From contig CAJNOJ010000126.1 in NCBI GenBank assembly GCA_905250025.1, forward strand, positions 124,001 to 188,000: 64,000 nt of DNA, read 5' to 3'. Both the position numbers and the translations under genes were made by a program. The notes beneath the pieces were generated by a model that was not told the DNA's origin, did not search any database, and worked only from the letters and a program-made list of their open reading frames with translations. This document shows positions 1 to 64,000 of the stretch, piece by piece. How positions within the stretch are numbered: the first letter of the stretch is position 1; the number at the start of each line of letters is the position of its first letter. This DNA is from Adineta ricciae (taxonomy: Eukaryota; Rotifera; Eurotatoria; Adinetida; Adinetidae).

Positions 1-916
1 AACTTTTCACATTGTCTGTTGTGAATATAATATAAAATTGACAGATAGCATATGCAATTGTTGTTGAACCAACTAACAAACATTGAAACAGGGCCATTCG
101 AATTAAATTCTTTTCTTTATTAGATCCATTATGATGCGCACTTGTTGCTTGAGCAGTAGGCATAATCCGCCTACTACGTACATGTCGTATTGTAAGTAGA
201 GAGAAAATAAGCATTAATAAAGGTGGGCCAGTACCGTACATAACTAGATGCCAAATGCCGAGAAAATATACATAAGAGCTGTTCATAACCGAACAAGTTC
301 GACGAGTGGGAATGATTTCATAATATGCGAGTACGTGGGCATAGGCAGCATGAACTAAAATCGATGTTATGACAATCGCGCGAATAGCAATACGAAAGCT
401 ACTCCATTTTCGAATATTGCCATCCGACGAGCTGTGTAAAAATCTACAAAAAAGATCTTACTGTCAATCATTCTTAGAATTATATTTACCGATCGAATGA
501 GGCAAAAACAAGAAACCAGACCGTTAATGCTCTAATAAACACAGATGAATGAGCGAAATGACATTTTTCATGACAAGAATTTCTTACCGCCAGACAAAGA
601 CAAGATATGTTCTGACTTGACAACCTACTACAGAATCTACTGTCAGATCAATGCTGTATCCTAATTGAAGTGTTCGAATTGGTAGATTGAACACAGTGAA
701 AAGTAGTGCAGTTACTGATGACGACAGGAAATACATGCAACATGGATTAGTTCTTAAAGTTGGTTTCGTAAAGACATAAACATTCAATACATTGCAAACA
801 ACGCCGAATATAAATATAACAGGAAATCCATATCTCGCAAGCGAGACGATGGCGACATTCATCTCATTGATCATATTCTGAACACTAGGTGAGTTGGTCG
901 TGGTTGATGCAGACAT
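1..916 (-). CDS. Rhodopsin-like GPCR (FMRFamide-receptor type), 3' end off window
   Basis: Seven-helix G-protein coupled receptor of the plasma membrane; the C-terminal helices lie beyond the left edge. Three exons join in phase: 588-916, 490-531 and 1-443, with GT-AG introns of 56 and 46 bp. TM1 carries the GxxxN-type pattern (FIFGVVCNVLNVYVF), TM2 follows after a CCMYFLSS segment, a Cys opens TM3 (VVGCQVRTYLVFVWRA) and TM3 ends in ASFDRFL, the DRY-equivalent. Helices 4, 5 and the start of 6 are readable in exon 3. The start is set at MSASTTT; an upstream in-frame ATG at 940 would add eight residues. The ASFDR motif and Cys-rich TM2 match the receptor at 9643-10635, so they belong to one family. 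Ligand unknown; peptide is likely from the family. Confidence 0.85.
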
Positions 917-940
917 ATTGCCAATGAAGATGACACGCAA

Positions 941-1508
941 ATCGATTGTATCAATAAGAATGGAGTTGCTCCGATTATGACAAGAAAAAAGAAGTGCGTT
1001 TATACTTTTTTTTTTTTACAAAAGACCCATTTATTATACTTTCACTTGAAAGCACATACTGTTATTAAAAGAAAACCTCATTAATCATGCGCCAATCTTC
1101 ATTAGGACATTCTGCTATTATGTTTATAGATATATCAAATTGCTAAAACCATTATAATTCGTGAGTTTTTTATGCATAAAATTCAGGGAAATACTGAGAA
1201 TGTCGCAATATATCATGCGCCGACTGTTTCAAATTGAATTTAGAGGAATGTAAAGCTATACAATAAAGGTTTCGATCTAAAATTATCCACGACGTCATGC
1301 GTGAGTTTCAGATTAATGCTAATGGTAGTTCAAAGAGATGAAAAACTCTTAACCTGAAAGCACTATATTAAAGACTAATGATTGAGACTGCAATGAACGT
1401 ATATGAGGAGGTCTATAGAGAGTTTCAAGAAGTACAGTGGTAGATAAAGTCAGGGATACAAATTTTCTTCGTTTTGTCTACAAAAACGAACTTAAATTCA
1501 GAATAAAA
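941..1508. other. Intergenic, AT-rich, no gene seen
   Basis: No open frame with splice logic or recognisable domain. It lies between the 5' end of the receptor and the 3' end of the SWSAP1-like gene and contains a T tract near 1007-1018. Confidence 0.5.
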
Positions 1509-2207
1509 TTAGTCCTTTTGCTCTTCGATCATTGCACATAAAGGCATTATTTCATTTCTTCCACTTCGAAGGTTAAACACACACGAACTGTTGCTCTTTG
1601 TTGATAAATGCACTTGAAAACGATAATCTCCATCTTCCAGCATTTCAATGTCGATTGCCAAATTAAATAATGCTCGTTGTTCAACATTTGCCATCGAAAT
1701 CTCTGCACACGTACATGAACATAATAGAATCAGATCATTGCGATGAGATCTTGCGCTTAAATATTCATATGTATCTTTCAATAAAGCACACGCCGAAATA
1801 ATCTTGAATGAATCATCCTGTTTCGATAGTGGAAATTCTAGATAACCATCAATGATGATGATATCACACGTCGAATCGCTTAAATGTTTGTGCACATCGA
1901 ATATCGTTGGCAAATAATGAAATCGAATCAAATGCAGATTTGCCGTTGAAAGTGATTTTGGAATTAATGTATGAACAAGTGAGGGTATGGTTTGAAACGG
2001 CGCAGGTGTGTAGAAGGATACGCGTTTGCCAATTGCAGCATAGGAGAGAGCTGCTTGAAAGAGCAGAGGACGAAAACATTGATCAGCATCACCACGAATT
2101 AAACAAGTTCGTGCAAATGGAAGTAACGATCGTAAATGATTAATAAACGATCCGTTTCTTTCACTTGAATAGTTTCCAAGAGGAAATATTGCACCAACAA
2201 TATTCAT
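1509..2207 (-). CDS. SWSAP1-like RAD51-paralogue ATPase-fold protein
   Basis: Single-exon, 232 residues, near the 229 residues of human SWSAP1. SWSAP1 pairs with the SWIM-domain protein SWS1/ZSWIM7 in the Shu complex that supports RAD51 filaments in homologous recombination. Similar blocks seen in order are a strand-loop (CLIRGDADQCFRPLLFQAAL) where Walker A should be, the segment FQTIPSL, the pattern LHLIRFHYLPT, and a Walker B strand (CDIIIIDGYLEF). The P-loop Gly-Lys-Ser/Thr is absent, so ATP binding through a normal Walker A is unlikely. The identification rests on block order and length rather than high identity. Alternative: another degenerate RecA-fold protein. Confidence 0.68.
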   Translation of the reverse strand: MNIVGAIFPLGNYSSERNGSFINHLRSLLPFARTCLIRGDADQCFRPLLFQAALSYAAIGKRVSFYTPAPFQTIPSLVHTLIPKSLSTANLHLIRFHYLPTIFDVHKHLSDSTCDIIIIDGYLEFPLSKQDDSFKIISACALLKDTYEYLSARSHRNDLILLCSCTCAEISMANVEQRALFNLAIDIEMLEDGDYRFQVHLSTKSNSSCVFNLRSGRNEIMPLCAMIEEQKD

Positions 2208-3012
2208 TTTCGAATGGAATATAAATGGCTAGAAAGAATTGGGAATGATTCGTTAACTGAAATTTTCGGCATGATGTCACTACACACTGGTTAATCATGT
2301 GGATCAAACGATATCTGATAATGAAAAGGCAAAGATGTGCTTGTTCTGCTTCCAAACAAGTTCTTTATTGTTTTCGAAAAGACACAAAACAGTCCGTGCC
2401 GCTTCCTTTGCTATTCACATCTCAATTTCCAGCGTAATCATCATCGGTGATCTGTATTGATTGAATTCTAAACATGATCTCTTTTGTTTTTCGTTAGTGA
2501 AGACAACAGAAAGTGATAATCGTCTAACGGAAGAAGCCACATCAAACACATCTTTTATACAAACAAACATCATGCCGTGTATTGAGATGCTTATCAACAG
2601 GAAATGGAGATTGTTTTGTGCTGTTTGTCTATATTATTCAAATAATGAATCGTACTCAATTACAAAAAAGGATAGACAGCAGACAGCAATAATACCACGG
2701 AGAAGGTCACCGAGAAAAACGCATTTTTCTAACGAAAATCGTCCCTGACTTTTTTTCAAAGTTCCATCAATCAATACATACATCTGAAAATCACTGCTCA
2801 GCATCGAACAGCCAATAGAAAGTCGTACTGTACTTATCAGCAAACAAGAAGAAGAAATCATTTTCTCTCTCTCTCTATCATTGGATAAGAGAGGAAGAGA
2901 GAGAAAGAGAAAGCAGTTATAAGTCAAACATCATATTTGACGAATAACAGACGTATATTCTCGCCAGACTTTATTATTTGCCAGTTTGCAGGTGACTTAT
3001 ATTATTAAAATC
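2208..3012. other. Intergenic / HAND upstream region
   Basis: Divergent interval between the SWSAP1-like gene and HAND. It includes a CT/GA-rich patch at about 2865-2915. Open frames of 60-97 codons exist on both strands but none shows a domain or splice context. It probably contains 5' UTR and promoter sequence for both neighbours. Confidence 0.45.
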
Positions 3013-3687
3013 ATGTTCAACGTATCGAACGATTATTTCATTTCTCCACCATCCTCATCATCATCGTCTTCAGCGTCGATGATTTTCAATTCGAATTCAT
3101 CTTATCACCCATATTCACGATTCCCCGCATCACATTATCCAACCAATGAATTGCCAGCATATTCCCTCGGAACTAATCATTCGGCTTGGAATGAACTCGA
3201 AACTATTAGTGAACGACAACCAGGTATGATGGTATCTTAGATAGTTTTTGTAAGAGTACAGAACATCTTATCTCATAGGTGTTCCTCGCATTTTTAAACG
3301 ACGTGTATCAGCTAATAAAAAGGAACGTCGTCGCACATTGTCCATTAATACTGCCTTTTCTGACCTGCGCACAGCCATACCGAATGTTCAACCAGATACG
3401 AAATTATCCAAAATTAAAACACTGAAATTAGCGACGAAATACATCGAGTATTTGCTGGATATTCTTGCTAAAGACGATCCAACGGCAATGCCGAGTGCAT
3501 TCAAGGCCGATATAACAAGAACTCGAAAAGAATCACGAGAATCCAACAAAGTAACACAGAAATGCTCGATTATTCTTCCTAGAAGATTTTATTTTAGTAC
3601 GACACACGGAAATCCAAAGAACGAACTGGGTGGCCCCAAACGGTCTGGCAATCGGAATTGAACCGTCGCGAAACGAGTAATCTGTAA
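3013..3687 (+). CDS. HAND: HAND-type bHLH transcription factor
   Basis: Nuclear E-box binding factor of mesoderm/heart-type development in other animals. Three exons: 3013-3223, 3279-3550, 3598-3687, joined in phase. Exon 1 codes a Ser/Tyr/Pro-rich N-terminus. Exon 2 carries the bHLH: basic region ANKKERRRTLSINTAF, helix 1, loop with NVQPDTKLSKIKTLKLAT and helix 2 to LLDILAKDD. This is the HAND signature rather than Twist or Tal. Exon 3 restores the HAND C-terminal block ERTGWPQTVWQSEL, which is invisible if the 47-bp intron is read through (frame then ends GGPKRSGNRN). The start at 3013 is preferred over an upstream in-frame ATG at 2986 because it begins the Ser-rich HAND-like N-terminus; the promoter is not resolved. 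Confidence 0.9.
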
Positions 3688-3914
3688 TGTTTCATCATTT
3701 GCCGCTGTTCAATACTGATTCGATTCTCTACGACGATAACTAACGAACAATGGTTGACATGTAAAATATATTAATTTGTTTCGTTTTCATTAGAAAAAAT
3801 GCTGTGCGTATGTATCTGGTTTATTTCTTTCTAATTACAACAGGCAGTCAATAAGTACAGTTGTGATATGATTAAAAATGGTCAATGACTACATTGACGT
3901 TTTTTGTTTCTATC

Positions 3915-3917
<3 letters not shown>

Positions 3918-3948
<31 letters not shown>
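3918..3948 (+). repeat. (GA)n microsatellite
   Basis: About 15 uninterrupted AG dinucleotides in the intergenic gap between HAND and the riboflavin transporter (3688-4142). The rest of that gap is AT-rich without a gene. Confidence 0.95.
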
Positions 3949-3950
<2 letters not shown>

Positions 3951-4142
3951 GAGATCTGTTCAATATCAATCATTTAAATGAAATAAGATAGATAATTACA
4001 GAATAAAGGTTAACATGAAAAGAATTTGTCATGACAGCAAATGGTGTAACTTAACTTCTATTACTACGGAACAAAAACCAGATGTTTTCCATGTCGAGAA
4101 AATTATTTGACATGACTAACAAAATGAATTCAATTTTATTTT

Positions 4143-5399
4143 TTAACAAACAATCTGTTCACATGCTCTCCGCTCGTGGAACAAACCAAACGTATCAATA
4201 AGGAGGTAAGCAATAACTGAGCCCGTCAATGCGCCGAACTGAACATTGACGCCATACCAGAACATCCCATTGGTTGAATGTATTCGTACATAATTTGCAA
4301 TAACTAAACGTGGATAACCCAAGAAGATATACGTACTAAGCCAGATAATCAGGATAAGAGCACTCCCTTTGGTTGTATCAACCCATGGTGGACACGGACT
4401 TTTAAACGAGACAAATAAATCAAATGCAAATGCTAATGAGCCGATGATGATTAGAATTAATAAATAACGTTTGGATAACAATGGTTTGACCATTCCAAAT
4501 ACCCAAACAAGTGTTAACATCCACGGTGAAATGATCGTTCCTAAATAGAATATTCGATGTCCATATGGCATCAGTACGTATGTAGAGATGGAAAGAGCCA
4601 TTCCGAATAGAACTGAACTGGTGAAAGCACATGCTAACAGAAGAAGAATATAGGACAAACGAGTTAATGGCTTGTCTATAGATTCCGTTGATTCGTTTGA
4701 CAAAGTGTCTGCGTTGGTTTGGTATGAGCTTTGACCGATCGTTGTCCATTGTAAAAGTACATACGAAACAAATGAAATAGTTAGCAATATGAATAAACAT
4801 AGAAAATAGATCGAAACAGAAAATCGTGCAGTTTCATAAATAGCTTCAGTCGTATTTGTACCATTAGCCGATTGAATGCAATGAATTTGTCCGTTTCCTT
4901 GTGCAATAGCAAGTAAACTCGGTAGGATAGAAGTTAAACTCTCTCCGAGAAAAATTGCACTAGTAAATTCTTTTCGAAATCGATGCATGTAATCAGCAAA
5001 TGTAATAGACGATGTGCAATCGAGTAGCGATAGAAAAAAAGCCAATATTAACAAGGCTGTACTACGTTTTTCATTGCCGATCGTGGTTGTGTACGACCAA
5101 AAGAAGATCATCAAGAAACATGATAGCATTCCAATTAAAATCACAATGTAATTAATTGGTATAGGATTGATTGTTCGTTTCCGGCAAAGACATTTGTATA
5201 ACACGAGTGAAAAAGGCCCAATATTTCCAAGATTAGTGATCAATGCAAGATTGGCACCTAGTTTCCAACTTTCTGGTTGAGTTAAAACAATCTGTGGCAA
5301 TTGTGCATAGATTCCATTGACATCTGTCCATGATGAAAGAAAAAATAGTGTGATCAAAAGATAAGTAGCATATTGAGGTAAAGGCCATCGTTGAAACAT
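4143..5399 (-). CDS. SLC52A riboflavin transporter
   Basis: Intronless, 418 residues, plasma-membrane importer of vitamin B2. The N-terminus has the family signature: a first helix, then SSWTDVNGIYAQLP (family form: SW..VNG.W.ELP), followed by ESWKLGANLALITNLGNIGP leading into TM2. About ten to eleven hydrophobic helices follow with a central hydrophilic loop (roughly residues 225-250) rich in Ser/Thr/Asn, as in SLC52A members of 445-470 residues. The ATG at 5399 opens the first helix directly. No introns, in contrast to most neighbours; an intronless copy could reflect retroposition or intron loss. Assignment to a specific vertebrate paralogue is not meaningful. Confidence 0.9.
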   Translation of the reverse strand: MFQRWPLPQYATYLLITLFFLSSWTDVNGIYAQLPQIVLTQPESWKLGANLALITNLGNIGPFSLVLYKCLCRKRTINPIPINYIVILIGMLSCFLMIFFWSYTTTIGNEKRSTALLILAFFLSLLDCTSSITFADYMHRFRKEFTSAIFLGESLTSILPSLLAIAQGNGQIHCIQSANGTNTTEAIYETARFSVSIYFLCLFILLTISFVSYVLLQWTTIGQSSYQTNADTLSNESTESIDKPLTRLSYILLLLACAFTSSVLFGMALSISTYVLMPYGHRIFYLGTIISPWMLTLVWVFGMVKPLLSKRYLLILIIIGSLAFAFDLFVSFKSPCPPWVDTTKGSALILIIWLSTYIFLGYPRLVIANYVRIHSTNGMFWYGVNVQFGALTGSVIAYLLIDTFGLFHERRACEQIVC

Positions 5400-5963
5400 G
5401 TTCTATCGAGGAAAAACAACTAATAAGTGTGCGTGTGGATTGATTTTTTTATAAACGAACTATCATTGTTGCTTTTCTTCATACGATGACCTTTTTACTT
5501 CGAAATAGAGTTGTAAGATTACCTTCTTTTTTCGATTGTTTTATAATGGCAGAAAAGAAAAGACAAAGTATCATTGACGAAACAATAAATATCATTTGCA
5601 CTCTAAAATCATTGTTCGCTTCTTATACAATGAATTCTGGAGTTTGAGCGTGAATAGTATCTCCTACATACTCAATCAAGCAATGTTGACAAACAAATTG
5701 ATATCGTTCGTCATTCCTACCTTGAATTGCTCACATATCTTTTGTATATTGTTCGGTTATCTGGGAGCAACGAGATCTCTTGCTCTATGCATCACATCAT
5801 TGCGCTTCAGAATGTTTTAATTCTATCTTCGGATATGTGAAAGTGTAAAGTTATAGTTTATTATCTTGAAAAACATGCTGGTTTGTTTAGTATCATGGAA
5901 AACATATCATTGGGTGACGAAAAAAAAAGAATGATGAAAGAGAAGAAACACAAATTGGACAGT
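5400..5963. other. Intergenic
   Basis: Separates two minus-strand genes. A plus-strand open frame at 5596-5820 (74 codons) shows no domain, and I do not call it. Otherwise AT-rich. Confidence 0.4.
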
Positions 5964-6923
5964 TTATAAATTTTTCACGCATTGAGAAGGTGGATCAGAT
6001 CCCTAAAACAAAGAGAAGCAAATATGAATCTTCGAAAATTCAAAAAGCAGCATCCAATCACCTTGTATGATTTACAAACAAGCCCAATCAGATCTTTTTC
6101 AGCTTGTTTTTGCATATCTTCTGTGTGTTCACCATTGAGTGTTACCCATGGCACGTATTGATGAGCTGGTTGAAGACTCTCCGTTTGAACGGCATAAGCA
6201 TGCTGTAATTGATTGCCCAATCGACTATGTGTGCAAGCGGTGATTTGATCATAATCAATCGTTGTCTTTTGTGCGCATTCTGTAGCTACCGATTCCATTT
6301 CACCGTCAGTAGTTTCTGTACAATAGATGAATGGCTAAATAGATTTTTAAATGAATGTCATTCAATCTCAGTAGAATTGAATGTTTATTTACCATGTGTT
6401 GCTCAGTTTGTGGATAGAAATTGATCACACAAGCCTGTAGAAAGAAAACGAGAAAAAATATGAATTGATGTTGAATATATCTTACATGAATGAGATTTCC
6501 ATAACACTCCTCAGCACCATGTTGACAATAGTATTGATACAGTTTGGTTTCCGGTCGATATAATTCCCGAGTGTTACCATATGGAACAAAGGTAATATTC
6601 ACAATGTCGAGAATTGATTGATAAGCATTCCATACTTGTGTTGATATAAATTGTCGACAGTCAGGACATAGTGTTTCGTAGTAGATCGATAGATTGACAC
6701 GTTCACCACTAGCTCGTGTTTTCCAAACATATGTTTGACATTGTTCAGTTACCTAGAACATTAGAACTTTGTAGAAGAATGAAGAAAATTGTCTACATAC
6801 ATTGCAAGCTCGTGCAACTTCTTTGCTTTCACACCATTTTGATGGTGAACTTGGACAATCGGTGGTTAAACCACCGGTTATAAAAACCAAAACTATAGTC
6901 GAAACTATAAGTGAAACGTACAT
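5964..6923 (-). CDS. IFI30: GILT lysosomal thiol reductase
   Basis: Gamma-interferon-inducible lysosomal thiol reductase family: reduces protein disulfides in endolysosomes at low pH. Five exons: 6801-6923, 6486-6752, 6393-6434, 6062-6334, 5964-6002, all in phase. Exon 1 gives a signal peptide and a saposin-like N-terminus (WCESKEVARAC). Exon 2 holds the active site YYETLCPDCRQF (CxxC = CPDC) and the GILT signature CQHGAEECYGNLIH. Exon 4 carries PFIYC, the Cys-rich stretch and AHQYVPWVTLNGEH; the tail ends near a Cys as in animal GILTs. The exon 4 acceptor at 6335-6336 keeps PFIYCTETTDGE in frame; a nearer AG would break it. Next to the PPOX gene on the same strand; 82 bp separates them. Confidence 0.93.
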
Positions 6924-7005
6924 TTTATCTGAAATAAAGCAAAAAACTTCCTAAGCATGACACGACGCATATCACAGGTCTCTAATACTACTAAAATCCA
7001 CATTC

Positions 7006-8640
7006 TCACTGTTGTGTTGTCCTAGAATTCAAATTTAGATACTCCATTTCTACTCGAGCATCATAGATGATATCGTTAACGCCTATACCACGATAAGAGT
7101 TTCCCACCAGAGTCAAAGGTAGTTGATCTCGTCGAATTAGAGCGTAAATATCATCGAGAACATCCTGATGGCCAACGTTATAATTCTAAATATGAAAGTA
7201 ATCGAATGAGATCGAAGGTAACTTTTCATACGTACTGGTATTGATTTGTTCAATCGTGCGACGGAGTAAACAGCTGGTTTCTCGTCTAGATTCATTTGCT
7301 TTTTCAATTCTTTCATGACAATATTCATGATTTGATCTTCAGTAAGTTCTCCTAGTCTTAGTTCATCAAACCACGCTCCACCCATCATGACTGTTAACTG
7401 TGACCCATGCTTTTGTTTATCGATCGTATGTCGTACACATGTGTCGAATAAAACTCCTAATAAATGTGAATGTTCGCGTGTGGGAATCAAATATCCAAAT
7501 GCTTCCTTTGGATAAATATCTTCTTTTCCATAGAGTAGATTGATCACCACCATATTCACAAATGCGATTTGATTTAACCGTGATCGCAAGATCTTGTGTT
7601 GAGTATCATCGAGAAGGTTTGCTAATTCATATGCGGGTAATGCGCTGATCAAATGATCTACAACGAATTTCTCGTTCGATCGCGTGCAAATTGAGACATG
7701 ATCATCTGAGAAGTCAATTCTTTGTAAAAGTTGCTTCGGCTTCAATTCGACATTGGGCAATGATTGCAAATGGTCGACTAATGTCCTTGTTAACTTTTCC
7801 ATTCCATCTTTTAAATAGTAAATCGCATGTTTACTCAGAATATGCGAATAATCATTTAGATTTAAGTCGTTAAATAGAAGATTCACTGGATCTTCCGTTT
7901 TTCTATCCTGTCTGGATTTCATAATGCCGTTTATGACTGAGCCATGAGTCTGTTCAAACTCGAAAATTTTCTTCAAAACGCTTTTTGCACTTAACTTGGA
8001 CACATCGCCAGCGTAGATACCTTTCAGGAGTGGATCGAGTAAATATTCGACAATCTCTTCACCAAGAATATCGCCTAAAACGGATGAGATTGAAAATTAT
8101 CGATATTCTTCTTTGAGATTTACCGAATCGACGATAAATGAAGGATCTAATCGATTCATCTTGGACTTTAACTCGACCTTGCTTAGAAAAATACTCATAA
8201 AGAGCGTAGACAAACGGGGGATAACGCAGTGGTTTTCCTCCGAATATTAACGATAAGTCATTGAGATTGACTAGATTTTGCTTGTAATAAATTAATTTAT
8301 TTTTATTCGCTGGGGCAGATTTTTCGATTGGACAAAACTGATCATCGAAGATTTTCAATTGCTCAAGTAATTGTAACGTATTAATCGCGGAATGTTTACT
8401 TAGAGAAGTATTTCCACTTTGTAGTCGCAATGTTCGAGCGCCAAGTTCGAATATATGAGCATCGTATTTCGGACCGAGTTGATCTGTTCGTATCCAACCA
8501 CCGAAACGTGACGACCGTTCGAATAGTAAGATTTTCAAATGTGGAAGTTTCGAAGCTGCTGCCTTTTGAGCGAGATAGTACGCAGATGCAAGACCAGATA
8601 TACCACCACCAGCAATACCGACTGTTAACGATTTCTGCAT
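7006..8640 (-). CDS. PPOX: Protoporphyrinogen oxidase
   Basis: Penultimate heme-synthesis enzyme: oxidises protoporphyrinogen IX to protoporphyrin IX with FAD at the inner mitochondrial membrane. Three exons: 8124-8640, 7236-8074, 7006-7185. The N-terminus has the dinucleotide-binding motif GIAGGGISGLASAYYLAQ and the conserved FGGWIRT and FELGARTLR blocks. The middle carries GIYAGDVSKLS, the FAD-domain pattern DHLISALPAYEL, GYLIPTREHSHLLGVLFD and TVMMGGAWF. The last exon gives LTLVGNSYRGIGVNDII, the C-terminal FAD-contact motif. About 510 residues, as expected (human 477). No cleavable presequence is apparent, as in animal PPOX. All family blocks are present, so it should be active. Confidence 0.96.
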
Positions 8641-9642
8641 TCTAGAAACTGATGAAGAAGACCAGACGAACGTGCGAAATCGAAGGAGCTAGGCATACTA
8701 TTTGATCGTAGAACGAACTAATCGAACAAACTATAATTCAAAAGAGGTCGCTAGATTTCAAAGAATGCAGATCTAGGCCAACATCTTATTTTCTACTTTC
8801 TATTCAAATCAGAGACCTATTTTACATTTGCAGCTAACACGTGATATTGCAAACATTTCATACATGTGTCATAGTGTTCTGTGCTTTGTCTGCGGCACGA
8901 ACTCGACTTAGCACGAAGTTATTAAAGACAAGTCACGTTTTGCTGCGTCCGCTACTTGTCAGATGTTATGATCTTTTTCTTCTCAGTCGATGGTTAATCT
9001 TTCATTTACCGCTGAGAAAAGCACGGCACTCGATGATTAATGACTAATACGGGAACAGATTATAGAAACTTTCATTACGGTTTAGAACAAGTGACTCGAA
9101 ACTTTGTTGTTAATACCAGATATCTGTGTTTAGTTTGAAGGTATACAGGAAATGAAGATAAAAAGAATTTTCTTTCGTAAATTATTTCTTTTCTTGTGAA
9201 TGTCAATGCAATACTGAATAGAGGTTTTGAAATATGAACACATAGACATCCTTCCTTCACAGAAGATTAGCTTCGAGAGAAATGATAAATTACGTTAATG
9301 AGTTCAAAGTCAATATTTCTCACATGAGTTGATACGTTCAACATCCTTACTCTATATTTCCATCGTATAACTTCAGTTTTGTTTGACATTACAGTTTGCC
9401 GCCATCACATATCTTACGGAGGATGTTTTCAATACGCACAAGTAGATCATTGATTATTAATCTTCCGCTATAATCAATTATCATCAAAGAACATCTCCAA
9501 AGAAAAAATACGGATCTAGATGTAGAATTTGCGGTGTATCTCGTCCGAAGGAGAGATCTAAATAACTTTCTTTCATTACCTCTTCAGCTCACATTCCCTT
9601 CTTCTTTCATTTCGAGAATAACTAACATTAATTTTCTCAAAA
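8641..9642. other. Divergent intergenic region between PPOX and a GPCR
   Basis: About 1 kb without a supported gene. It must contain the promoters of the minus-strand PPOX and the plus-strand receptor. Short open frames on both strands have no domain. Confidence 0.4.
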
Positions 9643-10635
9643 ATGAATATTGCATCTATTCAAGCCTTGACAAACAACATTTCCTACTACGCACCGTATT
9701 GTATTCTCGTTTTGGGTAACGTCAGTTGTATTTGTAACTTTATTACATTTACTGTCAAACAATTACGACATAATTCATGTGGATGGTACTTTCTTATGTC
9801 TGCTTTATTTGATTTTCTCTATATTAATTTTGGTTTATTCACGAAATTATCTTCAGAACAATATGGAAGTACATTACAAAACACCAACCTTGCTTGGTGT
9901 CGGATTCGTGTGTTTCTCACATGGACTTTGCCCTGTTTTGCAACGAGTTATTTAGTTTTAGCATCGCTCGACCGATGCCTTTCCACATCAACAATAACAC
10001 GACTTCGTTCGTTCAGCCAGGTGAAGATCGCTCGTCGAATAACGCCGATACCCGTTCTTTTGTACAGCCTTACAACTTGCCATCAATTTTTCTATTATGA
10101 CCTTCGACCTACGTGTTCGCCGTTGCCAGGCACATACGCGTTTTTCCTGTCGATGTATAGTATTATTTGGACAAGCTTAATTCCGCAAGGTTGCATGCTT
10201 AGTTTTGGAATATTAACCTATTTAAATATTAGGAAAAGTCGTCTACGTCTTATTCATCCCGTTGCAGAAAGAACAAATGAGCCGAAGCGCAGTCGCATGG
10301 ACACCCAGATGATTCGAATCACCTTAATACAAGTGCTTTGCAGTTCGATATTGTTGAATATTCGAACAGCTTACTATTCGTATACTGTCCTGTCGACAAG
10401 CATAGCGAAAAGTAGCGAACGTCGTGCTATGGAGTCACTACTTCTGCAAATATCAAGTTTCGTTTTCTATCTGAACTTCAGCAAAGGATTTTTTGTGAAC
10501 ACACTATCAAGTAAATTATTTCGTCGAGTTTTTAAACAACAGCTGATTGCATTCTGCCATCGAATAACTTGCGGAAAATTTCACATGGCATTCAAGGACG
10601 AACGTCAAGCTAATCCTACAAAAGTCGCGTCCTAA
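9643..10635 (+). CDS. Rhodopsin-like GPCR (FMRFamide-receptor type)
   Basis: Intronless 330-residue seven-helix receptor. TM1 ends GNVSCICNF, TM2 has CGWYFLMSALFDF, TM3 opens with Cys (AWCRIRVFLTW) and closes with LASLDRCLST, the DRY-equivalent. TM5 contains PQGCMLSFGILTYL, followed by a basic third intracellular loop (SRLRLIHPVAE...RSRMD), TM6 without the classical CWxP, and TM7 SFVFYLNFSKGFFVNTLSSKLFR in place of NPxxY. The same family as the receptors at 1-916 and 31061-32146 and the relic at 10960-11230. Ligand unknown; peptide is plausible from family resemblance. Confidence 0.85.
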   Translation: MNIASIQALTNNISYYAPYCILVLGNVSCICNFITFTVKQLRHNSCGWYFLMSALFDFLYINFGLFTKLSSEQYGSTLQNTNLAWCRIRVFLTWTLPCFATSYLVLASLDRCLSTSTITRLRSFSQVKIARRITPIPVLLYSLTTCHQFFYYDLRPTCSPLPGTYAFFLSMYSIIWTSLIPQGCMLSFGILTYLNIRKSRLRLIHPVAERTNEPKRSRMDTQMIRITLIQVLCSSILLNIRTAYYSYTVLSTSIAKSSERRAMESLLLQISSFVFYLNFSKGFFVNTLSSKLFRRVFKQQLIAFCHRITCGKFHMAFKDERQANPTKVAS

Positions 10636-10959
10636 TTTACCGAGTAGAACGCTGGTAAAAACCAGACAAGACTGATCTATTTTCGAAGAAGTAGAAATAA
10701 TTTCTATTTCTCTTTATCATCGAAAGATAACATCAACATAAATTAATCATGAATAAATACATATTTCTTTTCACTTCGATGAATACACGACAAATAATAA
10801 TTATGTTCTATAAATATAATATTTGGAGATGTGGAAGCAGTCTTTCGACGATTCTCGATAGCTTTTCTTCCATGAATGTAAGGCGTAGTTCGAATTCGGA
10901 TAATATGCGTCGATCAACAAGAAACCGACTTTGAAAGAATGCGTTAATTATAATGAAAG

Positions 10960-11230
10960 GATGTATACAAAACGGAAGAAGGCGTTGATTGTCATTTGGG
11001 TTCGAATTCTATCAACCTTGGCATTAGTTATATTTTCCTATATAATACTAATTTCTGGTAATGCGGATTGTATCTGCATTTTGCCCGATTTCCTGTCGAA
11101 CAAGTACATGAGAATTTCTGCGGATCGTATTTTGCCATGTCTCCTCTTGTGAATGTTTCTCATTGTTACTATAAATACATTGATAAAAGTAATATCATAA
11201 CTAAACAGCTTGACACATATTTTTAGCACA
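10960..11230 (+). pseudogene. Decayed GPCR fragment (TM1-TM2 region)
   Basis: A frame reading VIWVRILSTLALVIFSYI then SGNADCICIL resembles TM1 of the intact receptor 340 bp upstream (its GNVSCICNF). The match then moves to another frame, reading ENFCGSYFAMSPLV, comparable to the receptor's HNSCGWYFLMSALF. The frame change within a few codons and the following stops show that it is broken. Probably a tandem duplicate that has decayed. The remaining helices are not recognisable downstream. Confidence 0.5.
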
Positions 11231-11316
11231 AGTGTTATCCGACTTCATAACATGCATCAACTATGTTCGCTGCATTCAATTAATCATCGAACTGCAACCT
11301 CAATTTGAAGTAAAAA

Positions 11317-11721
11317 CTAGTCATACTTTTGATAAAAGCACTGCAATGATATAAAACACTTCCACATAACCCGCACAAGGATGAAACAGTAAATAATTTG
11401 ATTTCGAAGAAAAGCAATTTTCATCGAAATAATTCTACAAGAGATGTCGTACTTTAGATAATGACATTTGATCACGAACCCGATGGCCTCTGGCAAGATC
11501 CCATTTAAAAGAGAACTCATTAGTTCGATCACAACTAATGTTATTAACAAAACAATTTTCCAGAAAACATCAGTCGATCCAGTAAACAAATGATATTCTC
11601 TGTCCATTCCCCAAAGTAAACAGATTATAATACTAACTAGCCTAATTAACAGCAATAGCTCTAACCATCTTCTACTTACACACTTGTTTACATATCCTAC
11701 TACTGCGTCTCTAATGAACAT
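11317..11721 (-). CDS. Hypothetical multi-pass membrane protein
   Basis: A 134-codon frame starting MFIRDAVVGYVNK. It contains at least two convincing hydrophobic helices (LELLLLIRLVSIIICLLW and IVLLITLVVIELMSSLLN), and possibly a third near the C-terminus, separated by polar loops. I recognise no family. The regular helix/loop alternation argues for a real gene or part of one, but there is no domain and no splice evidence, and hydrophobic frames are easy to obtain in AT-rich DNA. Confidence 0.3.
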   Translation of the reverse strand: MFIRDAVVGYVNKCVSRRWLELLLLIRLVSIIICLLWGMDREYHLFTGSTDVFWKIVLLITLVVIELMSSLLNGILPEAIGFVIKCHYLKYDISCRIISMKIAFLRNQIIYCFILVRVMWKCFISLQCFYQKYD

Positions 11722-13895
11722 CTATTTTTAACCGAACGCCTATGAAGTAAAATAAATTTCGGTCAATTGTCTACGGAATTCTCCGGTTCGAGAATAATTA
11801 TTTTTTCTGTCAATTTCAATTGTATGTTTTTTTCTCAGAGATTTGGTATATTTAATCGCCGGGTATTCACAACTAATCTCACAGCTCTGTCTAGTTCAAT
11901 CAATATAGATGAAAAGCAGTTCTATTTATAAAACATTTATCCATCAAAAAAATAATAACTTGTTCTCGTATAATCGATTTATTCAAACGAACAATTATTC
12001 AAGTGCTCATACTTTCCGGTGTGAAGTGATAATCGAGAATTGCTTGAAAAAAAGGAAGAAGAAGAAGAAAGGAACGCGTCTTGTTTAGGTTGAGGAAATC
12101 TTTTGTTCGACTGTCGATGGGCTCGTGCACTCCGATTGTTGTGTCTGATAATACCTTCAGGCTATAAAGCCTTGATTTTATTGTTGTCTCCGAATGAAGA
12201 ATGTCTATGATGTATAAGATTTACCAACTACTTTCGAAAAAGTGAGTGGTGTTGTATTTGTTTGCATAGCATTTTCTGAGCGTGACTTCATATGATTGAT
12301 GATCTCCAACAGTTGAAGTTTTCTGTTGTTATGTTTCTTCCAATGACGGACAAGTGTTGATGCTATCAGAATTTGCAAGACATCATCTCAGTTATCTTTG
12401 ATGGAAACTGGAAAGCTGTTATTCTCCGATTTCATCTTCCTCTTGTATATACAAAGCCGAGCAGTCGCTTTCTCTTCTCTCTTGACTTATCATTTGCATG
12501 CTGCCATTCTTCACAAAGGCAAAAGAAAAGCTCGTTCGTGAGTTACATTCAAATGAATCCAATTGAGAGAGAGAGAGAGAGGGGAAAAGAACTTCAAGTG
12601 ATTTGCTTCCACAATCATCAAACTCGATTTTACAATGTAATGTTAAATAACTGACACAGTGTTGATTGTTGATGTATAAATACGGAACTTGTCAGTAATA
12701 TCTTTCCCTAGATCAATGTTGACAGATAATAGTAGCGTATATGAAGTTATCCTATCAAGAGAGGCAGAGGAAAAGCAAAGAACAAATATGTCTTTCGAAC
12801 TTGATGTGCTTGAGAAAGAGATATGTGTTTGTCAATAAGTTGAGCAAAATTATGAGAGCTACACATTAATTTAGGAAATGTAGACAAGGAAACAATCAAT
12901 AATATAAACCATCGCCTCTATTCCGTGAAAATATAAGTTGATTATTAAATCGAATAGATGCTATTGTCTGAGATTGTCACGAGAAAAGTTCTTTTGTGTG
13001 TATGATGAGCACGCATCTTGTCATCTGATGACAGTTAATGCAGATGTACGAGTGATGAATTCAAATACAGCAATATCAATAAGCCAAGATGACAAAAAAA
13101 AAAGAAGAAGAAAGATGGAGAGAGAGCGAAACAAACAGTTCGATAGAAAAAAGAACTGTCTTATTGCAGATCTGGAGTACGAACGGATGTCTGTATATCT
13201 TATGCTTACACATATAGCTTAAGAGAAATAAGCTATTGCTAGTATTCTTATCGCTACATTGTCGGTTAGATTTAGAGTTTGGTTTGCCACTCGTATTCCC
13301 TTTCTCTCTCTCTCTCTCTTTACCCTATTTTCCTTTTCTATGTCAGAATTGCTTTTCTCGATTCTTTTCTCGTCTATATAGCTTGTTGTCTCTTTCTTTT
13401 TCTTCTTTCACTCGCTTGCATTTGATAACATCACGCAGAGACTGTTCGTTAGCTGTGAAAACTCGATTCCTTTTTTCTTCTTGCTAATATTTTACTCCGA
13501 GTTCTTTTGTTAGACATGCGCACATTATAGTCGGTAATTGTTTTTTCTTCTCTTTGCTTGTTCGACCTTCGTTCGATGTTCTTTCTCGTTTACTTACGTA
13601 TTCTCTAGTTTTCCTATTGTCTTAAACAATCAATTAAATCTTCAGCTGACTACTTCGACAAGATGACAAATGAGAGCATTTCTCATTTTTTATGTTCGCA
13701 ATCATTAGGAAAAGCCAGCAGATCATCGAATATTTATTGACAGATGAAGAATTAGCTTTGAATTTTCTCTGTACTCAATTCAGTCACTTGTCAAACGCTT
13801 GCCTACGATTGACCAAGCATTTTCTAGTTTTGTAGATGGATAAGCCATTGCTGTTCATATGAATATGCTCGATACTACGACGAAAGCAAGTTATC
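11722..13895. other. Long gene-poor, simple-sequence-rich interval
   Basis: No supported gene in 2.2 kb. It holds a GA run at about 12566-12580, a purine-rich patch near 13090-13150 and a CT-rich stretch at about 13300-13420. Apparent open frames across these patches (12373-12654, 12938-13222, 13236-13487) are low-complexity by-products. Confidence 0.5.
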
Positions 13896-14390
13896 ATGCA
13901 AATATCAATTGTTATCGAATTCGTTTTTCTATTTATTTTTTCAACAAATCGTCTTCGTTCTTCGTTGTTCACTCAAGCGGATCCGGCGTCGTGCCGCCGA
14001 CAAGTCGAATGTTTCATATGTGACTCGCGAGAGAATCAAGCGTGCGAAGATTCACGAACATTTACTCAAAATCAAATACCAACACGTTTATGTGATGATT
14101 ACTGCTTGAAAATGTGGACGCGTGAAAACGATAGTATTTCCGGCGACGACAAAACAGCGGCATCACGTTATGTCCGACGTGATTGTCATAAAATCTTTCG
14201 TTATCATATCAAGAAAGCAGAAACTTGTTATCAACATAAGAAGCATCATTTGGATTCATTTTGTTTATGCAGTTCGGATCGATGTAATTCATCTATTAAT
14301 ATTCGACTAAAACCTGTCTATTATTGGCTTTTTTTCATCTTTTTTATTTTCTATTGTCTCGATGTGTTTTCCTTGGTTATCAATTATTAG
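13896..14390 (+). CDS. Ly6/uPAR-like cell-surface protein
   Basis: Single-exon, 164 residues. A hydrophobic signal-type N-terminus is followed by a Cys-rich region: ECFICDSRENQACED, LCDDYC, RDCHK, TCYQ and a terminal FCLCSSDRCNSS, the CC/CxxxxCN ending typical of three-finger Ly6 domains. A hydrophobic C-terminal tail (YYWLFFIFFIFYCLDVF) suggests a GPI-attachment signal or a membrane anchor. Function cannot be assigned from this fold; relatives modulate receptors or channels at the cell surface. The 3' end lies 120 bp from the convergent glucosidase gene. Confidence 0.65.
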   Translation: MQISIVIEFVFLFIFSTNRLRSSLFTQADPASCRRQVECFICDSRENQACEDSRTFTQNQIPTRLCDDYCLKMWTRENDSISGDDKTAASRYVRRDCHKIFRYHIKKAETCYQHKKHHLDSFCLCSSDRCNSSINIRLKPVYYWLFFIFFIFYCLDVFSLVINY

Positions 14391-14510
14391 TTCGATCAAA
14401 AAACTGTTGTACAAAAAAAAATGAAGCAAAAGAAGAGTTTAGAATGAGTGAAAGAAAAAGACTGATCTACGTTTTTGCTTTTTGAAAGACAAAATCAGCA
14501 CACCGATGGT

Positions 14511-18510
<4,000 letters not shown>

Positions 18511-18676
18511 TCAAACGAATTGATCGAACACTTATCTACAATGAGAATTTAATATTTGTTCTTCGAAATATTCTATACAACAGAGAATAAAATAACAACG
18601 AGATTATCAGAAGAAAAGAATGAATGAAGAAAATAATACATATGACCGGTTCCGAAAAAAAAGAGCAAATGTCAGT

Positions 18677-21600
18677 TTAGTTCAAACGAGTATTCGGCTT
18701 TTCAGAATGAGCTTGTAATTCAGGAAATAATTGGAGAAGTATTTCATCGAGAATCATGTAGAATAGCTAAAAACCAAAAAAATATTCGAGACAAAGGAAA
18801 ACAAAGTTATGCAGTATACCTGTTTGTTTAGTAAAGGATCCTGGAAATGTCGTAGGATCATTTGTAAACCATTTTGAATGTTAGATTTACCAATCAAAAA
18901 TTTTATCGGTTCTGAAATACAGCAATCAAATATGTGTGCATTGTTCGGTGTTATCCTCACTTGGTAAAAATTCTTCAGCAGCTGCGACAACGTCATCAAA
19001 ATTAACGAGATCCGTTGGACTAAAATACATCGATAAGATAAATTGCTACCAAACTTTCCTTACCCTTTCTTCTCGGCATCATTTGGGAAAATTGTATCTA
19101 TAAAATACAACAATGACAACGCATTCTTTCAACGGACAATCTTTACCACGTAGAGCATGAATTACATCGACAAAATTGTCTTCATCGGCTAAAATTTCGT
19201 CGACACTTTCGTCAACAAAATGTGAAAAATAAGAGTCGAAGGAATTTTTTAACGGTATTCGTAGTAAATCGAGTATATAGATTAACAATGGCGACGCAGA
19301 GAAGACTTGTTTAGCTATGACGATCAGATTATCATAGGCACTTTCAAGTTCGTCTGTACGGGTCCTCTCTATTTTGCACTCTTCCATCGATTCAGTAATA
19401 TTCGCATTGTTTCCATAGATTGCGCTTTTTAGCTGGGAAAAGAGAGATTTCAGACTGAGATTCAATAAAATTGCGATATACTTTAGTCTCGATAATATCG
19501 GCGAAAACAGGATTTGGTTGTGTTGCTTTTGTTTTTGCTGGCTCAGCGTAATTGATTAACGAAACAAGGAATGGATCAAGAAATTGGCCTTTCTATAAAC
19601 AGGCGGGAAAAGGAAAAGCTCAGTTTAGCGATGTTATGAGAAAACTTGAACGTACTTCGATGCGTAATCGACGTGGTACAACTTTGAACATTTTGGCTAC
19701 AATCGACTCCATACTTTATTTTACTTTGATAGAAAACGACTCTCTCACCTATTATGATTTCGCCCGTAGGTACAGTGAATTCATCAGGTTGCGTTAGAAA
19801 ATTGTACAATAACTCGCTATTACGTAGTGTTGGCTTCGACAATAAATGCTAAAGATCGTGAATGTTCAAAGAGATAACCCATTCAAAGAGTAGAACTTGC
19901 CCGTAAAAAGTATTCGAACTCTTTCTTAAGCGATTGAAGAAATTCTACATTACGAGCAGTTGCTGCTGACCTTTTCGGAGGCAAACGTGCGTCAGAAAAG
20001 ACGCCATGAAATTCAGTTAATTTCTGTTCTAACATATAAAATTCTTGATATCGCCTAAAACATAAGCGTCCAATCACCCGATCATTCGAAACGATTAGCT
20101 CACCTATGTACAATCCAATTGGATTTGTCATCTTCGAGTGGTACTGGACTACCTACACATCGAAAAGTTGTCACCGCAAATCATCTCGACTATGCTTACC
20201 ATTGTGAATGTCAGTCCTTTGTACAACGATCATAAATGCACAGTATTTGACTTGTCCAGTTGTATTCTCGCGGATTTCCTCAGCATGACTAATGTTAACA
20301 CGCCAGGTATTCAAGTCTCGATCATCATACGACTGAAATGATTAAAACAATGCATCGAAAAGAAGAGTAAGAGGCAAGAGATAACATACACTGTTGCTAC
20401 CGATACTTGCTGTTTCTTCCGAGCATTTTGCATTTGCTTCATCTTTCTCTTCCAACTCTACAACAGACAGAATCGTACAACAAAGGTTCATATGTGAGGT
20501 GGCATACCTTGATATGAAGTTGTTGTATATGGTTTCGATGCATTGCGTTTTCTTGCACTATCGTTGGTATTTCTGAATAAAAAAACAGATTCAATTTGTC
20601 GATTGTATGAAGAAAAATTTAGAATAAATAACAAAGCTAATAATGTATACGAAAACTATAGTAGGGGTATGAAGATGAAAAGAAAAGTGCATAGTCAAAC
20701 CTGATTTCTTCGATATGAACGAAATCTAATGCGATTTCATCGAAACTAAGATGATTTATACGTAAAAATAGATTTCGAAAAGCAAAAACTAAAGCTAACT
20801 CACGCTTGATCCCGCATTCGATAATCTGGCGAATCCATTCGTCTTCCACATATGTAAAGAAAATGTTCATCACTTGTCAGAAAACAATGCTGATATTTGT
20901 CTTCAACTAATTCATAAATTTTACAATGAAAACGGGATAATAACGCGAACGTATGTTGAACATCAAATGTGTTCAATTCATTTTCGTTCTCATTTTCCTC
21001 TTTAATGGATGGCTCCAAATGGTTGTATATCAGATCTTTGATCTCATCGACTAACGTGTCATCTGGATCGTAGATATTGCTAATGCTAACATAAGCATCC
21101 GAAGCTTTCGGATTTAAATAACGTTCGTCAATGTTCTTCAAACGTTGATATATTTTCTTTCGAACTAATATATTCGATGCGGATGGAATATCATTCAAGA
21201 TATCCGACAGTGTCACATAAATACTCAACAGTCCGATTGAACCATGTCGGTCAAGTACTCGGCTAAATTGATTCAGTAATTCTTTCTCGTACATCACGTC
21301 GGTTAGTTCTAAAGCTAATTGATTCTTATGTATCGGACCGTTCATCGTGCAAAACCGTGTTAATAGTTCAACGGATGGACTTGGTGCAGGAGCCGGAACA
21401 TTGAGAAGTCCATTTCGACGTTGAATAGCATTGGTGAAATAGAGATGTAGTAAACGATTTATCGTATCCGGTTCACAAATAGAATCGATTCCATCGATCA
21501 AAATTTGACACGCTATGACTTCAGTAAGGAAATGACGGGATCCTTTACATTCATAGATAAACTTCGGTGTAATTATTGGCATAAGATCAAGAATGAGACG

Positions 21601-22645
21601 TTTTAAGTATTTGATTTCCGATTGGCGACTCTGCATGGCGACATGAAGATCAGATTTGTACATTTTCTTCAAAAATTCCACTGAAGATTGAGATTCATTA
21701 GTAGATGTTGTTTTGACAGTTTGAATATAACGATCACATGTTTGAAACATAAGGGGAACAATCCGTTCGAGAACGAATGCGTTTATATCAACCTTGAAGT
21801 AAACCCGTGATCAACAATTTCGGCAAGATTTCAAAGGAAAATCTTACATTGTGTGCACGACGAATAATCGTAGCCAAGAGAAACCGGAAGACATGTTTGG
21901 CTTCATAGACAAGAGTATCATCTTGTGTGATTATTCTGAAAAGTGGACATTATTTCAAATCGAAGATTCATCGAATTACTTACGATAACCATGGATAAAT
22001 ATTATCTCTAAGGCATAAACAACAAAACTAGAATAGAACAAAGGGTCAGTGTTTGCTCGAAAGAAAAAGCAAGGAATGGGTTTACTTCATCAATAGCTGT
22101 ATCAATCCGTTTGGAAAGCATTAAATGAATCCATGGATTCTTTTGTAAATAATGACTGTTTCCACTGAATGGACAGATATGTAGAAAAAAAAGCACTTAA
22201 AATCGAAAGATTTACCATTGTTTTTGAACGGCTTCTTTCTGTACATCCTAAAAGAAAATAACAAGATTAGAAAAAGATGAGTCATTTGAAATTGATTACC
22301 CTAGTAGGATCAATGAAAACAAGTAGATTCGGCCATAATTTGGGAGATTTCTCTGGATTCTTTAATGGAGCTCTAAATACGAAACGTTCAATCAAAGCTG
22401 GTCTCTAAGCAAATCTATACTTACACATAATAATCTGTTAATTTGTAGCTTATTCCCAGCAGTAACACAAAGAACAGAAGATGGAGTTTTCTACACAAAG
22501 CAAAACGCAGAGAATCATCAAAAACAACCGTGAGAAACATCACCTACCCAAATAGAAGTAGAACTACCGACGAGAATGTAATTATACACACACCGAGAAC
22601 AATTCGTTGGCCCAAATCAGTCGACAGGAAACTTTCTTTACCCAT
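18677..22645 (-). CDS. SNX14: Sorting nexin 14-like (PXA-RGS-PX-nexin C)
   Basis: ER-anchored protein of ER-endosome/lipid-droplet contacts in vertebrates. Many exons separated by short introns; start MGKESFLSTD at 22645, stop at 18677-18679. Order seen: N-terminal hydrophobic helix (VLGVCIITFSSVVLLLF), PXA region (HYLQKNPWIHLMLSKRIDTA; LHVAMQSRQSEIKYLKRLI; DPDTINRLL-like EPDTINRLLHLYF), RGS-like block (ELLNQFSRVLDRHGSIGLLS), PX domain (RRYQEFYMLEQKLTEFHG, ARLPPKR), and nexin-C ending FQDPLLNKQVY ... LDEILLQLFPEL. The PX helix strand and nexin-C ending are closer to SNX14 than to SNX13, SNX19 or SNX25. Exact exon edges of the middle part were not all fixed. Confidence 0.88.
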
Positions 22646-23173
22646 CTAAAATATTTGTCATGTGACATATAGAATAAAAATCTTCTCACTACAAAAAAAA
22701 AATATTGACTTTCTCTAACATGCGTGTCTTCCGTCAAACTCGATCGTCTACTCTGCCTGTGTGATCAACATTACCCGCAACGCTAATGATGATACGACTC
22801 GCGTTCTGCTTGTTATTAGTCTACCTGTATACTATTTCTCGCCGTAATGAAAAAAACAACATGTGACTAATGCGGCATTAGAGAGGTTTTCGGTGACAAT
22901 ATACTTATCGCGATAGAATGAAACAAAACAGATGATTTGTTCGATTACTTTATGTTCTGAATTAAAATGAAAATCGAAAAGAAAAAACTTAGCAAGTTTA
23001 AAACATACAGATACGGAAGTATGTTACATATTAAATTAGAGAGAACAACAAAAATTACATGAAATCAGCATGAAAAACAAAACACATTAAATGTTATAAT
23101 TCAAAATAAAATCTTTTTGATCTGTCTCTGGTTTTTTGTTGCGTAGTATTCTATATACACATTCAGGCTCTCT
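22646..23173. other. Intergenic between SNX14 and TOM1
   Basis: AT-rich, no gene seen; SNX14 promoter side and TOM1 3' flank. Confidence 0.4.
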
Positions 23174-25534
23174 TTACAGACGAGTATTGCTTTGTGTGCT
23201 ATTGATCGACGGATTTTGAAGGGTTGGATACAACGATGGTTGATCAGATGGTCTTTGTTCGGCTATTGCAGACACACGTTTTTGTAGAAAGTTATTGAAT
23301 GCATGCGTTGTATCTCCTGTTGGACGGTTCGTTTCATCAGTATCACTCTCCTATTAGTAGAGAAGATGTCTGCGAGAAAAGAGTAGAGGCAAGAGTCATA
23401 CATCGCCTTGAGATTTGAGCCATTGTTCGATTTCTCTGACGTCTCGTTCAGGATCCTTGAAAGAAATAGAGATATTCGCAGATTTTTATGACAAGAAAAT
23501 ACGTACTTGAATGTTTGCTGCCGGTCGAGTAACAGCCGATGCTCTGAAATAGTAGAAGGAAAGTTTATAGCAAAACAAAAACGTGAGTCAGTTAGTAGCG
23601 ACTATTCTATGGATGACATAAAAAAGCAAATCTAGCCTTACGAATGAATGTTAATAGATTTTCTTTGAGGAAAAGAAAAGATGGTTACATGAACTTTTTC
23701 TACCTCTTAATCCTCCAATTGATTACTTACATTGATTGTTGCGGAATGTTCTTTGGCACTGCACTTGCTGACATGGAATTAATATCTGAAAATACGTGGA
23801 ATACTTACACGAACGAACTAATCAATGTACGCACTCATAGTTTGTAAACCGGTTGCTATCGGTATTGGATCGTCGTCGAATTGTATCAATGCTGGCTCAT
23901 TCTCTGCATTCGATGTCGATGATGGTACTGCACGAGATGATGCTGTCGGTGAATTGTAGGTTGGTTTGTGCGACGCACCGAAGCGTCGATCACGTTGTTG
24001 CATGTAACTTTCAAAAGTTTTGAACGAATTATTGAATTCATCATTATAACGTAAAAGATCGACTAATTAAAAGAATAGAAAGGAACTAATTAACATTTCA
24101 GTGTACATAATTGATTTGATTTTACCCGTGATGTCATCAGCAGACACTTGAGAAAGTAGATCAACAATACGTGCTTGCATCTGTTTGCATGTATTATGCA
24201 ACTCCTAAGGAAATCGTATATTTAGAATCAGTCCGAACAAAAAAAGAAGAAGACATAGATTTGAAGTGTATAATGAAGAGTGACCTTCGAGGACAAACAC
24301 AAGATAAATATGTACGCAATGTTTTAGAAAAGAATTTGTTCTATTCCCGGTAGACGTTAATGAATATTTAATTTAGATTTAGCAAATGCGTCGAGTAGTC
24401 TCGACCTCGAGAAATGTGCTCGTTTTTTCTCTTACCATTAATAGTTCGAAGTCTTGTGGATTTTCTTCGCCTGGTTGTAATGTAACAAGCATTTCACCGA
24501 AAACTTGTGCGTTGGTTTGTACAACGTCCAGTTCACTACGTAACTTCCCTAGTTGATCAACTCCCATGGCTTGCGGAGCGCTGGACTTGTACTCAGTAGG
24601 ATAAGATGGTCCATCCGATGCAGATCGATCCTATTTATTCCAATGAACATGTTGTCTCAACATTCATTCCGAATCAGTATGCTTACGTCTCGACCTGTTG
24701 GTCTTGGTCCTGGTTGAGACTAAAGCAAAAATGATAGAGTTTAAGTATGTTCTCCAAGATTCATCTTACTGCTGAGCGTGCATATTGCGAAGGACGTTCA
24801 ATTGTTCCCTAAATATTTCAATCTCGACCTTGTTTTTCTTTTCGAAAAATGTCATTTACTGTAGCGGGAACAGCTGCTTTAATAATATTCTCTGGCTCAG
24901 CTGGTGGAAACATCAAACCTTGTTGTTTACAATCTTGATAAAAATGATCGACAGCTCTCAAGTCAGGATCGTGATGAAACGCTAATGCCCAAGTCTACAA
25001 AGAACGTCGTCCTCATTCACATGATATTCAATCAATTTGACTCACTTGAATCATACCAAGAACTCTTTCTTGTAATGGAACAGGTGGATTGTTTTTCGGC
25101 CCAATGACCCCTTTTAGTTCTTTCAGAAAATCTTTATGAGCAATTTGTAAATGAAAGATTTTGCCGCAATTCTTTGTTAATGCTTCTAATAGCTAGATGT
25201 AAAGCAACGGACAACTCATTAGAATGTTTAATCTCTATATCAACATACCGTTAGAGTTAATCCAATAGTTCGCCAACCATGGGTCGTTGGATTGATCTGT
25301 AAACGTTTTCGAATGGTTTTCATTGCTTCTCGCGCACTTAAGATACGAATAAGTTTTGAGAAAAAAGGAGAAGACTTTTGACTGTTAATCAAACCTTTCT
25401 TCATGACCACTAACATGATCACAAATCTGCATAATTAAACTCCAATCTTCACTTTGTTGATTTCCATCTGTTGCTCTTTCAATTGCATTTTGTAGAGCAC
25501 TTGGTTGTACATTGCCACGGAATAAATTCGTCAT
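23174..25534 (-). CDS. TOM1: TOM1-family VHS-GAT endosomal adaptor
   Basis: Binds ubiquitinated cargo and Tollip/Endofin on early endosomes. Multi-exon, starting MTNLFRGNVQPSALQN at 25534. The VHS domain covers the first ~150 residues: ATDGNQQSEDWSLIMQICDH, AMKTIRKRLQ, LLEALTKNCGKIFHLQIAHK, KELKGVIGPKNNPPVPLQER and TWALAFHHDPDL. The GAT domain follows: QLGKLRSELDVVQTNAQVFG, EMLVTLQPGEENPQDFELL, then helices from ELHNTCKQMQARIVDLL to LLRYNDEFNNSF. The tail has an acidic clathrin-type stretch (FDDDPIP) and ends QSNTRL. The block PGEENPQDFELL separates TOM1 from HRS, STAM and GGA. The final exons are short and partly inferred. Confidence 0.92.
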
Positions 25535-26665
25535 CTTTCAATCTACTCAATCGAACGACTTAACATGACAAAATCGTTTCGAATGTCTAAATACAATCCC
25601 GCAACTTCTATGTGTAGGCATCAGTAAGAACGACGAAGAAAAAAGAAAAAAGAAAAGAATAAGTTCTTGTTAGGAAGATACGAATAGAGGGAACTAGTAC
25701 TGGCTATTGTTAATTAAAAAAAGAAGTAGTAAGAAGTACGGAAAGAGCAGCAGATGTTCTGAAAAATAAAGAAGAAAAGAAACAATGTGAATCAGGAGGA
25801 AGAATTTCAAGTCGTTCTAGGATTGGTCGCCTGTTTTGGACCAATTAAATAGACGACGCTAGTTTTCATATTACAGTACAGCGTTGACTTAAGGAGAAAG
25901 AAAGATCTGTTTTCAATTAAGATTAGCAAAAGTTCATTTGTATTGATTGTGTAAGTGAAAGCATTTCATACAAATTATTTATGTGATGAACGTCTAAAAA
26001 GAGAATGTCTACCGATCGTTATATAACTCGACAATGTAAATTTGACATTCGATTAAAATTTGACACGCAAATATTTTGCTTTCTTGATAGTTGAAAAGAA
26101 CAATTCAAGTCAGCCATTTAATTGATTTAATAATTGTCGAGAAAAAGAACATATTTCATTCACTACTCCCTCTGTACTTTTTATTATAAACAAGACCGAG
26201 AGAAAGAATTCACCTGTGAACCTTACACGTTCATCAGGATGATCTAGGATGTTGTTTTTAAAAGTCAAATATATTAATCAAAGTAACTAGTATTCAACAT
26301 ACTATAAATGAAATGTAACTGTGATCATAAATATCACACAGGAGGAAGAAAATTGAAAGAGAACGATAACAATAAAAACACGTATAAGTAAGAAGAGGAG
26401 CAGTCGATTTAATATCGGTGAGTTTATCCTTTGAAAAAGCACTTTACATGATTGAACATGCCGATGAATTGAATGGACTAATAGCTCCTCTAAAAAGAAA
26501 GAAAAAGGATTAAAATCGTTCATTGACTAATTGATTAATGTCGCGTTTTCGTTTCAGTCAAAGCAAAAAATCAAAGCAGATATGTTTAATATCATAGATG
26601 ACCTTGTTGACAAGAGCAGCCTTGATTTTTAGTACGAAATAATACCTTCTCGTGATGAGTACTTA
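25535..26665. other. Intergenic, AT-rich
   Basis: Upstream of TOM1 and downstream of the Q/P-rich gene. A purine-rich stretch lies at about 25630-25790. No gene seen. Confidence 0.45.
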
Positions 26666-29600
26666 TTATCTCAACAGGCGATATGGAGATGATTCGATAG
26701 ATCCGGCATTCGAGCCAGCGTAAGATGGTTGAGTGTAGCCAAAGCCGGCAGAGGATGGGCGACTGTAGTTTAGCCCATTCGAACCTAGTGGTGCATAGGT
26801 CGATGCCGCTCCTGACGCGAAGGGAGGTCTACTCAATCCACTATTCGAATATGTATTTCTTGCCGCATATGGACTACGTTGAGCTCCTCCTGATGCAGCG
26901 GATATGACAGGAGGAGAAGGAATGCGACTGCTGCGTTGCTGCTGTTGTTGGAGGTTTCTTGCGATTAGAGCGCGTTGTTCCTGGATGTGTTGTCGGATAT
27001 CATTAAAGTTTCGCAGATTCGAGCGACCGCCGGTTTGCGAGAAAAGACCCGGCTGTGCACCTGCCGTCTGTGATGGCTGAAATGGGATCAGTAAACCTCC
27101 TGGTGTGAGGGGCACGATTGGTACTGATGATGATCGCTGTATATTACCACCTAATATAAGGCTACAAACATCGAAGTTTTTTTTTTGCGATGGTGAAATA
27201 TACATATCACGATTAGAGGAAGCATTATTTTCATACGCGCAAATATCAACGAGCGACAGACTATGTAAACAAGCACTTACTTTGGATTTGAAGCCATTGG
27301 TGTTGTTATGGTTGGTTGCATGAGTTGAATAGCACCACCGCTACCTGCTGGTGCTGCAACCGCTGCAGACGGAAGAGGTACACCAGCACGACCAGCAACA
27401 GTCTATTATTATAAGAAAGAAAAAGGATAATCAGTTTTATTCCGAGTATAATATTGACAGGATCAATCACCTGTAGGAGAGCATGTCGAAACATGTTTGG
27501 TCCCTGTGATTGGCCTCCTGTGAGAACTGATGGAATACGTGCAGGTGCATAAGATGGTTGACTCAATGCTAAGAGAGGCGAATTAGCAACAGCCATCTGT
27601 TGGTTTTGAACTGGAACCACCACAGGATCATATGGACGTTGATAGAGAAGTTGCGGTGAACCTTGCAGAAAAAGAACCATTCGTCATTCTAACATGTACT
27701 GATTTCTTCTACATACTATTTAATTAATAATAAAAAAATAGATTAGTAGATTATATTAGTCACCTAAATAGAACCGTCACCAAAAGAACGAAAGTATTTT
27801 AATCAAAACTCTACCTGCAATAGCTTGTGTTGGCACTAGACGAAGAGAGAGAGAGAAGATGAAAGGAAAGAATGAATGAACGTTGATCAATTTACCTTGA
27901 ATAGTCTGAAGAACAGACGGATTTTGAACTAATTGTGGTTGTATCGTTTGAATTACTTGCGGTGTCGCCGAGGCAATTTGTACAAATTGGCCAGCCTGTG
28001 TTTGTTGGCTCGGAATGATTTGTAATTGTTGTGGTTGTTGAATAAGTTGCAACGGTTGAGGCTGTTGAATAACTTGTAACGGTTGCGGTTGCGGTTGTTG
28101 AATGATTTGTAACGGCTGGGGTTGTGGTTGTTGAATAATAACACTCGTCGCGCGTTGAAGTGACGTCTGCGGCACAGTAACGATTGATGGTGAATTTGAT
28201 GTTGCTGACAATGGATTGAAAACGGGTATCTGATTGATGATGGTTGGTTGTAAAGTGGATGAACAATTGTCGACGCAAACAAACTGCTGTTGCGGCGATG
28301 ATGTCACAGTCTGTTGAATAATGTTATTATTATTCGATGCACATAGGTAGTCTTGTTGATTGGGATCCGTGCAATAAACAATTTGTGATGTTTGCTGCTG
28401 CTGTTGAGGAAGACAAAAGAACGGATCAGTTGTTTGTTGAACGATCTATCAAGAGAAAAGATGAATAGGAGATGTCTAGTTGAAAGGATTTTTCTTCGAG
28501 CAAAGCTTCAGTGATGCAAAAGGCACAAGCTTATCTTTATTTCGCAGAAGCAGCGCAACAGTTAGCAGTTTTCATACACAAGGGTTTGATACGCATCTGA
28601 CTGTTGTCAATGGAGGACAACAATCCTCTTCGATATAGATTCGTTCGATTTCTTGAATGTAATTAACATTCGAACAGGCAGGTACTGCCGTTTGAGTACA
28701 CTGATAGGGTGAATAACTATTCACATGCGTTTCATTTCGTTCTGCTACGCGATGTGAGATGACTTTGTTCGTAATAGGCTGCAGAGGAATCGTTCCTTCG
28801 CTTGTATGCTAAGAAATGATCAACGGAAATGATTGTTATCATGTTAAATATTTATGTATATAAGAATGAAAATCTGCACTTACTCCATCTTGATCTTGAT
28901 TGTAGAATACATCTTGCGAAAATCCATCAGATATGATTGATTGATGTTGTTGTGGTTGTGAAAGATTACCGTCACGATAGACAACCATCGGTGCTTGTTG
29001 ATCGTCGCCTACAACTGCTTCTGTTTCAGTTGCATATGGAACACTAGCAAATCCGTTTGGATCAACTGTATAACTATCGCCGTTCCCCACTTCGCGATAG
29101 ACGATCATTGGTTGCTGTTGATCTTGTTCAAGATATTGTGAATTGGCAAATGCCATTTTCGATGTTTCTAGAGTTGCTGGATTTTGCCGATTTCGAATAG
29201 ATTCAGCACTTTTAGCACGGTGTCGTCGACTATGATGACGATGATGATGCTTTTCGCCATGATGATGGTGGTGATGGTGATGTTTGTGTTTGTGCGGTCG
29301 TTTTGATGTCGATGAGCCATTTTCAAATATCGACGTACTTCGTACCGGTTTTTCGACTGGCCAAATTTTCGTTTGCATATTCGACGGTGTGTGCACAACA
29401 CTTGGTGCCTAGCAAAGACAGAGTTATATCAACGAATGATAATAGATGTTATCAAAGCAATTTAAGAAGCTTACAGCAAAGTAACTCGCAGGGGAATTTT
29501 GTATCACAGTCGGTTGAATCGTTCGCGTATCAAGCTTTGTCTGTTAGAAGCAAAAGTATATGCATGTATGTGTTTGTGTGAGTTAACATAGGAGCAGACA

Positions 29601-29848
29601 TGTAAAACTTTTTACTTACTGTCATAGGTGGTGGGGCATCCACGTTGATATACATGTGTGGAATAGCTTCCACTCTTTCGAAATTCTTAACTGAAATCAG
29701 AGGGTGTGTAACGATAGAAAGTATTGAAATGAATACACTTACGTTGATCTTGCTCATTGCCCCCTACAGTTGCTAGTCTCATCATTGTTGGCAAATCAGG
29801 ATTCATCGGCAGTTGATTGGTTGCCCACGCTGTATATTTCCGAGACAT
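26666..29848 (-). CDS. Large Q/P/H-rich low-complexity protein, unknown function
   Basis: Multi-exon gene, start MSRKYTAWATNQLPMNPDLP, stop at 26666, roughly 800 residues. In order: a short conserved-looking N-terminus, a His-rich tract (about 29225-29300, ten or more His with Lys/Arg), paired segments QQQPMIVYREVGNGDS and QQAPMVVYRDGNL (an internal duplication), a Cys-containing stretch (YIEEDCCPPLTTVRC), then a Gln-rich body with four imperfect copies of a LQ(I/V/L)IQQPQP unit at 28020-28130, and a Ser/Gly/Arg-rich C-terminus (SPYAARNTYSNSGLSRPPF). I find no catalytic domain or membrane segment. Composition suggests an intrinsically disordered scaffold or RNA-associated protein; this is inference. 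An intron of about 130 bp (near 28448-28577) is inferred from phase. Confidence 0.6.
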
Positions 29849-31060
29849 TCTTTAGACTATATTATTTCCTGTCAGATGATTAAAGACAAAAGTTCATTGA
29901 CAACTTTATGAATTCACTGTGAGCGAAAGAGAAAAAAGATGATGTTCGGTTTAATTATCTAAAACAAAATAAAGACGACAGTCTATGATGAAGGTTATAT
30001 CCAAGTACGTATTCAACACTGATAAGAAAAAAACGGAGTGCGAGCAATGTTGTGAACAACAAACCATTTATGTATATATATATATAAGCAAAAAATCGAC
30101 GTTGATCAAGGCTGCTGACGCGAATAAATATCTATACGTTTTTTTCCTTGTTTTATAGATAAGAGAAACATTGCCTTGTATATCGCTGATACCAGACTAT
30201 CAGTAATTTAACGAGTGACATTGAGAAAATGTGTGTTTAGTCGTTATATTGTAATGTCGATACGAAACAAAATCATCGGTGTCGTGTTGATCGTAGTCGA
30301 TGTGCACCATACACTGAGCAGGTTGATTTATTGATCAACTTTATATACACGACTGAACGTATAATAAACGTTGATATGATATTTATCTTGCGTATGGGGC
30401 ATCGTTAACTTACGTGTTGATAAGCACAACCTGTGCACAATCGTCACGACAGAGGAAATGTTTTAGCTCCTCCTTCTCTCCTCCTCTTCGTTTTTCTCTC
30501 TCCTCTGTACGTTTCATCAATGAACAAACCAGCCATATGAGTACTTGTGAAGAAAGAAAAAAAAACGTTTGGGACTCATATCAAATGACGAAAATAAACT
30601 TAATTTTTGTCTCTTTACACACTCAATGTAACTTATGAAGACTACGTAAGAGCGTTCATCCGATAAAACTACGGTGACCTATCGTCTGTTCTCCTCTGAT
30701 GCATCGATCAAATATTGTTGTATTTATCATGTAGACACTGAAGAAAAGAAGAACTAAACGTTTGTTACAAAAACAAGAAAATATTCATATAGATTTGAGT
30801 AAATATTTAACTTATGTGAGCAAATCTAGTAAGATTAGTTTGTCGTAGTCGGAAATGTTTTTTGTTGATCAGAACATCGACGATAAGTTCATTTTGCGTT
30901 ATTTTTGTTGATTATCGGCAATTGAAGTACAAAGAAGAAAGCGAAGGGAAATGAATGTAAAGAAAAAGAAAACAAAACATGTTTGGCAATCGATTATTGT
31001 CAGATGTTGACTCGCGTTGATATTAACGGTCTTATTCCACAAACTAGTTCACACTGAAAA
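29849..31060. other. Divergent intergenic region
   Basis: No supported gene; AT-rich with a TA run near 30073-30085. Promoter regions of the Q/P-rich gene (-) and the third receptor (+). Confidence 0.45.
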
Positions 31061-32146
31061 ATGAATAGTTCATTACCGGCTGAAAGACATATTACACTGA
31101 TCATTCATCTAACGAATAGTATCTTTCCATTGTTAATTTTACCATTAGCAACCATCGGTAATTCGCTTTGTTTCCTCGTATTTTGCCGACCCAAATTTCA
31201 AAAACGTCTTACGCGTACATCCTCTGTATGTGTACGCGTATTGTGTATTAATGATCTGATTCTCTTATATTTATTTATTATTGACATCTTTTTAAAAGTC
31301 TATATGAAACCACCAATACGGATCTATTCAACGCCAACCGGTTGTCGGTTGTATAAGTGTATACGTTATTCTATATTAGATTTTTCAGCCTATATACAAC
31401 TGGGCTTAACGACAGATCGTTTCATTTGTTGCGTTTATCATACGTACTATTCGCGCTGGCGTAAACGAAACTATTTATTTTATTTATTAGGCATTGCATT
31501 CGTCTGCATATTTGCGAAGAACTCCTCGTTTTTGTCACCATCCTATGGATATTACTCAATCAATACTAGTAATAATCATACCACAGTTAAATGCTCGGTG
31601 AAGATTAAAGCGATCTATTTTACAATGTATATGGCCTATGGACAATCACTAATTGATATGGTTTTTATCACCTGTATACCATTTTTTCTTATTCTGTATT
31701 TCAATTCGCGAATTTTAAGACAAGTTGTACGTTTACGTACGGAATGTTGGAGTACATTCACGCGAATAATGCACATCGCACCTGCCCGTTCCGAAAGTTC
31801 CTTTTCACTATCTACAAATATTCCAGCATATGGGACAGCGAATACAACCGTTATTATAACAGCGCATCGTGCAAGGCATCGGCGTCTGCATTTGACGTTT
31901 GCACTTGGATGTATATCGTTTATATTTATGTTTAGTACAGCACCATATAAGATATTTAAGATCATCGAAAGACACGATAAAGTTATTCGAGATCAACATA
32001 AGCATGGCGCTCAGAAATCTATACATATACTATTAGCGGAAGTTATTATCGATTGTTTTGTTTATTTGTCATGTTCAACGCCGTTTTTTGTTTGTTTTGC
32101 TACGTCGAGTATTTTTCGTGATGAATTACGACGAGTTTTTCAATAA
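31061..32146 (+). CDS. Rhodopsin-like GPCR (FMRFamide-receptor type)
   Basis: Intronless 361-residue receptor. TM1 LILPLATIGNSLCFLVF with GNS; SVCVRVLCINDLILLYLF gives the TM2 ND pair; Cys before TM3 (GCRLYKCIRYSIL); TM3 ends LTTDRFICCVYH, the DRY-equivalent. TM5 IPFFLILYFNSRIL, a long third intracellular loop with Ser/Arg/His, TM6 HLTFALGCISFIFMFSTAPY and TM7 VIIDCFVYLSCSTPFFVCF. N-terminal N-glycosylation motif at NSS. Closer to canonical peptide receptors than the receptor at 9643. Confidence 0.87.
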   Translation: MNSSLPAERHITLIIHLTNSIFPLLILPLATIGNSLCFLVFCRPKFQKRLTRTSSVCVRVLCINDLILLYLFIIDIFLKVYMKPPIRIYSTPTGCRLYKCIRYSILDFSAYIQLGLTTDRFICCVYHTYYSRWRKRNYLFYLLGIAFVCIFAKNSSFLSPSYGYYSINTSNNHTTVKCSVKIKAIYFTMYMAYGQSLIDMVFITCIPFFLILYFNSRILRQVVRLRTECWSTFTRIMHIAPARSESSFSLSTNIPAYGTANTTVIITAHRARHRRLHLTFALGCISFIFMFSTAPYKIFKIIERHDKVIRDQHKHGAQKSIHILLAEVIIDCFVYLSCSTPFFVCFATSSIFRDELRRVFQ

Positions 32147-32416
32147 GAATAAAAGAAAACAACGACAAACTTTTCATGTGTACATATTATACTCCATTGT
32201 TTTCTTATTTGACATTTCTATCCAGCTCCAGTTGACCTCTTCAAGCACATAGCTTTACATCCGGAATTACTTCAATATGTTTTCTTGGTTGAGTTTTTCT
32301 TGCATATATGCAAAGCGATGTACTCGGAATTTGCCTGCCTAGATTTGATCATATTTCGGTCGTTTGTTTACTTTTCATTCTTGTCATGTGTTTTACTTTC
32401 ATGTAGAAAAAAAAGT

Positions 32417-34140
32417 ATGTCTACGCGGTTACTTCATACGTTGCCTAGTGAATTAATTTATGAAATTCTTGATCATTTGGACGAAGTTACGATTTTCCTC
32501 TCGTGCCGTAATGTTTGTACGAGACTCAATACCATTACGGATCATTATCGACGATATCAAGTAATTGAAAATGATTCCCATTTCCATTTAGTTGTACGAT
32601 GTTCTTTCTATTGACAGAAATTGACGACATTGAATTTATCTTACCAACGATTGGATAGCCGCGGAATACAACGACTAGTCGCTGCATTGCCACAAAATAA
32701 AGTACATTGACTATTACTGTTTCATCTCTTGTTGATTTATTTTGCATAGACTCTTCTCTCACTTTTTTTACAAGGTAATCGAATAGATTCACAAGGCATA
32801 CGAGATATTATTAATACTCTCATACAAAACACAGTAAGAAAATACTATCGATGTTTACTTTTGTTTGTAAACTATTTGCAGACATTGACTACATTGAATC
32901 TTGAAAGCAATGGGATTGGTCATGAAGAAGCGAAGTATCTAGTCAACTTTTTGCAACGAAATAGGGTAATTCTATCATTTACACAGATTGTCGTTTTACA
33001 GCATTCTTTGTAAAGGCACTTACAACACTCTATCTGAGTAATAATAAACTCAACGATGAAGGCACGCAGCATCTTGCCCATGCTTTAGTACAAAATCAGG
33101 TAATTCTATTCATTTAACAGTTCAGCCATTGGCATTATACATGTATAGACACTGACAACAATGGACTTGCAAGGAAATCAGATTAGTGATGTTGGAATTC
33201 GGTATTTAGCAGATGCCTTGCACAACAATAAAGTGATTTAATAAATAACTTTGACGTTTGATTTCAATAGTATCTCTCTTCCATAGACACTCGTTCGATT
33301 ATATCTTCAAAACAATCGAATCGGTCATTTAGGAGGACAGTATCTGGCTGATGCTATGAAAACAAACAGAGTAATAAAATTACTAATAAAATCATTTATA
33401 TTCATCCGTTTTTAGACACTGACGGTAATTCATCTGAGCCATAACAAACTTGGACAACAGGGAATACAATACTTTGCACGAGCTTTACAACACAATGAAG
33501 TATACTATATTTTTGTCCGAGTCTATTGTCAGCTCTACACTAACATCATCGTTTTAACTTAACAGACAATTGTTACACTTGATCTTCAACATAATCAGAT
33601 TGGCGATCAAGGTATACTGCACTTAGCAAAAGCTATAGAAGGAAATAAAGTAATATTTTGCATACTAATAGGTCACTTGTTTCGCAATTGTGTGATAGAC
33701 ACTCAATGCAATTTATTTACAAAATAATCAAATCGGTCATGCAGGAGCACAGTATCTCGCCGATGCTCTTCGAGCGAATAAAACACTTACCATCTTAGGA
33801 CTCCAAAACAATCAAATCGGCGATTCCGGAGCAGATTATTTAGCCGATGCCTTAAAACGGAATAAAGTATTATTCTTCATTCAGATTTTTCCTCTAATCA
33901 ATCGGTTCTTAAGACACTCATTGCACTATATTTATGTAATAACAACATCTCCATTCGCGGAGAGCACTATCTATTATATGGTCTTCAGAAGAATACTGTA
34001 ATATGAATCAAACATACATCTGATTCTTTACTCGGTGTTCTATATTTTAGACACTGACTATATTGGACATGCGAAACAATCATGTCACCAATGATATACA
34101 ACAACTCATGAAAACAATTCTCGAAAGAAACATGCATTAA
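32417..34140 (+). CDS. F-box protein with twelve RNI-type leucine-rich repeats
   Basis: Likely substrate receptor for an SCF ubiquitin ligase. Exon 1 (32417-32560) gives the F-box: LLHTLPSELIYEILDHLDEV...CRNVCTRLN. Each later exon codes one 28-residue repeat of form TLTTLxLxxNxIGxxGAxxLAxAL, starts with Thr-Leu and ends in phase 0: 32618-32701, 32750-32833, 32882-32965, 33016-33099, 33149-33232, 33287-33370, 33416-33499, 33566-33649, 33699-33866 (two repeats), 33914-33997 and 34051-34140 with the stop. All single-repeat exons are exactly 84 nt. Introns are 44-68 bp. The repeats are of the RanGAP/NLR ribonuclease-inhibitor kind. Single-exon frames hide this gene completely. Confidence 0.93.
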
Positions 34141-35312
34141 GGATACAAGTAACATCCATTATAGTAGATTCGTCTGGTTCTCGACTGATTAATGAACAAA
34201 AACAAAATGGAATGTGCAACAAAAATTTCTGTTCAGTTCGCGAAGAATGCTATTTAAGGTTGCGGACATTTTGATTATTTTATTCAATTTTATCACTCCG
34301 ACATTTGCATAGAAAATATTAAAGAATTGTTTCTCCAAAGTCCAAAGTCCAAAGTTCGAAATGATGAAGTGGGATGAGATGTAGGTTATTCACCTGAAAA
34401 AATCTCGATTCTCGATCAAAGGTTGAATTCTTGAGACTCCAATGAACCGCAAACTTAGTAGGAAATAATAGATATACGCCTGTACATTGTCATGTGTATT
34501 CTGCTTTCTATCACTCGAAACTTGGAATCATTCATTCATTCATTCATAGAATGTCTTTTACTAACGTAAGTTCAACCGCAGTAGTGATGAAGACGCTCAT
34601 GACGAACTCAAGAACGATAATAAAGAAGTTCGGGTACCAGGTATTTCAAACAAATCATTTTTCCAAAATTAATAGACTGCGCTTCAAAAGAAGTTAGTAT
34701 TTTGAACTCACTAGTTCCTTTGTATGAACTTGTTTAGAACGGCTACGCATCGAAATAAAACGACACTCTTCGTGTTCGTGGTTATTAGTTCTTGTCTGCA
34801 AGAACACTTTTTTTTAATATAAATATGTATTCATTCAAGATCAAGAACATTTAATTCTTATTTCATAAAATCTATCAGAAATACTTTTAGTGTATAGCGA
34901 GCTCTTCTTTCCGTACACCGTCCACCTGCAGCATATGTCTACATTCCATCAAACCACTATATACCATCTTTTTCATGTGATTCTTCTCTCAGTTAAGACA
35001 TCAATATTTCACTCCCTCATCTGAAAACATTATCAAAGCCATGCTTGGCGTCTTTACGCCCAGAAAATATCGATTAATTAATATCTTCGTCAGGTCTACG
35101 CAATTACATCGCTACGCATAAAAAGAAAACAGACCGATGTAACTTCTATGTTGCAGTTGCCTATTGGCTCAAATTTCACGCAGTAGTACAGCATGGCAAA
35201 AGACATGTTTGGACAGATATTTTTCTGCATTCTGATGAAATGCATTAGTCACAGAACGCCTGAATCATCCTTTAAACGCAAATAAATACAGGCCTACCAC
35301 AGGTGTCATGCA
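34141..35312. other. Intergenic
   Basis: No supported gene. A short triplicated AGTCCAA block lies near 34337-34355 and an ATTC tetranucleotide run near 34530-34547. Confidence 0.45.
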
Positions 35313-36789
35313 ATGAATATGATGGCGTCAACAAACGACATAGGTTTGATCTCTGAGCGTATTCGTTCTTCAACAGACGTTGACATGAATGATATTCATT
35401 GTTCAACTATCTGTGAAAATGTTCTGTGGAAACCAGTCTCTTGTCAACAATGCGAGACCCATTTCTGTTTAAAATGCATTACAAAGTGGTTAGAAAAGAA
35501 TCCGAATCAATGTCCGTTACGATGCGATACTTTCGTTCAACGGCCGTGTTCGAAATTTATCGCAAGACAATTGGCTAAATTGCAAATTGTTTGCGTTTAT
35601 CAACCAAATGGTTGTAATGAAGTGAGTTCGATTGCGCTTGCTTTCTTTCAGTGAGTGAATTGTGGATATAAGTAGGATGTTTCATATGATGCTCTGGAGA
35701 AACATGAGCTAACCTGCAATTACCGGCCGGTAAAGTGTACTAATTGTTCAGAAGAAATGCTACAGAAGGATCTTACTGAACATCGATCCCGATGTACAGC
35801 AGCTGTTACCACATCTGGTAATTGCACAATGGTTTCCGAGTCAAACGATGGTCCTACACAATATGCTGATGAAATCTATCTTAGAGAACAATTTGAACAA
35901 TTTAAACGTGAGTCACAACTGGAAATTCAACGACTCAGAGAACAAATTCAACAAACACAACGTAAGACCGAAAGAAATCGAGATGGGTGTGAGATATCTG
36001 TCTGTGTGTTTAGATGAACAAACAGCAGCCTTAGTCATACGAGGCATTATTTCAGATGAGGTAGGTACACATACATAGTCCTTGACCCAATAAACATTGT
36101 CAGACATTTCTCAACCATAGAATCAAAGACAGCGAACGCATCTCAGATCTACAGTTGAAATAGATCAACTTCATAGAAATCGTATTGTTCCTGGTAAGAG
36201 CACAGAAGCGACGGGCAACGACAAATTATTCTGTACGGAATGTCGTAATGTTGTTTTGAGACCAGTGTGTTGTCAAAATTGTAAAAATATATTCTGCAAC
36301 AGTTGCCGTCCTCAAATTGGCTTTTTTAATAAAATCACAACATTCTTAGGTGCTCAACGTCCTCGACATGGAAGGAACAATTGTGAAGTTTTCGAAGAAG
36401 GGTCACTACCTACTGACCTTGTCACTGATCTAGCCAGATTGTCAATTCGTTGTGCATATGCTCCGAATGGATGTCAAGAAACGCCGTACTATTACGATTT
36501 GGAAGATCATGAACGGTATTGCGAATTCGAAATGATTCCATGTCAAACTTGTCAAATGCCTATATCAAGACGATCACCGGAGACCAAGCATAGCTTGCAA
36601 GAGTGCTTTGCAGTCATGTACGAGAAGAATCCTTCGGGAATTCAGCAACAATTTACGGCGCTTTTAGATGCTACTGAGACTGTTCGAGCAGAAAATCGTC
36701 GCCTGAAAGCAGTTGTTGATAATATGAGAGGTGAAATCAATGATTTAAAAGGCAGATGCGAAAAGAAAACTCATAAGAGAAATGCGTAA
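35313..36789 (+). CDS. Double RING/TRAF-zinc-finger protein
   Basis: Four exons in phase: 35313-35621, 35676-35961, 36014-36060, 36121-36789, about 436 residues. Module 1: RING CSTICENVLWKPVSCQQCET...HFCLKC...CPLRC, then TRAF-type zinc finger (YQPNGCNE-VSYDALEKHELTC, YRPVKCTNC, HRSRC) and a coiled coil (REQFEQFKRESQLEIQRLRE). Module 2 repeats the layout: CTECRNVVLRPVCCQNCKNI, FCNSC, then YAPNGCQETPYYYDLEDHE, IPCQTC, and a second coiled coil (ETVRAENRRLKAVVDNMRGE). Module 2 RING has Asn for the zinc-binding His and lacks the last Cys pair, so it probably no longer recruits E2. TRAF-like E3 or signalling adaptor. No MATH domain is visible. Confidence 0.85.
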
Positions 36790-37206
36790 CTTCATTTTTG
36801 TTGTTGTTTCATTTGTTTTCAATAAAATATCACTGATTAGTCACATTCGCATTCTTCCGAACCATTGTGTTAGCTCTTGACGGGTAGGCCATTAAGCGAT
36901 GAGTTCAGAAATAATTCAACTTCGTAATTTTGTTCGAATATGACCGTGAAATGTGTTTGATAATATTTTATCGAGAATGTCAATATATCAAGTCCTGAGA
37001 ATTTTCCCCCAGCAAAATCCCCATGAAATAACAATCGGGGAAAACACAGATGTACTCATTACTTTATATTCAAAATCTTTTGACCGGTAAATGAACTTTC
37101 GGAGTCATGATTGTCATTATCCTAATGCTCTCCTTCTTATTTGCGACTGAACCGCACAAAAAAATTCTCGAATGCATTCAGATTCACTCTCTTCTATGAT
37201 AGTTAA
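36790..37206. other. Intergenic
   Basis: Polyadenylation-type AATAAA near 36821, then AT-rich sequence; no gene. Confidence 0.4.
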
Positions 37207-38488
37207 GTGAATTTGATTCGAATAAATAGCTCGGCGCCAATGCAGCTAATCATTTATACACATATGCATGAATCTTCATTTTTCTCCTCATTATCACGTA
37301 AAGCGATTATTGATCCTAATTTGATACTTCAAACTTACCATAAAAATTGCATGTACAAAGCCACAGTCGATTTAACAGAAAAAGCGTTCAATGAAGTGTC
37401 CATTCAATGTCCAAATTCGCTAGATAATAATTATATTGACGAACAAACACAAGTATCACGATCGAATGAATCAAAAGAATCTCAAACTAGTGATGTTAAC
37501 TCTCCTATTTCGATTCGAAATCAGCAACAATCTGAGACACAACATGTAAAGGTGAAATTGAAGAAATATGTGTTGATTAATCCATACGCAATGATAGATC
37601 GAGCAGATCAAGGTGAACAATTCCTTAAATTTCTCTACGAGCAAAATGCAGAACTTATTACAGTTTACACCAGTTTTCTCAAACATCTTCTCAGATATAC
37701 TGATCAATTTCTCTTGTCTTTACAACAGAAACATGGTTTGTATGGTGTTTACCGACAGGATATGATGCGGTAGGTATTCTCATGTGAAATCAAGTGTTCG
37801 CTGACTGTGACTTCTGTTCAGATATGTGATTAGTTTACAAGAGCAGATTAGTGAACTTCGAGCGAAGGTTAATATTCTGCGAGAAGCAAACAAAACTCTT
37901 GCTTCATTTCGAAAGCATTTTTACAAAATCACTCGATCCAAATGTGAGTTGGAAAATGCATTGAACAAATATCAGAAACGCTCTTCGGATCACTCTCAGT
38001 CAGGTTTGAATTACTTCTTTTTTTTGGAATACTACAATATGCCTTTATTTAACTGAAGGGAAATATCAAGAGCAACTCTTAGAAGTATATCAACGAACAT
38101 CTATTCAACTACGAACAGTAGAAGAACAGCGTTTGGTTGCCATTCGTGAACAGATTAGGTTTGCTATGAATCTGACAATCACGTCTCTAGGTACGGATGG
38201 TGGATAGATGATAAAAGAGTATCCCCTACGATTATTTCAGACCGTCATAGTTTATTTACTTCAAACAATGTTGACGACTTACTCGACGGCTGGGATAATC
38301 AACACAAAATAGCCATCGATCATTGGTCACATTTACCAGCTTACGCCAGTATTTCTCAACAATATTCATCCTTACTTCTACTCGATGAGATCAAACAAAT
38401 AGTTGATAAATATTACAATCAACAGCAGTTGAATTCAAGTCATCGAAATACTCAAATGATAACTTTTCTAAATGAATCGACTTCGTAA
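37207..38488 (+). CDS. Coiled-coil protein, unknown family
   Basis: Four exons join in phase: 37207-37769, 37822-38003, 38059-38190, 38241-38488, about 374 residues. The N-terminal third is polar (NKESQTS-like Ser/Asn/Gln), then a helical block (DQGEQFLKFLYEQNAELITV) and a long coiled coil (VISLQEQISELRAKVNILRE ... LASFRKHFYKITRSKCELEN). No domain is recognised. The start could also be the Met at 37240 or 37267; nothing decides. It follows the RING-TRAF gene on the same strand. Confidence 0.6.
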
Positions 38489-38621
38489 CGTCAGATATAG
38501 TGGACGAACATACTCTATCCGTGGAAAAGAAATCTGACACTATGCCAGATTTTAATTTGTTTTTTTTTAAACTTATTATGAAAAATCAAAAGATAAAATA
38601 CAAGATCATGTTTCGAGCAAG

Positions 38622-39011
38622 TTATTGGCTGCTAATGATTTGATTCTCTTCTCGAGGATGTTCTAATAAAATGAGATCCCCATCAACCGTTCGAGCAATT
38701 AATTGCACTCCACCTTGAACTTCTAGGTTCTCGATACTGTCAATAAAACTGCTAATCACGCGTTCTTGATTTAATTTTTCCAACGGACCAGCCATCTTTG
38801 TTGATACAACAGTTGAATGCTCCCACAGGTCAATGTCAGCTATGTATCGAAAATCGCACTTGATAGTATTGATAATACGCACTTGAACGTGAAAAATGTC
38901 AGGATTTATCTCATCACGTGTTATCTCCAATTGACATCCAATACATTCAGGATGTTGTGAATAATCGATAATATTCCAATCTCCTTCAATGTTGTTAACT
39001 TCTGATAACAT
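38622..39011 (-). CDS. Small beta-rich protein, unknown function
   Basis: 129-residue single-exon frame from MLSEVNNIEGDWNIIDYSQH. An upstream in-frame Met at 39071 is less likely because GDWNI-type starts lie near the N-terminus in compact lipocalin-like proteins. Alternating hydrophobic strands (HVQVRIINTIKCDFRY, VQLIARTVDGDLILLEH) suggest a small beta barrel. No family is assigned; the fatty-acid-binding/lipocalin resemblance is only topological. Convergent with the coiled-coil gene (134 bp between stops). Confidence 0.5.
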   Translation of the reverse strand: MLSEVNNIEGDWNIIDYSQHPECIGCQLEITRDEINPDIFHVQVRIINTIKCDFRYIADIDLWEHSTVVSTKMAGPLEKLNQERVISSFIDSIENLEVQGGVQLIARTVDGDLILLEHPREENQIISSQ

Positions 39012-39779
39012 TATTTCGTTCTTCAGTAGACGTGTGCTTGTGTGTTTTAAAACGTACTTTTGTAAATACAATCAATATCGAAAAACAAAACGTGTATTTT
39101 CTTGTGATGTATGTAATCAACGCAGAAAGAAAAACATAAGCCATTCAGTGCAGTTTTATCTAATTTGTCAGCGAAATGTAGACACCTTATTCACACAAGA
39201 ATACTTGCTTGCAGATATTCGACGAATCCATTGATGTGCATCAAAATTGTCAAGAAAAAAATGCTCAATGACGAATCTTTCGTTCTTTATGTTGTTGTTC
39301 GTTGATAGCACATGAGCCGTTCGTCATCGATTTACCTATTTCTTTCTTGCACTCTCCGTTTCATCATGTTATGCTTTTTACATGTATTTAAAAAGTACGC
39401 AAATTTCGCAAATGGAGGTAAAAACATTGAAATAAAACTCACTTCATCACTCTCGCACTACTATTAGTACTTTCTTCGAAACCCAGGGAACCTAATCGCG
39501 CGACAATCATACACAACAGCAAGGAAAAGTTGTTTTTCTGCTACGAGTAAAGCAGATCAGAATAACTACGTCTACTGGGGAGGAGTGCAAAATGTCATTC
39601 CGATCTGATTGGATTTCCGCATCAATGATAGTAAGATTTGTACGATCATCAGAGACATATTTGCAGAAAGTATCCTGACTCATATACGTCATTTGCCACG
39701 GGTAGATTCCATCTTTATCTTTGATTATGATGATTCGATTATTGATCCTTAGTTCAATACATGACCTAAAATTTAAGGT
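39012..39779. other. Intergenic; one unassigned frame
   Basis: Minus-strand open frame around 39507-39770 reads a fairly polar sequence (MTYMSQDTFCKYVSDD, LTIIDAEIQSDRNDI) that could be an exon of a small gene, but I find neither a start exon nor a domain. Otherwise nothing. Confidence 0.3.
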
Positions 39780-41870
39780 GTCTTCAACGATGTGGTAGCT
39801 GTCCGTAAAGCAGCTCGACTGTATGAACGGAATTGTATATCTGTGAGCTTCACTGAGCGTGGCATGAATGCGAATTGATTACATCCGTCCTTCGTTTATA
39901 CGAAAATATTCAAAGAAATTTTATTAACCATTAACTACGAAGGAAAAGACCTCAAAGCCTACATTCAATACTGTCGTACGAACGAATTTGAACGAATTGC
40001 TGTAAAAACCCCGAAAAAAGAAAGGTCGAAATAAAAAAACTCGAAAAAAAATCTCGAAACGCAAAATCTCGAAAAAGCATGATTCCGAAAAGAAAATATC
40101 GAAACTAAAAAAGTAGAATATTGAATGTTTTGGTACCGTCATCATCACCCTCACACACTCGCCTCTACTCCTACCCCTCACCCACACTCTTACGCTCACT
40201 CTCACCCTCAATTTCGCCATATAAATATTTCGAAATTTCATTTTTTTCGAGGTTTTAATCTTTCGAGATTTTGTTTTTCGAGATTTTTTTTCGATGTTTT
40301 TACACATTACCATTTGAACGACGCTATTCTAAGAGAATGTCCATGTGTTGGTATACATGTGGTTGTTTTCTCTATCGTATGCTTCATCGTGCTCTGCAAC
40401 TCATGGATGGCGATATCATCATACGAGTGAGTTTCTATATCAACGATGTACATCGATGCATTGAAAAGTTACACCAAGAACATCAGAATGAAAATACTAC
40501 TGCACAAGTGCCCGCAGTGTGTCATGACCAAGGTATCTCCAAATTAGATTTTGACTACTTGCAGCAAATCAGAGGTGGACTTCTTTCCTTCAACAGTTCC
40601 TTATCTATCACCAAAAAACTTAGACAAGTCTCAATAGCTTATGCGAAACTTGTGATAGGTAATCCGCACTTAATAGCGATTCTGCCCATAATGCAGATCG
40701 ATTCTTATTAGTCAAGATTACCGTTTACTTTGGTTCGTGATTACAATACTACCAAGAGCGAAGATCAGGTGTTCTTTACGATGCTCAGTGTATCTCGTAT
40801 TCATGATGTTAACTTGATAGAAGAAAGTGATCAAATCTATGAAGTGCAATTATCTCTAGCGAACGACAATGATTCAGAGCTATGCGCACTGACGAATCGA
40901 GTTCGAAAGAAGAGTTCTCCAAACTACGTACCATGACATTGGCTAGCCTTAGTATTATGTCAAACAGGACTCTTTGATAAGTCAAAAGGGATTTCCGACA
41001 TTCTACTTGGTGAAGCTTATTGAAACATAGGTGACAACTCAAAAGCACTTTTGTCTCGCAAAAAGGCGCTTGCAATCGGGCGACAATCACTTTTTCCTCT
41101 TCATCTTGACTTAACCACACGTTACACCAATACAGAAGCAGTCTATTACTACATGGGGAACTATTCGAGTGTACTGTCGTCCTACATCAAAGCGCTAGTA
41201 ATTCCAGAAGGAGTGTTACTCCTATCCATGTCGATTTGACTGCATTCCTCAACGATATTGGCGTGTTATATCATAGCATTAGTATCTATCTGAAAGCGCT
41301 TTTTTCTACACGACAGACTTGGCACTATATACAAGCTTTTGAGTAACAATCAAGAATCACTAGTTTTACGAACACGCTCTTGCAATGCGATAAAAGTCAC
41401 TTCCCTCAAATCATTTCGATCTAGTCACATTAAACGATCACATTGCTGCAGTGCATCATAATATGAATAACAATGCAACAGCATTCTTTTATTACGAGGA
41501 AACTTTGACAATTTGGCAAGCATCTGTTCCTCCTACTCATTCCGACCGAGCTACATCATATCACAGCAAGAAAAATTATTGCGAAGTCCTTTCTAGCTAT
41601 CAGAAAGTTCTTAAAATTCAATTAACATTACTTCTTCCGACTCACCCTCATTTAGCTTTATCCTACGATAACATAGGCAATCATTAGAAAGTACTTGACC
41701 GTTACAAAAAAGCCCAAGCAATTCGACAGACATCACTTCCTCAAAGTCATTCTGACTGAGTCACGTCCTTCGTCGATGTTGCCAAGATGCAGGAGAGTAT
41801 CAATATCTCGTTGTCTCACGAAAATGTTTAAAAGTACAACATTAGCCACCCTAACGCCAGTCTATTAGAT
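39780..41870 (+). pseudogene. ADP-ribosyltransferase-like + TPR gene, broken
   Basis: Remnant of the ART-TPR gene family known from rotifers. Order: an N-terminal piece (RLYERNCISVSFTERGMNAN, stop, then YTKIFKEILLTINYEGKDLK), an inverted-repeat insertion at about 40000-40310, the ART-like part (MCWYTCGCFLYRMLHRALQL to about 40920) and then kinesin-light-chain-like TPR units to 41870 (e.g. YYYMGNYSSVLSSYIKAL; LLPTHPHLALSYDNIG). Several in-frame stops and frame changes interrupt it, including after IDSY (40709) and after SPNYVP (40934). In the ART part the usual catalytic-Arg position reads CHDQG and the ExE turn reads EDQ, so it is inactive as well as truncated. Family assignment is from recollected family patterns, not a search. 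Confidence 0.7.
40000..40310. repeat. Inverted-repeat element with C-rich centre
   Basis: Left arm (~40002-40110) has repeated TCGAAA/CTCGAAA units separated by A runs; right arm (~40218-40302) has the complement (TTTCGAG/TTTTCGA) in reverse order, so the arms can pair imperfectly. Shared core: CGAAAAAAAATCTCGAAA. The loop (~40140-40215) is a pyrimidine-rich CTC/CAC stretch. It sits inside the broken ART-TPR gene. It could be a small non-autonomous element or expanded simple sequence. No target-site duplication was resolved. Confidence 0.5.
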
Positions 41871-42418
41871 CTAAGTAGTCTCAATTCCGTCCGAGACTAA
41901 AATGGTTTCACTCAGCTCTCAGCACCAATATGCAAATACTCAGGAACAGCGTCCGAAGAAACATACGAAACAACAAATCATTTGAAGGAAAAAGTTTGTG
42001 TTCGTTTTCAAACTATTATGTATCATTGCGCCGAGTTTTTCTTTACTGAATTGTTTTTATAAATATCTACAGAATTGACCCTCAAGTAATCAGCTGACTA
42101 TCTCTTATGTTATCTTTTCGAACTTGTTTTTCTCATCTATATAACCATGTTTGCATATGAAAGTATCATTTCCCCTCAGTAAGTTACACAGCATGTCTTT
42201 CAACATGATTTAAGTTCTACTAGTGCGAATTCATCCAGAGAATTCTGTAAAGTTTTCACCGTCATCCTATTGCGATAAACTATCCACCGTATGTCTTAAT
42301 GATTTTTATTTGATAAAGTACAAAAAAGAAGTATACAAAAAAAGCCCTAAATATGAAAATATAGAAACAAAAAAAACAACACTGCTTACATGAAAACATT
42401 ATCATGTAATAACAAAGT
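41871..42418. other. Intergenic
   Basis: AT-rich; a frame remnant of the TPR pseudogene may reach about 41870. No gene. Confidence 0.4.
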
Positions 42419-45400
42419 TTAAACTTCTGTAACATTCGATAAACTACCTTGTGATTCTCTTCGGTTAACTAAAGCAGATGATGTTCGTAATGATTTCTTT
42501 TGAACAGATTTATCTTGTTTGGTTTTGTTAACTGTCGAAGTGGCTTTGGATTTCCCGCCATTTGGATTGACTTCTAGTGGAAATCGATACGGTGATCTAC
42601 TTGGTAGTCGTTGAATGCCACTGCTAACTGGTTCAATAACCTGAGGAGTGAGAATAGTAGCAGTAGCAACTTTTTCTTCCAATGGTCGTTGAGGTGGTGG
42701 ACCGTATACATAACAATGCGGATGTTTTTTTTGAGCTCTTCTTAATTGTTGTTGACGCCATGCTTGCATATGTTGGGCATGACTCATTTGTGTACGTAAT
42801 GTTGACAGATTTGCTACTGAAGAACCAGCTGTGATAGGATAGTCAGCTGTAGAGTGATTCGATTCAGGAACACCCTGAAAAATCGGTGTACCATTGTTTT
42901 GAGATGTTACGATATGTGTTGGGTCAAGAGACGCTTGACGTTGATAGGCCGGGCGTTTCAGTCTAAGTTCACTGCCAGATGTCGACGATGGTGGTTGAAT
43001 GGTGACAGTCGGTAGTTGCGAGCTACGCGCCTTAGGAGCGAAATCAGATTTTGCTGCCTGACTAATGATTGAAGATGCATTGGAGCGAGATGTAGTCGGA
43101 TGTTGTGCAGTAACATCGTATAGCATTTGTGAACGAACAGCAATGTATCGTTCTGCTGGGCTCTGAGGAAAATTGTCAGCAGCAGCAGCAGGAACGACTG
43201 TTGAAGGTACTGAAAGCAGACGATTTATTGCTTGAGGTCGTATTGCAGGCGCTATTTGTATTTCCGGCGTCGGTGTTGTCACCCTAAGAAAGATGGGAAA
43301 ATGTAACTCATCAATAGAATTGAAACTTTTTCGAGCACATACTGTACTCTTCGTTGTATCATTTCAGGAGCAATAATTGTTGGGACAGATTGTGAAGTGG
43401 GTATAATGGCAGCCGCTTGTACCGGCTGCTGCTGTTGTTCATCCATTAGATTGCTTCGTTGTATACGTAAGAGAGCAAGACGGTTTTGTGCTTGTTTCCT
43501 TAGATCAAATAGGTGATAATTGTTAAGTATTGTATATGCAAGAAACCAACGAAAACGTGCTTGTTTGCGTTTTCGAATCTTCTCTAATTTACGAGCTTCC
43601 TTTGGGTCAACCATATGAGCGAGAGTCGAATAGGCTGTAGATATGTTGTCAACAACGATCTGTTTGCCTGGTAAAGGTTTGCCCAATGGTTTATCTTCTT
43701 GATCATCATCATCATCATCATCTCCTTCTTCTTCTTCTTCTTCCTCGTCTTCTTCTTCATCAACATTTTCTTCTTCTCCAGTTTCCTCTTCAGATTCTTC
43801 TTCTTGGTCAGTTTCCACAGTCGATTCTTCCGTTTGCTGTTCTTCTTCTTTCAAAGCGTTCTGTGATGATCGTTTACTTGCTTGCTTTATGGAATTATTC
43901 GACGAAGATTGAATGGATCCTGTATGAGAATAGGAACGATTGATAACTCCTGATGGAACTGTGTTCTGGATAATTTCAGAATAATGACTACTATCATCAT
44001 TCGTGTTACTATGACCATGTGTCAACGACGAATTAGTCGAACGTCGTTGAGTTAGTGGAGGTGTACTTTGTTGAGCTTGACGATAGGATACATTTCGTAG
44101 AGAATGCAAATCACTTGATTTCGACGCTTGATCATATGGCGGTGGAGAATAAACATTGCTCAATCGAGCAGCACGTTCTTCATCTGTAGGTATAGTGTCA
44201 TAATGATTTTCTTCTTTGATTCGTGAAACAGCCGTGGAAAGCTTCGGCACTATCTGGCCTACGGTATCATACGATGTCAATAATAACTCTTGTACTGGTG
44301 CCGATGTCAGCATACTGCCATCGTCGAGTGCTTCTGGTGACGATTGTTTTGTCGTTTGTCGATCGAATGCAGGTTTTTTCTTTGGCATAATCATTCTAAC
44401 CGTGTCGTAGGTTTTAACAATACGGCCGCCATCATCGTCTTCATCGTCTTCTTTTACGAGTGCTGGTTTAGAAACTTTTTCCTTCGAGGGCTTCTTCTTG
44501 ATGGATTCGTGCCGCTTTGGTGCACCATCCTCGTCTTCATCGTTGTCTTGTTTAGTTTTCGCTTTTCGTCGTTCTTTCTCTTTTTTCTTCTTTTCTAATT
44601 CCTGTTTTTTCTTTTGAGCAGCGATCTGTTTCTGTTTCGACACACCACCATCATCATCATCGTCATCGATTTCTTGTTTAACTTTCACTCTGCGTTGTTC
44701 CTTTTCTTTCTTCTGCTTCTCTAATTCTTCCTTCTTCTTTTGAGCTGCAATTCGTTCACGTTTTGAAATGCCACCATCATCGTCATCATCATCATCTGCA
44801 CGATTCGGTTGCTTCTTCTTCTTCTTCTCGGCGTCTTTCTTCTTTTTCTTCTCTTCAAGTTCTTTCTTTTGTCTAGCAATCAACTTTGGATTAATACCAC
44901 CGTCATCATCATCGTATTCTTCTTCCGCTAAGTCTTGTCGTCGAGGTGCACGCGGTGGTGATGATCGTGGAATGGGTAGTAGCACAGGCTGTTGCTGAGG
45001 TATTATTTTTGATATAGAAGATATAGATGGTGGTTTTATTCCGCCGTCATCGTCAAAATTATCATCATTGTCCTGTTCGTTCTCTGATGAGAGGTCTGCA
45101 CGAGGAGGCACTGCAGGGGGAAGATCCGATAGTGATGGTAAAACAGGTCGCTGTTGAGGAATAAGTCGCGCTATCGTAGAAATCTCTGGTGTTGTAGGAC
45201 CACCATCTTCTCCTTCTTCTTCTTCTTCTTCTTCAGCAATGTTATTATCAATACTTGGCTTCCGTGGTTTCGATTTCTGACTGTCTCTGTCCGAATTCTA
45301 ATAGTATGCACAAGAATGAATATGTCTTCGTATTTTACATGAATCTTACCGATGATGGACTTGGAGATTTTTTCTGTGTCTTTGTCTCTCTTATCGAAAG

Positions 45401-48400
45401 ACCTTGCTCATCATCATCGTCATTACTGCCGTTGCCGCTGGCAATGGAGTTTCGCTTTTTAATGCTTGATTTCGCTGGCTTTATGCGTTCTTGTGCGTCC
45501 ACTTTTGTCTTCTGCGGTATCGTTTTACTTCCATTACGAGTTGGCTTTTCCATCGGCTTCTTAACTATCGTCCTTTCCTGAACTACATGGACATCATCGT
45601 CCAGTTCACCTGGGGCAATGCAACACTCATCATCATAACACCTTTTCGGTCGACGTTGAATAACATCGTCATACAGTGAATAGCAAAATGCTATAAGAAA
45701 CAAATCAACATAAGAACTCAATTGTGCACAACTCTTACCCAGCATAATAGGATTGGTATGTGTGACTTCCATATGTAAGTAGGACACATACGCAGCGAAG
45801 CCAAGATCTAAACCAAAAGATTAACTATTTCCTCTTTGGCAGAGATGCGGATGGCTCACCAAATTTTTCTAATGGCCGTCCAAGAAAACTGCAGTCAAGT
45901 CGGGCCATGTATACAACATTCAGTGCGGTCGCTTTGATCAAACGGATGATACACGACGCAATACCGAGGAAGCAATCTATTTTATCACGAAAGAAAAAAT
46001 ATTCATCATTTCTCTCTTTCTCTTCGATAAACTTCTTTCTTACCAGCAAAGAAATTGAAATAGACGAATATGGCATAAGTTTTCCGATTTTTCAAATTTA
46101 ACTTTTCATCCATATCTTGTATAAAGAAGAACTTTCCTGCTGACGATGTACTAACCATTTTTAGCAAGTAAACCACCAGAACAGGCACGGTAAAAGTGAG
46201 CACTAATTCAATATAACGTAATTGCAAAGAGATAATTCGAAGGAAACTGAGAATTAAAAAGATCAGATGAAAACAAATCACAAATCCCCAAGCCATATAA
46301 CCAACGAGAAAGCCTGAGTAATGAACCGATTTCGATGCTATGGAATTCGCAGTGAAATTCGCTGCTGATGGCACATCTTCGTAAATACCTTTGTATAGAT
46401 CCTTGCGATGTTTTTTATAATTTTGCATGCCAATATATAATTGAAATCCATAGATGCAAACAGTGATAACCGCACTAGCGATAATTTCTAATCGTAACGA
46501 AAATATTCCTTTGAATTCTAAAGAATTCAAATGATTAAAAAAAACATCTAAAATTGCATCAGCGAAAACGAAGAAATGACTCACCGATATTCAATGTGCT
46601 TTCAATGTAATATCGAACGAATGAGATATGTCCTGTAGTTCGAGAGATATACAGAAAAACGAATGTGCAAGCCAAATAGTAGAGAAAAACGATTGCCACG
46701 GTATATGTACAAGTTGCCATTGTGGTAAAACGAAAATCATCATCCCATTGATAAATTGAACGAAAAAACTTTTTCACACGTGAGTCATTGTCTTTATTTA
46801 ACATTTGATTTTCATGTTCGAAATCTTCCAATTGGTCTATATTCGCTTTTGTCGAATAATTCGTGCGAACCGTCGGCAGGTTGCGTCGAAATAATTTTTT
46901 AACGTAATATTTCGCAAATTCAGATTCATCATGTTGAACAACAGGTGCCACCCATATACTTTGCTTTTTCTTCATTGGAACATAGATGGAATCGTAAGCA
47001 AAACGTACCCATAGCTCGGCACCAATATACGACAACAAGATAAAATGTGGAGTGTTTTTTATTAATCCGTAGATGATAAACCACGTGCCAAGCTCCTAAA
47101 ACATTCATACAGTTATTAGTCAAAATCAAAAGGTAACGTACCACTCGTAATTTTGCCTCTTCCAAAGCGGAGTAGTATCTTGATAATGGTAAAAAGCCCA
47201 TACACGAGCCTTCGCGAATAATTGCATAAATAATATCACCTAATATATACAGACAAACAAAAAATCGTACAGCAATATTACGTAATTGTAATGACGCCAG
47301 CACCGGATAATATCGCAGTCTAGAAAAGAATTTGTTTATCTATTTGATATCAATGTAAGGAATTTGCTCTTACCCAACAAGAATAACAATTGCTATTCGG
47401 ATAAGTAATTCGATAAGAACGCCCTGATTCAGTGGATCACCTGTACTAAATAGCAGTTCTTCAAAGATTTTCAGTACTTCAAATGCAAGGATGCCGAAAA
47501 CTGTGGCGGTAGTAAAACGATTTGTTGTTCGAAATGGTTCGATTGGGGCGATCAAGCCTACATACTTCTTCGTAAGTTATATCCGAGCAAAAACTAAATC
47601 TTACCCGGTCGACCATCACAAAGATCTGTACATCGTTTTTCTCGTTTAATCGACCAGGAAAATATTAAAATTAAAGCCGATGCAATGGGGAAGAAGATTA
47701 AGTTTCCCAATCGATAATCCGATATGTTTTCACATCGTGTTACTAAACGTAACGTATCATTCACTAGCAGATCTAATCGTGTCTCATCTGTAATATCGTA
47801 TCTATACGATGAGAAATGCGTGTATGTTGTCACGATAAATAGCAGTGATAAGAAGAATACACTCAATCCACCAACCCAGCACAATCGAACCAGATCACGT
47901 TTATTCGGGCTTTTTAGCGGACCAACATTGTGTGGTAGACTAAACAGAAAACGAATGAAAATCAAATGAGAAATGCAGAACACTCAAAGAAAATAGTTGA
48001 TACACGTAAGAAAACTAAGAGTTATTTCAACTACAGCTGAGTTTTAATTAAGAATAAACAAAAGAAAAACTAGCATGTGAAAGAAAATTGCTAGAAATTG
48101 GCATACGTTAAATATCGATAAAAATCCCGTCTATTGGATATGAATATATATACATATATATTTATATTGAAAGACAAATATATGAAAAGAAAAGAAATCA
48201 CTTACATGAAATCCATAATTTCTTGAGCGAGAGTCTGCCGACGATCTTCGACATGATACTCTGATAATGGAATCTTCGCAATAGTTTGAATATCATTTTC
48301 GCTTCTGTACAAACATTATTGAATTTAATATCAAATCAATATTTCATATTTACTTCTGACTTGGCACTAATCGTCGTTTATCTTCTTTCGTTTCCTTTCT

Positions 48401-50620
48401 CTTCGCTTGTTTTCTTTTCTTCTGAACTTTGAGACAATATTTACAAAAACTACAAATCAACGTAGACTATCTTACAAGCGTACAATCCGAACACTTACTC
48501 TCGACTCTGTTTGAAACACCCGAATAGTATCCAACGGACAGGTTTGAATGACAAACCATAAAGTACAAAGATCAAAATAAATCCGATCAAGATCTGTTTG
48601 CCTTGTTTCGAAACTAAAAATAATTGAAGGATATTATCTGCATGTGCTCCGGGCAAACAGATAATATTCTATTCATAACACTCCAATGAGGCATTTTGAA
48701 ATATGTACTGGCAAAGATTACACGACGAATAAAAAGAAATGTAAAGTGGTATGTCATCTACTTAATGCTTTTTCTTTTCTTTACAGATTTTGAACTATTT
48801 AGCATGAAAGAATATGTTACGTCATCGACTTGAAGAGGTAAGATATCCTTTTTTTTACATCGTTTCAAGTTAAATATCCGTCAGATTTAATTGCTTCTTT
48901 TTCTCTAAATGATGACTTCCTTTTGTCTTATCTTGAGTATAATGTATATGTCAACAAAGGACGACCTTGAGAGAAAAATATCTCCTCTGACAAGCAAATA
49001 TGACTGATGTATACCTTTGTACAAATGTCACATTTCTTTATCTCGAAAGTTTTTTTTTCCTTCATTCTAATCAACATTTCTCTTGCAAACTAAAATAAAA
49101 TAAGTCTTACTTCTTTCACAGAGAAGACCACCATATAGAAACGAACAGGAACACTTGAATCCCGATAATGTATTTACGCAACGGCCATGTTTGCCACATA
49201 CGATATTTGCAAAGCAAAAATCAAGTACTAGATGAATTCAAACAAGTCGCATAGGAGAGAAAAAAAATCGAAATTAATAAATTAAACGTACCATATTCAC
49301 ATACATGATCGTAGTCCGTGTCATCTTCCACATTACTCAATGAACAAACGATTTTATCTGACACTAAATATGTCGTTAGAAGGTAAACTGTTGAATCATT
49401 GCTGATAACATTCCAGTCGAGTTGATCACAGATTCCTCGAATATCTTCCAATTGCTCGAATTCATCTCCTTCATCAGCGGAGTCGAGATCGTCGTATTCG
49501 TATTCATCTAGTTCTGTTGTGTAATTCGATGGATACGCATCTGTCATGTTCTGCTCTTTGTAATAATCATAATCATCGTAAACGTCCGGATCGATATGGT
49601 CATGAATGAACTTTTGTTTGTGTTTTCGAGTCGATTGTTTGACCTTTTTCGAACGCCTTGATATGCGTAAACCAGCTTCGTTTAGTTCATTAATTACTTT
49701 TTCTTTTAATTTATAATAACGAACGCGAACTTCACGAAATTTATTCTTCATACGTTGCCAACGACCTTGATCATCCATCAAAATCTCGGCAATTCTCTTT
49801 CCTTAAAAGCAAAAGAAGACGACAAGTGCGACAACATATGAATAATTTCCTTGAATTAGTCTCTGCTTGTTTCTTTACCTTTCAATAGCAGAGGATCGAT
49901 ATCGATCATTAATGAAGTAAGATTATTTTTCGTTAATACATGAGCGGCATAGAATAATTCCACTGTATTGCGAATTTGCATTAAGTTTGAATGATTTGAG
50001 TGTAACAAATTACATGTCTGATTGGCCTCACTAGGCGTTGAAGTAACATTCGATAAGTAATAACAAGAGCCACCTAAACGTCTCCAGCCTTTGGGACAAC
50101 GGAATCGATTGACTAAAATCAAACAAGTTCAATCATTTTTCTTTCATTCCGCGTCAATACTATTAATATGTAAATAAGTATAACTATCGATTTCATGCAA
50201 CCTTGATTGACAAGTGTTTATTAACAAAACATATTCGAACGTCTTCTTCGATACTCTCCGTCAATGCTGATAATTAACTTTTGATAAAATACAAACAAAA
50301 CACATTTTCGATCGACAAAAAAGGCTTCATTTCATCTAGGCACTCAGACTGCATATGTCGTTCTAAGCAACTCAATGCGATTTATAGCAAGAGATGACCT
50401 TCAATTTAACAAAAAAAAAAAGAGAGACTCGTTTATCATTCATCGAACTATACGTACCAGCTTCTTTGATTTTACCGATTATTGATGGAAATTTATCCCA
50501 TAGTGAAGTAATATCATCGAGTTCGAGATTTTGTAAATAAGCTGGCAATGCACATCTTGTCGGTTCAAAAAGGAAACACGTTAAAACAACAATGATCAAT
50601 GCTAAAGTAATGTTCTTCAT
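42419..50620 (-). CDS. C-type-lectin/EGF/STRA6-like multispan receptor (fusion architecture)
   Basis: Seventeen exons join in exact phase to 2130 residues: 50458-50620, 49879-50112, 49292-49801, 49111-49227, 48499-48613, 48354-48449, 48206-48304, 47605-47939, 47374-47557, 47142-47319, 46585-47095, 46044-46547, 45860-45976, 45739-45807, 45350-45690, 43343-45297, 42419-43283. Order: signal peptide; C-type-lectin-like half domain (CPKGWRRLGGSCYYLS, residues ~56-132); acidic/Tyr linker to ~300; EGF (six Cys, ~303-340); TM (IGFILIFVLYGLS); cytosolic basic loop; a second TM (LVRLCWVGGLSVFFLSLLFI); then a STRA6-like receptor: CTDLCDGRPGLIAP (STRA6: ...CVRGRPGLP), YYPVLASL, RLIKATALNVVYMARLD, YLHMEVTHTNPIMLAFC. 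Residues ~1100-1770 are a disordered D/E/K insert with DDDDGG repeats; the STRA6 C-terminal block RFRWFLAYTILNN...LRKQ follows. STRA6 takes retinol from RBP4 into cells. Whether this protein transports retinol is not known. Confidence 0.78.
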
Positions 50621-51961
50621 ATATATGGAATAAGATAGCGAGTAGATCGGACGGTAAGTGATAAGGACAAAATCTATTTTTATCTTTTAAGAAACCGCAA
50701 GACGATGTTTGTACACATACCAAAAAACGAGTACAAAATGACTGGCAATTTATCGTTCTTGACGATTTTTGTATAGTTCTCTCCGATGGCGACAAGGCTT
50801 GATAGGATGGGTAACAGCGATGGAGAAAAAAAAGAGGAGAAAGAGAAGAAGAAGAAGCAGAAGAATAGAAAAAGAAAAAAAAAAACATCTCAGTGACGCA
50901 TATGCAGAAGAACAGAAGAAAGAAAGAAAAAAAGGATTCGGTGGACTGACTAGCAGGATAGAATATGAGCTTTTTGACATGCAACAATTGCCAGCAGTAG
51001 CCACAAGTTCACCACCTTTCTGCTTTTTCTTCTATGCGTCGTTCTTTCTCCTTCCTCTTCTTCTCTACTTTACATATCTTCATTAAATCAATACTATCGT
51101 ACAAATACGCCTGCCTGTTTGCTCGTAGGCCACATCACAGCTTTCCTTGTACTGACCGATAGTTAAGTTCATTTGTGAACGATATCTATTCAATAAGTAA
51201 ATTGTTAGGATACTCAACAAGAGAAGAAAAAAGGCCAACAGAACATCAAGAAGATTAGCTTCTACCCGTAAGAGAGAACGAGATTACTAATCAATCAACA
51301 ACGGCTCATTTACAAATAACCATTCAATTGACGAGATAAACTGCGTTTATTCTACGCGAATACTCGCGAATGCGAAATATTCAGATCAAACAGCTCAGTG
51401 CCGATTATTGCAGTAAATATACACTGTTCTCGTCGTCTACATATCACTTAACACTATGTATTCATCGAAACAAAGACTCTAATTAGGCTGTAGGCAATGT
51501 TATTGGACGTATAACATACAGTAATTGTCATAATGAAATCGAACAATAACATTTGCACATAGGCAATACAAAACATTGCAATTGATGGGTCATCGTCTTG
51601 TAAAGCACGTCCTTGTCTCTAAAGAACGTTTAGACGAGTATCGAGTATCTTTAATTTATTTCAATGTACTCCAAAATGAATATCAATACATACATACATA
51701 CAATCTTGCTCGACAAATATATGCATATCAAATTTTCCTTGTCTTTGCCTATTCGAAAGAATAATCGAATCTTTTCTATTCTATTACTAATCCGTAAAAG
51801 GTAAGTTAATTAGTTGTCGGTGTAAATGAATTCCATAGCATATGGAAATGTATGTTTTTGTCGGAAATGAACATTTTCTCTTTCGGTCATGATCTTGTCC
51901 ATGGCACCATCTATTGATAAATCAGTTTTGTAGAAAGAAAAAACAAATACTGTCAATAGTA
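50621..51961. other. Divergent intergenic region
   Basis: About 1.3 kb upstream of both the STRA6-like gene (-) and an unknown plus gene. A purine-rich stretch at about 50820-50935 generates spurious Lys/Glu- or Phe/Ser-rich frames on both strands. No gene seen. Confidence 0.45.
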
Positions 51962-52513
51962 ATGAGTTTGCAAACAACGAAAAGAATGGCTGCAAATTGT
52001 TTCTACATTCATTCGACTACAATGGGTAGCTCAGACAATTGCGATGCTTACCGAGCCATTGAACTCGAAGGTGATTACTATACAGATGTGAACGGTTATC
52101 AAGTGCCCCAGAATATTCGTCATCGGTTTCGTTCGACTATCACTTCTGAACTTCTCGCAGATCGAGATAAAGTTGAACGAGATAAAGACGAATTATTGTA
52201 TGCGAATGTGAAACAAAGACCTCCTGCTTATCAACAACGGCAACCAGAGCAACCGAAAACAACCGATCCTGATTATGCTACGCTAAGCAATGATCTACGC
52301 AGTACTGTTTGTCGCGGTATTCCTGTTCAACGCCGTAGTCACACGAAAACAGTTCACAACGAAGATATATTTAAAGAGTATTTTCAAGATGATCATCAAC
52401 CGAGTGTACATCGTCGAAGAAAAGATTGGCTTGGCCGATGGACAGAAGCGAACATCGTCCGTGATCGTCTATATAAAAGTATTCTTGAATCGAAAAAGAA
52501 AATGACAGAATAG
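51962..52513 (+). CDS. Hypothetical cytosolic protein
   Basis: 183 residues from MSLQTTKRMAANCFYIHS; the in-frame Met at 51914 would add 16 residues and Met 52022 (MGSSDNCDAYRA) would remove 20. Features: an acidic Tyr-rich start (YRAIELEGDYYTDVNGYQVP), Lys/Asp/Glu-rich helix (RDKVERDKDELLYANV), a Pro/Gln linker and a basic C-terminus (HRRRKDWLGRWTEANIVRDR). Single exon, varied composition and a coherent charge pattern favour a real gene. No family recognised. Confidence 0.5.
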   Translation: MSLQTTKRMAANCFYIHSTTMGSSDNCDAYRAIELEGDYYTDVNGYQVPQNIRHRFRSTITSELLADRDKVERDKDELLYANVKQRPPAYQQRQPEQPKTTDPDYATLSNDLRSTVCRGIPVQRRSHTKTVHNEDIFKEYFQDDHQPSVHRRRKDWLGRWTEANIVRDRLYKSILESKKKMTE

Positions 52514-52738
52514 ACTTTATGTTAAACGGAACAATAGAGACAAAAAAGTTTTTCTTTTTTTTTGATAACGAAAAAAAAACAAAATAGAAGGAACGTGGAA
52601 AAGAGAAAAGTAAAGCAGAGTAGGAGTTGAACAAAAACGAGAGAGAAAAAGAAACTGAAGCAAAATAGAAAACAAACTATGCCAATGACGACCAAAGGAA
52701 AATACTGTCGAATGAATGAAGGAAAGGAATTTTCATGC

Positions 52739-53572
52739 TTATTTTTTATTCGCAGTTGATTTAAGCGTTGGAAACTCGTCAGCTGAAGCGAGATTTGGTT
52801 CTTTCTTTTTTGTAACTCGTGAATTTACACCACCAACAACTGTAATGGATGAGCCACCACGCAGTTGTGGTGGACGATATGCACCAGTTGACGGTTGTGC
52901 CGGCTTTGGTTCTTCAATTTTCTGTTCAACCACTGGCTCTGGTTGCTGTTGTTGTCGTTCTTCTACTTTAGTATCATTGATTCTCCAAACGGGTCGATCT
53001 TTCTGTTTTTCACGATTAGCGGCCGCATCGTTATCATTGTTATTCGGATTATCTTCATCATAATCATTGTCATCCTTATCACTTTCATCAGCATCTCTAC
53101 CACCGTTAATTTTTAAGCGTAATTCTTCTATTTTCGATTTTGATGCTTCGAATTCTTCCCATTCGTCTTGTTGTTGTTGCTGCTGTTGTTGTTGTCCATC
53201 TGTCGTCTTCGAAAGCGTAGTACCCTTTTGTTCGTATGAATGTTTATTCGTGTCTGGAAGTTTGGTTTTATGATGTTTAGGAGCATCTTCAGTGTATCCC
53301 GTTCCCACTGTAATATCTTCATTGAGTACCTGTTGGTCAAGAGCATCATCATCTAAATCCATAGTTTCTTTGAACAATGTTGTTGCTTCTGTAACGATGA
53401 CTAAATGAAATAGAGAACACGATAACGACAATGATGGCATTCGAAAGGAAAATTTACCTAATTGTTTGAATAATTCTTCGTTATTGGTTAATAATCCAGC
53501 TTGTTTTTTGTGTTTATTTGCTTTACGATCCTTCTTTTTGAAGAAATTGTCAAGATCATTATCGGACGCCAT
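52739..53572 (-). CDS. CDV3: CDV3 homolog
   Basis: Cytosolic phosphoprotein, function poorly known in any animal. Exons 53458-53572 and 52739-53400; the 57-bp intron is a multiple of three without a stop, so a read-through frame also exists. Family blocks: N-terminal LDNFFKKKDRKANKHKK, then DEWEEFEASKSKIEELRLKI, PVWRIND (GPWNKT-equivalent), TGAYRPPQLRGG and C-terminal DEFPTLKSTA. A Gln tract (QQQQQQQQQ, near 53168) and an acidic Asn/Asp stretch separate them. With the intron removed the product is 258 residues, as in vertebrates. Confidence 0.88.
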   Translation of the reverse strand: MASDNDLDNFFKKKDRKANKHKKQAGLLTNNEELFKQLGKFSFRMPSLSLSCSLFHLVIVTEATTLFKETMDLDDDALDQQVLNEDITVGTGYTEDAPKHHKTKLPDTNKHSYEQKGTTLSKTTDGQQQQQQQQQDEWEEFEASKSKIEELRLKINGGRDADESDKDDNDYDEDNPNNNDNDAAANREKQKDRPVWRINDTKVEERQQQQPEPVVEQKIEEPKPAQPSTGAYRPPQLRGGSSITVVGGVNSRVTKKKEPNLASADEFPTLKSTANKK

Positions 53573-53679
53573 ATTTATGGAATATAATTAAGAAAGAAAA
53601 CAGGAGAGAAAAAGAATTGTAATAGTTGAGTTATGAAATGTTTGGTATCGATTTGAATTGGACGAGAGCGTAATAAACG

Positions 53680-53883
53680 TTATTGATTTTCAATCATAAA
53701 CATGGTTAATTGTCCAGTTGGACATCGAAAGATTTGGTGATAATTTGTAATATTGTTTAATAAAGAAGTAGAGGAAATTTGACGGGAGAGAATAGATGAA
53801 GAGCGCGTTTTTGTACGACTCTTGACAGACGACAAAAGGGAAGAACGATTGCTCGATAAGCTTTTCTGGATAGAGTCAAGCAT
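53680..53883 (-). CDS. Small Ser-rich hypothetical protein
   Basis: 67-codon frame MLDSIQKSLSSNRSS... ending FRCPTGQLTMFMIENQ. A plausible acceptor lies directly upstream (TTTTAG at 53887-53892) and a donor AAG-GTATGT at about 54048, which would make a 5' UTR intron. Frames across that junction hit a stop, so if real it is coded within the last exon. No family. Low confidence. Confidence 0.3.
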   Translation of the reverse strand: MLDSIQKSLSSNRSSLLSSVKSRTKTRSSSILSRQISSTSLLNNITNYHQIFRCPTGQLTMFMIENQ

Positions 53884-54422
53884 AATCTAAAAGAACGAAA
53901 AGAAAGAGATAAAGAAAAACAACGATGATGAGAGTTAGAGTCATATGCATCGCAATTATTTCATTTCAATTCGCTGACTTAATTTACTAATACAAAGTAT
54001 TTAGAGATAAAAATATAGATTATATATAAATATAAAGCCTACATACCTTTCTTCATGTCCTTGAGACAAACGACGACCTGAGCAAACATACACTTACATA
54101 CATCATCTTTATAAATGTGTTTGGAAAAAGAGAATGATTCGGCGTTTTTACATTCACTTAAAAACACACACACACATACGCATACGAAAAGAGAGAAAAA
54201 AGAAAAGATAGAAAGATTAAATATTCGTTTCGTTGTATCACCAGGTGACCACGATGAGAAAAAGAAATGGAGAAAGAAAAAAAAAGAATACGCCGGTTTC
54301 AATAAGAAAAAGAACGAATCACGCCAGAGCAAAACACTCATAGCGTATTTTTCTATTGTGACACTTTTTTTTTGTAATCGTATCAAAAACACGCAGTAAC
54401 TCTTCGTAATAGAAGTACTCGT
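53884..54422. other. Intergenic, simple-sequence-rich
   Basis: Includes a CA run near 54165-54177 and purine-rich sequence at about 54185-54300 that creates false Lys/Glu frames. Confidence 0.4.
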
Positions 54423-55279
54423 TTACTCATTATTTATATTCGGTTTGATTAAAGGCGAAAGATTGTGTCTATCAATAAATGTCTTGTCCAATTCGAATAA
54501 TCGTGCAACACTGTACCCGTAGTGCCCATATCGAAATATAAAGGTTTTATCCATATGCTCTGCCGTCAATGTTACGGAATAATCCAAAAAACCTGAGAAA
54601 TAAATTCTGACGAAGCAAATTCTCTACGATAAGATGTAAACTTTGTACCTAGATATTGTGATCTCGTATCTGCGATGGAGAATTCACTTCCGTCGGGTAA
54701 TAACCGCTCGTTTTCATTGTAATAACACATATCAGGATCAACAAGCGCAACAGTGGAAGTTGTAGGTTCTTGAATACTACCTATCAAGTTTTACATAGCG
54801 CCTTTGGATTCTGTTTTCAAGTAATTGGTAACAAACCTAGCGAATTATCTCCACGTTCATCGATGTAAATGCGTATTTTACCGGGAAATAAGAGAACTTT
54901 CTGAATTGTACAAACATAATCTTCATTGTATTGGCTAACAGTATCTTTCATATCATTTCGCAAGATCGTGCGCATGAGATAAACTAATGTAGTAAAAAAT
55001 TGTTACCTTTTTTCTCTTCAGTTTCCTTACAAAATCAATATTACTTTTTTTACAATAGTCTAACCACGTCAAATGATCAATTGGCCTTTCATTATTTGGG
55101 TCTCGTCTTAAAGCCATTTTATGCCAATATCGTTCGTCATGAGACAGAGTATGAAGACGACGGCATGTTGATGTAAACGAGACAAAATCACGTACATCAT
55201 TCTTCCAAGTGCCATCAATGACGTGAAAAGCAATCATACTAAGTATTTCATTAGGAAGATCAAGAATACAATGAGTCAT
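54423..55279 (-). CDS. F-box protein
   Basis: Four exons: 55045-55279, 54837-54983, 54649-54780, 54423-54592, 227 residues. The F-box is at residues ~6-60: LDLPNEILSMIAFHVI ... TCRRLHTLSHDERYWHKMAL, followed by WLDYCKK. The first donor is the inner one (A-GTAATATTG at 55044); the later GTAAGG or GTAACA sites give a frame mismatch. The rest is beta-rich (VLLFPGKIRIYIDERGDN; VALVDPDMCYYNENERLL; DYSVTLTAEHMDKTFIFRYG), resembling a substrate-binding sandwich. No named subfamily is recognised. Likely SCF adaptor. Confidence 0.75.
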
Positions 55280-55463
55280 CTAAAATTAAACTAGGACAAT
55301 TATCAATATTTCCAAAAAATAAGGATGGATATTGTATGCTGGTGTTTTATTGTATGAACATCCTACAGAAACGTTTAGATTAATGAAATATTGTATATGT
55401 GTGTGTGTTTTTTTTTCTGAATGAAAAGGAAAATAGAACTGTTCATCTTAGTTTGGGACTAAA

Positions 55464-56047
55464 CTAATGTTTGGCATCATGGCCATGGTGAAAATGTTTG
55501 GAGAATTCAGCATCGCTTGTTTCATAACCTTTATCATCGTAGTGAATTGCATTGAACCATTTGCTATGAAATGGTGAATGAATTCCATCTTTGAAGGGCC
55601 ATTTCATGCGCGGTCGTAAATGATCCCAATCTTTGTATTCTGGACGAGTGTGTTCCTGGGGAACAACTAAATTCAGGTAGGTTAATAGAGCAACAGCCGG
55701 AATAGCGACAAGTAACGATAACCATTTCCACATCTTTACTTGTGGATTGAAACGATCTGTTAATTTATCGAATTCAACCGGATCGATCGGGCAATAATCA
55801 ATTGGCAATGGTCGAACTGCTTCAGGAACACCTGGAAAGAAGTATACTTATCAATCACATTTCTTAAGCATAGCGGTTGCTTACCAGGCCAGATTTTTAG
55901 ATTATGTGCACGTTGTTCATCGGTAAGAACGCTAACAGCTGATGAATTTTTGGCCGGTAGACGAAATGCATCTTGCTGTCGTCGAGCAGCTAGAGTTTGT
56001 GTAAGAATTCGATTTAAATTTGCGTGGGTACGTAGTGCTGGTAACAT
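55464..56047 (-). CDS. COX6A: Cytochrome c oxidase subunit 6A
   Basis: Small nuclear-coded subunit of mitochondrial complex IV at the dimer interface. Exons 55885-56047 and 55464-55831, 176 residues versus about 110 in humans. The N-terminus looks like a mitochondrial presequence (MLPALRTHANLNRILTQTLA), then an extra ~50-residue segment (IDYCPIDPVEFDKLTDRFN), one helix WKWLSLLVAIPAVALLTYL, and the family C-terminus: HTRPEYKDWDHLRPRMKWPF, DGIHSPFHSKWFN, KGYE. A His-rich tail (KHFHHGHDAKH) is added. The start at 56047 is chosen over Met 56074 because it begins the basic presequence. Divergent from RPA1 copy 1. Confidence 0.87.
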
Positions 56048-56321
56048 ATTCTTTTCAGAACACTTGAATTTCAATAGAGAAGAAGAAGAAAATCAATGAT
56101 ATAAGTAAATAAATAACAGGCGACCAATCAGATGTCTGATAGAACTTTTCGGTAAACAATTGGATTTCACTTCAAGAAAAAGATTTTCTCAAGAAGAAAA
56201 TCGAATAAAATTGCGTTTGGAATATTTTTCGAAACATTGTCAAACAACGCCCTCTGTGATTGCATCGAAATGAACACATATAAAAAGAAAATATCCTGCA
56301 TTGATTCGCGCTTTTGACACA
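56048..56321. promoter_or_regulatory. Shared divergent promoter region (COX6A / RPA1 copy 1)
   Basis: Only 274 bp separate the two start codons on opposite strands, so both 5' UTRs and promoters must fit here. No TATA box is obvious. This is inferred from layout. Confidence 0.5.
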
Positions 56322-58746
56322 ATGACATCAGCGGGCTTAACTACGGGTGCAATTGCCGTATGTTCATCAATCCTATTTGTCTGAATAAATCTTGAGATAA
56401 GCTATTTTTTAGCAATATAAAAATGGAAATACTCAACAAGCAGCTACCGTTAAAGTTACTGTAAGAGTAGACAAACGGGAAATCGTAAAGATCTTTTTTT
56501 CGTTATGTCTTTGCAGAGCATTCGATTATGTGAACCTAGTAAATCATCCGAAGCAAGTAGTAGTAGTAGTAGTATAGATGCGGAACGATACCGTTTGTCG
56601 ATCAGTGATGGTGAAGAGACATTCGATGGTTTGTTGATGCCGATGTTTTGAGAGCGAATATTTAGTCACGTTTTTTAGCTTGTATATTGACACCTGAATT
56701 GAACAAACTGGTTAAAGAAAAACGTTTGCAAGAAAATTCGATTGTTAAACTCGAAAAGGTCGTACATAACTCGACAAGCACTGGAAAGTATGCTGAACGA
56801 TGATATGAAGTATTTATCAATCGTCATTTGTTATTAGATCGTTTTTAGTCTTAATGGATCTGACCGTTTCACCTCAACCAGTTACAACAACGGACAATAA
56901 TAAAAAACAAGCATCGACCAATATTTGTCCAATAGAAATGATTACACCTTATCTAAATGGAATGTAAGTTTTGATTTTGTTTAAAATGACTTGGTTAATC
57001 AGGGTTTTAGATGGAAGATTCGTGCGCGATGCTTTGCAAAAAGTCCCATACGACCTCATCCCGTTTGTGATTTTGATTTTCATGATGCTAGTGGCGAAAT
57101 TCGGGTAGTGGCGTTTCGAGATGAATGTACTCGATGGCATCCAGTGATTGAAATCGGAAAGGTGAATAGCAGTGTGAAGAAACAGTACCTTTGTTATATG
57201 AATTGTGTTCAAGATTTATGATATTATTGGTACACGAGTGAAGGCTGCTGATAAACGATGGAATAGTCTCCATAATACTTATGAACTGACATTAACGTCA
57301 GGTTCAGTTATTCGTCTTGTGGATGATCCTACTATAGAGGAAAGTATCCCCGATATACTTTTCGATTTCGTTCCACTTCGAGATATTTCTAAACATGCAA
57401 ATGAATCTTTTATTGGTAAATGTCTTGGTTTCTTCGATCTTGTGTTGATATCTTTTTCTGATCAATGAAGATGTTATTGGAATCGTCGAGGCATGTTCCG
57501 ATGCTATTCCATTCACGAATCGAACTTCAAATAAAGATTCCAAACGTCGGGAACTCACCATAGTGGACGAACATACGACCACCTCGGTAACCCTCTGGGA
57601 TGATCAAGTAAGTTCAGTTGAATGAAAGAATATCTGCCTATTGGAATGATTTCAGGCAGAAAATTTCGATGAAGAACTAGTGGAAAACCATGCAGTGGTA
57701 GCCTTTCGTCGCGTCCGCGTGGCAATCTACAACAACAGTAACTAAATTACAATCACCTCTAGAGAACTCCCCTGTTTATTATGTTCTATCGTAGAATACA
57801 GCTTATCTGGCCATAGAAATATGATTATCAAAGTTAATCCCGATGTTCGAGAAGCAAAACATTTGAAAATCTGGTACAATGCTGGTGGAAGAGTTCCGAC
57901 TACCCAGATCACAACAAGTCGCCCCGTAGCGGAAGGTTCAACAAAATTATTCATTTGCCAATCATATTAACGTGCCGTTATTCGTTTGTTTTCAGCGTCA
58001 TGGAAAACCATCGGACAAATCGAAAATGAAAAACTTGGTCGCCAAGGTCGACCAGATTATGTGTCCGTCAAAGCCATGTGTATGCATATCGCTAATGATC
58101 GAGTGGTCTATATGGTTTGTTATTTTCTACTTGTATATTGAAACTGCAAACAGAAAACATCTTCTCTAGAGTTGTCCGAACGATGATTGCGCTCGGAAAG
58201 TGAACAAGTTGTCATCAGGTCTCTTCCATTGTGATAAGTGTCAAAAGGATTTCAAAAGCTGCGAATGGACTTACATGCTTCGCGTAAGATTCCTTTCTTG
58301 TTCGGTGATGAAAAACAAAAAGCGATTCAATCTAGGCTGAACTTGCTGATTCGACTGGTACAATTTGGGTTTCGTTTTTCCGGCAAATAGGTGAACAACT
58401 CATGGGAAATATAACTGCTGAACAATTCGCACATGCTAAAGAAAATGTAATTGAAATAGTGTTGTATGTAAATTGATCTATTACTATGTTCATCTCTTTC
58501 AGAATAATGAGACTCTAATGCAAAATTACTTAACTGCGAGTACATGTCATGAGAGAATCTTCCGTTTGCGTATCAATGAAGAAACCTTCAATGTAATTGA
58601 AGTCATACCTTCAATATTCGTTCATTATTCTTCGATTTCTGTTTTAGGATATGACAACAGTGAAAACGTCATGTGTCTCAATCAGTGATGTTGATTATAG
58701 TGAATATGGTCAACGTTTACTCCAAATCATTAGCAATCAGTTTTAG
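56322..58746 (+). CDS. RPA1: Replication protein A 70 kDa subunit, diverged copy 1
   Basis: Large subunit of the single-strand DNA binding trimer. Fifteen exons, each phase-checked, start MTSAGLTTGAIA, stop TAG 58744-58746. Order: N-terminal OB fold (LTPELNKLVKEKRLQENSIV, LMDLTVSP), short linker, DBD-A (WKIRARCFAKSPIRP ... GEIRVVAF), DBD-B (DVIGIVEACSD, TSVTLWDDQAENF), DBD-C with zinc finger CPNDDCARKVNKLSSGLFHC, and the trimerisation end (ETFN-DMTTVKTSCVSISDVD). The DBD-A loop that carries the NSRGEGKLFSME-type motif is shortened to HPVCDFDFHD, so an ssDNA-stacking Phe is missing. Two introns in DBD-C's N-terminal half are absent from copy 2. Transcribed in the same direction as copy 2, 105 bp apart. 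Confidence 0.9.
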
Positions 58747-58851
58747 TCTTTGTTTTATCGAATTTTTTGTTTCTAAATAATTTACTTTTATTTGTAAATA
58801 GCAATAATGTGTAATATATTTATTCCAGATTGTTTTTTTTTGACAAAAAAA

Positions 58852-61507
58852 ATGGCAAGTCAGCAACTCGCCACCGGTGCCCTTTTGGTAAAAGATTGAT
58901 TCGATTGTCAACTGTGTCTCTGTTGATCGTATATTTTTTCTTCAGAGATATTTACATGGAAATACTGAAGAAAAAGCGATATTACAAGTCGTTGTATGTC
59001 TTTATTGACAATTGAAATGAACATAGATGTTACTATGAATATACTGTAGGGCATCAAAACGATTGATAGTAAAACAGACGATCCACCGACTGGTACTAAA
59101 CGTTATCGTCTAATGTTATCCGATGGAAAAAGCACATTTTCGTGTAAGATCGATATGATTTTGTCTTCTAGAGTGATCTATGTCGATGTTTAGCTTGTAT
59201 GCTGGGCACACAAATGAATCATTTAATTGACAACCATTCATTGAAAGAGAATTCGATCATTCGCATTCAACGCGTTATGGTGAATACAATTGACAAGCGA
59301 ACTGGACGGTAAGTTCTTTTTTTCAGCATTGTCAAGCGAGTAAACAGTTTCTTGTAGAGTTATGCTAATGATTTATGAACTGGAGGTCGTCGAAAGTGAT
59401 TCTAAACGAATTGGAGATCCAGTTGCATTACCACTAAGTGATATTATTAATAGTGGTAGTAGCTCCAATCTTTCAGGTAAAGTTTCGAATTATCAAACGA
59501 AAAAAGATGACAATGAAGAAGTATTTTTAGCAACAGCAAGTAATAGATCTGCACCTGCAACAACTGCCGGTATGACGAAAGTTCCTCATTTTTTGTCTCT
59601 ATGAAATCGAACATTGTTTAGCACCGCCGTCAACGACGAACGTTACTCATCAAGGTTCCACAACGTTAGATGATCGTAATACTCCGAAGAAAACAACTAG
59701 TGACAGTACTTGTGCAACATCGAAAGGAAACAATGCGATCGATAAAGAACGTATTACCAATATTGATAAACTCAATCCTTACATGAACAAGTTGGTTCTT
59801 CTCGAAAGATATTTACTGTTTCAATCAGATTGAAATCTTAGATGGACTATCAAAGCCCGTGTAAGCAGCAAAACTCAGATTCGAACTTATGAGAACCCAC
59901 GTGGTCCTGGAAAATTATTCAGTTGTGATTTCGTCGATCAATCAGGTGAAATTCGTGCAACAGCGTTTAATGTAGAATGCGATAAAATCTACCCGTTACT
60001 AGAAGTTGGCAAGGTAGAGAATTTCCTCTGAAATCGATTTCAATCAAAACTTGTCTTCTCTATACAGGTTTACTATATAGCACGAGCATCGCTCAAACCA
60101 GTGAATCGTCAATACAATAAATTGAATAACGATTTTGAAATGACATTCAATTATGATACATGTATCGAAGCATGTGATGCAGGAGAGGGTGATAATATTC
60201 CTCAGATACAATTTAATTTCATTCCAATTAGTGAAGTAGCAAACCGAGCTGCAAATAGCGTCTGTGGTCGGTCCTGATAACTCCATCAGTGGAATAGAAA
60301 AATTTACATTTATGTTTATTTAGATGTTATTGGCGTCGTTAAAAGTACGTCAGATATTCAAACAATTATGGGGAAAACGTCACAGAAAGAATTCCATAAA
60401 CGTGATATATTATTAGTTGATGAAAATGCTTCCATCACAGCTACTTTATGGGCGAAACAAGTACAGCCATTAACAGACATTTGATAAAGTGATAGAGTTG
60501 TATTATTTAGGCTGAAGAATTCGATGGTTCGTCACATCCCGTCATTGCCTTCAAAGGTATCAAAGTTGGTGATTACAACGGCCGAACATTATCCAGTGTA
60601 AATAGTACGTTAATTTGCCAAGATCCACCGGAAACGTCACGTACTATGGAACTTCGAGTCTGGTTTGATCGAGAAGGAAAAACAATGGATTTACCTGATC
60701 TATCCAAAGGATCAGATGTAGCGAATCGACAAGCACCCTTCAAGACTTTAGCACAGATTATTGCTGAAGGTCTTGGCCGAGGTGATAAACCTGACTATAT
60801 CAATGTGAAAGCACTGCTTACAATAATTAAGAAAGATTCCGCCGTCTATATGGTAATTAGCAGAAAGGAAACTAAAAAAAGATATGACAGGACGGTTTTA
60901 TTTAAAATGTAGATGTGTCCTGAGAAAGGATGTGGAAAGAAGGTCGTGGACGAGAATAATGGAATGTATCGATGTGAAAAGTGTAATAAAAATTATACGA
61001 ATTTCGAATGGGCTTATATGCTCTCGGTAGGAACGATGCGAAGTGAGAGCGAAATTCGAGGAAACGATAAGGATTTTTTTCTAGGCGGAAATCTCTGACG
61101 CAACTGGATCGCAATGGATAAATATCTTTTGTCACGAAGCTGAAGCATTGCTTGGTATTTCTGCTAAAAAATTTGGCAGCTATCGAATGAATGTATGTCG
61201 TTGAGGAGAACTTCATAGAACGAAGAAAAGCTTGTTCTTTTTTTTTTTCTAGCAAAATGAAAGTATTATTGATGATGTAGTGAACAAAGCAATGAAGCAT
61301 GAACGAGTTTTCAAACTTCGCGCAAAAGTTGATCAATTCAATGTAGTAATAGACACTTGCTTTTCATTCAAATTCACATTGAACCTTTCGTTTTAGGAGG
61401 AGCGAAAAGTTCGTTTTACATGTATTCATGTCAGTGATGTTGATTGGGCGCCCAACGCACGTCGATTAATCGATGAAATCAAACAAATGGAACCGATGTT
61501 ACTTTAG
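58852..61507 (+). CDS. RPA1: Replication protein A 70 kDa subunit, canonical copy 2
   Basis: Fourteen exons, start [12 protein letters not shown] at 58852, stop TAG 61505-61507. Same domain order as copy 1 but complete: N-terminal OB fold ([19 protein letters not shown]), Ser/Thr/Asn-rich linker, DBD-A ([15 protein letters not shown] ... [20 protein letters not shown]), DBD-B ([42 protein letters not shown]), DBD-C zinc finger [20 protein letters not shown] + C and the trimer helix region ([20 protein letters not shown]). The stacking Phe (KLFS) and Trp (TLW) are retained. It is probably the housekeeping RPA1. Intron positions mostly match copy 1, showing duplication of an intron-containing gene. 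Confidence 0.95.
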
Positions 61508-62175
61508 TCGGATATATTTTTCTTCCTTGTACAGATAGAGAATTTTTTCGAACTAATAAAAAGATGACAAATGTGCAAAACATCCATTTGCTGAAAGAAG
61601 AAAAGAGTTTCACAGAAGAAAACATCAATCATATACGCACTCGAGCGTTATTGAGGGAGGTGACAATTATGTCCATTGTATTCAATATATACAAAATTTG
61701 CTTTCTTCCGGCACAAAAAAATGCATTTAATTTATTAAATTCTTATTAATTATATATTAAGATGAAGTAACGACGTCAGTTTTTTTCCTCACATTCTTTC
61801 GTGTTTATGCTTAGCGACGGAAAATGTGTGCTATGCCACCGTCGACTGTATTCGTTATTAGCGTATTCATCAGTAAAGTAGATCTTACGTGTAGGCTATT
61901 TTGTTTCCTGGAATGACTAATGTCTATAGAAATAGTATAAAGTGTCTTTGTGCATTTAATTTCTTGTTAATCAAAAAGAGACCATTAAATGGCACACACA
62001 TCGCTTACGGATAGCTGAATCTAATATCAGAAATCAACTCCCACATGTTACACCAGCGATGGTGATGATGAACACATGTATTTGACATATCATAATTACA
62101 TCTGTTCAATGACACTTCTTCTTCGATTTTCATTACTATATCTTCATTTTTTCTCTAGACCAGCACATCACACTC
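61508..62175. other. Intergenic
   Basis: AT-rich; the open frame at 61564-61749 shows no domain. Nothing called. Confidence 0.4.
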
Positions 62176-62439
62176 ATGGCACGGCGGTTATATTTCGATT
62201 TAATTCTCTTTATATGTATATTCGCTACTATAAAGACGATGGAATTGCCCGATCAACACAATCTCTCTGACAATGACATTGAAGCAGCAAGAGATCTGTA
62301 TTATCCATCTGAACAACATGATACAATGGCTTATAATCATGTGAAATACGCGGCGCAAGATCCCTTACCTTCTCCTGATTATTTACGTGCTCGATGGATC
62401 GAACTATATCACAAAATGAAACAAAATCAGCAAACTTAA
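62176..62439 (+). CDS. Small secreted-type protein
   Basis: 87 residues: signal peptide MARRLYFDLILFICIFATIK, then an acidic polar part (MELPDQHNLSDNDIEAARDL) and a basic helix (YLRARWIELYHKMKQNQQT). No Cys. Could be a peptide precursor but lacks clear dibasic repeats. Unknown family. Confidence 0.45.
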   Translation: MARRLYFDLILFICIFATIKTMELPDQHNLSDNDIEAARDLYYPSEQHDTMAYNHVKYAAQDPLPSPDYLRARWIELYHKMKQNQQT

Positions 62440-62533
62440 GTTTATTCTGGCAGCAAAAATTAACAGTTTTCTTTTTCAACAATGTCTTGTAATCGATGAA
62501 AGTTCAAATCAAATAAAAGAAAATGCAATTTTA

Positions 62534-63980
62534 TTATCTTCTTAAGCCCATTGTATTCGTTCGCTCTGTTGCCGAGGCATTCACATAGTTTTGACCAAGT
62601 TCAGAGATTTTACTTGCGAATGATTTCCATATATTGAAAAGCTGAAATGAAATCTTAACGAGCGAGGTTTTCTTTTCGATAAACTTACGTCTGAGCAGCC
62701 TTTACATTGACTATTACCGAGACTACTTAGAATATAAACAAACGCTTCCAGATTCGCATAGACTAGTTGTGTTTCCATTTGTATGCATTTTAATGCATGT
62801 CGATTTCGTTTCTGAATCATGTCAAGGCTGAGTTCATTCTAAAGATAACCTCATCGGTTTTTATTCGCACCTGATATCAAATTATTTCACTTTCGAGGAT
62901 CCATCGGTTGTCGATACAGAACGTCTTTGTTTACCAGTGGCTTTTTGAATTGCTTTTTGTTCACTCGTCAATGCTTCTTCAAATCGTTTGCAGAGCTCCT
63001 AAGAACACAAGTGAATTATATAATGAAAATCTTGAGTTTACCCTCCATTTACCTTGTATCCGTAAAGTATATCGATTAACAAATCAAGATGGTCGTTAAT
63101 TACGTCATCATCGCGTCTGTATTGTTCTTGTAGTCGTTCAGAAATCGCACTCATTTCTACAGGCAACTGAGCAAGACCATGTTGAATAAATGGCCAGTAG
63201 TCATTTGCACCCGTAGCCCATCGATCTACGCTAGTAGAATCAGAACTTAATGTTCTAAAGGAAACGAACGATAAGTTTTTCCTTGTGAGAAAGTTGAGTG
63301 TGCAATACTGACTGCAAAGTTTTCTCCATATTGGAAAATTCATTGGCGTTTTTCATTTGTTTCTCATTGATGCTCTTCAAACATTCACGAACTTCAGTTA
63401 ATTGTTGTAGTATGAATGACATATGCGTGTGACTTATACGAAACATTTGAATACCATTCGTATCTTCCCCACATTTCTAAATGACGACATACAAAATTTC
63501 GTGAAAGTAGGACACAAATACGTACGTCAGTGTTGTCGTTTGTATTGTATAACGATCGTGGCTCCGAACTGAATTCATCTTGAACATTTTTATATGTTGC
63601 TTTCATATTATCACCACATGACTATGAAATTTGAATGAATGAGAAACTTCGGTTGTCATTCAAATATAAAGAAAACAAACTGTTCCTTGAAAGGTTAGAA
63701 AGAACTTGATGATATCTGTCTCACAGACCGTTGGATGACGACAGAGAATCTGTAGATATCGCTTTAAAGATCGACGGCGTTCTTCGATAAATTCTTTGTC
63801 CACTACAAAACAACAACAACAAATGTCACGTTAATCGAAGAAACACGATCAATTAGGGAGACCATTCACGGTTTTCTTTGGCGGAAGTACTGGTATGATT
63901 CGATGTGGATACTTTAAACTTAACAATTCGTGCAGTGCAACGAAGTCATTATAACGACGCAAAACTTTGTTATTTTGACG
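62534..63980 (-). CDS. SNX8: Sorting nexin 8-like, N-terminus off window
   Basis: PX-BAR endosomal sorting nexin acting in endosome-to-TGN transport. Seen exons: 63863-63980, 63681-63802, 63526-63621, 63313-63476, 63053-63254, 62891-62998, 62689-62838, 62534-62641; the 5' exons lie beyond 64000. PX end: [65 protein letters not shown] region follows ([60 protein letters not shown]), closely patterned on SNX8, not SNX1/2. The exon 2-3 boundary is uncertain by a few bases. Confidence 0.88.
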
Positions 63981-64000
63981 CTATCATGTTTGACAAGGAG

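Follow-up and report, generated by a model that had tools for sequence, protein, structure and literature searches.

The window considered here, i.e. the whole stretch of 64,000 nucleotides of Adineta ricciae DNA that was analysed (C126:124001-188000; the genome searched comprised 130 Mb in 1033 contigs), carries on its minus strand, from 50620 to 42419, a gene for a predicted lectin/EGF-fronted STRA6-like protein of 2128 residues, the 18 exons of which join in frame. The predicted protein begins with a signal peptide, followed by a C-type lectin-like domain (CTLD), an EGF-like module, two extra helices, a STRA6 core and a long tail. A second copy, on contig C40 (L009), served as the reference for reading the splice sites, and all 17 introns are GT-AG, the sites having been picked using that rule together with homology. 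The first-pass annotation had proposed a phase-consistent join of 17 exons; the single frame holds, with the signal peptide, both extra helices and all the named STRA6 blocks in one protein, but the exon count becomes 18. The interval 47940-48205, previously taken for a plain 266-bp intron, hides a 24-nt microexon (exon 8, 48107-48130) with AG/GT flanks and phase 2 on both sides, the splice sites and phase of which are conserved in the C40 copy.

Exon 1 (50458-50620; all exons lie on the minus strand), which was aligned to C40, supplies the start codon, the signal peptide (a hydrophobic stretch at residues 1-19) and the start of the ectodomain. Exon 2 (49879-50112), copies of which occur elsewhere in the genome, encodes the N-terminal part of the CTLD with cysteines 60, 71 and 88 (CPKGW at residue 60). 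Exon 3 (49292-49801), assigned by gene model and cysteine comparison, encodes an acidic insert in the CTLD loop region and then the C-terminal CTLD part with three further cysteines (257, 285 and 300), ending HVCEY. The EGF-like module, from residue 305, is encoded by exon 4 (49111-49227), identified by gene model and EGF searches. The CTLD and EGF exons have phase 1 at all four of their boundaries, as is typical of extracellular modules that spread by exon shuffling. Beyond intron 4 (48614-49110), the gene model and hydropathy place extra transmembrane helix A in exon 5 (48499-48613); a basic linker (exon 6, 48354-48449, its acceptor picked by C40 homology), further linker (exon 7, 48206-48304) and the microexon lead to exon 9 (47605-47939), in which gene model and hydropathy locate extra helix B and STRA6 TM1 and which ends GRPG, within the block GRPGLIAP at residue 562. 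In the gene model the core continues through exons 10 (47374-47557), 11 (47142-47319; YYPVLASL at 629), 12 (46585-47095), 13 (46044-46517; the strongest stretch of the Pfam RBP_receptor match), 14 (45860-45976) and 15 (45739-45807; MEVTHTNPIML at 1065). Exon 16 (45350-45690) encodes the AFC block and the start of a predicted cytosolic insert. By gene model and C40 alignment, exon 17 (43343-45297) then carries a long charged low-complexity insert followed by the C-terminal STRA6 block RFRWFLAYTILNN at residue 1770, and exon 18 (42419-43283) the C-terminal tail and stop codon.

The core resembles that of the vertebrate vitamin A receptor STRA6 (solved for zebrafish, PDB 5SY1) and of the STRA6 homologue RBPR2: RBP_receptor (PF14752; cut-off 25) scores 156 bits in the window protein and 130 in the C40 protein, zebrafish STRA6 is matched at E=1.4e-14 over chain residues 27-567, and the C-terminal block is conserved. 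The vertebrate protein spans the membrane with nine helices (PMC3546623, PMC8595884). In the window and C40 proteins, nine segments follow helix B in a simple hydropathy scan, not all of which need be true helices; L021 gave fewer. Vertebrate STRA6 starts with a short outer N-terminal tail; by contrast, the window protein has a signal peptide, CTLD, EGF-like module and two more helices before the core, and ~690 residues separate its AFC and C-terminal blocks. The linker between helices A and B contains 19 K+R and 11 D+E. On contig C181, helices A and B lie within one open frame of 747 residues together with positions 10-604 of the 605 in PF14752, so that the extra helices there need no splice inference.

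The C40 copy, with 17 exons and 1862 residues, has the module order and splice phases of the window gene; it is without the intron separating window exons 10 and 11, which form one exon there. Identity between the two is 74% in the N-terminal CTLD part, 61% in the C-terminal CTLD part, 51% in the insert, 81% in the EGF-like module and 73% in the core; the corresponding pN/pS values are 0.19, 0.32, 0.44, 0.10 and 0.22, and synonymous differences are close to saturation (pS 0.72 overall). Identity is low in the two extra-helix regions (42% and 33%) and in the tail (33-41%), within which the C-terminal block reaches 68%; the CTLD loop region and the tail are the most variable parts.

Across the genome there are at least 30 STRA6-like places (PF14752 at 27, with 34 matches, plus two on C247 and one on C282 from protein searches), such counts being lower bounds. 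An EGF-like module lies 5' of the core on the same strand at 28 of the 30, where ~0.003 per place would be expected by chance, and 394 to 2403 bases (median 945.5) separate it from the first core match. The two places without one are at a contig end (C455) or show the core end only in the 4.5 kb read (C359). The EGF profile was also built from family members, single-sequence searches having come first. The N-terminal CTLD part is clear at 11/30 places (the window, C40, C259, C282, C247 twice, C29, C56, C219, C25 and C21), where "clear" means E at most 4.3e-6 with our own profile or, for the window, a separate protein search. Three further places gave weak matches (C38, E=0.004; C95, 0.015; C14, 0.25) and 13 gave none, among them C263a with only 362 bases of flank; the count leaves out C300b, C455 and C359. 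Members of this profile (window, C40, C247a, C282, C259, C56 and C95b) match by construction, because they were included in it; matches from outside are C29 (a near twin of C56), C247b, C75, C219, C25, C21 and C38. Tandem copies of STRA6-like genes occur on C4, C181, C247, C263 and C300.

In a tree of 24 sequences of the core end, presence of the CTLD maps as one change, and none of 500 label shuffles did as well, with the caveats that near-copies favour grouping of labels, that the evidence for the labels of C14 and C95 is weak, and that the branch of C259 is long. When zebrafish STRA6 was added and C259 left out for its long branch, the CTLD-bearing rows grouped again (90/84). The zebrafish branch is too long, and the root too unsure, to separate gain of the CTLD from its loss. 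As judged from sequence, the architecture is family-wide, with an EGF-like module at nearly every STRA6-like place and the CTLD in one clade. The predicted fusion is thus more than a chance arrangement, since the diverged C40 copy keeps the whole order under constraint and the EGF-like module recurs 5' of the core at 28/30 places.

An alternative to the gene model is that a lectin/EGF surface protein is followed by a STRA6 gene of its own with a start near 48.6 kb, the two perhaps being resolved by spliced-leader trans-splicing. Two adjoining genes would fit the length of window intron 4 (497 bp), which is single copy in the genome, and the finding that a STRA6-like gene on C95 has as its neighbour a CTLD-EGF unit in which no core was detected. 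The counterpart of that intron in C40 is, however, only 50 bp with matching phase, no methionine follows the EGF-like module before residue 442 (window) or 481 (C40), i.e. past helix A, and the module order is family-wide; for these reasons the two-gene arrangement, which the first-pass annotation had named as the outcome that would overturn its proposal, is very improbable. Intron 4 was also considered as a repeated element and rejected, a DNA search of the genome having matched the window alone. Fragment copies do exist in the genome, e.g. the core end on C359 and the N-terminal CTLD part on C75, with neither EGF nor core in the 4.5 kb downstream of the latter. They might suggest that the locus is a pseudogene or an assembly chimera and no functional gene; but the window and C40 frames are open over their full lengths of 2128 and 1862 residues, under constraint, and the order is found again on many contigs, making this extremely improbable. 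The matching order and phases in C40, the repeated order elsewhere and the C181 open frame together argue for a single gene in which the CTLD/EGF ectodomain, two helices and STRA6-like core are joined, a prediction to which we assign a probability of about 95%. An additional STRA6-only isoform may also be produced.

The nature of the lectin-like domain requires comment. The ectodomain (residues 25-341) has exactly 12 cysteines in both the window and C40 proteins, six in the CTLD and six in the EGF-like module, and the window copy has seven N-glycosylation sequons. An HMM domain search of the joined window protein, suggested in the first-pass annotation, found the STRA6 core, with EGF and lectin matches under cut-off: Lectin_C gave no match, and the sole lectin-type match was UL45 at 13.0 bits (cut-off 27). 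Relatives on C56, C29 and C95 do exceed the Lectin_C cut-off. In a search of the whole genome Lectin_C gave one match only, on C95, probably because exons split the domain; our own profiles replaced it. One built from five window-type CTLDs matched the Lectin_C-certified C56/C95 pair with probability 96.9 and E 1.4e-10 over 52 columns, covering the N-terminal part only; 20 column-shuffled control profiles reached a probability of at most 1.7. When the CTLD without its insert was searched against the PDB, 15 of 17 chains (E up to 10) were CTLD proteins by name, with a best E of only 0.014 and matches mostly over the first 35 residues. The CTLD call thus rests on kinship, since the window domain is under Pfam cut-offs.

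This domain had been described as a half CTLD, and it could indeed be that the ectodomain contains only a degenerate half, exon 3 being unrelated filler: the profile match ends after 52 columns, and the W.W and WND motifs are absent in window-type copies. Set against this, all five window-type copies read (window, C40, C247a, C282 and C259) retain the six cysteines of a long-form CTLD, and the VC.Y exon end before a phase-1 intron is common to these and the full CTLD on C95. The half-domain interpretation is accordingly rather unlikely. The window CTLD is probably a whole domain with a rewritten or replaced loop, its C-terminal part being recognised only by the three exon 3 cysteines and the VC.Y exon end. 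The adjoining EGF-like module, predicted earlier to have six cysteines, has them in EGF spacing (307, 313, 319, 328, 330 and 339) but scores 14.9 bits, under the Pfam cut-off of 21.5; in paralogues, the four stretches that were tested (L014, L015, L028 and L038) likewise have EGF-like modules under the cut-off.

Adjacent CTLD and EGF domains are familiar from the selectins and other EGF-plus-CTLD surface lectins, and in the selectins, as here, the CTLD comes first. By contrast with the selectins, the core of the window protein is polytopic, and the EPN, QPD and WND motifs of calcium-dependent sugar binding are absent from the seven CTLDs read. Secreted C-type lectins of Brachionus also combine EGF and CTLD in one rotifer protein, but with the EGF before the lectin domain; the survey concerned, which left out transmembrane proteins, states that a single EGF plus CTL domain had not been described before in Lophotrochozoa (PMC8878817). 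Among the matches listed in the open-licence literature, there was no description of a CTLD/EGF-STRA6 fusion.

With respect to function, the CTLD and EGF-like module would lie outside the cell, with helix A running inward, the basic linker in the cytosol and helix B running outward, after which the STRA6 core would keep the orientation known for it, with a long tail in the cytosol; the signal peptide and helix pair would thus hold the head outside without inverting the core. The head may dock a carrier or surface ligand; as the motifs usual for calcium-dependent sugar binding are absent, protein contact is the more likely means. Through docking, the cleft of the STRA6 core would receive a lipophilic cargo, e.g. 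a retinoid, carotenoid or sterol. In vertebrates, contact of RBP4 with extracellular loops does the task of cargo delivery here proposed for the head. The RBP-binding region of vertebrate STRA6 lies between helices 6 and 7 (PMC3546623, PMC8595884). Such cargo and carriers are conceivable because the genome has carotenoid-oxygenase-family and lipocalin-family matches, none of them linked to the STRA6-like protein. Retinol as a ligand comes from the family name only. The tail may in addition signal through its conserved tyrosine motifs, a lead only. This docking mechanism is put forward tentatively, the odds lying somewhat against it; as a compromise between architecture and mechanism, the explanation as a whole is rated somewhat more probable than not.

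It may be instead that head and core are joined in a sensory or immune receptor, in which the CTLD/EGF head detects environmental or microbial ligands and the core and tail transduce a signal rather than carry lipid. The family is large, with the tandem copies listed above, its CTLD loop region and tail vary most, and five YxxI/L/V sites fall in aligned columns of the window and C40 tails; a signalling tyrosine, Y643, has been reported in mammalian STRA6 (PMC8595884). The core, by contrast, is well conserved (73%), as expected if transport has been kept, and the sensory or immune role is thought unlikely, if not greatly so.

STRA6 is described as absent in invertebrates in one paper (PMC5133064), and another names an Aplysia transcript STRA6 (PMC8195618); the ~30 STRA6-like places found here, nearly all predicted to be EGF-headed, contradict a simple statement of absence. 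In zebrafish STRA6 the N-terminal region is flexible and has been proposed to sense ligands not yet identified (PMC5954442); its counterpart here would be a real multidomain head. It is possible, at a little short of even odds, that an invertebrate lineage made the STRA6 core into a large modular family of surface receptors, in which an exchangeable head, not RBP4, decides what is delivered or sensed; STRA6 would then be run independently of RBP4. The family opens a route to understanding how a STRA6 core can do without RBP4, with the CTLD-bearing and CTLD-less clades as natural test pairs, and it hints that STRA6-like receptors may recognise what they take up in a different manner.

The two copies of the gene, that in the window and the diverged second copy on C40, differ in both exon structure and cytosolic region. 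Intron 10 of the window copy (47320-47373, minus strand) is without a counterpart in the C40 copy, a difference that represents either gain or loss of an intron between them. The cytosolic insert of the window protein (43343-45690, minus strand), flanked by the AFC block on one side and the C-terminal STRA6 block on the other, contains charged low-complexity blocks made up of KKKKE and DDDDD runs; the corresponding insert of the C40 copy is much shorter. Adjacent open frames in the window (3254-53587) have matches to the HLH, SLC52 riboflavin transporter, GILT, amine oxidase, trefoil, PXA, 7tm_1 and CDV3 families.

On C282, two consecutive stretches (L043:845-1483 and 2276-2914) both resemble a single portion of the STRA6 core, a pattern as in partial tandem duplication.

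The sole Lectin_C match above cut-off in a whole-genome Pfam search lies in a CTLD-EGF unit on C95 (77500-78700; L012:5500-6700), and this unit is followed by one helix and then an apparent stop. No STRA6 core was found behind this unit in the region up to L012:9500, and it is possibly a head-only paralogue. EGF modules of this receptor family's type occur at C310:114537 (58% identity) and C57:326463 (53% identity); neither contig is among the PF14752 (RBP_receptor, STRA6) matches listed genome-wide, and these modules may perhaps be additional diverged or head-only copies.
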